From the NCBI GenBank assembly GCA_030149325.1, contig JASBRS010000014.1:1-64000 (forward strand): a stretch of DNA of 64,000 bases. Reading direction: 5' to 3'. Position numbers and translations under genes: made by a program. Numbering within the stretch: position 1 is the first letter of the stretch; each line of letters begins with the position of its first letter. The stretch comes from Deinococci bacterium. GTDB lineage: Bacteria > Deinococcota > Deinococci > Deinococcales > Trueperaceae. A model generated the notes under the pieces. It saw only the letters and a list, made by a program, of their open reading frames with translations. It did no database searches and had not been told where the DNA came from. Positions 1-64,000 of this stretch are shown here, piece after piece.

Positions 1-862
1 CGACGAGGCGTCCGGGCAACTGCCGGACGTGCTCGTCGCGCACCACCATGAAGCCGAAGCTCGGGCCGCCGAAGGCGGTCGGGTTGCCCAGAGTCTGGCC
101 GTCCCCCACGGCCACGTCGGCTCCGTAGTCGCCGGGCGGACGCAACAGGGCCAGGCTGAGCGGGTCGACGGACGCCACCATCAGGGCACCGGCCGCATGC
201 GCGGCGTCGGTGAGCGCCGCCATGTCCTCGAGCGCTCCCAGGAAGTTCGGTTGCTGGGCCACCAGGCAGGCCACGTCGTCGTCGACGACGGGGGTGGGGG
301 TGGTGAGGTCGTCGAGGTCCAGGGCGTCGATACGGATGCCCAGGGGCGTCAGGTAGGTCGCCAGCACCGCGCGCGTCTCGGGGTGCACGCCGCGGCTCAC
401 CAGCACGCGCTCGCGCCGGGTCTGCCGGACCGCCAGCAGCGCCGCCTCGGCCGCGGCCGTCGCGCCGTCGTACATGCTGGCGTTCGATACAGCTAGACCG
501 GTCAGTTCAGCCATCACCGTCTGGAACTCGAAGGTCGCCTGCAGGACGCCCTGCGCGACCTCGGGTTGGTACGGCGTGTAGGCCGTCACGAACTCGCTCT
601 GCAACGCCAGGTGCGGCGTGACGGTGGGGATGAAGTGGCGCTGCATCCCGCCTCCGAGGAAGTCGGGGCCGCCGGTACGGTCGCGGGCGGCCAGGGCCCG
701 AAGGTGCTCGAGCAGCGCCGTCTCGTCCATCGCCGGAGGGAGATCGATGCCCGGGTCGCGCAGGCTCGCCGGGAGATCGTCGAACAGTGCCTCGACGCTC
801 GCCACGCCGATGGCCTCGAGGGCACGTCGGACGTCCTCCTCCGTGTGCGGCAGGTAGGGCAA
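1..862 (-). CDS. gcvPA: glycine dehydrogenase (decarboxylating) subunit 1, partial (runs off left edge)
   Basis: Reverse translation from TTG at 862: MPYLPHTEEDVRRALEAIGV...QSEFVTAYTPYQPEVAQGVLQATFEFQTVMAELTGLAVSNASMYDGA, typical GcvPA; sits next to gcvH/gcvT. Missing from the ORF track because it has no stop inside the window. Confidence 0.93.
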   Translation of the reverse strand, partial: MPYLPHTEEDVRRALEAIGVASVEALFDDLPASLRDPGIDLPPAMDETALLEHLRALAARDRTGGPDFLGGGMQRHFIPTVTPHLALQSEFVTAYTPYQPEVAQGVLQATFEFQTVMAELTGLAVSNASMYDGATAAAEAALLAVRQTRRERVLVSRGVHPETRAVLATYLTPLGIRIDALDLDDLTTPTPVVDDDVACLVAQQPNFLGALEDMAALTDAAHAAGALMVASVDPLSLALLRPPGDYGADVAVGDGQTLGNPTAFGGPSFGFMVVRDEHVRQLPGRLV

Positions 863-864
863 GG

Positions 865-1254
865 TCAGGCCTCGTCCTCGACGACGCGGCGGTAGCCCGC
901 CGCATCGAGCAGGGCGGCGACGGCCGCGGCGTCGGCGACCCGGATGCGGAAGAGCCAGCCGGCCTCGTAGGGCCCCTCGTTGATCCGCTCGGGGGTGTCG
1001 ACGAGCTCGTCGTTCACGGCCTCGATCGAGCCCGCCACGGGAGCGTAGATGTCCGACGCCGTCTTGACCGACTCGACGACGGCCACGGCGTCCCCGGCGG
1101 CGACCTCGGAGCCGACCTCGGGCAACTCGACGAAGACCACGTCACCGAGCTGGTCCTGGGCGTAGTCGGTAACGCCGACCGTGACCACGCCGTCCTCGGG
1201 GCCGGCCACCCACTCGTGGGAAGCCGTGAAGCGGAGGTTCTCGGGAATCTGCAT
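865..1254 (-). CDS. gcvH: glycine cleavage system H protein
   Basis: [16 protein letters not shown]...[17 protein letters not shown] lipoyl motif; start trimmed from the track ORF. Confidence 0.96.
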
Positions 1255-1309
1255 GCTCACTCCTCTGACAACGCCGGGATCGGGCGGCTCGCGCGAGCGC
1301 GGAGCTTCC

Positions 1310-2365
1310 TCACCCGAAGAACGGCGGTTTGACGACGGTTGCGCCGACCTGCTGGCCGCGGATCTCGACCGCGATCTCCGTGCCCTCGTCGGCCGCGGAG
1401 GCGTCGATCCAGGCGAAGGCGATGCTCTCACGCGTGAGCGGCGACAGGGTGCCCGAGGTGACGTTGCCGATCGGCACGCCTTCGCGGAACACCTGGTACC
1501 CCTGCCGGGGGATGCCCCGGTCGGTCATGCGCAGGCCGACCAGGCGGCGCTCGCAGGCCGCCCCCCACATCGCGTCCCTGCCGAAGAAGGGCTTGTCCTT
1601 CACGACCCAGTCGAACTCCGTGCACAGCGGGTTGGTGGTGGCGTCGAGCTCGTGGCCGTAGAGCGGGAAGCCGGCCTCGAGGCGCAAGGTGTCGCGGGCG
1701 CCGAGCCCGCAGGGGAGGGCGCCGGCATCGGTGAGGACGTCCCACACGATGGCGGCGTCGTTGGGATGGCAGAACAACTCGAAGCCGTCCTCGCCGGTGT
1801 AGCCGGTGCGGCTCACGCGCACCGGGCAACCCGACAGGGTGGTGGTCAGGGTCGCGTTCTTGCGCAACTGGGTGAGGTCGTCCTGGATGACGCGCCCGAG
1901 CAACAGCGCGCTGCCGGGCCCCTGGAGGGCGAGCAGCGCCCAGGTCGCGGACTCGTCGACGACGTGGCAGCGGTAGGCCTCGGCCACCGCCCGCAACTGG
2001 GCGAGGACGGCGTCGACGTTGGCCGCGTTGGCGACCACCAGGTACTCGTCGTCCTTCTCCCGGTAGACGTAGAGGTCGTCGATCAGCCCGCCACGGTCGT
2101 TGGGCAACATGTTGTACTGACCGCGCCCCAGCTTCAGGCGGCCGGGGTCGTTGAGGGTAGCGAACCGCAGGAAGGCGGTGGCGTCCTCGCCGAGGACCCG
2201 GATCTCGCCCATGTGGCTCACGTCGAAGATGCCGACGTCGGAGCGCACCGCGATGTGCTCCTGTTGGATGCCGCTCGGGTAGTGCACCGGCATGGCCCAT
2301 CCGGCGAAGTCGACCATCCTACCCCCGAGGGCGATATGCGTGTCGTAGAGGGGCGTTCGCTTCAT
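1310..2365 (-). CDS. gcvT: aminomethyltransferase (glycine cleavage T protein)
   Basis: [29 protein letters not shown]...; TATCGT box 8 nt before ATG. Confidence 0.96.
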
Positions 2366-2436
2366 CCGCAACGACGATAGCACAGCCGTCGACGGCCGAG
2401 AACGGCGCTGTGGGCGGTGGGAAACACGGGAGCGCA

Positions 2437-2455
2437 GCGGCGCCGGCCGCGCCGC
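2437..2455 (-). terminator. GC hairpin directly after mglA stop
   Basis: GCGGCGC-GGCCG-GCGCCGC perfect 7-bp stem; no T run. Confidence 0.45.
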
Positions 2456-2456
2456 C

Positions 2457-3047
2457 TCAGGTCTTCTGAGCCAGCTTCTCGAGGACCAGCTTGGAGACCG
2501 CGCGGAGCGGCTCGAACACGCCCTGGAACTCCGCCGCGACCGCTTCGAAGCTCTCGGTCCGGTGCTCGGGGTCGAGCACCTGCCGGATCATGTCCGTGGG
2601 TAGGGCATCGGGCAGGTCGCGCTTGTTGATCTGGATGACGTAGGGGATCTCGTGGAGCCGGAGGTTGTACTCCTGCAGGTTCTCACGCAGGTTGCGGAGG
2701 CTCTCGGCGTTGGCCCGCAGACGGTTCGGGGCGGAGTCCGCCACGAACACGATGCCGTCGACCCCGCGCAGGATGAGCTTGCGCGACGAGTTGTAGAACA
2801 CCTGGCCCGGCACGGTGTAGAGGTGGAAGCGCGTCTTGAAGCCGTTGACCTTCCCCAGATCGAGCGGCAGGAAGTCGAAGAACAGCGTGCGCTCGTCCTC
2901 GGTGGCCAGCGAGACCATCTCACCCTTCGACTCGGACGGCACCTGATCGTAGATCTGCTTCAGGTTGGTCGTCTTGCCCGAGAGGCCCGGACCGTAGTAG
3001 ACGATCTTGAAGTTGATCTCGCGCGCGCTGAAGTTGATGGTGCTCAT
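2457..3047 (-). CDS. mglA: MglA-like small Ras-like GTPase
   Basis: [37 protein letters not shown], Walker [14 protein letters not shown] motif. Confidence 0.95.
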
Positions 3048-3544
3048 GACTTGCCCGATCCGAAGAGGCCGTCGAGCAACGCCTCCGTGGAGCTCGACCA
3101 CTCCTGGTCGAACTCGATCGACGGGGCCTCGTCCTTGGCGTCGCGCAGCACCGCGCGCACCTCCTCCACGGCCTTCTTCGTGAACAGCTTGATCCGTCCG
3201 AGCGCGGCCGACGAGTCGAACACGGTCACGAGGAGCGCCTTCTCGCCGAGCTCCTCGAGGTACGTTCCGACCTCGGCTCCCTGCTGCACGGTCTCCTTGA
3301 AGCCGCTCTCGCCGAAGAGGTTGGCGATGGCGGTGTTGGCCGAGTAGTTCGAGGCGATGAGGGTGGCGAGCGAATCGAGCGACGGCGGCTTCGGCGCCCA
3401 CACGGCGCGCCGATGCATCAGCACGAAGCCCTTGCGGTCGAGGATCATCGCGTAGCGCGCATGGCTCTTGCTGAGCAGCTCCGCGAGGATCCCGTCGACC
3501 TTCTCGTACGTCTCACCGTAGAGGTCGAGAGAGGGTTCGAGCAT
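3044..3544 (-). CDS. mglB: MglB-like roadblock/LC7 domain protein
   Basis: [46 protein letters not shown]; overlaps the mglA start. Confidence 0.9.
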
Positions 3545-3697
3545 GGCCCACACTCTAGCAGCCGGGCGACGCGCGTCAACGTCGAAGACGCCACTTCCGC
3601 GCTGTACGTCGGACGGCGCTGCCACGCCGGGTCGGGAGGCGTTCCGGGAGCGAGGCGGGGGCGCGTCTGCGCCGGCGCCGCGGCCGAGGGCGTCGCC

Positions 3698-3726
3698 TTG
3701 TCCGTCGCGCGGCCGTCCGCTATACT
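3698..3726 (+). promoter_or_regulatory. promoter of tRNA-Met
   Basis: TTGTCC - 17 nt - TATACT upstream of tRNA. Confidence 0.7.
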
Positions 3727-3768
3727 CTCTTTTCGGGCGCCCCGACGCGGTGGGCGCCGGCCAGGCAT

Positions 3769-3845
3769 GGCGATGTAGCTCAGCTGGTTAGAGCGCACGA
3801 CTCATAATCGTGAGGTCCGGGGTTCGAGCCCCCGCATCGCTACCA
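3769..3845 (+). tRNA. tRNA-Met (CAT)
   Basis: GGCGATGTAGCTCAGCTGGTTAGAGCGCACGACTCATAATCGTGAGGTCCGGGGTTCGAGCCCCCGCATCGCTACCA cloverleaf with encoded CCA. Confidence 0.95.
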
Positions 3846-3854
3846 GACTCGACC

Positions 3855-3890
3855 GAGGACGCACCCTCCGAAGACGGAGGGTGCGTCCTC
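3855..3890 (+). terminator. hairpin terminator after tRNA-Met
   Basis: GAGGACGCACCCTCCG-AAGA-CGGAGGGTGCGTCCTC perfect 16-bp stem followed by CTTC. Confidence 0.75.
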
Positions 3891-4004
3891 CTTCGTCGGA
3901 CCCGATCCCTCGAAACCGTCGAGCTCGCCCCGAGGCGTGTCAGAGAGCCGAAAGTCGCCGCATCGCATGCTGACCCTGGGAACCTCCAGGAAGGGGGTCA
4001 GGAC

Positions 4005-4454
4005 ATGCAGAGGACGCACGGCTTCACGCTGCTCGAGGTCCTCCTCGTCGTGGCCATCGTCGGCATCGTGCTGGGCATCGGCGCCGTCGGGCTTCGCGCG
4101 CTCTCCGACCCCGTGGGCAAGGCGGCCTCGGCGGTCGAGGGGACCTTCAAGCAGACGCGGGCCAAGGCCATGAGCACCACGTCGGCCTATCGCATCTCGT
4201 TGGCCAGCGCCGACACCTTGCAGGCCGACTACGCCTACACCTGCGACGACACCACCGGCTGGGTGCGCGACCCGCACTTCGATCTGACCCTCGACAACGG
4301 CGTGCGCATCACCAGCCCCACGGCCCTCGGTCCCATCGTCTGCTTCGACAGCCAAGGGATCGCCAACGCCAACCCCACCGTCGAGGTTCAAGGCAGCGAC
4401 GGCAAGACGGCGGCCATCGAGGTCCTGGTGGGCGGCGCCGTGGAGGTGCACTGA
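4005..4454 (+). CDS. type IV pilin-like protein (GspH/FimT type)
   Basis: MQRTHGFTLLEVLLVVAIVGIVLG prepilin N-terminus; start trimmed because the track ORF begins inside the tRNA. Confidence 0.9.
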   Translation: MQRTHGFTLLEVLLVVAIVGIVLGIGAVGLRALSDPVGKAASAVEGTFKQTRAKAMSTTSAYRISLASADTLQADYAYTCDDTTGWVRDPHFDLTLDNGVRITSPTALGPIVCFDSQGIANANPTVEVQGSDGKTAAIEVLVGGAVEVH

Positions 4455-4849
4455 TGCGAGACCGCATCCGGACCCGAGGCTTCACGTTGGTCGAGGCCCT
4501 CATCGGGGTCGCCATCCTGGGCATCGTCATGGCGGGCGTGCTGCCGGTGTTCATGAACTACATGCGCGTGAACTCCCAGAGCGACGTCCGCAGCGGCGCC
4601 GTGTCGGCGGCCGAGACCGTGATGGACGGCCTGCGCCAGACCTCGCTCGGCGCCTGGCCGGCCAGCGGGACCGTCCGCACCACCTCCGGGGGCGACCGCG
4701 ACTACGCCGTGACCATCCTCTACTGCACCTCCTCGATGGCGTACTGCGCGAGCGATACGCGCCAGGTCGAAGTGGTGGTCCGCTACCACGGGAAGGTCTA
4801 CTACGATGTCCAGACCGTCTACACCGAGCTCAATGCGGCCTTCAAGTAG
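4454..4849 (+). CDS. type IV pilus minor pilin (PilV-like)
   Basis: MRDRIRTRGFTLVEALIGVAILGIVMAG prepilin motif. Confidence 0.9.
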   Translation: MRDRIRTRGFTLVEALIGVAILGIVMAGVLPVFMNYMRVNSQSDVRSGAVSAAETVMDGLRQTSLGAWPASGTVRTTSGGDRDYAVTILYCTSSMAYCASDTRQVEVVVRYHGKVYYDVQTVYTELNAAFK

Positions 4850-5777
4850 CACCCCCCGGCCGCCCGCGGGCCGCCACGCCGGCATGACCGTGGTCGAGCT
4901 GCTGGTGGCCCTCGCGGTCGCGCTCGTCGTGGTCGTTGCGGCGGTGGCCATCACCTTCGCCAACCGCAAGGCGTACGACCTGGACCAGGCCCGCACCTCG
5001 CTCAACCAGAACCTCCGGACCGGGCTGAGCATCGTCGGCGACGACGCCCAGGTCGCAGGCGAACGGCTCAGCAGCTCCACCGCGGCCTACCTGCCGCCGA
5101 TCCAGGTCATCGGGGGAACCGAGCTGGTCCTTCGCCGCAACCTGCTCGACCAGGTCCTGCCGTTCTGCGACAAGAAGATCCAGGCGGGTACCAGCGAGAA
5201 CAGCGTCACCATCAGTCTGAAGTCGACCGACCCCAACATGAAGAAGGGTGCCAACCCGCAGTGCACCATCGCGCCCGACAACAACGGCGACGGCTGGCCG
5301 GACAACCTCGAGGCCTGGAAGACCTTCCGGGTCGATCACGGCGGGCAGGTCCGCGCGTTCGTCATCACGCCGACCACCGGCACCTCCGAGTTCTTCACCT
5401 ACGACAGCGAGGACAGCTCGACCTTCCAGATCCACCGTCTGGCCGGCAAATGGCAGAACACCTACCTGCTGGCCGACAAGCCGCAACTCTACATGCTCGA
5501 GGAGAAGCGCTACCTGCTCTCCGGCGGCTACCTCGAGCTGATCCTCGACGGCGACACCTCGTCGGCCCAGCGCATCATCCCCAACGTGACCGACTTCCAG
5601 GTGCGCGCCGTCCTCAACGACGGCACCGTGCGCACCGATTTCCCGCAGTCGGGCGATAGGTTCGGTGACCTACGTGCCATCCGCATCACCGTGGCCGGCA
5701 CGGTGTCGCAGGGCCGCCAGTCGGCCAGCCGCACGCTGCAGGCCCAGTTCTTCCCGCGGAACGTGCTTTCGCAATAG
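4833..5777 (+). CDS. type IV pilus minor pilin (PilW-like)
   Basis: ...HAGMTVVELLVALAVALVVVVAAVAITF prepilin helix; overlaps the upstream pilin gene. Confidence 0.85.
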   Translation: MRPSSSTPRPPAGRHAGMTVVELLVALAVALVVVVAAVAITFANRKAYDLDQARTSLNQNLRTGLSIVGDDAQVAGERLSSSTAAYLPPIQVIGGTELVLRRNLLDQVLPFCDKKIQAGTSENSVTISLKSTDPNMKKGANPQCTIAPDNNGDGWPDNLEAWKTFRVDHGGQVRAFVITPTTGTSEFFTYDSEDSSTFQIHRLAGKWQNTYLLADKPQLYMLEEKRYLLSGGYLELILDGDTSSAQRIIPNVTDFQVRAVLNDGTVRTDFPQSGDRFGDLRAIRITVAGTVSQGRQSASRTLQAQFFPRNVLSQ

Positions 5778-5789
5778 GAGGCGAGACCC

Positions 5790-7718
5790 GTGCGCACGTC
5801 CACTCGCAACCAAGGCTTCGTGCTCGTGACGGTGCTCGCCATCATGGCGGTGCTGGCCATCCTGGCGGCCGCCTACTTCCTCTCCACGCAGGTCGAGATC
5901 ACCTCGAGCGCGTCCAACGCCAACCGCACCACCGGCTTCTACGCCGCCGAGGCCGGCCTCAACCTCCGAGGCCAGGAGATCCGCCAGATCTTCCAGGGCT
6001 ACAACCGCCCCACGGGCACCAGCCCCAGTACCGCCACCCCCTGCACCGGCAGCGACCTCGGCAGCGGAGACTTCGCGTGCAAGGATTTCAGCCTCTCCGG
6101 CCGCACGGTGCGCACCTACGTGGTCGAGGACCCCGCCAACGCGTCCGGCGGCACCTCGATCACGCTCGGCCCCAACGAGCAGTTCGCGGGCCTGAACGCG
6201 GTCGAGTACCGCTACACCGTCTACTCCGAGGCCTTCCCGCCCAACGACAGCCGCCCCGAGGCGATCGTGCAGATGGTGTTCCGCAGCCGCCTGGTACCGC
6301 TGTTCCAGTTCGCCGCGTTCTACAACAAGGACCTGGAGATCCTGCCCGGCCCCGCCATGACCATCAACGGCCGCGTCCACGCCAACGGCGACCTCTACCT
6401 GAACGCCGGCGACACCCTGGACATCACCGGCCAGGTGACGGTGGCGAAGCGCGCCGACGGCAGCGGCGGCGACCTCTACCGCGGACGCAAGGACGCCACC
6501 ACCCAGTGCGGCGGCACCGTGCGCATCGACGATGCCAACAGCGGTACCAACCCCGACCCGGCCGTGATGTGCGGAGCCGGTACGCAGGCCGTGACCGACG
6601 TCACCCCCTGGAACGGTCAGGTCCACACCGGGATGAACAACCTGACCGTCCCCGCGCCGGATCAGCTCGAGCCCGGCCAGTTCTACTGGCAGCAGGCCGA
6701 CCTGGCGGTGGCGCTGGTGCTCAACTCCGATGGCAGCGTCAAGGGCATCGAGGTGCCCAACCGCACCATCACCGGCGGCATGATCACCGACAACACCGCC
6801 CTCACCAGCACCCTGCTGGCCTGCCCGGCCCGCGACACCGCCGACCTGGCCTACGCCCACAACGGCACCGCGCCCGGCCCCGGCACCGCCAAGGCCGTCG
6901 ACTGGTCGAACAGCTTCTACGACAGCCGCGAGGGCAAGACCGTCACCATGCTCGAGGTGGACATGGGTGGCCTGCTCGACTGCCTCCACCAGCAACGTGC
7001 CACCCTCTTCGGGGACAGCCCCAGCACCGAGAAGGACATCAACGACACCTCCGGGGGAGGGCTGGCGCTGTACTTCACGGTGATCGGTCCGGACTCCGCC
7101 AAGGCCAGCTCCGGCTACGCGGTCCGCGTCCGCGACGGATCGACGCTGTCGAGCACCGTCTCCGGGGCCCCTGCCGTCAAGGGCGTCACCGTCGTCACCG
7201 ACCAGGCCGCCTTCGTCCAGGGCGACTACAACGTGGACGGCAGCACCTGGCGGCCGGCGTCGTTCCTCAGCGACTCGCTCAACGTGCTCTCCGACGCCTG
7301 GAACAAGACCGGCCACGACCAGACCTCGCGGCCGTCGGCCGGCGCCAACAACGGCTGGTCGGGTCGCGGCGCCAGCAACACCGAGATCAACGCCGCCTTC
7401 CTCTCGGGCACCGACACCACCGGCGGCGCCGACGGGACCGCCGGACAGAACGGCGCCTACAACGGCGGCCTCGAGAACTACCCACGCTTCCACGAGAACT
7501 GGAGCGGCAAGACGCTGACCTACCAGGGGTCGTTCGTGAGCCTGGGCGAGCCCCAGCACGCCACGGGCTCCTGGCACTACGGCGCTCCCGTGTACACCGC
7601 GCCGAACCGCAACTGGAGCTTCGACACCCGCTACTACGACCCGAGCAACCTGCCGCCGCTCGCGCCACGCTTCGTCTACCTCAAGCAGGAGCGCTTCGTG
7701 CGCAGCTACCGCCGCTAG
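5790..7718 (+). CDS. PilX-like pilus assembly protein
   Basis: NQGFVLVTVLAIMAVLAILAAAYFLSTQVEITSSASNANRTTGFYAAEAGLN, PilX N-terminal type. Confidence 0.88.
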   Translation: MRTSTRNQGFVLVTVLAIMAVLAILAAAYFLSTQVEITSSASNANRTTGFYAAEAGLNLRGQEIRQIFQGYNRPTGTSPSTATPCTGSDLGSGDFACKDFSLSGRTVRTYVVEDPANASGGTSITLGPNEQFAGLNAVEYRYTVYSEAFPPNDSRPEAIVQMVFRSRLVPLFQFAAFYNKDLEILPGPAMTINGRVHANGDLYLNAGDTLDITGQVTVAKRADGSGGDLYRGRKDATTQCGGTVRIDDANSGTNPDPAVMCGAGTQAVTDVTPWNGQVHTGMNNLTVPAPDQLEPGQFYWQQADLAVALVLNSDGSVKGIEVPNRTITGGMITDNTALTSTLLACPARDTADLAYAHNGTAPGPGTAKAVDWSNSFYDSREGKTVTMLEVDMGGLLDCLHQQRATLFGDSPSTEKDINDTSGGGLALYFTVIGPDSAKASSGYAVRVRDGSTLSSTVSGAPAVKGVTVVTDQAAFVQGDYNVDGSTWRPASFLSDSLNVLSDAWNKTGHDQTSRPSAGANNGWSGRGASNTEINAAFLSGTDTTGGADGTAGQNGAYNGGLENYPRFHENWSGKTLTYQGSFVSLGEPQHATGSWHYGAPVYTAPNRNWSFDTRYYDPSNLPPLAPRFVYLKQERFVRSYRR

Positions 7719-7738
7719 ATCCCGGCTCCACCTGCAGC

Positions 7739-7768
7739 GCGGCGCCGACGGACCCCCGTCGGCGCCGC
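7739..7768 (+). terminator. operon terminator hairpin
   Basis: GCGGCGCCGACGG-ACCC-CCGTCGGCGCCGC perfect 13-bp stem 20 nt after pilX stop. Confidence 0.7.
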
Positions 7769-7931
7769 CCCGTGGGCACGGCGGACAGGACGAGACGGCC
7801 GCCCGTCCCTTGGTGGGGCGGGCGGCCGCAGAGGGTCCGTGTTCGGCGGCTCGAGGAGCGTCGGGACCCGCGGGCACGTGGGCCTCGGACTCGCCGACGC
7901 GGAGAAGCGGCCGATCGGCCGCCGCCCCCGG

Positions 7932-8204
7932 TCAGCCTCGACGGGCGCCGGTCAGAACGCGCTGGTGAAGATCCCCCACGGTGCCGTGCCAGTGGCACTG
8001 CGGGCACTCGGCCGGGCTCTGGCTGTCCCAGGCGGCGTCGCCGAGGGACTCGTCGACGACCTGCAGGTCGTCGACCAGCTCGTCGACGACGACCTCGATG
8101 TCGACCTCGATCGAGAGCCGGATGCGGATGCTGTCCGCGCCGCAGTCGGGGCAGAGGGGGAGATGCGCAACGGCTTCGGTGGGATGCAACGACGATGGCA
8201 TCAC
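7932..8204 (-). CDS. small protein with two CPxC motifs (zinc-ribbon-like), unknown function
   Basis: ...LPLCPDCGADSIRIRLSIEVDIEV...PAECPQCHWHGTVGDL. Confidence 0.6.
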   Translation of the reverse strand: MMPSSLHPTEAVAHLPLCPDCGADSIRIRLSIEVDIEVVVDELVDDLQVVDESLGDAAWDSQSPAECPQCHWHGTVGDLHQRVLTGARRG

Positions 8205-8437
8205 GATGATCCAGGTGTACCAGGTCGCGTCTTACAGCTCTCTTATCGTCGTGGCCGGGGCAAACCGGATCCGCTGCGGTGCCGGAAGCGGGAGCCGGAG
8301 GACGGGCCGCGGCGCCACGGCACAGAAGCGGCGCCGAGCCGTGGGGGGCAGCTCAGCGCCTACCTGAAGTCTACCGTACTCGCCCGCCGCAGGCTGTGGC
8401 CTGAGCCCTCATCTCCGGGGGCCCCGGGGAGGGCGGC

Positions 8438-8523
8438 TGGTGCCGGGAGCGGGACTCGAACCCGCACGCCCTTGCGGGCAGCAGATTTTAAGTCTGCTGC
8501 GTCTACCGTTCCGCCATCCCGGC
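8438..8523 (-). tRNA. tRNA-Leu (TAA)
   Basis: Reverse strand GCCGGGATGGCGGAACGGTAGACGCAGCAGACTTAAAATCTGCTGCCCGCAAGGGCGTGCGGGTTCGAGTCCCGCTCCCGGCACCA, long variable arm. Confidence 0.95.
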
Positions 8524-8754
8524 GCGCCTGCGCCGAGTCTATCGGAATCGCGCCCGGCCGCGTGGTCCCGGCGCGCGCTCCGAGCCGCGCCCCCCGCAGG
8601 CCGGATGGGCGTAGCATGCCTGCGGGGCGTGCCTGCCTGGCGCCCCAGCCCGAGATCGCGCGCGAGGGGGGGACGACGTGCCCTCGTTCCGTGGCGACGA
8701 CGGTACGCGGCGGCCGCACGGCCTGGCCGCCCGCCCCGGAGAGGAGCGCTCGAC

Positions 8755-10452
8755 ATGAACGCCACCGACACCTTCCTGCAGGCCCGGGACTTCCTGCTCC
8801 GCGAACGCGAGGACTACGATGCCGCCTACCGCGGCTTCGTGTGGCCGCGCCTGGAGACCTTCAACTGGGCCCTCGACTGGTTCGACGTCTACGCCCGCGG
8901 CAACGACCGCACGGGGCTGTGGCTGGTCGACGACGAGGGGGGCGAGATCCGGCGCTCGTTCGCCGAGCTCGCCGAGCGCTCGTCACGCCTAGCCGGCTTC
9001 CTGGCGAGCCAGGGGTTGGCGCGCGGCGATCGCGTGCTGGTGATGCTGCCCAACGTGGCGGAGCTGTGGGAGATCATGCTGGCGTCGATCAAGCTCGGGA
9101 CGGTGCTGATCCCGGCGACCACGCTGCTGACGCCGGAGGACCTGCGCGACCGGCTGGAGCGCGGCCAGGTCCGCTACGTCATCACCGACGGACCCGGCGC
9201 CGAGAAGATGGCGGCGGTCGCCGGCGAGCAGGGTCGGATGCTGGTCGGAGGCGAGCGCCCGGGTTGGACGAGCTACGACGACGCCGTGGCCTGGAGCGGG
9301 CGCTTCGCGCCCGAAGGCGTCACCCGCGCCACCGACCCGATGCTGCTGTACTTCACCTCCGGCACCACCTCCAAGCCGAAGCTGGTGCTGCACTCGCACC
9401 AGAGCTACCCGGTGGGCCACCTCTCCACCATGTACTGGATCGGCCACCTGGAGGGGGACGTGCACTGGAACATCAGTTCGCCCGGGTGGGCCAAGCACGC
9501 CTGGAGCAACTTCTTCGCCCCCTGGAACGCCGGGGCGACGGTGTTCGTCTACACCTACCAGCGCTTCGACGCCAAGCGCGCGCTGGAGGCGATCAGCCGC
9601 CACCGCATCACCTCGCTGTGTGCGCCGCCAACGGTGTGGCGGCTGCTGTTCCGCGAGGACCTGGCGTCCTACCCGGTCGCGCTCCGCGAGCTGGTGGGCG
9701 CCGGGGAGCCGATGAACCCGGAGATCATCGAGTCGGTGCGCAACGCCTGGGGGATCACCCTGCGCGACGGCTACGGCCAGACCGAGACGACGGCGCAGAT
9801 CGGCAACACCCCGGGGCAGCCCGTCAGGCCGGGTTCGATGGGGCGCCCGCTCCCCGGCTACCGGGTGACGCTGCTCGGTCCCGACGGCCAGGTCGACGTG
9901 CCGGAAGGGGAGATCTCGCTGGCCCTGGACCCTGCGCCGCTGTCGTTGATGGACGGCTACCTGAACGACGAGGAGCGCACCGAAGCCGCCACGCGGGGCG
10001 GCTACTACCGCACCGGCGATGTCGCTTCGCGCGACCAGGACGGCTACTACTGGTACGTGGGGCGCGCCGACGACGTGTTCAAGAGCTCCGACTACCGCGT
10101 CAGCCCGTTCGAGCTCGAGAGCGTGCTCATCGAGCACCCCGCGGTCCAGGAGGCGGCCGTCGTGCCCAGCCCGGACGCCACGCGCTTGTCGGTGCCCAAG
10201 GCGTTCGTGACCCTGGCCCCGGGCCGCGAGCCCGACCGTGCGACCGCGCTCGAGCTCTTCCGCTTCATCCGGGGGCGCATGGCTCCCTACCTGCGTGTCC
10301 GCCGCATCAGCTTCGGCGGCCTGCCGAAGACCATCTCCGGCAAGATCCGCCGTGTCGAGCTCCGAACCGCCGAGCTGAAGCGCAGCGGCGACGCACGGGG
10401 CCCCGACGAGTACTGGGAGGACGACTTCCCCGAACTGAAGGACGAGCGCTAG
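8755..10452 (+). CDS. AMP-dependent acyl-CoA synthetase
   Basis: LLYFTSGTTSKPKL AMP-binding motif, DGYGQTET, YRTGDVASRDQDGYYWYVGRADD; SD GGAGAGGAG. Confidence 0.92.
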   Translation: MNATDTFLQARDFLLREREDYDAAYRGFVWPRLETFNWALDWFDVYARGNDRTGLWLVDDEGGEIRRSFAELAERSSRLAGFLASQGLARGDRVLVMLPNVAELWEIMLASIKLGTVLIPATTLLTPEDLRDRLERGQVRYVITDGPGAEKMAAVAGEQGRMLVGGERPGWTSYDDAVAWSGRFAPEGVTRATDPMLLYFTSGTTSKPKLVLHSHQSYPVGHLSTMYWIGHLEGDVHWNISSPGWAKHAWSNFFAPWNAGATVFVYTYQRFDAKRALEAISRHRITSLCAPPTVWRLLFREDLASYPVALRELVGAGEPMNPEIIESVRNAWGITLRDGYGQTETTAQIGNTPGQPVRPGSMGRPLPGYRVTLLGPDGQVDVPEGEISLALDPAPLSLMDGYLNDEERTEAATRGGYYRTGDVASRDQDGYYWYVGRADDVFKSSDYRVSPFELESVLIEHPAVQEAAVVPSPDATRLSVPKAFVTLAPGREPDRATALELFRFIRGRMAPYLRVRRISFGGLPKTISGKIRRVELRTAELKRSGDARGPDEYWEDDFPELKDER

Positions 10453-10495
10453 GCGGTCTCCGGGGCGCGACGCCGGCGCCGCGCCCCGGACGGCC

Positions 10496-12129
10496 TCAGG
10501 CGGTCGCCGCCAGGCCGAGCAGCGCTTCGGCCTCGGCGACGTCGGCGGCGCGGCGCGCCTCGTCGTGCCCCAGCTCGTCCGCCAGCAGCTCGGCCACGCG
10601 CCCCAGCGCGCGTCGTGCGTCCTCCTCGTCGAGCATCGCCAGCCGCAGCCGGCGCCACAGCACGTCGGCCGTGGAGCGCGCGTACTCGTGACGTGCCGCA
10701 TACACCACCTCGGCCTCGAGGTAGGGCTGCTCCGGCACCAGGCGGCGCTCCAGACCTTCGGTCGCCAGGCGGGCCACCTCGGCCGCGAACGATCCGTAGG
10801 CGCGATTGAGGTGGCTGGCGACGTCGGCCTCGAGCGCGAAGCGCTCCTGCAGGTCGCCGGCGCCCTGCGCGCTGAAGCCCTCCGCACCCACCAGCGGCAG
10901 GCTGGCCGTGGTGCTCTCGCGTTCGGGCTCGAGCCCCGCCACGCTCACCGCCTGGTTGACGGCGTCGACCGCCATGCGCCGGTAGGTGGTCCACTTGCCG
11001 CCGGCGATCGTCACCAGCCCGGCCGGACCCACGTTCACCACGTGGTCGCGTGACAGCCCTGCGGTGTCCGCCGCCTGCGGGTCGGACACCAGCGGACGCA
11101 GCCCCGACCACGCCGCCTTGACGTCGGAGCGCTCCACGGGCACGTCGAAGTAGCGTTCCACGTGGCGCAGGACGTAGGCGATCTCGTCCTCGTGCGCCCG
11201 CGGCTCCGCCTCGATCTCGGCCTCGTTGTCCGTCGTCCCCACCAGCGTGTGGCCGTGCCAGGGCAGCAGGAAGAGCACCCGCCCGTCGTCGGTCTGCGGG
11301 ATGAGCAGGCCGGTGGCGGGAGGGGAGAAGCGCTGATCGAGCACGATGTGGATCCCCGAGCTGGCGGTGACCATCGGCCGGGCGTCGGGGTCCTCCATGC
11401 GCCGCACGGCGTCGGTGAAGGGGCCGGTGGCGTTGACCACGGCGCGCGCAGCGATATCGAAGCGGTCGCCGCTCAGGCGGTCGGTCACCGTGGCCCCGCG
11501 GACGCGGCCGTCCTCCACCAGCAGGTCCTCGACCTCGAGGTAGTTGGCCGTCACCGCGCCCTCGCGCGCCGCCGTGAGCACGATCGCCACGTTCATGCGG
11601 GCGTCGTCGAACTGGCCGTCGTAGTACAGCACGCCGCCCCGCAGCCCCTGATGGCGCAGCATCGGGAAGCGCTGGAGGGCCTCGCGGGCGTCGACGAAGC
11701 GACTGGGTTGGAGGTTCGCGCGCCCGGCCAGCCAGTCGTAGAGCTTGAGGCCGGTGAGGTAGTAGGGCACCTCGAGCCAGTTGTACAGCGGCGTCACGAT
11801 CGGCAGGGGCTGACTCAGGTGGGGGGCGATGCGCAGCAGCACCGCGCGCTCGTGCAGGGCGTCGCGCACCAGGTTGAACTGGGAGCGATCGAAGTGCTTG
11901 ACGGCGGCCTCGAGGTAGCGCACGCCGCCGTGGATCAGCTTGGTGCTGCGGCTGCTGGTGCCGCACGAGAAGTCGCCGCGCTCCACCAGCGCCACCCGCA
12001 GGCCGCGCGTCGCGGCGTCGAGCGCAACCCCCGCCCCGGTGGCGCCGCCGCCGACCACCAACACGTCGAAGGGTCCGTCGTCGGACCGCAAGCGGGCGAC
12101 CTGGGCCTCTCGATCCGGCCACGTCGGGT

Positions 12130-12133
<4 letters not shown>
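10496..12133 (-). CDS. glpD: glycerol-3-phosphate dehydrogenase
   Basis: [54 protein letters not shown]. Confidence 0.96.
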
Positions 12134-13620
<1,487 letters not shown>

Positions 13621-13679
13621 GTCTCACCTCCACGGCGAACGCCTTCGGCGGCCGTCGCGGCCGCTCGTGGCCTCGATGC

Positions 13680-14138
13680 TCACGCCGACAGCAGGTCGCG
13701 CAGGCGCACGCGAGCGTACTGCCGGTCGCCCTCCAACGCTCGCCTCAGGGCGTCGTCCTGGCGCGGGAGCAGCCGACCGCGAACGCGCACGTGTGCCTCG
13801 TAGCGTCCCACCGCGAAGCGCTCGACGAACAGCTCCGTGAGGCTCTGCACCGGCAGCGTGCGGGTGGAGAAGGCCTCGAGCGAGAGCTTGCGGAGCGTTC
13901 CGAAGGTGTGGAGGCAGAGGTGCGCCTCGCTCCCCACCACCGCGGCGCTGACGCCTTCGGTCCCGTCGTCGCCGGGCTGGATCAGGCGTCGTTGGGGACC
14001 CGATGCCGGTTCGATCAGGGCGCCGAAGGCCGTGAGGACGTCGTCGATGTCGCCTGCGCCCGCGAGGTCCGCTGCGGTGGCGCGGAAGCCATCGAGGATC
14101 AGGTGCGTGCCGTAGCCGAGGGCGTCGTAGCTGTTCAC
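13680..14138 (-). CDS. S-adenosylmethionine decarboxylase (SpeD)-family homologue lacking the pyruvoyl-forming Ser
   Basis: VNSYDALGYGTHLILDGFRAT...GVSAAVVGSEAHLCLHTFGTLRKLSLEAFST; GTG start, TACGCT box 7 nt upstream. Confidence 0.75.
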   Translation of the reverse strand: MNSYDALGYGTHLILDGFRATAADLAGAGDIDDVLTAFGALIEPASGPQRRLIQPGDDGTEGVSAAVVGSEAHLCLHTFGTLRKLSLEAFSTRTLPVQSLTELFVERFAVGRYEAHVRVRGRLLPRQDDALRRALEGDRQYARVRLRDLLSA

Positions 14139-14215
14139 CGCCCCCAGCGTACCACGGCCGACCCCGGGGGAAGGGGCAGGATACGCGCCGTGGACGGCAC
14201 TCCGTCGTGCCGGCA

Positions 14216-15484
14216 TCAGTGCGGCGCGAGCTCTCGGGCAGCCCGGTCGAGGGCCGCGCTCACGTCGCTCGAGGCGGAGGCCAGGATCGCCGCCAGGGCC
14301 CGGTCCATCGGCCCCCACACCTCGCCCATGGCGGGCAGGTTGGGGATCGGCTCGGCGGCGGCCAGCGCCGCTCCGAAGCCGGCGATGACCGGGTCGTCGG
14401 CGACCCGCGCCAGCGCCGAGCTCGAGGCCGGCACCATGCCGGCGCGCCGCGCCAGCGCGACCTGGGCGTCGGCGGTGGTGAGCCACTTGGCCAGGTTGGC
14501 AGCCCCGACCGGGTCGCTGCTGTAGCGGTCGATCAGCACCCCGTCGACGTTCATGAAGCCGCTCCAGGCCTTCCCGTCCGGTGTCGGCGGCATGGCGGCG
14601 ACGGCGATCGGGATGCCGGCCGAGCGGATCGACGGGATCGCCCACGGGCCGTCGTAGGTCATGGCCAGGTCGCCCTTCAGGAACAGCTCGTGCACCGAGG
14701 CGTAGTCGGTGGCGTCGGGCATCACCCCGGCGTCGAAGCGCAGCGAGCGCAAGGCCTCGGCCCCGGCCACCGCGCCCGGCGTGGCCAGCGCGATCGACTT
14801 CGGGTCGAGCTCGCCACCTACGCTGCGCCCGAACACCGCCCCGCCCCAACTGTGCAGCCAGCCGTAGGCGTAGTAGAAGTTGCCGACGTCGAACGCGAAG
14901 CCGTAGCGTCCCTTCGCGGTGACGGCGGCGGCCGCGTCCACCAGACCCTGGTAGCTGGTGGGGACGCTCGGGACCAGGTCGGTGTTCACGATCAGGGCCG
15001 GGCCCTGGACCGCCAGCGGCAGACCGTAGAGCACCCCGCCGTAGCGGAACGCGCTCCGCGCCGACGCGCTGAGATCGGCCAGGTAGCCCTCGGTGGTGTA
15101 GCGGCCCAGGTCGGCCAACAGCCCGGCGTCGGCGAGGGCGGAGAACTGATCCTGCGGGATCCCGACCAGGACGTCGCCGCCCGTGCCCTTGTCGGAGGCC
15201 GCCACGGTGCCCTGCTTGATCTCGCCGAGCTTGAGCGGGACCACGGTCACCTGGACGTCGAAGGCAGCGCTGAAGTCTGCTGCCTCGCTGCGCAGCCAGT
15301 CGAGTGCCGCGCCCCGGTAGGGGGTCCAGACCGTCAGGTCCTGGGCGACCCCGCGACCGGCGAGGAGCCCGAGCAAGGCGAGGACGGCGAGGAGCTTCGG
15401 GAGGGCGTTCCGGAGCGGAAGGAGCGCTCGGGACGCAGGCACGGAGAGCGTCGGGCGCGCACGGTTCCACGGGTCTGGGATCAC
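14216..15484 (-). CDS. ABC transporter extracellular solute-binding protein (family 1)
   Basis: Signal peptide LLAVLALLGLLAGRGVAQ; LTVWTPYRG...YGLPLAVQGPALIVNTDLV. Confidence 0.9.
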   Translation of the reverse strand: MIPDPWNRARPTLSVPASRALLPLRNALPKLLAVLALLGLLAGRGVAQDLTVWTPYRGAALDWLRSEAADFSAAFDVQVTVVPLKLGEIKQGTVAASDKGTGGDVLVGIPQDQFSALADAGLLADLGRYTTEGYLADLSASARSAFRYGGVLYGLPLAVQGPALIVNTDLVPSVPTSYQGLVDAAAAVTAKGRYGFAFDVGNFYYAYGWLHSWGGAVFGRSVGGELDPKSIALATPGAVAGAEALRSLRFDAGVMPDATDYASVHELFLKGDLAMTYDGPWAIPSIRSAGIPIAVAAMPPTPDGKAWSGFMNVDGVLIDRYSSDPVGAANLAKWLTTADAQVALARRAGMVPASSSALARVADDPVIAGFGAALAAAEPIPNLPAMGEVWGPMDRALAAILASASSDVSAALDRAARELAPH

Positions 15485-15528
15485 CCCACCAGCCTAGCCC
15501 GCGAGCCCCCCGCCGCGCGAGGGACGCA

Positions 15529-16671
15529 CTAGGAGCGCTTGCGCTCGGGCACCGAGGCGGCGGCGCCGACGTGGTAGCGGCGCCGGATCTCGGCGGCCAG
15601 CCGGTAGCGGCCGGCCGCGGTACGGACCACCGCGCCGCTCAACTCCAGCGCCGTGAGCCGTGCGAGCAGGGTGGCGGCGCCCTCGTTCAGGGCACGACCC
15701 AGGTCGTCGAGGGTGGCCTCGTCGACGGGCGCGAGGGCCTCCAGGATGGCGTCGGGCGGGTGCGGCGGCGCGGCCGCGGCGCCGTCGCGGAAGTGCATCA
15801 GGACGTCCTCGAGGTCGGCGACGACGTGGGCGCCCTCGCTCAGGAAGCGCAGCGTCCCGGCGACGCTGGGGTCGCCGGGACGCCCCGGGCAGGCGAAGAC
15901 CTGCCGGTCCTGCTCGAGGGCGTGGTCGACGGTGCTGGCCGTACCGGAGCGCAGGCCCGCCTCGACCACCACGACGAGCCGCGCCAGCCCGCTGACGATG
16001 CGGTTGCGGTGGGGGAAGTGGTGCCGGTCGGGCCGGACGTCGGGCAGGTGCTCGCTGATCACGGCGCCGCCCGCGGCCAGCATGCGATCGGCCAGGCCGC
16101 GATGGGCTGGCGGATGCAGGTGCCCGTGACCGCCGCCGAGGACCGCCACCGTGCGGCCCCCGGCCGCCAGGGCGCCCTCGTGCGCGGCGGCGTCGATCCC
16201 CAGAGCGAGGCCCGAGACCACGCACACGGACAGCTGGGCCAGCGACGCCGCCAACTCGTGCGCCAGCTCCTTGCCGCGTCCGGTGGGCCGGCGCGTCCCG
16301 ACGATGGCAGCTGTCCTCACCCGGTGCACGGGCTGCGCGAGCACCGGCGGCAGGGTGCCCTGCACGAACAGGAGTTGCGGCGGGCGGGGGATGACGCGGA
16401 GCGGTGCCGGGTAGGCGGGGTGCTCCCAGCCGACCACCGTGACCCCCGCCGCCCGCGCCTCCTCCAAGCGGCCCCGGGCACCGACCAGGTCGAGCTGCGT
16501 CAGCCTCGCGAAGGCGTCGTCCGGGACGCCGTCGGGCGGGTTCCGGCCGGCGGCCGCCGCGCGGGAGGCCGACGCCAGCGACCCGAAGGCGGCGCGGAGA
16601 CGCGCCAGGCGTCCGGGCCCGAGCCCCTCCTGGGCCAGCGCCGCCAGCGCGAAGACGTCGGCATCGTCCAC
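15529..16671 (-). CDS. dprA: DNA processing protein DprA
   Basis: TAAIVGTRRPTGRGKELAHELAASLAQLSVCVVSGLALGIDAAAHEGAL. Confidence 0.94.
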   Translation of the reverse strand: MDDADVFALAALAQEGLGPGRLARLRAAFGSLASASRAAAAGRNPPDGVPDDAFARLTQLDLVGARGRLEEARAAGVTVVGWEHPAYPAPLRVIPRPPQLLFVQGTLPPVLAQPVHRVRTAAIVGTRRPTGRGKELAHELAASLAQLSVCVVSGLALGIDAAAHEGALAAGGRTVAVLGGGHGHLHPPAHRGLADRMLAAGGAVISEHLPDVRPDRHHFPHRNRIVSGLARLVVVVEAGLRSGTASTVDHALEQDRQVFACPGRPGDPSVAGTLRFLSEGAHVVADLEDVLMHFRDGAAAAPPHPPDAILEALAPVDEATLDDLGRALNEGAATLLARLTALELSGAVVRTAAGRYRLAAEIRRRYHVGAAASVPERKRS

Positions 16672-16777
16672 GCGACCAGGATGCACGCCAGCGGGCGCGC
16701 GGTCCGCGCGCCGCGCGGCCCCGGCCCAGGGACGGTAGGTACGCGACCTGGTTCGGGGGGGCCGGTCCGGACGTCGC

Positions 16778-18196
16778 TCAGCCGAGCTTCCAGCGGCTCC
16801 CCTCGGCGGTGTCCTCCACCTCGATGCCGAGCTCCTCGAGGCGCGCACGCATGGCGTCGGCGGTCGCGAAGTCGCGGCGCGCCCGTGCCCGCTGGCGCTC
16901 CTCGAGCAGCATGCCCACCAGCCCGTCGAGCAGGTCGTGGCTCTGCCCCAGGGCGTCGGCCGTCGGGGGCACGCCGAGCACGCCGTCGAGCAGCTCGTCG
17001 AACAACGCCCGGGCCGCCGCACGGTAGGCGGGGGAGGCGCCGGCCTCCAGCGCACGGTTGATGTCGCGGGCCGCATCGAACAGCACCGCCAGCGCTTGCG
17101 GGGTGTTGAGGTCGTCGTTCATGGCCTCGGCGAAGGCCGCGCGGGCCGCCTCGAAGGCCCCCGGCTCGGCCGTCTCGCCGGCCCCCTCCGACACCAGGCG
17201 GTAGGTCTCGCGCAGCCGCCGGAGACCCTGCGCCGACGCCGTCAGGCTGTCGTCGGAGAAGTCCGACACGCTGCGGTAGTGCGAGCGCAGCAGGTGGAAG
17301 CGCACCGCCACCGGGTCGTAGCGCTCGAAGAGCTGCGCCAGGGTGACGAAGTGGTTCTTCGACTTCGCCATCTTCTCGCCCTCGAGCGTGATCATGTTCC
17401 AGTGCAGCCACACCCGGGCGAAGGGCTTCCCGGCCGCCCGCGCCTGCGCGATCTCGCACTCGTGGTGCGGGAAGATCAGGTCGAGCCCGCCGCCGTGGAT
17501 GTCGAACTCGTCGCCCAGGTACTTGGTGCTCATCACCGAGCACTCCAGGTGCCAGCCGGGGAAACCCTCGCCCCACGGGCTCGGCCAGCGCATGATGTGG
17601 CCCTCCTCGGCCTTCTTCCACAAAGCGAAGTCGCGCGGGTCGTCCTTGTCGGAGCGCACCTCGACGCGGGTGCCCTCCAGCAGCTCCTCCGGGTCGCGCC
17701 CCGAGAGCTCGCCGTAGGGCTGGTAGGCCGACACGTCGAAGTAGACGTTGCCGTCCTTGACGTAGGCCACGCCGCCGTCGAGGAGGGCGCGCGTGAGCTC
17801 GATCTGCTCGATGATGTGCCCGGAGGCGCGGGGCACCACGTCGGGCCGGCGCACCCGCAGCCGCGCCATGGCGTCGAAGTACGACCAGAAGTACTTCTCG
17901 GCGACCTCCATCGGCTCGAGCCGCTCGAGCTGCGCCCGCTTGGCGAGCTTGTCCTCGCCCTCCTCGACGTCGGACAGATGGCCGACGTCGGTGACGTTGG
18001 AGACGAAGCGCACGCGGTAGCCTTCGTGCTCGAGCCAGCGCCGGAGCACGTCGAACACCACGGGACCGCGCGCGTGCCCGAGGTGCGGCTCGGAGTAGAC
18101 GGTGGGTCCGCACATGTAGATGCCGACGTGCCCCGGCACCACGGGGCGGAACTCGTCCTTGTTGCGGGTCAGGCTGTTGTAGAAGGTCAGAGCCAT
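16778..18196 (-). CDS. cysS: cysteinyl-tRNA synthetase
   Basis: [49 protein letters not shown] motif [11 protein letters not shown]. Confidence 0.97.
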
Positions 18197-18211
18197 GGCA
18201 CTCCTCGGAAG

Positions 18212-18232
18212 GGGCGTCCACGTGGACCGCCC
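18212..18232 (-). promoter_or_regulatory. hairpin in cysS leader, candidate attenuator
   Basis: Reverse strand GGGCGGTCCACGTGGACGCCC, between the mini-ORF stop and the cysS SD. Confidence 0.4.
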
Positions 18233-18263
18233 GGATCGTTCTGGACTGTTGCAGGGACCGGCG

Positions 18264-18317
18264 TCAGGAGAGGTGCCGCAGACATCGAAGGGTGCGGAGG
18301 CCCGTCCGTACCGTCAT
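18264..18317 (-). CDS. candidate leaderless leader peptide upstream of cysS (MTVRTGLRTLRCLRHLS)
   Basis: TAAACT box (18325..18330) 7 nt before ATG; 17 codons including one Cys (TGT). Confidence 0.45.
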   Translation of the reverse strand: MTVRTGLRTLRCLRHLS

Positions 18318-18370
18318 GTCCCGGAGTTTAGCACGCGCCAGCGCCCTCCCGGACGGTAGACTGAGCCGCC

Positions 18371-18991
18371 GTGAGCTACCGCACCCTGGCCCGCCGCGCC
18401 GACCACGAGGACGTCGTGCTGGGCTCGCGCTTCCTGGCGACGGTGGCGCCGGTGCACAGCGTCGACGAGGCCACCGCGCTGCTGGCTGCCCTGCGCGCCC
18501 GTCACCCCGATGCCAGCCACCACTGCTGGGCCTACCGCGTGGCCGAGGAGCAGCGCTTCTCCGATGACGGCGAGCCCGGAGGGACGGCCGGCCGGCCGAT
18601 GCTGGAGGTGCTGTTGAAGCGCGATCTCGACCGCGTGGCGGCGGTGGTGGTGCGCTACTTCGGAGGGCGCAAGCTGGGGGCCGGCGGCCTCGCCCGCGCC
18701 TACGGCGGCGCCGTGGCCCGCGCCGTCCAGGCCGCCGGGGAGCGCAGCGTGGAGCCGCTGACCAGGGCCGTGCTGCGGGCCCCGTTCGCCCAGGTCGACG
18801 CCCTGTTGCGCTCACTCGACGCCAGCCCGGAGGTGGGGCGCGGGACGCCGGAGTACGACGCCGACGGGCTCCGGCTGGACGTGTGGATGCCGGCGCGCAG
18901 CTTCGAGGCGCTGGACCGTCGGCTGGCCGAGCTCACGCGCGGCGAGGCCAGCTTCGACGCGGTGCGGACCCAGGACGACCCCGAGCCCTGA
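18371..18991 (+). CDS. YigZ/IMPACT family protein
   Basis: HHCWAYRVAEEQRFSDDGEPGGTAGRPMLEVL...VVVRYFGGRKLGAGGLARAY. Confidence 0.93.
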   Translation: MSYRTLARRADHEDVVLGSRFLATVAPVHSVDEATALLAALRARHPDASHHCWAYRVAEEQRFSDDGEPGGTAGRPMLEVLLKRDLDRVAAVVVRYFGGRKLGAGGLARAYGGAVARAVQAAGERSVEPLTRAVLRAPFAQVDALLRSLDASPEVGRGTPEYDADGLRLDVWMPARSFEALDRRLAELTRGEASFDAVRTQDDPEP

Positions 18992-19064
18992 CCGCGGCCG
19001 TCGATGGAGGCCGGATGAAGCCCGGGTCCACCCGCAGCTCGGGACGCTGTGGCAGCATGGTGCC

Positions 19065-19682
19065 GTGAACGAACGCTCCCGCAGGTTCCTCCTCGCGAGG
19101 CTGGCGCCGGTGGTGCTGGTGCTCGCCGGCTGCGCCCCCACGACGTCCCCGCATCAGCCGCTGGTGGCCGTGCTCAACGGTCCCGCCGAGGGCAGGATCG
19201 ACGGGAGCGCCACCACCCTCGAGGCCGACATGCGCCAGTTCGGCCCGCTGTACTTCGGCTTCGTGCCCGGAGCCGCGCTGCGCTTCGACGAGGGGCACAG
19301 CGACCTGTTCCACGACCGCGCCGTCACCTCGGCCGGACGCATCGCCCGAACCTACGGCGCGCCCTACGCGGTGGTGGTGGGTGCGAACACGCTCGAGCGC
19401 AACGTCACGCTGTCGAAGGACAAGAAGTGGCGGACCGTGAGCGTCACCCTGCGCATCCAGGCGATGGTGGTCGATGCCGCCACCAACACCGTGGTGAGTC
19501 GCGTCGAGTCGCAACTCCTGCAGGGCAGCCGCTACGAGAGCACCGCCGATCCCCTGCCGACGCTGCAGCGGGATCCCACCGTGCTCCGGTTGCGCGACGA
19601 CGGCGTCGACGCGGTCGCGCCGTCCGTGGTCGGCTCGTTGTGGCATGTCCTGCACATCCGCGCGCACCCGCCGGCGGGTTGA
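19065..19682 (+). CDS. putative lipoprotein
   Basis: VVLVLAGCAPTTSP lipobox; GTG start. Confidence 0.7.
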   Translation: MNERSRRFLLARLAPVVLVLAGCAPTTSPHQPLVAVLNGPAEGRIDGSATTLEADMRQFGPLYFGFVPGAALRFDEGHSDLFHDRAVTSAGRIARTYGAPYAVVVGANTLERNVTLSKDKKWRTVSVTLRIQAMVVDAATNTVVSRVESQLLQGSRYESTADPLPTLQRDPTVLRLRDDGVDAVAPSVVGSLWHVLHIRAHPPAG

Positions 19683-19697
19683 GCGCGGCGTCCCCGA

Positions 19698-21164
19698 TCA
19701 CCGGAAGTAGCGGCGGAAGACCTCCTGGTACTCCAGGGGCACGTCCCCCTCGGTGAGGGCCTGCTCGGCCGCACGGCGGTAGGCGTCGATGGAGCTGCCG
19801 GCCGGCAGCGTCACGTCGGTCGAGCCCGGCAGCCGGACCGTGCCCCCGGACGTCTGGGCGTCGCCCTGGACCGTGCCCGGCAGGAACTCGGGGGCCGGGC
19901 CCGCACCCTGGGCCGGCGCGCTCGGGGCGCCCGGCGTACCCGGCTGGTTGCCGCCCGCACCCGTACCCTCGCCACGATCGGCCCCCGGGACCGCACCCTG
20001 GCCGGCGCCCTGGACGTCGGCGGCCGCCCCGGCGCTGCCGGACTGGGCGGCGCCGCCGGCCGCCGAGCCGGGAGCGGACTGCCCCTGGCTCCCGGCGTCG
20101 GCGCCCTGCGGCGCGCCGCTCCCCTGGGCCGTCGAGCTCCCCGGGGCGGAGCCGCTGGCGGCCGACGACGACGGCGATGAGGCCGCCGAGCCATCCGGCG
20201 TCGATGGCGTGCCGCTTCCGGTGCCGCTGCTTCCGGCGCTCCCCGGGGCCTGCCCGCCGGAGCGGTCGGCGCCGCCGCTCGCGGCGTCGGTACCGCTCGG
20301 GCCGGCCGCACTCGACGCCGACGACGTGCCGCCCGTGGCGCTGCCGGACGGGGTCGCCGAGCCGTCTCCCGAGGCGTTCGAGCCGCTCCCCCCGGCCTGC
20401 GACGGGGGAGATGCGCCCCCGCCGGAGCCCGAGCCCCCGGAGGGCCCGGCGCGGGCCGAGCCGCTCGAGCCGGCAGGGGGCTCCTGCCCCAACGCGCGAA
20501 GGTAGTCCGAGAGCACCTGCTGGTCGCTGGCGGCGCCGGCGCTGTCGGGCGCACCGTCCGCGCCCGGCGTCGGCGTCGGCTGGGTACCGGCGCCGGTCGC
20601 ACGCTGCGGCGCCGGTGCGGGGGGTGCGGGGGCGTTCTGCGGGCCGGTCGCGTCGGCGGGCGACGCCTGGGGCGACGGCGTGGACGTCGCGGGCGCGGCC
20701 CCGGGCGGGCCCTGGCGGCCGGCCAGCGGCACCAGCAGCAGCGCCAGGGCGGCCGCCAAGGTCGGCAGCCACCAGGCCGGCGGGTCGGGGACGCGAACGT
20801 CCCGGACGCTGTCGACGGCTCGCGCCCGCACCGCCCGCGCGAAGCCGTAGGTATCGTCGTCCGCGAGTTCCAGCGCCGTCTCGTAGCTCAGGCCGGCCCG
20901 CTCGCGGATGACCCCGAGGGCGCGGGCGCGGTGCCCCCGCACCGGCAGCGCGAGGCCCACCAGGAACGCTCCGGCCAGGGCGGCGGCCTGGATCCAGGGG
21001 CCGCGCGCCGCCGCGGCCATCACCAGCGAGGCCAGCAGGGCCGCGCCCGCGCCCCTCAGCAGCCGGGCGTTCCACGCGCTGCGTGAGGCGATGCGGGTGT
21101 GGAGCGACATCGCCCTCTCGGGCGAGAGCCGGCTCGCGCGCTGACGGCGGCTGGGGCTGATCAT
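19698..21164 (-). CDS. membrane protein with long Ser/Gly/Ala/Pro low-complexity region
   Basis: N-terminal TM segments, about 300 residues of S/G/A/P/T-rich sequence, conserved-looking C-terminus AEQALTEGDVPLEYQEVFRRYFR. Confidence 0.75.
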   Translation of the reverse strand: MISPSRRQRASRLSPERAMSLHTRIASRSAWNARLLRGAGAALLASLVMAAAARGPWIQAAALAGAFLVGLALPVRGHRARALGVIRERAGLSYETALELADDDTYGFARAVRARAVDSVRDVRVPDPPAWWLPTLAAALALLLVPLAGRQGPPGAAPATSTPSPQASPADATGPQNAPAPPAPAPQRATGAGTQPTPTPGADGAPDSAGAASDQQVLSDYLRALGQEPPAGSSGSARAGPSGGSGSGGGASPPSQAGGSGSNASGDGSATPSGSATGGTSSASSAAGPSGTDAASGGADRSGGQAPGSAGSSGTGSGTPSTPDGSAASSPSSSAASGSAPGSSTAQGSGAPQGADAGSQGQSAPGSAAGGAAQSGSAGAAADVQGAGQGAVPGADRGEGTGAGGNQPGTPGAPSAPAQGAGPAPEFLPGTVQGDAQTSGGTVRLPGSTDVTLPAGSSIDAYRRAAEQALTEGDVPLEYQEVFRRYFR

Positions 21165-21838
21165 GATGCGCCTTCCGCGGTCGACGCGCCGTCCTCGTCG
21201 GGGTGCCCGCGCGTGAGCGCAAGCACCGTCGCCGCCGCCAGGGTCGTGATGACCGCGAGGTGGACCCACGAGACCCGCAGCGGAGCGGTCAACGGATCGA
21301 TCACGTCGACACCGAGGCGGACGTCGAGGGCGATGCCGGCCACCAGCAGCGCGGGCACCAGCAGGGGCAGCAGGGCCGTGACGCGCAGCCTGTGCGCGAG
21401 CCTCCCCAGCAGGATGCCCATGCCGAAGTAGGCGGGCACCTCCAGGAACGGCAGGCAGGCGGCCCACAGCAACGGGACCGCCGGGAAGCTGGCGGCGTAG
21501 GCGGCCACGTCGAAGGGCAACGAGACCGCCACGAACACCATCAGCGCGGCGGCGGTGACGCGACGCTGATGTCGCGGGAGCCGACCCTCGGCGGCGCCGT
21601 ACCCCAGGGCCGCCAGCGCCAGCAGCGTCATACGCGTCTGCGCCAGCGCGAACCAGGCCTCGTTGGCCTCCCCCTGCCCCGGCCAACGTACCGCCAGCAC
21701 GAACAGGAGCGCCGCCAGGAAGAGCGCCAGCACCTGCAGCAGGTCCGGGGTGCGCAGGCGTTCGGCCACCGCCGTCGGCGTCGGGACGGCCGCTCCGAGG
21801 CCGCGCAGTGCGGCGAGCCTCCGACCCGCGCCCGTCAC
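21161..21838 (-). CDS. multi-pass membrane protein
   Basis: GTG start overlapping the previous stop; several hydrophobic helices. Confidence 0.75.
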   Translation of the reverse strand: MTGAGRRLAALRGLGAAVPTPTAVAERLRTPDLLQVLALFLAALLFVLAVRWPGQGEANEAWFALAQTRMTLLALAALGYGAAEGRLPRHQRRVTAAALMVFVAVSLPFDVAAYAASFPAVPLLWAACLPFLEVPAYFGMGILLGRLAHRLRVTALLPLLVPALLVAGIALDVRLGVDVIDPLTAPLRVSWVHLAVITTLAAATVLALTRGHPDEDGASTAEGAS

Positions 21839-23298
21839 GGCGTCGCCTCCGCCACGCCCGATGGCGGCGGCAGCGCGACCAGCACGCCGGACGGGGCTCG
21901 CGCCAGGGCGCTCCCGGGCGGCAGCACCGCCGCCAGCCGGGCCATCAGCGGAGGCAGCCCGCCCTCCTCGCCTCGGGTCAGCGGCTGGATGGCCCCGGGC
22001 GCGAGGTCGGGTTGCCGTCCCAGACCCAGCACCACGACGTCGCGCAGTGGAGCGGACCCGAGGTTGCGCAGGGCGCTCCCCTCGAAGCTCAGCTCGGGAC
22101 TGCGCAGGACGGGACGGAGCACGATCGACACGGCGTGCCAGCGGGGCAGGTCGACCTCGGTCGCGCCGTCGGACACGCGGTAGGGCATCGGCGTCAGCGG
22201 GTACCCCGCCTCGGGCACCGCGACGGTGCCGGCCGGCAGCGTGAGGCGCTCCTCGACGTCGAAGCGCAACCCCAGCGCTCCGCCGCCGACCACCACCGAG
22301 CGCGAGGCCGTCAGCACCGGTTCGGCCGGCCGTAGGGCGCGCCACCCCGCCAGCGACACCACCGCCGCCAGGACCAGCGCCGCCGCGATCCCCGGGGCGC
22401 CGCCGAAGCGCAGAGCCAGCAGCACCGCCAGCACGAAGGCGGCCGCCAGCGACAGCACCACCGGCTGGCCGACCCCCCTCGGGGGGCGCACCCCGGGCTC
22501 CAGCGCCAGCGCCTGCACCAGCGCGCTGCGGTCCTGCGGCCGCCACGCCGCGCGGGCCCCCCGCACCGCGCTCGGATCGTCGGCCACACGCGCCACCTCC
22601 CCGGCGCCGAGACGGCTCCGGCCCGAGCCGGCGAGGCTCACCAGACCGGTCTGGCTACCGGGGAGAGCGCCGACCAGCAGGACCTGCGCACCCCCTGCGG
22701 CAGCGGCGGCCACCGCTTCGGGGCGCGGCGCGGCGGCACTGCCATCGATGAGCACGGTGGCGACGCCGTCGTAGGCGGCCGCGCGGGCGGGGAGGTCGGA
22801 GGCGGCCACGTCGACCAGGCGTGCGTCCGGGGCGAAGGCCGCTCGCCAACTGCCGGGGCGGCTGGAGAGGAGCACCTCCAAGGGGCGTGGGTCGGAGTCG
22901 CCGGCGCCGAGGCTGCCGCTGGCGATGACGGTGTCGCCCTGCGTCAGCGTCCAGCTCAGACTCCGGAAGGTGGGGACGTAGACGTCGTCGTCGAACACCG
23001 TCACGCCGCTGCCGCCGGGGAGGCCGGCGCGGACCTCGACGATGCGCGGTCCGGTGAGCAGCGAGCCCTCATCGATGCGCAGCCGCAGCACGCTGGGCCC
23101 GACGTCGCGCACCGTGACGCGCAGAGGGTTCCAGGCCCCTGCCACCAGGTGGCCGCCGAGCCCGAGCTCGACGACGGCGCTCGTCGGTCCCGGCTGCGCC
23201 CCCGCCCGGGTCGGCAGCGACATCACCAGCGCCAGCGCGGCCGCCAGGGCCGCCAGCAGGGCGCGTCCACGCGGACCGCTTCCGGCGAACATCTCCAT
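21835..23298 (-). CDS. membrane-anchored exported protein of unknown function
   Basis: Signal peptide LLAALAAALALVMSLPTRAGAQ; two C-terminal TM helices. Confidence 0.75.
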   Translation of the reverse strand: MEMFAGSGPRGRALLAALAAALALVMSLPTRAGAQPGPTSAVVELGLGGHLVAGAWNPLRVTVRDVGPSVLRLRIDEGSLLTGPRIVEVRAGLPGGSGVTVFDDDVYVPTFRSLSWTLTQGDTVIASGSLGAGDSDPRPLEVLLSSRPGSWRAAFAPDARLVDVAASDLPARAAAYDGVATVLIDGSAAAPRPEAVAAAAAGGAQVLLVGALPGSQTGLVSLAGSGRSRLGAGEVARVADDPSAVRGARAAWRPQDRSALVQALALEPGVRPPRGVGQPVVLSLAAAFVLAVLLALRFGGAPGIAAALVLAAVVSLAGWRALRPAEPVLTASRSVVVGGGALGLRFDVEERLTLPAGTVAVPEAGYPLTPMPYRVSDGATEVDLPRWHAVSIVLRPVLRSPELSFEGSALRNLGSAPLRDVVVLGLGRQPDLAPGAIQPLTRGEEGGLPPLMARLAAVLPPGSALARAPSGVLVALPPPSGVAEATP

Positions 23299-23377
23299 CC
23301 GTACCTGGAGTATACGGGCGCCCCGGCACCGTGAACGTGCCCGGCGCGGCTCGCGTGGGCAACGTCGAGGACGGACC

Positions 23378-25012
23378 TCAGGGCGTCGAGGTGGTCGCCA
23401 CGGGAGCCCGTGGGCGCACCACGATGGCGCTCACCACCCGGCGCTCGAGGCGCCGGTTGAGGGGCTCGCCGTCCGCCACCAGGGTGGCGCTGGATCCGCT
23501 GTCGAGGCGCATGGCATCGCGCGCCCCCAGACGCAGGAAGAGCGGCACCAGATCCGACGCCCGCATCGACTCGGCCACCACCAGCAGCACCGTTCCGTCG
23601 GGCCGGATGCCGATGGCCGATTGCTGGGTGACGGCGTCGAGGATGCGTTGTCCGCTGGGGAAGCCCTCCTGCGAGGGGTCGAACGCCGCCTGGCCGCCCT
23701 GCACCAGCAGCGGACCCGCCTCCACGGCGTAGGGGGCGGCATCGAAGGCGGCGGGCAGGAGCTGCAGGTTGAGCGCCACCGTCGAGCCGGCGTCGATGCG
23801 CGCCAGCGCCCGGCGGTCGGGCGGATAGACCAGGGCGAAGCCGCCGGTCGGAACGCTGCGGGGACCGATGGTGTTGCCGATGACCACGCCCTGCTGGGCC
23901 GTGATGACGCCCACGCGCGGCCCGCCCACCAGGGCGCCGGGCGCGGTGGCGATGCCGACCTGCCCGTCGGAGCTGTCGCCTACGTCGACGGTGCGGCCGT
24001 CCACCTGCAGGCTCAGGTGGGCGCTCAAGCGCGCGATGGTGGCCCCGGCAGGCCCGAAGGCGATGGCCGCGCGGCTGCGCGTGGGCAGCGACAGGGTGCC
24101 GAAGTCGACGCGCAACAGGCCGACCGCCGCGAAGGTCTGGGGGTCGAAGTAGCCGGCGTTGATGGCGGCCACCGCGCCCACCGCCAACTGGCTCAGGGTG
24201 TGGGGTTCGCGGCTGGCCCCCACCACCCGTAGCTCGGCGGCCCCGGGCGCCACCGAGATGAGGTGCACCACGCTGGTCCCGGACGCCGAAGGGGCGTTGA
24301 AGCGACGGTAGCTGACGCCGGGCGCCAGCGTCCGCGTGAGTTCGGGCAACGCCGCCTGCTGTTGCGGCACGACGTCGATGACGAGGCGCGTGGGCTGGGC
24401 CAGAGTGAACACCCGGTAGTGGAAGGCCGGCCCGCTCAGGTCGAGGCGTACGCCGCCGGGCTCGGGGTCGACGGCCACCTCGAGACCGCGGTAGGGGTCG
24501 GGGGAGGTGGCGGGCAGCAGGAGCGGCGGAAGGTGCAGGGTCAGGGGGTTGCCCCGGGCCACGTCGCCCTCGGCGGCCAGACCGGCCAGGGCGTCGGGTG
24601 CGAGGCCCTTCACGTCCACCACCACCCGCACGCTGCCGTCGCCGCCGAAGCGTACGTTCGACAGCCTCGGCAGCGTGACGCCCAGCGCGTCGAGCACGCT
24701 GCCGTCCACCAGCACGCCGTCCGGGGAGAGGCGCGGAGGGTCAGCCCGGACCCCGTCGAGCCAGCCCAGCCCTTCGACGTAGGTGAGGTGGCGGCCGCCG
24801 TAGTCCAGCTCGATGGCCCCCTGGCTCACCTTCACGGATGCCCCGGGAAGGCGGAACTGGGCCGGGGCCTGCGCCAACGCCACGCCCAGCAGGGCGGCGA
24901 GGAACAGACCGAGAACGTGGGGGAGAGGACGCCAGACCACCGACACCCGAGTCTCGCCTACCGCCCGCCGAGCTTGATGAGACGGCGCTGAAGACCGCGC
25001 CGGTCCCTTCAC
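23378..25012 (-). CDS. secreted phosphodiester glycosidase (NAGPA-like) domain protein
   Basis: VAAINAGYFDPQTFAAVGLLRVDF...; RLDSGSSATLVADG C-terminal motif; exact start uncertain. Confidence 0.8.
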   Translation of the reverse strand: MKGPARSSAPSHQARRAVGETRVSVVWRPLPHVLGLFLAALLGVALAQAPAQFRLPGASVKVSQGAIELDYGGRHLTYVEGLGWLDGVRADPPRLSPDGVLVDGSVLDALGVTLPRLSNVRFGGDGSVRVVVDVKGLAPDALAGLAAEGDVARGNPLTLHLPPLLLPATSPDPYRGLEVAVDPEPGGVRLDLSGPAFHYRVFTLAQPTRLVIDVVPQQQAALPELTRTLAPGVSYRRFNAPSASGTSVVHLISVAPGAAELRVVGASREPHTLSQLAVGAVAAINAGYFDPQTFAAVGLLRVDFGTLSLPTRSRAAIAFGPAGATIARLSAHLSLQVDGRTVDVGDSSDGQVGIATAPGALVGGPRVGVITAQQGVVIGNTIGPRSVPTGGFALVYPPDRRALARIDAGSTVALNLQLLPAAFDAAPYAVEAGPLLVQGGQAAFDPSQEGFPSGQRILDAVTQQSAIGIRPDGTVLLVVAESMRASDLVPLFLRLGARDAMRLDSGSSATLVADGEPLNRRLERRVVSAIVVRPRAPVATTSTP

Positions 25013-25025
25013 CGAGCGCTCGTCG

Positions 25026-25808
25026 TCAGAGGGCGTGGAACAGCTCGAGCAGCGGTTCGACCCCGACCGGCCCGCCCAGCATGTGACTGAGCCCCAGCTC
25101 GATGCGGTAGGCGTCGAGGTCGCGGCGGTTGAAGGTGAGGGCGCCGACGCTCATGGCACGACGGCGGATCCCCGACACCGGCTCGGGGACGAGATCGAGC
25201 AGCGTCAGGTGCGGACCGAGCAGCGACTCGGGGACGCGCAAGCTGGGGTCGCACCGCACCAGCAGATCGGCCCGCTCCAGCAGCGTCGGCACCAGGGGGT
25301 CGTGGGCAGCGCGGGCCAGAACGGTCGGTCCAGCCGCCAGTCCCGGCAGGGTGCGCTCCGCGTCGGCCGGACTCTCCGCCAGCACCGCGATCGAGGCCGC
25401 CCCCATGCTCGCCAGCTCCCGCGCCACGCCCCGAGCGGTGGAGCCGCTGCCGAGCAGCACCGCCTCGGCCTCCCGAGCGTCCCAACGGGCCGAACCCAGC
25501 AGCGACGCCACCGCACGGCCCAGGTTGTACTCGGCGATCACGCCGCCCGGCGTGACGGTGATGGTGTCGGCCGCTCCCACCTCCTGGGCGTCGAGCGAGG
25601 AGCGGTCGGCGTGTCGCAGGGCCTCGGCCTGGAGGCCGGCGTCGAGCACCAGCGCGCCCGCGAAGTCGAGCCGCTGGAGTCCGCGGTAGAGCTCCTCGAC
25701 GCCGCCGGCAGGCACGGGATGCAGCAGGAACCGCCCCTGGGCGTCACGGTACGAGCGCAGGGCGTGACGGAGGTCGGCATCGGCGCTGAGGACGGCGACG
25801 AGATGCAT
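25026..25808 (-). CDS. shikimate dehydrogenase (AroE)-like protein, apparently catalytically degenerate
   Basis: Rossmann AEAVLLGSGSTARGVARELASMGAASIAVLAES and VGAADTITVTPGGVIAEYNLG align to AroE; TATACT box 7 nt before ATG. Confidence 0.7.
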   Translation of the reverse strand: MHLVAVLSADADLRHALRSYRDAQGRFLLHPVPAGGVEELYRGLQRLDFAGALVLDAGLQAEALRHADRSSLDAQEVGAADTITVTPGGVIAEYNLGRAVASLLGSARWDAREAEAVLLGSGSTARGVARELASMGAASIAVLAESPADAERTLPGLAAGPTVLARAAHDPLVPTLLERADLLVRCDPSLRVPESLLGPHLTLLDLVPEPVSGIRRRAMSVGALTFNRRDLDAYRIELGLSHMLGGPVGVEPLLELFHAL

Positions 25809-25903
25809 GTCGCCCAGTATAGCTGCGCGGAGCTGCCATCCGGGAAGGACCGGAGGGGCGCTCCCGCCCGTCTGTCACGGAGTACGTTCGGCGGGGGCTG
25901 TGC

Positions 25904-25909
25904 TACAGT
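25904..25909 (+). promoter_or_regulatory. extended -10 box of the thrS leader transcript
   Basis: TGCTACAGT (TGNTANNNT) 5 nt before the leader-peptide ATG. Confidence 0.55.
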
Positions 25910-25914
25910 GGCGC

Positions 25915-25989
25915 ATGCCGAGCCGGCGGACGTCAGCCACGCGCAGGACCTGCACGCTCACGCGTTCGACGCGTCGAACGTCGCGCTGA
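25915..25989 (+). CDS. candidate Thr-rich leader peptide of thrS (MPSRRTSATRRTCTLTRSTRRTSR)
   Basis: 24 codons, 7 Thr (ACG/ACC), leaderless promoter geometry, directly upstream of thrS; contains the palindrome CGTTCGACGCGTCGAACG at 25963..25980. Confidence 0.7.
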   Translation: MPSRRTSATRRTCTLTRSTRRTSR

Positions 25990-26044
25990 ACCGCTCCGCC
26001 CGCCCGCACCCCGCAGCCCCATCCCGAACTCCACGAGGTATCCC

Positions 26045-28024
26045 ATGCATGTTGTTCTCCCCGACGGTACACGCCTGGAGGTGCCGGCGCATGCCACCGG
26101 CGCCGACGTCAGCCAGGCGATCGGCCCGGGCCTGGCCAAGGCCGCCCTGGGCGTCAAGGTCGACGGCCGCCTCTCCGACCTGCTGAGCGAGGTCCCGCAA
26201 GGGGCCGAGGTCACCGTCCTGACCCGCAAGGATGCGGCGGTGGCCGACCTGATGCGACACACCCTGGCCCACGTCATGGCCCAGGCGGTGCGCGAGTACT
26301 TCGTCCAGCAGGGCTACGAGGCCCAGACCGTGCGCATGGGCATCGGGCCGGTGATCGAGCACGGCTTCTACTACGACTTCGACCTGCCTCGGACCCTCAC
26401 CCCCGACGACCTGGGCGCCATCGAACAGATCATGCGGCGCATCGTCGCCGACGACCTGGAGCTGCGCAAGTACGAGCTCCCGCGCGACGAAGCGCTGGAG
26501 CGTTACCGCCGCACCGGCGACCCGTTCAAGCAGGAGCTCATCCAGGACCTTCCGGCCGGCGAGCCGATCACCTTCTACGAGCAGGGGGGTGAGGCGGGCT
26601 TCACCGACCTCTGCCGCGGGCCGCACGTGCCCCGCACCGGCGTCATCGCCCCGCACTTCAAGCTCATGAGCGTCGCGGGCGCCTACTGGCGTGGCGACGA
26701 GCGCCGGCCGATGCTGCAGCGCATCTACGGCGTCGCGTTCCTGACCAAGGACGAGCTCGAGCACCACCTGTGGCTGCTCGAGGAGGCCCGCAAGCGCGAC
26801 CACCGCAAGCTCGGCCGCGAGCTCGGGCTGTTCACCTTCAGCGAGGACATCGGCGCCGGACTGCCGGTGTTCTTCCCGCGCGGCGAGATCGTGCGCTTCG
26901 AGATGGAGCGCTACGTGCGCGAGCTGCAGACCCGCTACGGCTACCAGCACGTGTGGACCGGCCACATGGTGCGCGAGTCGCTGTACGAGCGCTCGGGGCA
27001 CCTGGAGAACTACGCCGACGTGATGTTCCCCGCGATGGAGGACGAGGAGGTGCGCATGCGGCTCAAGCCGATGAACTGTCCGAGCCACATGACGCTCTTC
27101 AACGCCGGCCACCACAGCTACCGTGAGCTGCCGTTGCGCTACGCCGAGTTCGCCACCCTCTACCGCTACGAGAAGTCGGGGCAGCTCTCCGGCCTGACCC
27201 GCGTGCGCAGCCTGACCCAGGACGACTGCCACATCTTCTGCACCGAGGACCAGATCCAGGCCGAGTTCTCCCTGGCCCTGCGCCTGATCCGTGAGGTGCT
27301 GTCGACCTACCGCATGACCGACTACCGGGTCCAGCTCAGCCTCCGCGGCGCCGAGGGCAAGTACGTCGACGACGACGAGAAGTGGGTGAAGGCCACGGCC
27401 GCGCTGAGGCGCGCGCTCGACGCCGAGGGCGTGCCCTACGAGGAGGCTTCCGGCGAGGCCGCCTTCTACGGGCCCAAGGCCGACTTCATGGCCAAGGACG
27501 CACTGGGGCGGGAGTGGCAGCTCTCGACGATCCAGGTCGACTTCATCCAGCCCGCCCGCCTGGGCTGCAGCTACATCGGCGAGGATGGCGACAAGCACGT
27601 TCCGGTGGTGCTGCACCGCGCGGTGACCGGCTCGACCGAGCGCTTCATGGGGGTGATGCTGGAGCACTTCGCCGGCGACCTGCCGCTGTGGTTGGCGCCC
27701 GAGCACGTGCGGCTGGTGCCCATCGCCGATCGCCACCTCGACTACGCCGCGCAGGTGCGGGAGCGCCTGCTGGCCGCTGGCCTGCGCAGCGAGATCGACG
27801 ACCGCAGCGAGCGCATGAACGCCAAGGTCCGTGACGCCGAGCTGCTCAAGGTGCCCTACATCGCCATCCTCGGCGACAAGGAGGCCGAGGCCGGATCGGT
27901 GTCGTTCCGCAGCCGCAAGGAGCCCAACCGCAACGGCGTGCCGTTGCAGGCGTTCGTCGACGAGCTGGCGGCGCTGGTCGCGAGCCGTTCAGCGCAGGCC
28001 GAGGAGGACGCGGCTCCCGCCTAG
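26045..28024 (+). CDS. thrS: threonyl-tRNA synthetase
   Basis: MHVVLPDGTRLEVPAHATGADVSQAIG TGS domain; LKPMNCPSHM; GASGEAAFYGPKADF region. Confidence 0.97.
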   Translation: MHVVLPDGTRLEVPAHATGADVSQAIGPGLAKAALGVKVDGRLSDLLSEVPQGAEVTVLTRKDAAVADLMRHTLAHVMAQAVREYFVQQGYEAQTVRMGIGPVIEHGFYYDFDLPRTLTPDDLGAIEQIMRRIVADDLELRKYELPRDEALERYRRTGDPFKQELIQDLPAGEPITFYEQGGEAGFTDLCRGPHVPRTGVIAPHFKLMSVAGAYWRGDERRPMLQRIYGVAFLTKDELEHHLWLLEEARKRDHRKLGRELGLFTFSEDIGAGLPVFFPRGEIVRFEMERYVRELQTRYGYQHVWTGHMVRESLYERSGHLENYADVMFPAMEDEEVRMRLKPMNCPSHMTLFNAGHHSYRELPLRYAEFATLYRYEKSGQLSGLTRVRSLTQDDCHIFCTEDQIQAEFSLALRLIREVLSTYRMTDYRVQLSLRGAEGKYVDDDEKWVKATAALRRALDAEGVPYEEASGEAAFYGPKADFMAKDALGREWQLSTIQVDFIQPARLGCSYIGEDGDKHVPVVLHRAVTGSTERFMGVMLEHFAGDLPLWLAPEHVRLVPIADRHLDYAAQVRERLLAAGLRSEIDDRSERMNAKVRDAELLKVPYIAILGDKEAEAGSVSFRSRKEPNRNGVPLQAFVDELAALVASRSAQAEEDAAPA

Positions 28025-28100
28025 TCGCTAGGTCCGCGCTCCTGCTTGGGGGCCGCGTCCGCGCGTCCAGCGGTGCCGGGGCGTGGACGCGGCCCCGGAC

Positions 28101-28667
28101 TCACTCGCGCACGTAGATCGTCACGCGCTCCATGGTGTCGGGGGCGGGACCCCGCCCCGGACGACCGGGGTCGATGCGGTTCAGCGCATCGAGCACATCG
28201 ATGCCCTCCACCACCCGCCCGAACACGGCGTGGCGCCCATCGAGCCACGGGGTCGCGTCGAAGGTGATGAAGAACTGCGAGCCGTTGGTGTTCGGTCCGG
28301 CGTTGGCCATCGACAGCACCCCCTTGCCGTCGTGGGTGAGACCCTCGCCGAACTCGTCGTCGAAGCGGTAGCCGGGCCCGCCGCGCCCGCTGCCGGTGGG
28401 GTCGCCGGTCTGCGCCATGAAGCCCTCCAGCACGCGGTGGAACACGATGCCATCGAAGAAGCGGTGGCGCGCCAGGAACACGAAGTTGTTCACCGTGGTC
28501 GGTGCGCCGTCCTGGAACAGGTCGAGGACCAGGGTGCCCTTGCTGGTCTCGACCCGTGCGCGGTAGTCGGCTCCGGGCTCGAGCACCTGTCGGGGCGCGT
28601 CGAACTGCGTCGTGCGCTCGTCCGCCAGCGGAGCGAGCTCTCGGTAGCCGTCGAGGGCGGTAGCCAT
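28101..28667 (-). CDS. peptidyl-prolyl cis-trans isomerase (cyclophilin)
   Basis: [31 protein letters not shown]...GSQFFITF. Confidence 0.94.
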
Positions 28668-28687
28668 GGAGCGTCCTCTCGTGCCGC

Positions 28688-29665
28688 CTAGGAGGCGGGC
28701 TTGACCGCGATCACGACACGTTCGAGGGTGTCGGGCCGCGGGAAGAAACCGACGGCGGGCTTGCCGCCGGCGCTGCCGACGACGGCTCGGTAGCCGTCGA
28801 TGGTGAACGATTGACCGGCCACGGGAGCGGCCCCCAGGGCCTGCGTGAGGGTGTCGCCGACCGTCCGTGCGGGCGAGCCCTTGAGGTCGATCCCCTGGCT
28901 GGAGAGGTCGCCGAGGGTGTCGGTGAGCGCGGCCACCGCCTCGGGGTTCTGCGGATCGATGCGCTGCAGCTTGTCGAGGACCGCGTTACCCGCGATGACC
29001 TGCCCGAAGATGTTGTAGTGGCCGTCGAGCCACGGCGTCGGCCCGAAGGTGATGAAGAACTGCGAGCCGTTGGTGTTCTGCCCGGCGTTGGCCATCGCCA
29101 CCACGCCGCGCTTGTCGAAGTGGAGGCGGTTGGAGATCTCGTCGGGGAAGCTGTAGCCTGGGCCGCCGCGGCCCGTACCGGTGGGGTCTCCAGTCTGGGC
29201 CATGAAGCCGGCCAGCACGCGATGGAAGGGCACGCCGTTGTAGAAGCGGTGCAGAGCCAGGAACACGAAGTTGTCGACGGTGATGGGGGCATCCTGGCGC
29301 AAGAGCTGGACGGTGATGGCGCCCTTGCTGGTGACGAGCACGGCGACGTAGTCCTTGCCGGGCTCGAGCACCTGTGCGGCCTTCGCGAACACCAACTGGC
29401 GCTGTGCGCTGAGGTAGGGGAGGGCGGTGTAGCCGTCGGGGAGCGTCACGCCCGCCGCGGCGTCGGCGGCAGGGCCGCTGCCGGCCGTCGCCGGCGGAGT
29501 CGCGGCCGGGGCGGTCGGCGCCGGCGCCTTCGAGGCCGAGCCCGTCGCCGTCACGGGGGTCCCGGAGGTCGCGGGTGCGGCCACGCGCGGGCGCGTGGCC
29601 AGCCAGAAGCCCGTGAACACCAGCACCAGCACCACCAGGACCAGCGCGACGACGCGACTCACCAC
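28688..29665 (-). CDS. exported/membrane-anchored cyclophilin-type PPIase
   Basis: N-terminal [32 protein letters not shown]; paralogue of the downstream gene; GTG start. Confidence 0.93.
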
Positions 29666-29678
29666 GCCACCTCCGCGC

Positions 29679-30743
29679 TCACCCAGGGCGCGCGCCGGCG
29701 CGCGCGAACGCGTCCAGCTCGCGGGAGCGATCGATGAGTCGCTGGACCGCCAGGGCGTCGTCGACGGTCGCGGCGTCGGCCAGGGCGTCCAGGTCCTCGC
29801 CCGTCAGGTAGCGCCGGAGGGCGTCGGCGAAGAGCACGCTGCCGGCCGCGAAGCCCGAGGCGCGGAAGCGGTAGGGAACGAGGCCCGGCAACTGCGTGCG
29901 GAACTCCTTGAGAGGGCCGCCGCGCTTGCCGTAGTAGAGCTTGAGCGAGCGATCGATCACCAGGCTGCCCTCGGTGCCACGGATGGTGAGCAGGTCGATG
30001 GCATCGTCGAGCGCGGCTCCGTGGAGCAGCACCGTCCCCACCACGTCCCCCGCCCGGAAGGTGAGCGAGGCGATGTCGTCGGACGTGACCGGGCGCAGCG
30101 TGCCGTCGGCGTCGCGGCGCTGCGGGTAGACCCGTCCCAGGGTGGCGCCGTGGAGTTCGGGCTCCTCGCCCAGCAACCAGCGCACGCTGTCCAGGACGTG
30201 ACTGCCGAGCGCGCCGAGGATCCCGCCCCCCTGGTCGGCGTCGGACCACCAGCTCCAGGGGCGGGTGGGGTCGGCGCGCATGTCGTTGGCGACGCGGGCG
30301 GTGACCGTGACCACCCTGCCGATCCCACCGGACGCGATGAGCTCGCGCGCCTTGCGCCTCACCGGCGTGAAGCGCAACTCGTGATCGACCAGCGCCAGGC
30401 GGCCGTCGGAGGCTCGGGCCGCGGCGCGGATCGCCTCGCCCTGCTCGGCGTCGAGCGCCAGCGGCTTCTCGCACACCAGGTGCCGGCCCGAGGCCAGCAC
30501 GGCGGCCGCCTGCTCGGCGTGGAACGCCGGGGGCGTGGTCACCACCACCAGCTCCAGGTCGGCGTCCAGCAGGTCCCGCCAGGACCCGGTCGCCAGGGCG
30601 ATGCCGTGCCGTCCGGCCACGTCGCGTGCACGGGCCTCGTCGCGGCTCGCCACCGCCACGATGTCCAGGCCCCCGGCCTGGAAGGCGGGGATCAGGGCTC
30701 GGTCGGCCCAGCCGGTACCGATGACTCCAACTCGTACGGTCAT
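29679..30743 (-). CDS. Gfo/Idh/MocA family oxidoreductase
   Basis: VRVGVIGTGWADRALIPAFQ...CEKPLALDAEQG. Confidence 0.94.
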   Translation of the reverse strand: MTVRVGVIGTGWADRALIPAFQAGGLDIVAVASRDEARARDVAGRHGIALATGSWRDLLDADLELVVVTTPPAFHAEQAAAVLASGRHLVCEKPLALDAEQGEAIRAAARASDGRLALVDHELRFTPVRRKARELIASGGIGRVVTVTARVANDMRADPTRPWSWWSDADQGGGILGALGSHVLDSVRWLLGEEPELHGATLGRVYPQRRDADGTLRPVTSDDIASLTFRAGDVVGTVLLHGAALDDAIDLLTIRGTEGSLVIDRSLKLYYGKRGGPLKEFRTQLPGLVPYRFRASGFAAGSVLFADALRRYLTGEDLDALADAATVDDALAVQRLIDRSRELDAFARAGARPG

Positions 30744-30766
30744 GACGCGCTCTCTCCCAGCCGCAT
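30740..30766 (-). CDS. candidate leaderless mini-ORF MRLGESAS, overlapping the oxidoreductase start
   Basis: TAGAAT (30775..30780) 8 nt before ATG; TCATGA overlap with the downstream ATG. Confidence 0.4.
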   Translation of the reverse strand: MRLGESAS

Positions 30767-30828
30767 AGGTCCCGATTCTACCCGCTCCAGCGCGGCACGC
30801 CCACGTACCGTGCGTCCTCCGCCCCGTT

Positions 30829-30872
30829 GTAAGACGCCCGTAAGACGGCTGTCAGGGCGCCGTCAGACGGCG
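30829..30872 (+). promoter_or_regulatory. four-copy 11-bp direct repeat (Pho-box-like) upstream of pilT
   Basis: GTAAGACGCCC GTAAGACGGCT GTCAGGGCGCC GTCAGACGGCG at 30829/30840/30851/30862; TAGCGT -10 follows at 30878. Confidence 0.6.
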
Positions 30873-30888
30873 GCCGGTAGCGTGGTGC

Positions 30889-31983
30889 ATGCACTTCAAC
30901 GACCTCCTGCACAACCTCGTCGAGCGTGGCGTCTCCGACGTGCACCTGCACGCCGGCATGCCGGGTCTGGCCCGGATCCACGGACGCCTCGAACCGGTGA
31001 CCGAGGCCAAGATCACCCCGAAGTTCACCGAAGCGCTGCTCGACGTGCTGTGCGACGAGACGCAACTCGCGGCCTTCCGCACCCGGCACCAGGTCGACCT
31101 CGCCTACAGCGTGCCCGGCCTCGCCCGCTTCCGCGTCAACCTCTTCCGCCAACGGGGCTCGGTGAGCGCGGTCCTGCGCGTCATCAACTCCGACGAGTCG
31201 GCGCTCGAGGTGGTCAACCTCCCGCAGGAGACCATCGAGTACTTCCGCGATCAGGAGAAGGGGCTGGTGTTGGTGACCGGCGCCACCGGCCGCGGCAAGT
31301 CGACCACCCTGGCCCGCATCGTGGACGAGATCAACCAGCACCACGCCAAGATGATCGTGACGGTGGAGGACCCCATCGAGTACCTGCACCGGTCGAAGCG
31401 CTCGGCGGTGGTCCAACGCGAGCTCGGCGTCGATGCCCGCTCCTTCTCCGAGGCCCTCGTCGCGGCCATGCGGCAGGACCCCGACGTCATCCTCATTGGC
31501 GAGATCCGCGACCACGCCACCGCGGCCGCCGCGCTCAGCGCGGCCCAGACGGGCCACCTGGTGTTCAGCACGCTGCACACGCAGGACTCGGTGCGCACCA
31601 TCAACCGCATGATCGAGCTGTTCCCGCCCCACGAGCGCGACACCGCCCGCATCCTCTTCGCCGAGTCGTTGGTCGGCATCGTGTCGCAGCGGTTGTTGCC
31701 GCGAGCGGGCGGCTCGGGCCGCGTCGCGGCCATGGAGATCCTCAAGGGCACGCTCCGCATCAAGGACCTGGTGCGCGACGAGGAGCGCACCGGCGAGCTC
31801 TACGACGCCCTGCGCGACGCCAAGCTCGACGGCATGCAGCTCTTCGACGACCACCTCGCCGAGCTCTACGCCGGGGGCGTCATCACCTTCGAGACCGGCA
31901 TGGCCGCCGCCACCAGCGCGCAGGCCTTCAAGATGGCGGCCACCCAGGTCGACGTGCAACGCCCTTCGGCCGCCGCCAACTGA
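30889..31983 (+). CDS. pilT: type IV pilus retraction ATPase PilT
   Basis: GVSDVHLHAGMPGLARIHGRL...LVTGATGRGKSTTLARIVDEIN; AIRQDPD-type Walker B region AAMRQDPDVILIGEIRD. Confidence 0.94.
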   Translation: MHFNDLLHNLVERGVSDVHLHAGMPGLARIHGRLEPVTEAKITPKFTEALLDVLCDETQLAAFRTRHQVDLAYSVPGLARFRVNLFRQRGSVSAVLRVINSDESALEVVNLPQETIEYFRDQEKGLVLVTGATGRGKSTTLARIVDEINQHHAKMIVTVEDPIEYLHRSKRSAVVQRELGVDARSFSEALVAAMRQDPDVILIGEIRDHATAAAALSAAQTGHLVFSTLHTQDSVRTINRMIELFPPHERDTARILFAESLVGIVSQRLLPRAGGSGRVAAMEILKGTLRIKDLVRDEERTGELYDALRDAKLDGMQLFDDHLAELYAGGVITFETGMAAATSAQAFKMAATQVDVQRPSAAAN

Positions 31984-31995
31984 TCGCGCCTCGGC

Positions 31996-35745
<3,750 letters not shown>

Positions 35746-35852
35746 GCCCCATGCTACCGTGACCCTCCGCCCCGGTCGGCGCGGCGACGGCGATGCCCGC
35801 GCGGGGAGCCCGCCGGCGCCGCGCGATGGCCGGGCGTCCCGTCGCAGACGCG

Positions 35853-35882
35853 TTGACACGCCAAAATCGGCCGTGCTACGCT
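35853..35882 (+). promoter_or_regulatory. promoter of tRNA-Cys/tRNA-Val
   Basis: TTGACA - 18 nt - TACGCT. Confidence 0.7.
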
Positions 35883-35926
35883 TCACTAGCTCGGCGGTCC
35901 GAACGCGTAGCGACCGGGCCCGTCGC

Positions 35927-36001
35927 GGCGCCGTAGCCAAGGGGTAAGGCAGAGGTCTGCAAAACCTCGATTCACCGGTTCGAATCCGGTCGGCGCCTCC
36001 A
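35927..36001 (+). tRNA. tRNA-Cys (GCA)
   Basis: GGCGCCGTAGCCAAGGGGTAAGGCAGAGGTCTGCAAAACCTCGATTCACCGGTTCGAATCCGGTCGGCGCCTCCA. Confidence 0.96.
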
Positions 36002-36016
36002 TCTCATCTCGACCAT

Positions 36017-36091
36017 AGGCGCGTAGCTCAGTGGGAGAGCGCTACATTGACACTGTAGAGGTCGGCGGTTCAATCCCGCCCGCGCCTACCA
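36017..36091 (+). tRNA. tRNA-Val (GAC)
   Basis: AGGCGCGTAGCTCAGTGGGAGAGCGCTACATTGACACTGTAGAGGTCGGCGGTTCAATCCCGCCCGCGCCTACCA. Confidence 0.95.
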
Positions 36092-36096
36092 AGCGC

Positions 36097-36124
36097 CGTC
36101 CCTCCCAGTTCTCGGGAGGGACGG
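36097..36124 (+). terminator. hairpin terminator after tRNA-Val
   Basis: CCGTCCCTCCC-AGTTCTC-GGGAGGGACGG followed by GCTTCCTTGT. Confidence 0.75.
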
Positions 36125-36449
36125 GCTTCCTTGTCGGCAGGACGTGTCGCGCCGGCACCCGACCCGGGGTCTCACGCCACCCGGTCCAGATCCGGACCAC
36201 GGACGGCAGGCCGCCCCATCCCCCGGTCGGATCTGCATGAAGTTGAAAATCGAAGAATAGCAATCCATGGCCGGATCCGACGTACGGCGCTCACAAGCGG
36301 CGGGAACGCCGTCTGCTACATTCATCCTCGGAGCGGTTCGTGCGCGGTCGACAACTCGGTCTCGTGGATGTATCGGACATCGTGCGAGGCGACTTCCTGC
36401 CGGATATCACGACGTCGGGCCAGTGGGCACGAACGGATTGGGAGGCGCA

Positions 36450-37088
36450 ATGCACGTTCGTCGAAGGTTCGGTCCGTTGGGGGGCCTGGCACTCCTGGTA
36501 GGCGTCCTGATCGCCGGCTGTTCGCAGGTTCCGGTCGGCCAAGCGAGCGGGCCCTCGCTCGGGATCCTCAGCCGAGCCCAGATCTCGTTCAGCAGCCTGT
36601 CGTTCACGGCGTTGTCGAACCCGGGCTATACGCCGTACGTTCCCACCGCCAAGGCGGTGGCGAAGGGCCTCGGCAACGACACCTGGACCTCCGCGCTGTC
36701 GGCCAACTGGAATCTCGTGCTCATGTGCACCAACAACGGCAACAACGTCCCGCAGGGCGCCGTGAACTACCCCGGACTCAACAGCCTGGCACAACAGCTG
36801 ATCACGCCTGACCAGATCGACAAGAACGGAACGGCACCGATCGATCTGCGATCGCAGAACTTCAGCTACTGGGACACCTGGGTTTCGACGAACGTCGACC
36901 CGGCCTCCGTGTGTCCCAACGCGAACTACACGGTGAGCTTGCTGGGCTTCCAGTGGAACACCATCACGATCTCCCTCTACAGCGGGGATACTGCGACCGG
37001 CACGCCGGCCGATTCCGTGACCTTCGTGTGTTCCGATCCTGGCGACCCTACGACCTGCGCCATCCCCAACGGCAAGAAGAACAGCTGA
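36450..37088 (+). CDS. putative lipoprotein of unknown function
   Basis: MHVRRRFGPLGGLALLVGVLIAGCSQ lipobox; SD GGGAGG. Confidence 0.8.
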   Translation: MHVRRRFGPLGGLALLVGVLIAGCSQVPVGQASGPSLGILSRAQISFSSLSFTALSNPGYTPYVPTAKAVAKGLGNDTWTSALSANWNLVLMCTNNGNNVPQGAVNYPGLNSLAQQLITPDQIDKNGTAPIDLRSQNFSYWDTWVSTNVDPASVCPNANYTVSLLGFQWNTITISLYSGDTATGTPADSVTFVCSDPGDPTTCAIPNGKKNS

Positions 37089-37099
37089 GCGTCGCTAGA

Positions 37100-40000
37100 T
37101 CAGCTCGCGCTCATCCGCCGCGCCACGTCCTCCAAGGTCGTGGCGCGGCCTCTCGTCAGGCCGGCGGCAACCGCATCTTCCGACAGCACCGCCCGGACCT
37201 CGCTCAGGACCATCTCGGCGTGCTGCTCGACCTCCGAGTCGCGCGCGGGATGGCCGAGGGCGACGCCTACCAGCTCGGCCGCGACCGCGGGATCGCCGTC
37301 GCGCACCGCTGCCCAGGCCAGGCCCCCTACCGCCGACAAAGCAACGGGCAGCGCCCCCATCGCGAGGCCGTCGGCGAGGGCGCGCCGGTAGGACACGCGT
37401 GCCTGGTCGAGCCTGCCGCGCCTCACCGCGACCTCACCGAGGTTCAGCACGTTGACGATCGCCTCCTGGCGGGCCCCGAGTTCCTCGAACAAGGCGAGCC
37501 CTCCGCGGTAGTGAGCCTCCGCCGACTCGAGTTGACCCAGATGCTCGTCGACAAGGCCGAGATTGGTGACGAAGCGCGCTCGTAGGTGGCGGCTCTGAAG
37601 CTCCTCCGCGATGTCCAACGCTCGCGCGAACGCCTGCCTGGCAGATGCGTACTCCTGCTGGTAGAGATGCGCCACCCCGAGGTTGTTCAGGCTGCTCGCT
37701 TCACTGGCTCGATCGCCGACCTCCTCCGCCAGCGCGATCGCCTTGCGGTGATGCCCGACCGCCTCGTCGAAGGCGCCGCCGTAGGCGGCTAGGATGCCCA
37801 GTCGTGAGCGGGCCCTCGCCTCGGAGGCGTGGTCCGCACATGCCAGCACATGTACGAGGCCCTCCTCGGCGAAGCGTCTGGCTTCGTCGTAGGCACCGCG
37901 CCGCGTAGCGACCAGACACAAGCCATCGAGCGCCTGCGCCACCGTTCTCGCGGCGTCGGCTCGTCGAGCGAGAACCAAGCCGGCTTCGAGGTCGGCCTCG
38001 GCGTCGTCGTATCGGCTAAGGTGTTGCCCGACCACCCCGGACATCACCAAGAGACGGGCGCGCATCGGAGCCCAGCGCTCGATGTCGGGCAGAAGCGCCA
38101 GGCCGCGCCGCACCACGTCGGCTGCGCCGGCGTAGGAACCGAGGTCGAGCAGCTGCTGCGCGAAGTCGGCCTGCCCTTCGGCGGCCTGTCCCACGAGCTC
38201 CGGGTCGTCGCTTCCCACGGCGGCGTGGAAGGCGTGGTGTGCGATGGTCGCGAGGTCCCTCGAGGCTGCCGTCCGGAACCAGGACGCGAGGGCTCCATGC
38301 AGCTCCCGACGCTGGGCGAAGAGAAGCGTCTCGTAGGCGACCTCCTGGGCGAGCCCCTGGCGGAAGCGATAGCTGTCGAGGACGGCCAGCGCGTCCACGA
38401 AGCCGTGCTCCGCGAGCTCATCCACGGCCGTCCGCGTGGCGGGCTCGTCGATCTGGCGCACCGTGGCCAGCGCCGCGGTGACCGCTGGGATCACGAACTC
38501 CCGCCCTACGGTCGCGGCCACCTTGAGCGTCAGTTGCTGGCTCGGCTCGAGGCGGTCGATCTGCGACAGCAGCAGACCCTGGATCGTGAACGGGACCTCG
38601 GCCAGTTGCTCGGGCGTTCCGTGCAGGGCGCACTCGGCTCCGTCCGGGCCCTCGGTGACGGTGAGCAGGCCCTCGAGCTGGAGGTGCTGGATCAGCCCTT
38701 CGGCCACCAGGGGATTGCCGCCGCAGCGCTCGCGGAGCAGACGCTTCAGATCGTCGGGAAGCCGACCCGGGGTCACGCGGAGGCGATCGGCCGCCATCGC
38801 CTCGAGCTCGGAGTCCGCCAACGGCGCCAGCCGCAGGGCGGTCGCACCCTCGGGCACCGCATCATCGCCGACGCCCGGCCGGCGGGCGACGACGAAGGCG
38901 GCCCCGGCGCGGTCGCGCCGAAGCCGCAGGGTCACCTCCGCCAGCAGATCGGCCGAGAGCTCGTCGATGCGCTGCCCGTCGTCGAACAGGATCGCCAGCC
39001 TGGTACGCGCGGCCCGTGCCTCCAGCACCAGCGAGACCGCGGCCGTCAACAACTGACGCCGGGCAGAGCCCTCGGCGCCCGCCGGGCTCGCCAACCCGAT
39101 GGCGAGGACGTCGTCGAGCGCGGACGCGTAACCGACCAGGTCGGGATCGAGACCCTCCAGCGCGTTCACCAGGTCGGACGCGTCGATCTGCCCAGCCGCG
39201 AGGCCCAGCGCGTCGCGAACGACGCCGCGCCAGGGAGCGTAGGGCTCCTCCGGGCCGGCGGCGCGCACGGTCGCACGCAGGACCTGCATGCCCATGCCCT
39301 CGGCTTCCTCGGCGATGGCGGCGAGCAGGCGCGTCTTGCCCAGCCCGGGCTCGGAGTCGATGACGACCGTGGGGACCTCACCCCGGCAAGCGCGGTCGAG
39401 CGCCTCCACCGACAACGCCAGCTCCTCACGGCGACCCCGCAGGACGCTCGACAGGGAGGACGCGCCGACCGACTCCCCGACGGGCTCGAACACAGCGACG
39501 GGCTCGGCGACCCCCTTCACGCGGCGCGCAGGCCGTTCCTCCATCCGGAAGCGCTGCGATGCCAGTCTGGCCGCATCGACGTTGCACAGCACCTGGCCGC
39601 TGGCCGCCTCGGTCATGAGCCGCGCCGCGAGGTTCGTCATGGGGCCCAGGACCCCGTAGGTGCAGCGGTCCAGGGATCCGTACGTGCCCGTGAACATCGA
39701 ACCGTGCGTCAAGCCCACGCGCCGCTCGGCAACGTGCGGGCGCGGCGTGAGCACCAGCATCCGCGCCGCGGCAACGGCACGGGCCGCATCGTCCTCGTGG
39801 GCGACCGGAGCTCCGAAGGCGGCGTAGAGGTAGCTCCCCTTGTCGCCGGTCGTCACCTGGATCACCGAACCACCGTGTTCGTCGACGACGCGTTGGACCC
39901 AGCAGATGAAGCCGTCGAGCTTGGCGCCCGCCTCGGGGTCGCTCCCGTAGTCGATGCCACGGAACGACAGGAACAGGGCGGCGGCCGGACGGAATCCCGC

Positions 40001-40771
40001 CACGTAGGCGCCGAGCCCCTCCTCGATGCGTCGCCGCACCGCAGGCAGCACCCACCTACCTGCCACGTCTCGTTCCAGGACGGGTGGACCCGCGTCCGTT
40101 CCGGAACGCCCTCGACCGGCCTCGGGAGCGACCACCCCCAGCGACAGCCCGGTGGCCTCGTCGCGCCGCTCCTCGATCAGGGGAACCCGGGGACCGCCCT
40201 CGAGCGCGAGCACCACCTCGCCCGGCTCGCTGCCGTGTTCCGCCGTGGCCAAGACGTCGAGCGTGTGGCCGGCGATGACGTCGATCTGCTGGATGCTGGC
40301 ATCGCCGACGACGTACCGGACCACCGAGCCCACCGCCACCGCCACCTTGAGTTTGAGGCGCACGACCTCCCCGTCGGCGACGACGATCTCGTCCATCGCC
40401 GCCATCACGTCCTGCATGGCGAAGCCGGCACGGATGGCGGCCGTGCCGTCGTCCTCGTCGAACCAGCACGTCACGGCGTCGCCGCTGAAGCCCAGGACGC
40501 TGCCGCCTTCGCGCTCGATCTTGCCGATGAGGCCCTCGAACACCCGGCGCAGGACCTGGCTCAACGACTCGGCGCCGCGCAGCGGCCCCTGCACGCGGGC
40601 CAGGAGCTCGGTGAGCTTGGTGAAGCCCGAGAGATCGGCGAAGAGCGCGGCGCCGTCGGAGCGCTCCGGCAGCACCGCCCCGGACGCCAACGCCCAGCGC
40701 CGATCCTGCGGCACGAAAGCCGACAGGTCCTGCTCGAGCGTGCGCGATGCCGTGTCGGGTCCGCCAGCCAC
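37100..40771 (-). CDS. tandem class III nucleotidyl cyclase domains + AAA-type ATPase + TPR repeats
   Basis: C1 DGAALFADLSGFTKLTELL/GGSVLGFSGDAVTCWF; C2 GGSVIQVTTGDKGSYLYAAFGAP; P-loop DSEPGLGKTRLL; C-terminal TPRs. Confidence 0.88.
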   Translation of the reverse strand: MAGGPDTASRTLEQDLSAFVPQDRRWALASGAVLPERSDGAALFADLSGFTKLTELLARVQGPLRGAESLSQVLRRVFEGLIGKIEREGGSVLGFSGDAVTCWFDEDDGTAAIRAGFAMQDVMAAMDEIVVADGEVVRLKLKVAVAVGSVVRYVVGDASIQQIDVIAGHTLDVLATAEHGSEPGEVVLALEGGPRVPLIEERRDEATGLSLGVVAPEAGRGRSGTDAGPPVLERDVAGRWVLPAVRRRIEEGLGAYVAGFRPAAALFLSFRGIDYGSDPEAGAKLDGFICWVQRVVDEHGGSVIQVTTGDKGSYLYAAFGAPVAHEDDAARAVAAARMLVLTPRPHVAERRVGLTHGSMFTGTYGSLDRCTYGVLGPMTNLAARLMTEAASGQVLCNVDAARLASQRFRMEERPARRVKGVAEPVAVFEPVGESVGASSLSSVLRGRREELALSVEALDRACRGEVPTVVIDSEPGLGKTRLLAAIAEEAEGMGMQVLRATVRAAGPEEPYAPWRGVVRDALGLAAGQIDASDLVNALEGLDPDLVGYASALDDVLAIGLASPAGAEGSARRQLLTAAVSLVLEARAARTRLAILFDDGQRIDELSADLLAEVTLRLRRDRAGAAFVVARRPGVGDDAVPEGATALRLAPLADSELEAMAADRLRVTPGRLPDDLKRLLRERCGGNPLVAEGLIQHLQLEGLLTVTEGPDGAECALHGTPEQLAEVPFTIQGLLLSQIDRLEPSQQLTLKVAATVGREFVIPAVTAALATVRQIDEPATRTAVDELAEHGFVDALAVLDSYRFRQGLAQEVAYETLLFAQRRELHGALASWFRTAASRDLATIAHHAFHAAVGSDDPELVGQAAEGQADFAQQLLDLGSYAGAADVVRRGLALLPDIERWAPMRARLLVMSGVVGQHLSRYDDAEADLEAGLVLARRADAARTVAQALDGLCLVATRRGAYDEARRFAEEGLVHVLACADHASEARARSRLGILAAYGGAFDEAVGHHRKAIALAEEVGDRASEASSLNNLGVAHLYQQEYASARQAFARALDIAEELQSRHLRARFVTNLGLVDEHLGQLESAEAHYRGGLALFEELGARQEAIVNVLNLGEVAVRRGRLDQARVSYRRALADGLAMGALPVALSAVGGLAWAAVRDGDPAVAAELVGVALGHPARDSEVEQHAEMVLSEVRAVLSEDAVAAGLTRGRATTLEDVARRMSAS

Positions 40772-40940
40772 CGGTGTCCTCCCGTACGAGGGGCCCGCCG
40801 GGACCGTCGAGGGCCCACGCGGCCGTTGTCCACCAACTCTACCGTGGAGATTCTCCACACCCCGGGTACGGCGCCCCGTTAGGCTGGAGCGTGCTGGTGC
40901 GACCCGTCCGAGCGGCCCACGGCCGCCATCACGCCGCCCG

Positions 40941-41609
40941 ATGGCCATGCGCAGCCGCGCGGTCGAACTGGGTCGGGTTCACGTTCGAGGCCCGCTGGGG
41001 GACGAAGGCGTGACCGCCGAGGTCGATCGTGCTCTCGAGGCCGCGCGGGCTCTCCTGGCCGCCTTGCCTCCCGAGCTCGTCTACCACGACGCCGAGCACA
41101 CGCTCGGCTCCGTCCTGCCCGCAGCGGAGCGGTACGCCGCCGCCGAGGGCCTCGATGACGTCACGCGCTCCCTCGTCAGCATCGCCGCCGCCTTCCACGA
41201 CACCGGCATGCTGGATGCGTACGGCGGTCACGAGGAGATCAGTGCCCGCTTCGCGGAGAGCGCGATGCGCCCGTTGGGCTTCGCCGACGAGGAGGTCGCC
41301 AGGGTCCGAGGCATGATCCTGGCTACGCGCCTGCCGCAGACGCCACGCGACCCGGCCGAACGCGTGCTGGCCGACGCCGATCTCGACATCCTGGGGCGCC
41401 CGGACTTCCTCGACGTCAACCGGCGCTTGCGGGACGAGCTCGCCCGCAAGGGCACGCGCGTCGCGGACGTCGAGTGGTACCTGCAGCAGGCGGACTTCCT
41501 CCGCCATCACCGCTACTTCACGGCATCTGCTCGGGCGCACAGGGACGCGGGCAAGCGCGCCAACCTCGAGCGACTCGAGGCGATGGCGCGGGCAAGGGGC
41601 GCCCGCTAG
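40941..41609 (+). CDS. HD-domain phosphohydrolase
   Basis: LVYHDAEHTLGSVLPAAERYA...SIAAAFHDTGMLDAYGGHE; exact start uncertain. Confidence 0.8.
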   Translation: MAMRSRAVELGRVHVRGPLGDEGVTAEVDRALEAARALLAALPPELVYHDAEHTLGSVLPAAERYAAAEGLDDVTRSLVSIAAAFHDTGMLDAYGGHEEISARFAESAMRPLGFADEEVARVRGMILATRLPQTPRDPAERVLADADLDILGRPDFLDVNRRLRDELARKGTRVADVEWYLQQADFLRHHRYFTASARAHRDAGKRANLERLEAMARARGAR

Positions 41610-41650
41610 CACGCCCTTCCAGCCAGGTCCCCAGGTTCCAGGACGGCGAA

Positions 41651-42364
41651 CTAGTCGGCGCTGACCTCGTTGACGAAGGCGGGCAACAGCACCGAGGCGA
41701 CCCCCATCGACTCGAAGACCCCCTGCGGCAGCCCGATGTCGCCGACGAACAGCCGCCCGACGTCGCCGCCCGGGCGGACCCCCTTCTTGGGGAGGGCCAC
41801 CGACAGCGTCATGTCGGCGTGCACGATATCGCCGGGCACCGAACCGTCGTCGACCATCATGCCGGTGGGGGCGTCGAGCGAGATCACGCAACAGCCGTCG
41901 CCCATGCCGTTGAGCACGGTGATCACGTCCTGGGTGCGGCCGCGGGGAGGCCCCTCCAGGTTGGTGCCGATGGCGGCGTCGATGACGCAGGTGAACTTCA
42001 TCTTGGGGAGGCTGGTGCGGACGCGGACGCGGTCGAAGTGGCGCAGGTGCTCGAGCTGCTCCTTGGGCGTCCCGGAGTAGTTCTCGGCCTCGTGCGTCGG
42101 CACCACCCAGACACGCCGCCCGCGGGCCCCGAGCAGGCGCGCGGCGGCCAGCCCGCCACTGCCGTTGTTGCCGCGACCGGCCACCACCAGCACCGGGCCG
42201 TCGCCGCCGAAAGCATCGACCAGCGTGACCAGGTTGCGCGCCGTGTGCTCCACCAGCACGCGGTTGTCCAATCCGTACTTGCCGGTCGCCAGCATGATGA
42301 GCTGCTGCATCTGGGCAGCGCTGATCGCCGGAAGGTCATCCCAGCGCAGGACAGGAAAGCTCAT
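41651..42364 (-). CDS. NAD(P)H-hydrate epimerase (YjeF N-domain)
   Basis: GPVLVVAGRGNNGSGGLAAARLL...DAPTGMMVDDG. Confidence 0.9.
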   Translation of the reverse strand: MSFPVLRWDDLPAISAAQMQQLIMLATGKYGLDNRVLVEHTARNLVTLVDAFGGDGPVLVVAGRGNNGSGGLAAARLLGARGRRVWVVPTHEAENYSGTPKEQLEHLRHFDRVRVRTSLPKMKFTCVIDAAIGTNLEGPPRGRTQDVITVLNGMGDGCCVISLDAPTGMMVDDGSVPGDIVHADMTLSVALPKKGVRPGGDVGRLFVGDIGLPQGVFESMGVASVLLPAFVNEVSAD

Positions 42365-42381
42365 ACCCCTCCCTCGTGAGG

Positions 42382-43110
42382 TCAGCCGACGAGCTCGGCG
42401 TTCTCGAGGTTCGCCGTCGAGTAGACGTTCTGGACGTCGTCCAGGTCTTCGAGCGCTTCGACGAAGCGAACGACCTTGTCGGCGTCGTCGCGGCCGAGCT
42501 CGGTCTCCGTCTGCGGGAACTTGCTGAGCTGCGACACCTGGGGCGTGTGACCCGCCTGCTGCAGCCCGTCCACCACCGCGTAGAGATCGGTGGGGGAGGT
42601 GTAGACGGTGAGGCCGTCGTCGTTGACCTCGAGGTCCTCGGCTCCGAGGTCGATCGCCAGCTCCTGCAGGGCCTCCTCCGCGCCCTCCACGACGATGACC
42701 CCCTTGGTCTCGAACTGCCACGCCGTGGAGCCCGACATGTTGCCGCCGTGCTTGGAGAAGACGTGGCGGACCTCGGACGCGGTGCGGTTGCGGTTGTCGG
42801 TGAGGGCCTCGATCAGCACCGCGACCCCGGCCGGGCCGTAGCCCTCGTACTGCACCGGCTCGAAGTCGCCGCCCTCGCTACTGCCGAGGGCGCGCTCGAT
42901 GGCGCGATCGATGTTGTCTTGCGGGACGTCGTCGGTCTTCGCCGCTGCGAGCGCGTTCTTGAGGGGCAGGTTGGCCGATGCGTCGCCGCTCCCGCCCTCG
43001 CGGACGGCCGACTGGATGGCCCGGATGTGCTTGCTGATGATCTTCCCGCGCTGGCGGTCGTTGACCGCCTTCTTGCGTTTGATCTGTGACCACTTGCTGT
43101 GACCTGCCAA
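42382..43110 (-). CDS. yebC: YebC/PmpR family protein
   Basis: (TTG start) MAGHSKWSQIKRKKAVNDRQRGKIISKHIRAI. Confidence 0.95.
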   Translation of the reverse strand: MAGHSKWSQIKRKKAVNDRQRGKIISKHIRAIQSAVREGGSGDASANLPLKNALAAAKTDDVPQDNIDRAIERALGSSEGGDFEPVQYEGYGPAGVAVLIEALTDNRNRTASEVRHVFSKHGGNMSGSTAWQFETKGVIVVEGAEEALQELAIDLGAEDLEVNDDGLTVYTSPTDLYAVVDGLQQAGHTPQVSQLSKFPQTETELGRDDADKVVRFVEALEDLDDVQNVYSTANLENAELVG

Positions 43111-43276
43111 GGATGCTTCCTCCTGGTCCCTCCGTACTGTCACGGGTTCCGCCCGACGGCGTGTACGGCCATTGTATCGCACCGCCACCCTCGGTAAGGA
43201 GCCGGCCTCCGCGGGGACCGCACGAGAACGGCGCCCCCGTCTCCGAAGGCGCCGAACGCAGGGCGGCCGCGATGCT

Positions 43277-43792
43277 CTAGCGGATGACCAAGCTGGTCTC
43301 GGCCACGTCGCGGACCGGGTAGCTCCGGATGTCGATCTCGATGGCGCTCGTCCAGGCGTCGCCGCCGAAGCGCCCCAGGTAGGTGACGCGGGTCGGGTCG
43401 GTGCGCGCCGAGGTGAACGAGGCACGGATGCGGTGGTACCCGCGCGGCGGGGCCGCGGTGTAGCTGACCCGCATCTCCGGCGTGGGCAGGATCACGGTGC
43501 GTCCGCCGGGGATGTAGATGTTGCGCGACAGCACGTACACGCGGCCGTCGGGGTCCATCGCCGAGAGCGTCACGTAGCCGCTCTCGCGGGTCCGGATGCG
43601 GAACTCGACGCCGTCGCCGACGTGGTAGGTGGCGCCCTCGCCGCGCGTCGGAGCGAACGCCTCGATGACCGGATCGAGCGGGACGCCCACGTGGATCGGG
43701 CCCCCGGGCCGGACGTAGATGGTACAGGCGGACAGCGCCGCAGCCAGCAGCAGCGCGAAGGGCGCCAGTCGGAGGAGTCGGGATCTGCTCAT
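43277..43792 (-). CDS. DUF4384-type lipoprotein
   Basis: ALSACTIYVRPGGPIHVGV lipobox; VGDGVEFRIRTRESGYVTLSAMDPDGRVYVL. Confidence 0.8.
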   Translation of the reverse strand: MSRSRLLRLAPFALLLAAALSACTIYVRPGGPIHVGVPLDPVIEAFAPTRGEGATYHVGDGVEFRIRTRESGYVTLSAMDPDGRVYVLSRNIYIPGGRTVILPTPEMRVSYTAAPPRGYHRIRASFTSARTDPTRVTYLGRFGGDAWTSAIEIDIRSYPVRDVAETSLVIR

Positions 43793-43812
43793 GAGCGCCT
43801 CTCCTTGATCAT
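43789..43812 (-). CDS. candidate mini-ORF MIKERRS overlapping the DUF4384 gene start
   Basis: TAGCAT (43817..43822) 4 nt before ATG; TCATGA overlap; contains the SD AAGGAGAGG. Confidence 0.3.
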   Translation of the reverse strand: MIKERRS

Positions 43813-43913
43813 CCCCATGCTAGCAGGCGCGCACGCCATCCCCGTGGGTGACGCATTCATGCCGGCTTAAGGCAAAGGTGAGCCAGGGCACGTTGAGGCC
43901 GGCCGGTCCCGCC

Positions 43914-44270
43914 CTAGGGCGTCGTCGGGGTCGGCTGCTGGCTGGCGGGCTTGCTGTGGTCGTAGGTGGTCAGCAGGTAGGGGAGGTCGGTCTGGTGGTA
44001 GCGGCCGCGGTCGTCGTACCAATAGATGTAGTAGCCCTGCGAGTTGCCGCCGGCGCCGCCCTCCGAGGCCGTGCTCGAGCGCGTCACCTTGCCGTCGACG
44101 ATGCCGTTGAACACCACCTTGCCGTCGTACGAGTAGAGGGTGATGTACATGCGCTGGTTGGTGAAGTCCTGGATGCTCCGCCGGATCCGGTTCTGGGTCT
44201 CGTTGCGGCACCCCGCCAGGGAGACCACCAGGACCGCCAGCAGCAGGCCCCACGTCACGGTCCTCTTCAC
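43914..44270 (-). CDS. putative lipoprotein
   Basis: (GTG) MKRTVTWGLLLAVLVVSLAGCRNE; SD GGAGGTGG. Confidence 0.75.
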   Translation of the reverse strand: MKRTVTWGLLLAVLVVSLAGCRNETQNRIRRSIQDFTNQRMYITLYSYDGKVVFNGIVDGKVTRSSTASEGGAGGNSQGYYIYWYDDRGRYHQTDLPYLLTTYDHSKPASQQPTPTTP

Positions 44271-44404
44271 GATGTCCACCTCCACGCCCGCCCACCGCGG
44301 TGTGACCTCGACGATACCACCGAGCGTGACGAGCGCGGTACCGCGGTCACGGATTAACAAGCGCAGACTCAGGTTATGTATCATACGCCGTGGTGAGCCC
44401 GGTC

Positions 44405-45352
44405 ATGACCGACCCCTACGAGGTGCTGGGCGTGCCGCGCGACGCCAGCGCGGACGACGTGAAGGCCGCGTACCGCCGCCTGGCGATGCGCTACCACCCC
44501 GACCGCAACCCCGGCAGCAAGGAGGCCGAGGAGCGCTTCAAGGAGATCTCCGAGGCCTACGCCACGTTGCGCGACCCGGAGGCCCGAGCGCGCTTCGATC
44601 GCTACGGCACCTCGGCGCCGGCGGGCGCCGCTCCCGACTTCAGCAGCGTCGACTGGCGGACGGTCTTCCAGGAGGCCGACATCCCCATCGACTGGGGCTC
44701 GCGCCAGGGCGCCCCCCACACCGGGAACGCGGTGTTCGACGCGCTGTTCGGGATGATGACCGGGCTGTTCCGCAACGCCGGGCTCCTGCCCGGCGAGACC
44801 CGCGAGATCGTGGTGCGGGTCCCGCTCGAACTGGCGCGGCGGGGTGGCCAACGGCGCGTCCAGGTGCCGGGGCCGAGCGTGTGCCCGAGCTGCGACGGCC
44901 AGCGTGTCGTCGACGGCCAGCCGTGCCCCGAGTGCGGCGGCAGCGGCGTCCGCAGAGGGCGTTCCGAGGTCGACGTGACGGTGCCGCCGAGGGTCCGGGA
45001 CGGCAGCAAGCTGCGGCTACGCGGGATGGGCGGTCCCGGCAATCCGCCCGGGGACCTGCTGGTCCGGGTGGCCGTGACGCTGCCCGCCGGTGCGCACCTC
45101 GAGGGGGACGACGTCCACGCCGACGTCCACGTGCTTCCGGGCGAGGCCGCCCGCGGGACGACCCTGCGGTACGCAGGCGCCGACGTCACCGTCCCGGCCG
45201 GGACGCACGACGGCACCGAGCTGCGGCTGCGTGGCCTGGGGGTGGGCAGGGGCGACCTGGTGCTGACGGTGCGGACCGACTTCTGGCGCGGCCTGGCGAG
45301 GGCCGCCGGCGACTGGATGAGCAGGTTGACGGACGGAGGGACGGAGGCATGA
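44405..45352 (+). CDS. dnaJ: DnaJ-family chaperone with a single CxxC pair
   Basis: MTDPYEVLGVPRDASADDVKAAYRRLAMRYHPDRNPG; CPSC...CPEC; GTG starts at 44390/44393 are also possible. Confidence 0.92.
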   Translation: MTDPYEVLGVPRDASADDVKAAYRRLAMRYHPDRNPGSKEAEERFKEISEAYATLRDPEARARFDRYGTSAPAGAAPDFSSVDWRTVFQEADIPIDWGSRQGAPHTGNAVFDALFGMMTGLFRNAGLLPGETREIVVRVPLELARRGGQRRVQVPGPSVCPSCDGQRVVDGQPCPECGGSGVRRGRSEVDVTVPPRVRDGSKLRLRGMGGPGNPPGDLLVRVAVTLPAGAHLEGDDVHADVHVLPGEAARGTTLRYAGADVTVPAGTHDGTELRLRGLGVGRGDLVLTVRTDFWRGLARAAGDWMSRLTDGGTEA

Positions 45353-45810
45353 GCGCAGACCACGACCCGGAGGCCGGCGGCGAGAACGTCACCGACAGCG
45401 AAACGGCGACGGCGGGGAAGGGCATCGACAAGGACAAGCCCCTCTACGTCATCAGCGTGGCCGCCGAGCTGGTGGATATGCATCCGCAGACGCTGCGGCT
45501 GTACGAGCGCAAGGGGCTGATCGAGCCGAGCCGCAGCGCCGGCAAGACCCGGCTGTACTCGCAGCGGAACATCGAGCAACTGCGCGAGATCCGCCGGCTG
45601 ACCCAGGAGCTGGGCGTCAACCTGGCGGGCGTCGAGGAGATCATCAAGTTGAGGCGCCGCCTCGACACCCTGCAGTCGAGCATGGAGAACCGCATCTCCA
45701 ACCTCCAGGTGAGGCTCAAGGACCACCTCGAGGTGATGCGCGCCCACGCGCTCCCGCCCGCTGCCGCCGACCCCGACGCCGAGGCCGACGGCAGCGAGGG
45801 CGAGGGCTGA
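45349..45810 (+). CDS. hspR: HspR-like MerR-family transcriptional repressor
   Basis: PLYVISVAAELVDMHPQTLRLYERKGLIEPSRSAGKTRLYS; ATGA overlap with dnaJ. Confidence 0.92.
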   Translation: MSADHDPEAGGENVTDSETATAGKGIDKDKPLYVISVAAELVDMHPQTLRLYERKGLIEPSRSAGKTRLYSQRNIEQLREIRRLTQELGVNLAGVEEIIKLRRRLDTLQSSMENRISNLQVRLKDHLEVMRAHALPPAAADPDAEADGSEGEG

Positions 45811-45834
45811 GCGCCCCTCGGTATACTCGCGGTC

Positions 45835-47244
45835 ATGCCGCTGTCCGACTACCTCGACGCCAACCGTGAGCGCCACCTGAGCGAGCTCTTCGAGCTGCTG
45901 CGCATCCCCTCGGTATCCACCGACCCCGGCCGCGCCGCGGACGTCGCGGCTGCGGCCGAGTTCGTCGCCGACGCCCTGCGCTCGGCGGGGCTCGGCGCCG
46001 ACGTCCACGCCACCGACGGCCACCCGATCGTGGTCGGGCGCTCGCCGGCCGTCGAGGGCGCGCCCACCGTGCTCGTCTACGGGCACTACGACGTCCAGCC
46101 CGCCGAACCGCTCGAGCTCTGGGACACCCCGCCCTTCGAGCCCCGCATCGTCGACGGCGACATCCGGGCCCGGGGCGCCAGCGACGACAAGGGGCAGGTC
46201 TACGCCCATGTCAAGGGCGCCGAGGCGCTCCTGCAGCTCGACGGCGCCTTGCCCGTCAACCTGGTGTTCGTGATCGAGGGCGAGGAGGAGATCGGCAGCC
46301 CCCACCTGAGGCCCTTCCTGGAGGCCCACGCCGACGAGCTGGCGGCCGACGTGGTGGTCATCTCCGACGGGGCCATGCTGGCGCCCGATACCCCGACCCT
46401 GACCTACGGCCTCAAGGGGCTGGCGTACCTGGAGGTGCGCGTTCGCAGCGCCGGCCGCGACCTGCACTCCGGCGCCTACGGCGGCGGGGTCCCCAACCCC
46501 ATCCAGGCCCTGGCCGGCATGATCGCCGCCCTCAAGGACGACGACGGCCGGGTGACGGTGCCCGGCTTCTACGACGACGTCGCGGAGCTGGGTGACGAGG
46601 AGCGCCGGCGCATGGCCGACGCCCCCTTCGACGAGGCGGCCTTCCGGGCCGACGCCGGCGTCACGGCCACCCCTGGCGAACGGGGGTACAGCCTCATCGA
46701 GCGGCTGTGGGCCCGGCCGACGTTGGACTGCAACGGTATCTGGGGAGGCTTCCAGGGCGACGGCGCCAAGACGGTCATCCCCGCCGAGGCCGGGGCCAAG
46801 ATCTCGTGCCGGCTGGTGCCCGGCCAGGAGCCCGAGGACATCAGCCGCAAGGTGGCGCACGCCCTCGAGGCCCTGGCCCCCGAAGGCTGTGAGGTGGAGG
46901 TCGTGCACCTGCACGGCGGTCGCCCGGCGTCCACGCCGATCGACGCGGCCAGCGTGCGTGCCGCCGCCGAGGCGCTGCGGGCCTCCTTCGGGCGCGAACC
47001 GGTGTTCGCCCGGACCGGCGGCACCATCCCGGTGGTGGCGGACTTCCAGGAGCTGCTGGGCAGCGAGGTCGTACTGGTGGGCTTCGGCCTGGAGGACGAC
47101 CGCGCGCACGCCCCCAACGAGAAGTTCTCGGTCGAGAACTACCTGCGGGGCATCGCCACCAGCGCCGAGCTGCTCCGTGCGCTCGGTCGCGCCCCCCTCG
47201 GGGGCCCCGCTGGGGCCTCCGGAGGCGGCGACGGGGCGGGGTAG
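45835..47244 (+). CDS. M20 family dipeptidase
   Basis: VLVYGHYDVQPAEPLELWDTPPFEP...RGASDDKGQ; TATACT box 7 nt before ATG. Confidence 0.93.
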   Translation: MPLSDYLDANRERHLSELFELLRIPSVSTDPGRAADVAAAAEFVADALRSAGLGADVHATDGHPIVVGRSPAVEGAPTVLVYGHYDVQPAEPLELWDTPPFEPRIVDGDIRARGASDDKGQVYAHVKGAEALLQLDGALPVNLVFVIEGEEEIGSPHLRPFLEAHADELAADVVVISDGAMLAPDTPTLTYGLKGLAYLEVRVRSAGRDLHSGAYGGGVPNPIQALAGMIAALKDDDGRVTVPGFYDDVAELGDEERRRMADAPFDEAAFRADAGVTATPGERGYSLIERLWARPTLDCNGIWGGFQGDGAKTVIPAEAGAKISCRLVPGQEPEDISRKVAHALEALAPEGCEVEVVHLHGGRPASTPIDAASVRAAAEALRASFGREPVFARTGGTIPVVADFQELLGSEVVLVGFGLEDDRAHAPNEKFSVENYLRGIATSAELLRALGRAPLGGPAGASGGGDGAG

Positions 47245-47252
47245 ACGGACCC

Positions 47253-50200
47253 GTGCGCCTCACCTCCCTGTCGCTCCAGGGCTTCAAGAGCTTCGGGAAC
47301 CGCACCGTCATCGAGTTCGCCCCCGGCATCACCGCCATCATCGGGCCGAACGGCTCGGGCAAGTCCAACCTCATCGACGCCTTGAGGTGGACCACCGGCG
47401 GCGGCCGTGCCCGCGAGTTCCGGGCGAGTGACAAGACCGACCTGATCTTCCACGGCGCCGCCGGCAAGCGCGGTCTCAGCCTCGCCGAGGTCGAGGTCGA
47501 ACTGCGGGGTGACGGGCGCAGCCTGAAGGTGTACCGCAGCCTCGAGCGCGACGGCACCACACGCCTGCGCCTCAACGGTCGCAACACCCGCTTCCTCGAC
47601 CTCGAAGAGGCCCTGTCCGGCAGTGGTCTCGGCCGCTCCGGCGTGGCCCTGATCGGCCAGGGCGAGGTCAGCCAGGTGCTCATGGCCGATCCCGCCAAGC
47701 TGCTGGAGTACGTCGCCGAGGTCGCCGGCGTCGGGCGCATGAGCGCCCGACGTGAGCAGACGCAGGCGCGCCTCGAGACCGCCCGCGGCCACCTCGATCG
47801 CCTCCAGGACGTCGTCGTCGAGCTCGAACAGCGCTGCGACCGCCTCGCCGAGGAGGCCGCCGACGCCGAACGCCACGCCGCCCTGACGGCGGAGGCCCTG
47901 CAGCTCCGCGTGACCGCCGGGCGGCGCCGCGTGGAGGGCCTGGAGACCGAGATCCGCGGGTTGCACCAGCGCGGCGCCGAGCTCGAGGAAGCGATCCACG
48001 ACGGGCGGCAACGTCTCGAGGCGCTGCGCGGCGACCTGGAGAGAGTAGGGCTGGAGCGCGACGAGCGCGAGGCCGCCTACCGCAGCGCGCTCGCCGAGGC
48101 CGAGCTGCGCCGAGGGGACCTGCGCGTGGCCCGGGAGCGGGCCGAGCGCGCCGAGGAACGCCACCAGGCCGCACTCCAGACCCTGGCCGCCACCCGCCAG
48201 GAGGCCGACCGCCTCGACGCCAGCGAGCCGCCGCAAGCGCCCGAGGGCGATCCCGGACCGCTGGCCGAGGAGGAGGAGCGCTTGCGCGCCGAGGTGGAGG
48301 CCGGCGAACGGGCCTGGAACGAGGCTCGCCACGAGGTCGAGGCGGCCGCGGCCGCGCTCGACGAGCTGCGTCGCGCCCAGGCCGAGGCCGAGCGCAGCGC
48401 CGCCGCCTACCAGACGCAACTCCTCGAGCTCGAGCGCCGCGCGGAGGAGCTCGAGGCGCGCAGGCGCGCCCTCGCCGAGCAGCCCCACGACGACCTGGAG
48501 GCGCTGGAGGCCGGCGAGACGCGCGCACGCGAGCACGCGGCCGCGGCCGCCAGCGAGCTGGAGGGCGCCCGGACCCGGCTGGCCGAAGCCCACGAGGCGC
48601 ACGCCCAGCTCGAGGCCGAACGTCAGGCGCTCGAGCGCGCCGCCCAGCGGCAACGCGCTGCCTTCGAGGCGCGCCGCGGCTACGCCCAGGGCCCGCGCAA
48701 CGCCCTCACCTCCGGCATCGCAGGGGTCGTGGGCTCGGTCGGGGACCTGCTGCGCGTCGAGGAACGCTTCCGGGTGGCCGTCGCCGCCGCCCTCGGGCGG
48801 CGCGCCGAGTACGTGGTGGTCGATTCCGCGGAGACGGGCCAGCGGGTCCTCGATTGGGTGCGCGAGCGCGGCGGTTTCGTGACGGTGCTGCCGCTCGACC
48901 TGCTGCGGGACGACGGCCGTCGTCCACCGGCGGCGCTCGACGGCGGCCCGGGCGTCCTCGGCGCCGCCGTCGACGCCGTAACGGTCGACCCTGCCTACCG
49001 TCGCGTCGCCGAGCAGCTGTTGGGCGGGACGCTGCTGGTCGAGACGATGCAGGACGCGACCCGGCTGGCGCGAGGCTCCGGGCCGCGCGTTCGGCTGGTG
49101 GCTCTCAACGGCGACATCCTCGAGGCCTCCGGCGCCATGAGCGGCGGCCGCCGCGGCGGGACCCCCAGCGTCCTCGGCGCCGCCGCCGAGGTCGAGGAAG
49201 CGGAGGCCGCGGCGTCCGAGGTCAGCGAGCGGGCGGCCGCCGCGAAGACGCGCCTGGAGGCGTGCCAGGCCGACGTGCGGGCACTGCAGGACCGTCAGCC
49301 CGAGGCCGCGAAGGCCCTCGACGAGGCGCGCGCCCTGCTTGCCGCGGCCCGCGAGCGCGCCTCCCGCCACCACGGCCTGATCGAGGACCTCCAGCACCGC
49401 GAGGAGGCGCTGGCCCGCGCGCGGGGCGAGCTGGCCCCGCCGGCGTCGCTCCCCGACCCGGCGCGTCTGGCGACGGCCGAAGCCGAGCTCGCCGTCGCCC
49501 GCGAGCGCCTCGAGGAGCAGCGCCAGGTCGGCGCCGACGGGCGCGACCGCCTGGCGCGCTTGCGTGAGGACCGGCTGGTGCTCGAGGAACGCTGGCGCGC
49601 CTACGGCGACGCCCGGCAGCGCTACGAGGAGCAGCGCCTGCGGGCGGCCGAGCTGCGGACCTCGGTGGGTCGGCAGGAGCAGGCGCTGGAGGGGCTGGCC
49701 ACGGCGCTGGCCGACGCCCGGGAGGCGCACGCCGCCGCCGAGGCGGCCATGCCCACGGGGCTCGAGCTCGCCGAGGCGGCGCTCGAGGAGGCGCGCCAGC
49801 GCGGCCAGGCGGTGGACACCGAACGCACCGCCGCGACCGAACGGCAGGCCGCGCGCGGCCAGGAGTTGGAGGCCTGCCACGTGCAGCTCGCCCGTCGCGA
49901 GGCGGCGCTCGAGCTGGCGGTGGAGGAGCTGCGTGAGCTCCCCGACGGGGTCGAGCTCTTGGAGATCGGCGAACGCGTCGCCCGCGCGCGGTGGCGCGAG
50001 GTCGGCGAGGCGCTCGAGGCGCTGGGACCCGTGAACCACCGGGCGGCGCACGACCTGCGCGAGGCACGCGAGCGCAAGGAGGGCCTCGAGGTCGAGATGG
50101 TCCAGGCGGCCCTGGCCGTGACCGACCTCGAGGGCACGCTGCAGCGCATCGACCGGGAGACGACGTCGCGGCTGCAGGCGGCCCTCACGCGCCTCCGGGG

Positions 50201-50645
50201 CAGCTTCCAAGCGCACGTCAGGCAGCTCTTCGGCGACGAGGGCTTCGGCGACATCGACGTGGATCACGACGACGGTCGACCGGTCGGCGTCCGCATCCGA
50301 CTGCAGCCTCCCGGCAAGCAGACGCAGTCGCTGCACCTGCTCTCGGTCGGGGAGCGCACCATGGGGGCGCTGGCCTTCCTGTTCGCCCTGATGGCCGACG
50401 ACGACCGCGGCAGCGGTCTTCCCATCGCCGTCCTGGACGAGGTGGACGCCCCTCTCGACGAGGCCAACATCCGCCGCTACTGCGGCTTCCTGGAACGGCT
50501 GGCACGCTCCGGCACGCAGTTCGTGCTGATCACCCACCAGAAGGCCACCTTCGAGGTCGCCGACGTGCTGTGGGGCGTCACCACCGAGAGCGGCGTGAGC
50601 CGCGTGTTCAGCATCCGTCGCGGCGAAGCCGTGAGCGCCGACTAG
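47253..50645 (+). CDS. smc: chromosome segregation protein SMC
   Basis: LQGFKSFGNRTVIEFAPGITAIIGPNGSGKSNLIDALRW; long coiled coils; hinge; C-terminal LSVGERTMGALAFLFAL. Confidence 0.97.
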   Translation: MRLTSLSLQGFKSFGNRTVIEFAPGITAIIGPNGSGKSNLIDALRWTTGGGRAREFRASDKTDLIFHGAAGKRGLSLAEVEVELRGDGRSLKVYRSLERDGTTRLRLNGRNTRFLDLEEALSGSGLGRSGVALIGQGEVSQVLMADPAKLLEYVAEVAGVGRMSARREQTQARLETARGHLDRLQDVVVELEQRCDRLAEEAADAERHAALTAEALQLRVTAGRRRVEGLETEIRGLHQRGAELEEAIHDGRQRLEALRGDLERVGLERDEREAAYRSALAEAELRRGDLRVARERAERAEERHQAALQTLAATRQEADRLDASEPPQAPEGDPGPLAEEEERLRAEVEAGERAWNEARHEVEAAAAALDELRRAQAEAERSAAAYQTQLLELERRAEELEARRRALAEQPHDDLEALEAGETRAREHAAAAASELEGARTRLAEAHEAHAQLEAERQALERAAQRQRAAFEARRGYAQGPRNALTSGIAGVVGSVGDLLRVEERFRVAVAAALGRRAEYVVVDSAETGQRVLDWVRERGGFVTVLPLDLLRDDGRRPPAALDGGPGVLGAAVDAVTVDPAYRRVAEQLLGGTLLVETMQDATRLARGSGPRVRLVALNGDILEASGAMSGGRRGGTPSVLGAAAEVEEAEAAASEVSERAAAAKTRLEACQADVRALQDRQPEAAKALDEARALLAAARERASRHHGLIEDLQHREEALARARGELAPPASLPDPARLATAEAELAVARERLEEQRQVGADGRDRLARLREDRLVLEERWRAYGDARQRYEEQRLRAAELRTSVGRQEQALEGLATALADAREAHAAAEAAMPTGLELAEAALEEARQRGQAVDTERTAATERQAARGQELEACHVQLARREAALELAVEELRELPDGVELLEIGERVARARWREVGEALEALGPVNHRAAHDLREARERKEGLEVEMVQAALAVTDLEGTLQRIDRETTSRLQAALTRLRGSFQAHVRQLFGDEGFGDIDVDHDDGRPVGVRIRLQPPGKQTQSLHLLSVGERTMGALAFLFALMADDDRGSGLPIAVLDEVDAPLDEANIRRYCGFLERLARSGTQFVLITHQKATFEVADVLWGVTTESGVSRVFSIRRGEAVSAD

Positions 50646-50647
50646 TC

Positions 50648-51358
50648 GTGCCGCTGGCGATCGCCTTCCGCATCGAGAGCTTCGACGAGCTCGCGTCGAC
50701 GCAGTCGGAGCTGCGCAGGCGTCTCGAGGCGGGCGAGGCGGTGGACGGCCTGGTGGTGCGCGCCACGCGCCAGACGCAGGGGAGAGGCCGCCGGGGCCGC
50801 ACGTGGACGAGTGCGGAGGGCGGGAGCTACCAGACGCTGGCCGTCCGCGACCCCGCGCCGCCCGCCCTCGGGCGCGGTGGCAGTGCGGTGGCGGTGGCCG
50901 TGGGCATGGCCGCGGCGTTCGCGGGCTACGGCGTGCGCCTGCAGGTGAAGTGGCCCAACGACCTGCACTACCGAGGGCGCAAGCTCGGCGGCGTCCTGAC
51001 CGAGTACGTACGGGGCCACCTGCTGGTGGGCGTCGGCATCAACGTCGCCAACGAGCCCCCCGAGGGCGGCATCGCCCTGCGTGGCTGGGACCTCGAAGGC
51101 GTCCACGGTGCCGTGCTGGCCGGGATCCAGGCCGGTCTCGACGGCTGGCTCGATCGGCCCGGGGAGCTGCCGCAGCGCTTCGCCGCGGTCGATGCCCTGG
51201 CCCGGACCGAGGTCCGGCTGGCGGTCGGCGATGGCGAGGTGCACGGAAGGGCCGCCGGCATCGACGCGGACGGCGCGCTCCGGGTGGAGACGGCCGAGGG
51301 CCCGGTGCGGGTGCGCTCCGGGACCGTGCTCGCCTACGGCGACGGCGCGCCGGGCTGA
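50648..51358 (+). CDS. birA: biotin--[acetyl-CoA-carboxylase] ligase
   Basis: RATRQTQGRGRRGRTWTSAEGGSYQTL...VKWPNDLHYRGRKLGGVL. Confidence 0.93.
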   Translation: MPLAIAFRIESFDELASTQSELRRRLEAGEAVDGLVVRATRQTQGRGRRGRTWTSAEGGSYQTLAVRDPAPPALGRGGSAVAVAVGMAAAFAGYGVRLQVKWPNDLHYRGRKLGGVLTEYVRGHLLVGVGINVANEPPEGGIALRGWDLEGVHGAVLAGIQAGLDGWLDRPGELPQRFAAVDALARTEVRLAVGDGEVHGRAAGIDADGALRVETAEGPVRVRSGTVLAYGDGAPG

Positions 51359-51365
51359 GCGCCGC

Positions 51366-52352
51366 TCACCAGTCGTCGATATCGTCTCCGATGGCGTTGG
51401 CATCGATCTTGGCGTAGATGCGGGTGGTCTGGATGTCGGCGTGGCGCAGGTGCGCCGCCACCCGGCCGAGGTCGCCGGTCTGCCGGTAGTAGCGCGTCCC
51501 CGCGCCGTGGCGCAGCCCGTGCACCCCGGCCGAGTCGTAGTCGACGCCCGCGCGCGGGCACAGCGCGCGGAACCGCCGCCGCGTGCGGTCGGTGCCCCAC
51601 GGCAGCACCAGCTCGGGGTCGCGCTGCCGTTTCGGGCCGCTCCCCAGGGCGCGGAGCTCGTCCAGGGCCGTGCGCAGACGCCGCGTCATGCGGACCCGCC
51701 CCGCCTTGCCGCCCTTGCCCGAGGCCACCCTCAGCTCGCCCTTGTCGACGTCCAGATCGCGCCAACGCAGCGCCGTCATCTCGCTGATGCGCAACCCGGC
51801 GTGGGCACCGAGCAGCACCACCACCCGCTCGGCCGGCTCCGCCAGCTCCAGCAGCCGCTCGACCTCGCCGTCACGGTACGGACGCCGCTTCTCCCACGGG
51901 GGCGTCGGGTCCTTGGCCACCCGTACGTTCTCGAACGGCCGCGCTTCCGTCACACCCGCCCAGCGCAACGCCCGGTAGAGCGTCCGCGCGGCGGCCAGCT
52001 TCACCTGCAGCGTCGACGGCTTGGGGCGCGTGCCGCCGTGCTGCGGCGTGGACTCGAGCCGGCGGATGTAGAGCACGCCGGCGTCGCGCGACGGCCGCAG
52101 CAGGTTCTCGTGCGGCCAGCCCGCCAGGAGGTCCTCGATGCCGCGCCGGTAGGTCCGGAGCGTGTGGCGGCTGGCACGCGCGCCCTTGGAGCCGTGCAGG
52201 AACAGGTACGCCTCGGTGAGGCCCCAGAGCTCCTCGAGATCGCGGGCGTTGGCCGCCCGAGCGGCGCGTCGCTTGAGGGCGTCGGCCGGCAGCCCGGCCC
52301 AGCTCTCGGCACGGTTCAGGGCGTCGCCCTGGTAGCGTTGGAGGTCGCTCAT
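51366..52352 (-). CDS. tyrosine recombinase, Xer family
   Basis: GAHAGLRISEMTALRW (Arg I), VHGLRHGAGT (HxxR), LRHADIQTTRIYAKID (H...Y). Confidence 0.9.
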   Translation of the reverse strand: MSDLQRYQGDALNRAESWAGLPADALKRRAARAANARDLEELWGLTEAYLFLHGSKGARASRHTLRTYRRGIEDLLAGWPHENLLRPSRDAGVLYIRRLESTPQHGGTRPKPSTLQVKLAAARTLYRALRWAGVTEARPFENVRVAKDPTPPWEKRRPYRDGEVERLLELAEPAERVVVLLGAHAGLRISEMTALRWRDLDVDKGELRVASGKGGKAGRVRMTRRLRTALDELRALGSGPKRQRDPELVLPWGTDRTRRRFRALCPRAGVDYDSAGVHGLRHGAGTRYYRQTGDLGRVAAHLRHADIQTTRIYAKIDANAIGDDIDDW

Positions 52353-52417
52353 CGGCGCTCCGGCGCGGACGGCGCGCTGGCGCGCGGAGGATCCGCGGGG
52401 TCGGTTGGGGTGGCCAT
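52349..52417 (-). CDS. candidate leaderless mini-ORF MATPTDPADPPRASAPSAPERR upstream of xer
   Basis: TAGGAT (52424..52429) 6 nt before ATG; stop overlaps the xer ATG (CGATGA). Confidence 0.4.
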   Translation of the reverse strand: MATPTDPADPPRASAPSAPERR

Positions 52418-52432
52418 GCGGTCATCCTACGT

Positions 52433-52460
52433 TGTGCTGATAAGACGAGTTATCAGGTTT
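52433..52460. other. dif-like 11-6-11 site in the xer promoter
   Basis: TGTGCTGATAA-GACGAG-TTATCAGGTTT; inner palindrome CTGATAA-6-TTATCAG; AT-rich in a high-GC background. Confidence 0.5.
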
Positions 52461-53135
52461 TTTACACCGTTCGGCGCCCGGCCGGGCCCCAGGGCGCGCT
52501 GGCATGCCTCGACCGCCCGCCTGGGCGCAGCCGCGATCGGCGCCGCGCCGTGTCCCGACCCCCGACCCTCCAGCGCCACCGACGGTGCAGCGTCCCGCGG
52601 TGCTCGGCCACGTCGAGCTGCCGTCGCGGCTGCCGGGCTCCTGGCAGGTCCTCGGCGCCGCCGTCTCGCTCGCCACGCCGCGCGGCGCCCAGCCGGCGTC
52701 CCGAGGCTCCGGCGACGTCGCCCGCGGGGCTCGCCGTCTCCGCGGACGTGGCCCGGAGCGAACGGCCACGCGGGCGTCGGGCTGGTATGGGCCCCGACGG
52801 CACACCTTGGCGCCCCCGTGGCCGCCCCTTCCGGCCCCCCTGGTGCGCCCGCCGGGACGGCTCGCGGCCGGATCGCGACGACCGCGCCTCATGCGCGTCC
52901 TGGACGCTGTTCGTCAGATCGGGCCGCGACCGACGCCAGGAGCGTATAGACCGCCCTATCCAGGCGGCCGAGGATGCCGCTGCCCATCTCAGGATTGCCT
53001 GGGGGACGTTGGTTCTAGGGGCTTTGGTGGAGGGCGATCGACCCTACGTGGGCGGCGGGCTCGGATCTCGAGAGTGCATTTGATAATACGTCTGCTGGCG
53101 CGCGACCGACCGCGCACCCCACCGCAACGTCGGAC

Positions 53136-54536
53136 CTACAGCAGGGTGCCGCTGAGGATGGAGGCGGCCACGGTGAAGAAGATGACGATGCCGGTGACGT
53201 CCACGATCGTCGCCACGAAGGGCGCCGACGAGGCCGCCGGGTCGGCGCCGATGCGCTTGAGCAGGATCGGCAGCAACGAGCCCGTGAGCGAGCCCCACAG
53301 CACGACGCCGATGAGCGAGAAGAAGATCGTCAGGGCGATGAGCGGCCAGTGCGGGCCGTACATGTCGAAGGCCAGCGCCCACACGGTGATGCGCGCGAAG
53401 CCCACGGCGCCCAGGATGGCGCCCAGGGAGAGGCCGGCGATCAGCTCGCGGCGCATCACGCGCCACCAGTCGCGCAGGGTCACCTCGCCCAGCGCCATGG
53501 CGCGGGTGACCAGGGTGGCCGCCTGCGACCCGGAGTTGCCGCCGCTGGAGATGATCAGCGGGATGAACAGCGACAGCACCACCGCCTTGGCGATCTCGTT
53601 CTGGAAGAAGCCCATGGCGGTGGCGGTGAGCATCTCGCCGATGAACAGCATCACCAGCCACACGGCGCGCTTGCGCACCAGGGTGGGGATGGCGATGCGC
53701 AGGTAGGGCTCGTCGAAGGCCTCGACGCCGCCGAGCTTGTGGAAGTCCTCGGTGGCCTCCTCCTCCGCCACGTCCAGGACGTCGTCGACGGTGACGATGC
53801 CGACGAGGATGCCGCCGCTGTCGGTGACCGGAAGCGCCGTGCGGTCGAGGCGCCGGAAGGCGGTGACCGCCTCCTCCTGGTCCTGGGTCGCCTCGAGCGC
53901 CACGAACTGGTGGTCCATGAGCTCCTCGATGCGCGTCTCGGGCTCCACCAGCAGCAGCTCCCGCATGCGGAGGTCGTCGATCAGCTTGCCGCCCTTGGCC
54001 GTCACGTAGAGGATGTTGAGCGTCTCCGAGTCGCTGCCGAACTGCCGGATGTGCTTCAGGGCGTCCGCGACCGTCCAGTGCGGCTTGACGGCGACGTAGT
54101 CGGGGGTCATGAGGCGGCCGACGGAGTCCTCGGGGTACCCGAGCAGGCGGGTCGCCACCCCTCGCTCGTCGGGCGACAGCAGGTTCAGCAGCCTCTTGGT
54201 GACCTTGCCGGGCAGCTCCTCCAGGAGCGCCGTGCGATCGTCCGGCGACATGTCGTTGAGGATGACCGCCACATCGCGGTCGCCCATCGCCCGCAACAGG
54301 CGCTCCTGGGCATCGAGCCGCAGGTACTCGAAGGTGTCGGCCGCCAGCTCCCGCGGCAGGATGCGGAAGACCACCGCCTCGGCCTCGTGCGGCAGGTCGT
54401 CCATCAGCTCCGCCAGGTCGGGCGGCTCGCGGTCGCGAAGCCGCGTACGCAGCTCCTCGAAACGGCGAGCCTCGACGAGCTGGAGCAGCTCATCCCGTTG
54501 CCCTTGGAGATCGGGAGCCTGGAACACGGTCGTCAC
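53136..54536 (-). CDS. mgtE: magnesium transporter MgtE
   Basis: MgtE_N, CBS pair, SGGNSGSQAATLVTRAMALGEV TM motif. Confidence 0.96.
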   Translation of the reverse strand: MTTVFQAPDLQGQRDELLQLVEARRFEELRTRLRDREPPDLAELMDDLPHEAEAVVFRILPRELAADTFEYLRLDAQERLLRAMGDRDVAVILNDMSPDDRTALLEELPGKVTKRLLNLLSPDERGVATRLLGYPEDSVGRLMTPDYVAVKPHWTVADALKHIRQFGSDSETLNILYVTAKGGKLIDDLRMRELLLVEPETRIEELMDHQFVALEATQDQEEAVTAFRRLDRTALPVTDSGGILVGIVTVDDVLDVAEEEATEDFHKLGGVEAFDEPYLRIAIPTLVRKRAVWLVMLFIGEMLTATAMGFFQNEIAKAVVLSLFIPLIISSGGNSGSQAATLVTRAMALGEVTLRDWWRVMRRELIAGLSLGAILGAVGFARITVWALAFDMYGPHWPLIALTIFFSLIGVVLWGSLTGSLLPILLKRIGADPAASSAPFVATIVDVTGIVIFFTVAASILSGTLL

Positions 54537-54678
54537 CTCCGCCCATCGCGACACGGCGGACCGCAACGGGCGCCAGGGAAGTCTACCAGCCGCACGTCTG
54601 CGACGACAGCGACGGCGCCGACCGGAGGCGCCGCCCCCGCGCGGGTGGGACCCCCCGGGCCATGCTCGTGCCTGGGAT

Positions 54679-54706
54679 CACGAGCATTCTGCTCGTGCGC
54701 TCGTGA
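54679..54706 (+). repeat. intergenic hairpin repeat, copy 1
   Basis: CACGAGC-ATTCT-GCTCGTGCGCTCGTGA. Confidence 0.6.
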
Positions 54707-54787
54707 CACCGCACGATCGGCCCGGGCGGACGCCCCCACGATCGCGCCGCGTGGCGTCCCTACCCGCGGGTGTGCGGGTCCGCCGGA

Positions 54788-55369
54788 TCAGTTGAGCTCG
54801 TCGAGGGTGAGCTGGAAGCTGGGGACGAAGGTCTCCAGGAAGTACCCGACCTCCGGCGCGTCGATCGCCTCCAGGTCGGCGCGGATCGCCTGCTCGGCGC
54901 GCGCGAACTCCTCGTTGCCGGCCTTGGCCTCCTCCAGGCACTTCAGGTAGGCGGTGATCTTGTCGGCGTACTTCACCAGCCGCCACTCGGCGGCGTCGCC
55001 CTCGGCCGGGAAGAACAGGTCGTGGTAGGGCTCGCGCAGGGGCTCGGGCAGCATCGCCAGCAGCCGTTGCCGCGCGACGTTGCGGATGCCGTTGAGGGCA
55101 TCGGCGATGCCGGGATTGAAGTACTTGATGGGGGTCGGCACGTCGCCGGTGATGACCTCCTCGGCATCGTGGAACACGCCCAGCAGCGCCGTGCGATCGG
55201 GATCGACGGCGTCGCCGCCGAGCTGGTTGTGGATGACGGCGAGGGCGTGGGCGATCATGGCCACCTGGAGACTGTGCTCCTGGGTGTTCTCGGTACGGGT
55301 GTTGCGCATCAGACCCCAGCGCAGGATGTACTTCAGGCGCGCCAGGTAGGCGAAGTAGTGGCTGGTCAC
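54788..55369 (-). CDS. HD-domain 5'-nucleotidase (YfbR-like)
   Basis: HYFAYLARLKYILRWGLMRNTRTENTQEHSLQVAMIAHAL...GVFHDAEEVITGD; GTG start with TACGAT box 7 nt upstream (track start 55438). Confidence 0.92.
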   Translation of the reverse strand: MTSHYFAYLARLKYILRWGLMRNTRTENTQEHSLQVAMIAHALAVIHNQLGGDAVDPDRTALLGVFHDAEEVITGDVPTPIKYFNPGIADALNGIRNVARQRLLAMLPEPLREPYHDLFFPAEGDAAEWRLVKYADKITAYLKCLEEAKAGNEEFARAEQAIRADLEAIDAPEVGYFLETFVPSFQLTLDELN

Positions 55370-55487
55370 GTCGGGTATCGTACCGTGAGTCCCGACGGGG
55401 ACCGGCCGGCGCTCGAGCAAGGCTATGAAACTTCCCATTGACGCTGGGCGGCGTGGTCCTTAGGCTCTGGTGAACGAGGAGGAGACC

Positions 55488-55850
55488 GTGAAGCGTCTTG
55501 CCTGGATAGCGCTCGGGTTGCTCGCCATCACGCTGGCAGCTTGCGCACCCACCGCTTCGGTGGAAACCAACGTGATTCCGACCCTGATCTCGGTGACGCC
55601 CCCGCAGGCGAGTGGCGGCACCGTCGTCCTCCAAGGCCGCTACTTCGGCGACGGCAACGGCGGCCAAGCGGCGGGCAGCTACGTGCTGGTCGGGGCGGAC
55701 ATGAACCACGACGGAGGCATCAAGATCACGCCCAGCTCGTGGAGCCCCAACCGCATCGAGTTCCCCGAGCCCGCCAACGGCGGCTACGGCTTCGTGTTCG
55801 TGTTCGTGAAGGGCGTCGCCAGCAACGGCCTGCCGGCCAACCTGCCCTGA
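55488..55850 (+). CDS. IPT/TIG-like lipoprotein
   Basis: MKRLAWIALGLLAITLAACAPT lipobox; PTLISVTPPQASGGTVVLQGRYFG. Confidence 0.75.
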   Translation: MKRLAWIALGLLAITLAACAPTASVETNVIPTLISVTPPQASGGTVVLQGRYFGDGNGGQAAGSYVLVGADMNHDGGIKITPSSWSPNRIEFPEPANGGYGFVFVFVKGVASNGLPANLP

Positions 55851-55889
55851 TCCGACGTCGACCTCGGCCCCCCAGGGGGCCTACGACGA

Positions 55890-55911
55890 GGGGCCGCCCA
55901 CGGGCGGCCCC
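55890..55911 (+). terminator. hairpin terminator
   Basis: GGGGCCGCCC-AC-GGGCGGCCCC then TTCT. Confidence 0.7.
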
Positions 55912-55945
55912 TTCTCGTGGTGACGGGACGGTAGACTCGGACCCT

Positions 55946-57223
55946 ATGAAGCTGCAAGCCGTGAAGGGCACCCACGACATCCTGCCGGACGAGCAGGCGC
56001 GCAGGCGCCAGGTCCTGGACGCCGTCGAGCGGGTGCTCGAACGCGCCGGGGCACGCGCCATCACGCCCCCGATGTTCGAGTACAGCGAGGTCTTCGACAA
56101 GTCCGTGGGCGAGTCCGCCGACCTGGTCGTGCAGAAGGAGATGTACACCTTCGAGGACCGGGGCGGACGCCAGCTGACCCTCCGCCCCGAGTTCACGGCC
56201 GGCGTGCTGCGCGCCTTCATCGAGCACGGCATGCACACCCTGCCGAGCCCCGTCAAGTTGTGGAGCACGGGACCCCTGTTCCGCGCCGAGAACGTCCAAC
56301 GCGGGCGCTACCGCGAGTTCCAGCAGGTGAACCTCGAGATCGTGGGTCTCCCCCACGCCCTGGCCGACGCCGAAGCGATCCAGTTGATGTACGCCGCGCT
56401 GACGGCCTGCGGCCTGCGGAACCACCACATCCGGCTCGGGTCGGTGGGCGATCCCGAGGACCGCGCGAGCTACAACGCCTACCTCCGGGAGCAGTTGGGG
56501 CCGCGCAGCGGTGACCTCTCCGAGGCCAGCCAGGAGCGCCTGCGGCTCAACCCGATGCGCGTCCTGGACAGCAAGTCCGACGGGGACCAGGCGTTGCTCG
56601 CCGGGCTCAAGCGCCCCTTCGACATGCTGGGCGAGGCGGCGCGAGCGCACTTCGACGAGGTCCGCCGCTACCTCGACGCCTGGCAGGTCCCGTACGAGGT
56701 CGATCCCGCCATCGTGCGCGGCCTGGACTACTACCGACGCACCGCGTTCGAGGCCCACTACCAGGGCATCGGCGCGCAGTCGGCGCTCGGCGGCGGCGGA
56801 CGCTACGACGGCCTCATCGAACGCCTCGGCGGTCCCGCCCTCCCCGGCGTGGGCTGGGCGTTCGGCCTCGAACGCGTGCTCGACGCCCTCGAGCAGGAGG
56901 GGGCGGCGCCCGGCGCCGACGCCCGACCGGCGCTGTTCCTGGTCCCGCTCGACGACGAGGCGGTGGCGGAGATCACCACCTGGGCGATCGAGCTGCGCGG
57001 GCGCTACCGCGTCGAACACGCCTACCAGCCGCGCAACCCCGGCAAGGGGCTGCGCGAGGCCGACCGCAGCGGCGCCGCGTTCGCTGCCCTGCGAGGCTCG
57101 CAGGAGCGCGACCAGGGCGTGGTCCAGGTGAAGCACCTGGCGAGCGGCCGCCAGGCGGCCGTGGCCCCGTCGGAGCTCGGGGCCTTCCTCGACCGGGAGC
57201 TCGCCGAGGGGCTCGGAGCGTAG
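55946..57223 (+). CDS. hisS: histidyl-tRNA synthetase
   Basis: MKLQAVKGTHDILPDEQARRRQV...; GLDYYRRTAFE. Confidence 0.97.
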   Translation: MKLQAVKGTHDILPDEQARRRQVLDAVERVLERAGARAITPPMFEYSEVFDKSVGESADLVVQKEMYTFEDRGGRQLTLRPEFTAGVLRAFIEHGMHTLPSPVKLWSTGPLFRAENVQRGRYREFQQVNLEIVGLPHALADAEAIQLMYAALTACGLRNHHIRLGSVGDPEDRASYNAYLREQLGPRSGDLSEASQERLRLNPMRVLDSKSDGDQALLAGLKRPFDMLGEAARAHFDEVRRYLDAWQVPYEVDPAIVRGLDYYRRTAFEAHYQGIGAQSALGGGGRYDGLIERLGGPALPGVGWAFGLERVLDALEQEGAAPGADARPALFLVPLDDEAVAEITTWAIELRGRYRVEHAYQPRNPGKGLREADRSGAAFAALRGSQERDQGVVQVKHLASGRQAAVAPSELGAFLDRELAEGLGA

Positions 57224-57265
57224 GCGCTCGACGGCGCCGACCCAGCCTCTGATAAGCTTCCGGGC

Positions 57266-59044
57266 ATGAGACGCAGCCATTCCTGCGGGGCGTTGCGCGC
57301 CTCGCACGCTTCCCAGACCGTCGTCCTCCAAGGCTGGGTCAACCGCCGTCGCGACCTCGGCGGCCTGATCTTCATCGACCTCCGCGACCGTGAGGGGCTC
57401 ACCCAGGTCGTCGTCGAGCCCGACGACGCCGCGGCGTTCGCCGCCGCCCAGGAGGTGCGCGGCGAGTTCGTCGTCGAGGTCGAGGGCGAGGTCCGCCTGC
57501 GCCCCGAGGACCAGCGCTCGGAGCGCAGCCCCAGCGGCGCCGTCGAGGTGGTGGCGCGGCGGCTGGAGGTCCTCTCCCCCGCCAAGACCCCGCCCTTCCT
57601 GGTCGACGGCAGCGTCGATGCCCGCGAGGTCAGCGAGGAGCTGCGCCTCAAGCACCGCTACCTCGACCTGCGCCGGCCGCAGGCGCTGGCCCCGCTGCTG
57701 CTCCGCCACCGCGTCACCAAGGCCATCTGGGACCACCTCGACGCCCAGGGCTTCGTGCAGGTCGAGACCCCGCTGCTGACGCTGTCGACCCCCGAGGGCG
57801 CCCGCGACTTCGTGGTGCCCGCGCGCCTCAGGCCGGGAGCGTTCTACGCGCTGCCGCAGTCGCCGCAGCTGTTCAAGCAGATGCTGATGATGTCGGGGGT
57901 GGACCGCTACTTCCAGGTCGCACGCTGCTTCCGCGACGAGGACCTGCGCGCCGATCGCCAGCCCGACTTCACCCAGCTCGACATCGAGATGGCCTTCGTC
58001 GATCAGGACGACGTTCTGGAGCTCAACGAGGGCCTCATGGCCGAGGTCGTGCGCGCGGCCACCGGGGCCGAGATCCCGACGCCCTTCCCGCGCCTGAGCT
58101 ACCGGGCGGCCATGGACCGGTACGGCAGCGACAAGCCCGACATCCGCTTCGAGCTGGAGCTCACCGATGCCTCGACCGCCTTCGCCGGCACCGAGTTCCG
58201 CGGCTTCGCCTCGGTCCTCGACGGCGGTGGCACGATCAAGGCGCTGCGCGTGCCCGCGGGTCCCGCGGCCGCGCTCACGCGCCGCGTGCTGGACGAGCTG
58301 GAGGCGCACGCCAAGCGTCACGGCGCCAGGGGCATGGCGTGGCTGCGGCGCGGCGCCGACGGCGCCTTCAGCGGTCCCGTCGCGAAGTTCCTGGGAGACG
58401 GCGAGCGCGACCGCCTGGCCGAGCTCGCGCCCGACGAGGGCGACGTCCTGCTGCTCGTCGCCGATCGTTGGAAGACCGCCTGCACGGCCCTGGGGGCAGT
58501 ACGCAGCCGCTTGCCGGAGGTGCTCGGCCTGGAGCTCGACGCCGAGCGGCTGGCCTTCCTGTGGGTGGTCGACTTCCCCCTGCTCGAGGAGGACGAGGAC
58601 GGCGGTTGGACCTACATGCACCACCCCTTCACGCGCCCGTTCGACGAGGACCTGGCGGCCCTCGAGACCGACCCCGGCTCGGTGCGCGCCCACGCCTACG
58701 ACCTGGTGCTCAACGGCAACGAGATCGGCGGCGGCAGCCTGCGTATCCACCGCCTCGACGTGCAGCGCCGCATGTTCCGGGCCCTGGGCTTCAGCGACGC
58801 CGAGGCCGAGCGGCGCTTCGGCTTCTTCCTCGAGGCGCTCGCCTACGGGGCGCCGCCCCACGGCGGCGTGGCCTGGGGGCTCGACCGCCTGGTGATGTTG
58901 CTCAGCGGCGTTCCCAGCATCCGCGACGTCATCGCCTTCCCCAAGAACCAGCGCGGCGTCGACCCGCTGACGGGTGCGCCGGCTCCCGTCGAGCCGGCGC
59001 AGCTCGCCGAGCTCGGGATCGCCCTCGAGGAGGGCCCGTCGTGA
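57266..59044 (+). CDS. aspS: aspartyl-tRNA synthetase
   Basis: [26 protein letters not shown]...[44 protein letters not shown]. Confidence 0.97.
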
Positions 59045-59850
59045 TCCCGTTGGTGGTGCTCGACCTCGACGGGACCATCATCGGCGCCGAGGGCGTGGTG
59101 CAGAGCTGCGTGTGGGAAGCGGCCGAGCGCGTCCGCGCGGCCGGCGTGAAGCTCGCCGTGTGCACCGGCCGCCCTGCCTTCGGGGTGGCGCAGCGCGTCG
59201 CCCAGCGCCTGGGACCGACCACCCCCCACATCTTCCAGAGCGGCGCCCACATCGCCTACCCCGACGGCGAGACGCTCAAGGCCTCGGCGCTGCGCGAGGC
59301 CACGGCGCGTCGCCTCATCAACCACGCCCGCAAGCTCGGCAGCGTGCTGGAGCTCTACACGCCGAGCAACCTGTTCGTCGAGCGCAAGACCGACATGAGC
59401 GAGGCGCACGCCAAGATGATCGGCGTCACCGCCATCGTGCGCGACCTCGAGGATGTCGTCGCCAACGAACCCGTGGTGCGCGCCCAGTGGGTGGTGCCGC
59501 TCGGGGAGACGGCGGCGGTCTCGAGCATCTCGGGCGACGACGTCCAGGTCTCCACCGCCACCAGCCCGGCCCTGGTCGACACCGCCTTCGTGAGCATCAC
59601 GCGCCAGGGGGTGTCGAAGGCGAGCGCCGTGCGCCACGTCGCCGAGGTCCTGCGCGTGCCGCTCGAGGACGTCATGGCCGTCGGCGACAGCCTCGGCGAC
59701 GTGGGGATGCTGGAGGCCGTCGGGCATCCCGTGGTGATGGCCAACAGTGCGCCGGAGCTGCTGGCGCGCTTCTCCGACGTCGCCGGCGACGTCGAGTCGT
59801 GCGGCGTCGTGGCCGCCCTCGAGGAGGCGCTCAAGATCGAGCGCCCCTGA
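59041..59850 (+). CDS. Cof-type HAD-superfamily hydrolase
   Basis: [18 protein letters not shown]...[18 protein letters not shown]. Confidence 0.93.
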
Positions 59851-59899
59851 CCGCCGCGGGGCCCCAACGCGCTCCAGGGGCCCTGGTAGACTCGCAGCC

Positions 59900-61198
59900 A
59901 TGGCAACGATCCCCATCCAGCGGCTGCCCGAGCACGTGGGCGAGACCGTCGAGGTCCGGGGCTGGCTGACCGGCCTGCGTTCCAGCGGCAAGATCGCCTT
60001 CCTCCAGCTCCGCGACGGCAGCGGCTTCGTCCAGGGCGTCATTGCACGGAACGACGTCGGCGACGAGATCTTCGAGAGGGCGCGCGGCCTCGGCCAGGAG
60101 AGCAGCGTGGTGGTGCGCGGCGAGGTCCGCGAGGACGCACGCGCGCCCAGCGGCGTCGAGCTCGGCCTCGCGGACGTGACGCTGGTCGCGCCCGGCGGCG
60201 ACTACCCCATCACCCCCAAGGAGCACGGCGTCGACTTCCTGTTCGAGAACCGTCACCTGTTCCTGCGCCACCGGGCGCCGTGGGCCATGCTCCGGATCCG
60301 CGACGAGCTCGAGCGAGCCGTTCACGACTTCTTCCATGCGCGCGACTTCCTGCGCTTCGACGCGCCGTTCTTCATGCCCACCGCCGTGGAGGGCACCACC
60401 AACCTGTTCGAGATCCAGCTCTTCGACGAGTCGAGCGCCTACCTGTCGCAGTCGGGTCAGCTCTACGCCGAGGCGGGGGCCATGGCGTTCGGCAAGGTCT
60501 ACACCTTCGGGCCCGCCTTCCGCGCCGAGAATAGCAAGACGCGTCGCCACCTGCTCGAGTTCTGGATGATCGAGCCGGAGGTGGCCTACCTCGAGCACGA
60601 GGGGAACATGCAGCTCCAGGAGGACTTCGTCGCCTACCTGGTCGGGCGCGTGTTGGAGCGGCGTCCGCGCGAGTTGGAGATGCTGGGGCGCGACCCCAAG
60701 TTGCTCGAGCCGACCGCCTCGGGCGACTTCCCGCGCATCAGCTACGACGAGGCGCTGGAGCGGCTCGCCCGCGAGGGCGAGGAGCTGGCCTGGGGAGAGG
60801 ACTTCGGCGCACCGCACGAGACCATCCTCGGGGGGCAGTTCGACCGCCCGGTCATGGTCGAGCGCTGGCCCACCGAGACCAAGGCCTTCTACATGCAACC
60901 CGTCGACGGCGACCCCAGCCGCGTGCTGTGCGACGACATGATCGCTCCCGAGGGCTTCGGGGAGATCATCGGGGGCTCGCAGCGCATCCACGACCTGGCC
61001 CTCCTCGAGGAGCGCATCGCCGAGCACGGGCTGCCCGCATCGGCGTTCGGCTGGTACCTCGACCTGCGCCGCTTCGGCAGCGTGCCGCACTCGGGCTTCG
61101 GGCTGGGGTTGGAGCGAACGGTCGCCTGGATCACGGGCGCCAAGCACCTGCGCGAGGTGGTGCCGTTCCCGCGCATGCTGACGCGCATGATGCCCTGA
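59900..61198 (+). CDS. asnS: asparaginyl-tRNA synthetase
   Basis: [48 protein letters not shown] box 7 nt before ATG. Confidence 0.95.
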
Positions 61199-61220
61199 AG
61201 GCTGCCGCGGCCCCAGCTAT

Positions 61221-61251
61221 CGAGCGCACGAGCGGATCGCTCGTGCGCTCG
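61221..61251. terminator. bidirectional hairpin between convergent genes (contains repeat copy 2)
   Basis: CGAGCGCACGAGCG-GAT-CGCTCGTGCGCTCG perfect 14-bp stem. Confidence 0.75.
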
Positions 61252-61254
61252 TGA
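61227..61254 (+). repeat. intergenic hairpin repeat, copy 2
   Basis: CACGAGC-GGATC-GCTCGTGCGCTCGTGA; identical to 54679..54706 outside the 5-nt loop. Confidence 0.6.
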
Positions 61255-61263
61255 AGGCGTTGG

Positions 61264-61827
61264 CTACAGAGCGGAGTCGACGGCCACGTGACCCAGCAGC
61301 GTCGCCGTCGGGCGCCCGTCGCGCAGGAACCGCACGTCGTCGATCCCGTTGGCGAGCACCGTCTGCTGGATCGAGTGCAGCAGCTGCAGCTCCTCGCTGA
61401 CGCCCACCGCCACCGGCGCCGACTCGTGCAGGTCGAGCACCGCCACCTGCTGGCGGTCGACCTGCTGCACGAACACCTCGGGGGTGTCGAGACCCTGCGG
61501 CCAACTGGCGTTCTGGAGCATCGCCGTCCGGAGCGCGTCGAGGATGGCGTGGAGCCGGGCCTGCGGGTCGTCGGGAAGATCGAGCGTGACGAAGTCGGGA
61601 CGCGCCAGCCCGCTCTGATCGACGAGGACCAGCCGGACCTCCTGGGAGTGCGTGACCACGTCGGCCTGGGGCGGAAGGATGTCCACCGGCTTCGGACGCC
61701 CGGTTCGCGGCCCATGCCCGACCAGGAAGAACACCGCGCTCGCCAGGAAGATCAGCGTCGCGACCGCCACGTAGGGCGTCGCGAAGCGCCTCCAGCGCAC
61801 CGCGGTGCGCCGCCGCGGCTCGCTCAC
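61264..61827 (-). CDS. GerMN-domain membrane protein
   Basis: N-terminal TM; VRLVLVDQSGLARPDFVTLDLPDDPQARLHAILDALR. Confidence 0.75.
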   Translation of the reverse strand: MSEPRRRTAVRWRRFATPYVAVATLIFLASAVFFLVGHGPRTGRPKPVDILPPQADVVTHSQEVRLVLVDQSGLARPDFVTLDLPDDPQARLHAILDALRTAMLQNASWPQGLDTPEVFVQQVDRQQVAVLDLHESAPVAVGVSEELQLLHSIQQTVLANGIDDVRFLRDGRPTATLLGHVAVDSAL

Positions 61828-63260
61828 TGCGTGGCTCCGCCCGACGCCAGGAGCTTCGTCAGGGCGTCGGCGAGGTCGGTCGGGAGCGTCGTCGACGCCA
61901 GGTCCTGGGGGCTGAACTCGAGCAGCACGCCGCGACCGGCCGCGCCCCCGAGCACGTACAGCGGTGCGCCCGAGGTATCGCTGGAACGGTAGCCGCCCGA
62001 CTGGAACAGCTGCGTCCCGAGGCCCTCGGCGAAGCTGCGGCCCACCGCCAGCTGCGGTACCAGACCGAGCAAAATGCTACGCCGCAGCGCGCTGATGTCC
62101 TGGCTCTGGACCGCGCTCTGGGCGTTCTGCCGGACGGCCATGGCCAGCGAATCGATGCCCGTCGCGTCGCCGAGGTAGTAGGCGTGGAACTGGCCGGCGG
62201 GCAGCGCGGCGCCGTGGATCGACACGAACAGGTCGGCCCCGATGCCGTCCTGCGAGCGCGTCTGGGCGCTGACGCCGTAGTCGCCCGTCCGGGTGAGCAC
62301 GACATCGAACCCGCGCGCCTGCAGCTCCTTCTGGAGTCGCTCGGTGAAGGCCAGCGTCAGCGACGCCTCGCTGCCGTAGCCGGGGAAGGCGATGCCCGGA
62401 TCGGGGCCGCCGTGCCCCGGGTCGAGCACGATGTGAGCGGAGGCCCGCGCGGGGCCACCGCCGGCGCTGAAGCTGACGACGAGCCGGAAGCCGGCGCCGT
62501 CGGGGAGGCTGTACATCTGGTAGCCGCTGCCGTCCGCGAGCTGGATGCGCACGTCGGTCCCGCCCCCGGTGTCGCTGGCATCGGCCCGCACGAAGGCGTC
62601 GCCGACGACGCCCCCGAGCTGCGGGGCGACGCTGGTGCGATCGAAGTGGAGCTGGAGCGTCGCCACGGGTTGGTTGAAGAAGCGCGAGTAGCCGACCGGG
62701 GCGGACAGATGCAGCACCAGTTGCTGCCCGGGGCCGCTGCCCTGCGTGGTGATGCCGGTGAGCTCGGCTCGCGGCTGCACCACCACCACGGTGTGCTCGT
62801 TCTGCAGGTAGGCGACGCTGGCTCCCAGCGCCTCGGCCACCGGCTTCACCGGGACCATGACGGTACCCTCCTGGATCACGGCGGACGTCCCGGCGATCCC
62901 CCGGCCATCGAGATGGAGGGCGTCGGCCCGCGCGGCCTTGGCGGGGTCGGTCACGACCTGCGCCTCGAGCACGTGACCGCCGAGCTGCAGCGTGGCCACG
63001 GTGGTGTCGGTATCGACGTAGTAGCGCGCCCCCAGAGCGCTGGCGAAGGCGGCGGCGGGCGCGTAGGCGGTGCCTTGGACGAGCTCGTTGGTGCTCCCGG
63101 CGACCTGCAGGCCGTTGACCACCAGGGCGTTCTGGGCGAGGGCGAGCCCCCCGAGCAACAGGCTCAGGGCCGCCACCGCTCGGATCGCCAGGGCCACCCC
63201 GAGCGCCTCCGGCCGGCGCCCGCTGGGGGCTGTACGAAGGCGGCGTCGCGGCAGCGTCAC
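61824..63260 (-). CDS. N-acetylmuramoyl-L-alanine amidase (Amidase_3) with N-terminal copper-amine-oxidase-like/AMIN region
   Basis: HIVLDPGHGGPDPGIAFPGYGSEASLTLAFTERLQKEL; GTGA overlap with smpB. Confidence 0.92.
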   Translation of the reverse strand: MTLPRRRLRTAPSGRRPEALGVALAIRAVAALSLLLGGLALAQNALVVNGLQVAGSTNELVQGTAYAPAAAFASALGARYYVDTDTTVATLQLGGHVLEAQVVTDPAKAARADALHLDGRGIAGTSAVIQEGTVMVPVKPVAEALGASVAYLQNEHTVVVVQPRAELTGITTQGSGPGQQLVLHLSAPVGYSRFFNQPVATLQLHFDRTSVAPQLGGVVGDAFVRADASDTGGGTDVRIQLADGSGYQMYSLPDGAGFRLVVSFSAGGGPARASAHIVLDPGHGGPDPGIAFPGYGSEASLTLAFTERLQKELQARGFDVVLTRTGDYGVSAQTRSQDGIGADLFVSIHGAALPAGQFHAYYLGDATGIDSLAMAVRQNAQSAVQSQDISALRRSILLGLVPQLAVGRSFAEGLGTQLFQSGGYRSSDTSGAPLYVLGGAAGRGVLLEFSPQDLASTTLPTDLADALTKLLASGGATQ

Positions 63261-63703
63261 GTGCCGCGCTCGCGTCGGCTCATGGCTCGATCGATCTCGC
63301 GCTGGGCGTCCTTCTTCGCCTCGGACCTGCGCTTGTCGTGGAGCTTCTTGCCGCGGGCCAGGCCGAGCTGCAGCTTGGCCCAGCCGCCCTTGAAGTAGAG
63401 CTTGAGCGGGACCAGCGTCAGGCCCTTGCGTTCGAGGCCGCGGCTGATCTCGTCGATCTCCCGGCGCTTGAGCAGCAGGCGACGCACCCGCAACGGGTCG
63501 TGGTTGTTGTAGCTCGCCTCGGTGTAGACGGGGATGGTCATGCCCTCCAGGAAGACCTCGCCCCCACGCACGCGGGCGTAGGCCTCGGCGATGGAGCCTC
63601 CCCCCTGCCGCAGGGCCTTGACCTCGCTGCCGGTGAGCTCCATGCCCGCCTCGAAGCGCTCGAGGATCTCGTAGTCGTGGGTGGCTCGGCGGTTCTGCAG
63701 CAT
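63257..63703 (-). CDS. smpB: SsrA-binding protein
   Basis: MLQNRRATHDYEILERFEAGMELTGSEVKALRQGGGSIAEAYARV. Confidence 0.97.
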   Translation of the reverse strand: MLQNRRATHDYEILERFEAGMELTGSEVKALRQGGGSIAEAYARVRGGEVFLEGMTIPVYTEASYNNHDPLRVRRLLLKRREIDEISRGLERKGLTLVPLKLYFKGGWAKLQLGLARGKKLHDKRRSEAKKDAQREIDRAMSRRERGT

Positions 63704-63829
63704 GGTCGCGGTCCGACGACCATGATAGCCAGGGCGCGTGAGAATGGCAAAGCCGCGATCCCTGCTCGTGCTCTCGGTCACATGGGTTTCGCTCGTGAAC
63801 ATGTGCGCATCGGAGCTGCGGCGAGGGGT

Positions 63830-64000
63830 TCACTCCAGCAGCTCGCCCACGTCCCGCGGGTCGACGTCGATCCGCAGGCGAGCGCCGCCCAACCGCGCCG
63901 GCAGCCCAGCGAGCAGCTCCTCGAGTCGGTCGCCGCGGTCGACCTTCACCAGCACCTGGAAGGCGTAGCGCGCCTTGACGCGCGCCACCGGCGCCGGTGC
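63830..64000 (-). CDS. priA: primosomal protein N' (PriA), C-terminal part, runs off right edge
   Basis: ...[54 protein letters not shown]. Confidence 0.75.
   Translation of the reverse strand, partial: APAPVARVKARYAFQVLVKVDRGDRLEELLAGLPARLGGARLRIDVDPRDVGELLE

Follow-up and report, generated by a model that had tools for sequence, protein, structure and literature searches.

The gene for threonyl-tRNA synthetase, thrS, is controlled by binding of ThrRS in Escherichia coli and by T-boxes in Firmicutes. In the stretch of Trueperaceae DNA analysed here (64,000 nucleotides of contig JASBRS010000014.1, referred to below as the window), thrS is preceded by a small open reading frame with many threonine codons, which raises the question of whether this frame is a leader peptide through which the gene responds to threonine. 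The reading put forward here, with a probability of about 0.7, is that positions 25901-26044 form a ribosome-mediated attenuator of thrS that senses Thr-tRNA. The features of the locus, and of a second leader in the window, are collected in Table 1.

Table 1. Features of the thrS and cysS leader loci, in window coordinates.
Feature	Position	Strand	Evidence
Extended -10 promoter element TG-C-TACAGT, TGCTACAGT	25901..25909	+	sequence
Candidate leaderless Thr leader ORF, MPSRRTSATRRTCTLTRSTRRTSR then stop	25915..25989	+	sequence, comparison with relatives, shuffles
Conserved CGA-ACG (Arg-Thr) codon pair, two codons before leader stop	25975..25980	+	in-frame conservation
18-bp palindrome CGTTCGACGCGTCGAACG, codons 17-22 of leader	25963..25980	+	sequence
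Spacer after leader stop, C-rich, G-poor, weakly structured; candidate Rho-loading region	25990..26034	+	composition, weak folding
thrS Shine-Dalgarno GAGG, 6 nt before thrS ATG	26035..26038	+	sequence
thrS, threonyl-tRNA synthetase, gene under proposed control	26045..28024	+	NCBIfam TIGR00418, 652.7 bits
Divergent neighbour gene, weak below-cut-off matches to shikimate dehydrogenase	25026-25808	-	profile matches
Candidate leaderless Cys leader of cysS, MTVRTGLRTLRCLRHLS then stop, with CGA-TGT (codons 11-12); -10 TAAACT 7 nt upstream	18264..18317	-	sequence, relatives
cysS, cysteinyl-tRNA synthetase	16778..18196	-	NCBIfam TIGR00435, 449.7 bits

Leaderless genes are common in Deinococcota, and in D. 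radiodurans the -10 motif of leaderless ORFs typically lies 6-7 bp upstream (PMC12340547). In the window, a base-by-base check places the -10 element 5 nt from the leader ATG at 25915, at the short end of the 5-10 nt range seen in relatives. The frame runs for 24 codons to a TGA at 25987-25989, which leaves 55 nt to the thrS ATG at 26045, and seven of the 24 codons specify threonine (25930, 25939, 25948, 25954, 25960, 25969 and 25978). Every coordinate that an earlier note on this DNA had given proved exact. Six of the seven threonine codons are ACG, a codon with a 36% share among the threonine codons of genes in the window (P about 0.01).

That such a frame arose by chance in GC-rich DNA beside the thrS promoter is extremely improbable. 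Open frames are abundant in DNA of this kind, a second frame of the leader stretch is also open, and the 36% share of ACG among threonine codons would ease a chance origin, but seven or more threonines were reached by only 2 of 18,506 open dinucleotide shuffles of the leader ORF, and the binomial P for its threonine content is 2e-4 to 1e-3. None of the other small leaderless ORFs among the 41 counted in 201 kb of sequence from Trueperaceae reached a threonine share of 25%. The mean threonine share of thrS leaders (one per genus, n=16) was 15.7%, and for a background of 100 leaderless ORFs it was 5.3% (Mann-Whitney P 3e-6). Chance is further contradicted by the in-frame conservation of the leader motif and by gene-matched amino-acid enrichment in the leaders of thrS, cysS and pheS, both described below.

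The DNA upstream of thrS was compared among genomes of the order (111 genomes), outside which lie the other families of the phylum, possibly including Deinococcus itself. A leaderless small ORF was defined as TANNNT, then 5-10 nt, then ATG or GTG. Threonine-containing frames of this kind were seen upstream of thrS in four other families of the order as well as in 8 of the 17 Trueperaceae genera, and threonine is present at 37 of 37 thrS loci with a leader candidate, counting all candidates selected by the rule. In these relatives the TANNNT hexamer, often with TG upstream, lies 5-10 nt before the leader start, and the gap from leader to thrS is 41-222 nt. The Trueperaceae peptides differ along their body, while CGA-ACG is kept near the end, usually two codons before the stop (endings WRTRR, RRTRS, TTRTRS, RRTRR, TTRTRG and KRTSI, each followed by the stop); in two further families (f2 and f3) CGA is kept with ACG, ACC or ACT. 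Across Trueperaceae, f2 and f3, CGA-ACN shares the reading frame of the leaderless start at all 21 loci that have such a start followed by CGAAC, for which, with about 11 genera represented, chance is roughly (1/3)^11, a test that is only partly independent because the motif was first spotted by eye.

The earlier note had proposed a threonine-rich leaderless leader of thrS, and of this the leader itself is borne out by its recurrence in relatives and by the 21 in-frame CGA-ACN pairs, whereas the richness is not conserved, the leaders at L061 and L069 having one threonine each and the closest relatives being without dense threonine. The conserved feature across thrS leaders is the terminal threonine codon and not threonine density. 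What the comparison shows is a conserved in-frame threonine codon near the end of a predicted leaderless ORF before thrS, and it supports a leader that is leaderless, translated and threonine-coding. A threonine-sensing switch is considered very likely because the leaderless frame is conserved, in frame and with its threonine codon, in related Deinococcota. The conserved CGA-ACG pair, like the corresponding leaders before cysS and pheS described below, goes beyond what the earlier note had described.

The leader is not universal. It is absent from nine of the 17 Trueperaceae genera compared; at the Thermus-like loci examined, the -10 element leads straight into a leaderless thrS with no leader before it, and the same holds in 4 of 5 loci of one Trueperaceae genus (g15). 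At leader-free Trueperaceae loci (L067, L073, L075, L076, L087, L088 and L090), a small hairpin of the type GCGTCCCCGACGC was seen in the short thrS 5' region. In one genome (G039) there are two thrS copies (L115 and L122), each with its own leaderless leader containing CGA-ACN. Upstream of thrC and hom in the window's own genome, no leaderless small ORF was found.

Comparable leaders were seen in front of two other synthetase genes. One is that of cysS, where relatives carry leaders such as MFALRC, MIFAVRC, MDRPARRC and MHPTFHRCR (each ending at a stop), with a layout shared across the order; cysteine is present at 35 of 37 cysS loci with a candidate, and CGATGT, where it falls within a candidate, is in frame in 28 of 28 cases. 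The other is that of pheS, which in the window's own genome has the leaderless leader MRFRADSAFTR (L160:1290-1325), followed by a terminator-like hairpin with TTTT; the pheS leaders of relatives (MQSYLASPFIH, MAAFFFS and MSGRWFFG among them) recur across the order, many with terminators, and phenylalanine is present at 31 of 31 pheS loci with a candidate. When all rule-selected candidates are counted, every set shows an excess of the amino acid that its gene serves: in the thrS, cysS and pheS leaders, respectively, the threonine share is 12.0, 4.3 and 6.1%, the cysteine share 1.6, 7.8 and 1.2%, and the phenylalanine share 4.8, 3.4 and 14.4%. The matching cysteine and phenylalanine leaders point to a wider regulatory habit. 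This does not extend to trpS, which at nearly every locus examined begins right after a -10 element of its own and has no analogous leader, or to ileS, for which no such leader was found in the loci examined. Upstream of one ileS gene (L274) there is a T-box-like sequence, AAGCGCGGTGGTACCGCGG, which would fit control of ileS by a T-box within the order.

The codon that precedes the cognate codon may itself be of consequence. CGA accounts for 4.6% of arginine codons in window genes; in each of the 15 Trueperaceae thrS leaders listed it stands before the conserved threonine codon, and at 27 of 37 cysS loci with candidates it stands before cysteine. The pheS leaders make no such use of CGA and tend to have TCG-CCN before TTT. 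The CGA-ACG pair near the stop is the probable site of the decisive stall, and a slowly decoded CGA in the P site could lengthen it; alternatively, the conservation of CGA might reflect a conserved RNA element. An in-frame pair of CGA and cognate codon in two synthetase families poses a concrete question about stalling.

A full version of such a leader comes from a group which we take to be Meiothermus and allied genera, named from record titles and general knowledge. The thrS leaders of this group, MRSRPTTRPGESF, MFGLATTTRRREDS and similar peptides, are followed by alternative structures: over 11 leaders, pairing amounts to 95.8% in the antiterminator, where 3 pairs have changed on both sides, and to 94.7% in the terminator, which has 2 such double changes and a T-run after it. 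For two of the leaders the predicted fold is far more stable than in shuffled versions (z -5.5 and -2.5). To judge from its covarying antiterminator and terminator, the leader of this group is a classical attenuator, and it anchors the reading of the window ORF as a threonine leader. Family f4, presumably Marinithermaceae, carries the thrS leaders MAPFVTTTR and MRRPASTTTTWGRGGS.

These comparisons also bear on the possibility that the leader does not sense threonine and that it boosts thrS translation via re-initiation, or keeps the message open, with the threonine codon incidental. Leader genes near structural genes have been proposed to raise expression by re-initiation (PMC4833913), and two leaderless mini-ORFs in the window, at 30766 (-) and 52417 (-), encode MRLGESAS and MATPTDPADPPRASAPSAPERR and overlap the next gene by 4 nt (stop on start), which suggests translational coupling. 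The gap before thrS, 55 nt in the window and 41-222 nt in relatives, is however long for re-initiation; moreover, in each of three synthetase families the leader carries the codon that fits its gene, and the Meiothermus-group leaders have a full attenuator. This explanation is therefore regarded as very unlikely.

As proposed here, transcription of the window leader would start at or beside its ATG and ribosomes would translate the leaderless ORF, as is suggested by the position and conservation of the promoter. When charged tRNA-Thr is plentiful, the ribosome would reach the stop and leave, and most transcripts would end early; when it is short, the ribosome would stall at threonine codons, decisively at CGA-ACG, and thrS would be expressed.

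How the stall would be converted into thrS expression is the least certain part of the model, and while the sensing claim is held firmly, the output claim is held loosely. The earlier note had pointed to the palindrome, which stalling on threonine codons would block. This structure is present and perfect over its 18 bp, as claimed, but it was rejected as a switch, since it is not seen in relatives and confers no excess fold stability, the whole leader region folding no better than its shuffles (z 0.09); it is probably incidental. The leader ORF alone likewise folds no better than its shuffles (z 1.06), and no intrinsic terminator was found in the window leader region. In 25800-26150 no T-box match was found in Rfam at E values up to 10, none reached the gathering score, and no other Rfam family was matched.

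The C-rich, G-poor character that the earlier note had described for the segment after the leader stop holds up well, the C minus G of positions 25990-26044 being equalled by 35 of 127,892 segments of 55 nt, itself included, and a rho gene is present. In the model for tnaC, Rho is denied a site just downstream of the stop by a ribosome halted close to it (PMC8429421), and in the same manner a ribosome held near the leader stop might hinder Rho on the C-rich spacer. Because there is no intrinsic terminator, the spacer is C-rich, G-poor and weakly folded, and rho is present, a Rho-dependent output is the preferred guess; the composition of the spacer suggests Rho loading there, hindered by a ribosome near the stop, at somewhat under even odds. 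The model is weakened by the short reach of a ribosome at codon 22, which would extend only a few bases beyond the stop. It is weakened too by the relatives at L064, L072, L084, L089 and L096, which do not have the C-rich spacer.

It is also conceivable, if unlikely, that the stalled ribosome alters access to the thrS Shine-Dalgarno sequence and not transcription termination. The gene has a Shine-Dalgarno sequence of its own, CTCGAG repeats in f3 (L119 and L121) can pair mutually or with a CTCGAGG Shine-Dalgarno, and such a mechanism has been proposed for mycobacterial leaderless poly-Cys uORFs, as cited in PMC13236596. In the window, however, the region of the Shine-Dalgarno pairs weakly and is less stable than its shuffles (z 1.40), and no competing anti-Shine-Dalgarno segment is evident in the leader. 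For the Trueperaceae thrS leader, Rho-dependent attenuation stays the preferred guess, and it enters a more general proposal that is offered tentatively, as a doubtful one: that Deinococcota may control a set of synthetase genes, at least thrS, cysS and pheS, by leaderless leader peptides, in which CGA would prime the stall in thrS and cysS and a ribosome near the stop would keep Rho off in Trueperaceae thrS.

If correct, a leaderless sensing peptide would be a third solution for thrS control, recurring through an order of Deinococcota. The layout shared by the cysS and pheS leaders suggests that amino-acid attenuation in this phylum draws on leaderless initiation, and the three sets of leaders give precise predictions for unannotated small ORFs, which are testable in culturable Meiothermus. 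A search that covered papers outside subscription turned up none on leaders before thrS, cysS or pheS in Deinococcota, and an earlier mention is possible; the main text of the leaderless-gene study speaks of neither leader peptides, attenuation nor thrS (PMC12340547).

Several known systems resemble the proposed one in part. The T-box of Firmicutes and the ThrRS operator of E. coli share its target gene and purpose, whereas the window leader has no T-box match, and its folding against shuffles gave no sign of an operator-like structure. The E. coli leaders ThrL (thrABC), PheM (pheST) and TrpL are alike in being short upstream ORFs with cognate codons, at which stalling reports tRNA charging, and their full terminator/antiterminator pair is shared by the Meiothermus-group thrS leaders; the window leader differs from them in its predicted leaderless initiation, in targeting thrS rather than a biosynthetic operon, and in having neither an intrinsic terminator nor competing hairpins. 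In mycobacteria, leaderless poly-Cys uORF attenuators have been described (Canestrari 2020, cited in PMC13236596), which, as far as that citation goes, resemble the proposed leader in that cognate codons of a leaderless ORF report amino-acid supply; here it is a synthetase gene that would be controlled, through threonine, in another phylum and with no predicted Shine-Dalgarno sequestration. The E. coli tnaC leader is like the model for the window leader in its stall near the stop codon and in a C-rich region just downstream that could load Rho (PMC8429421), but tnaC stalls at its stop on free tryptophan via the nascent chain, whereas the window leader would stall through uncharged tRNA, with a putative Rho step to follow.
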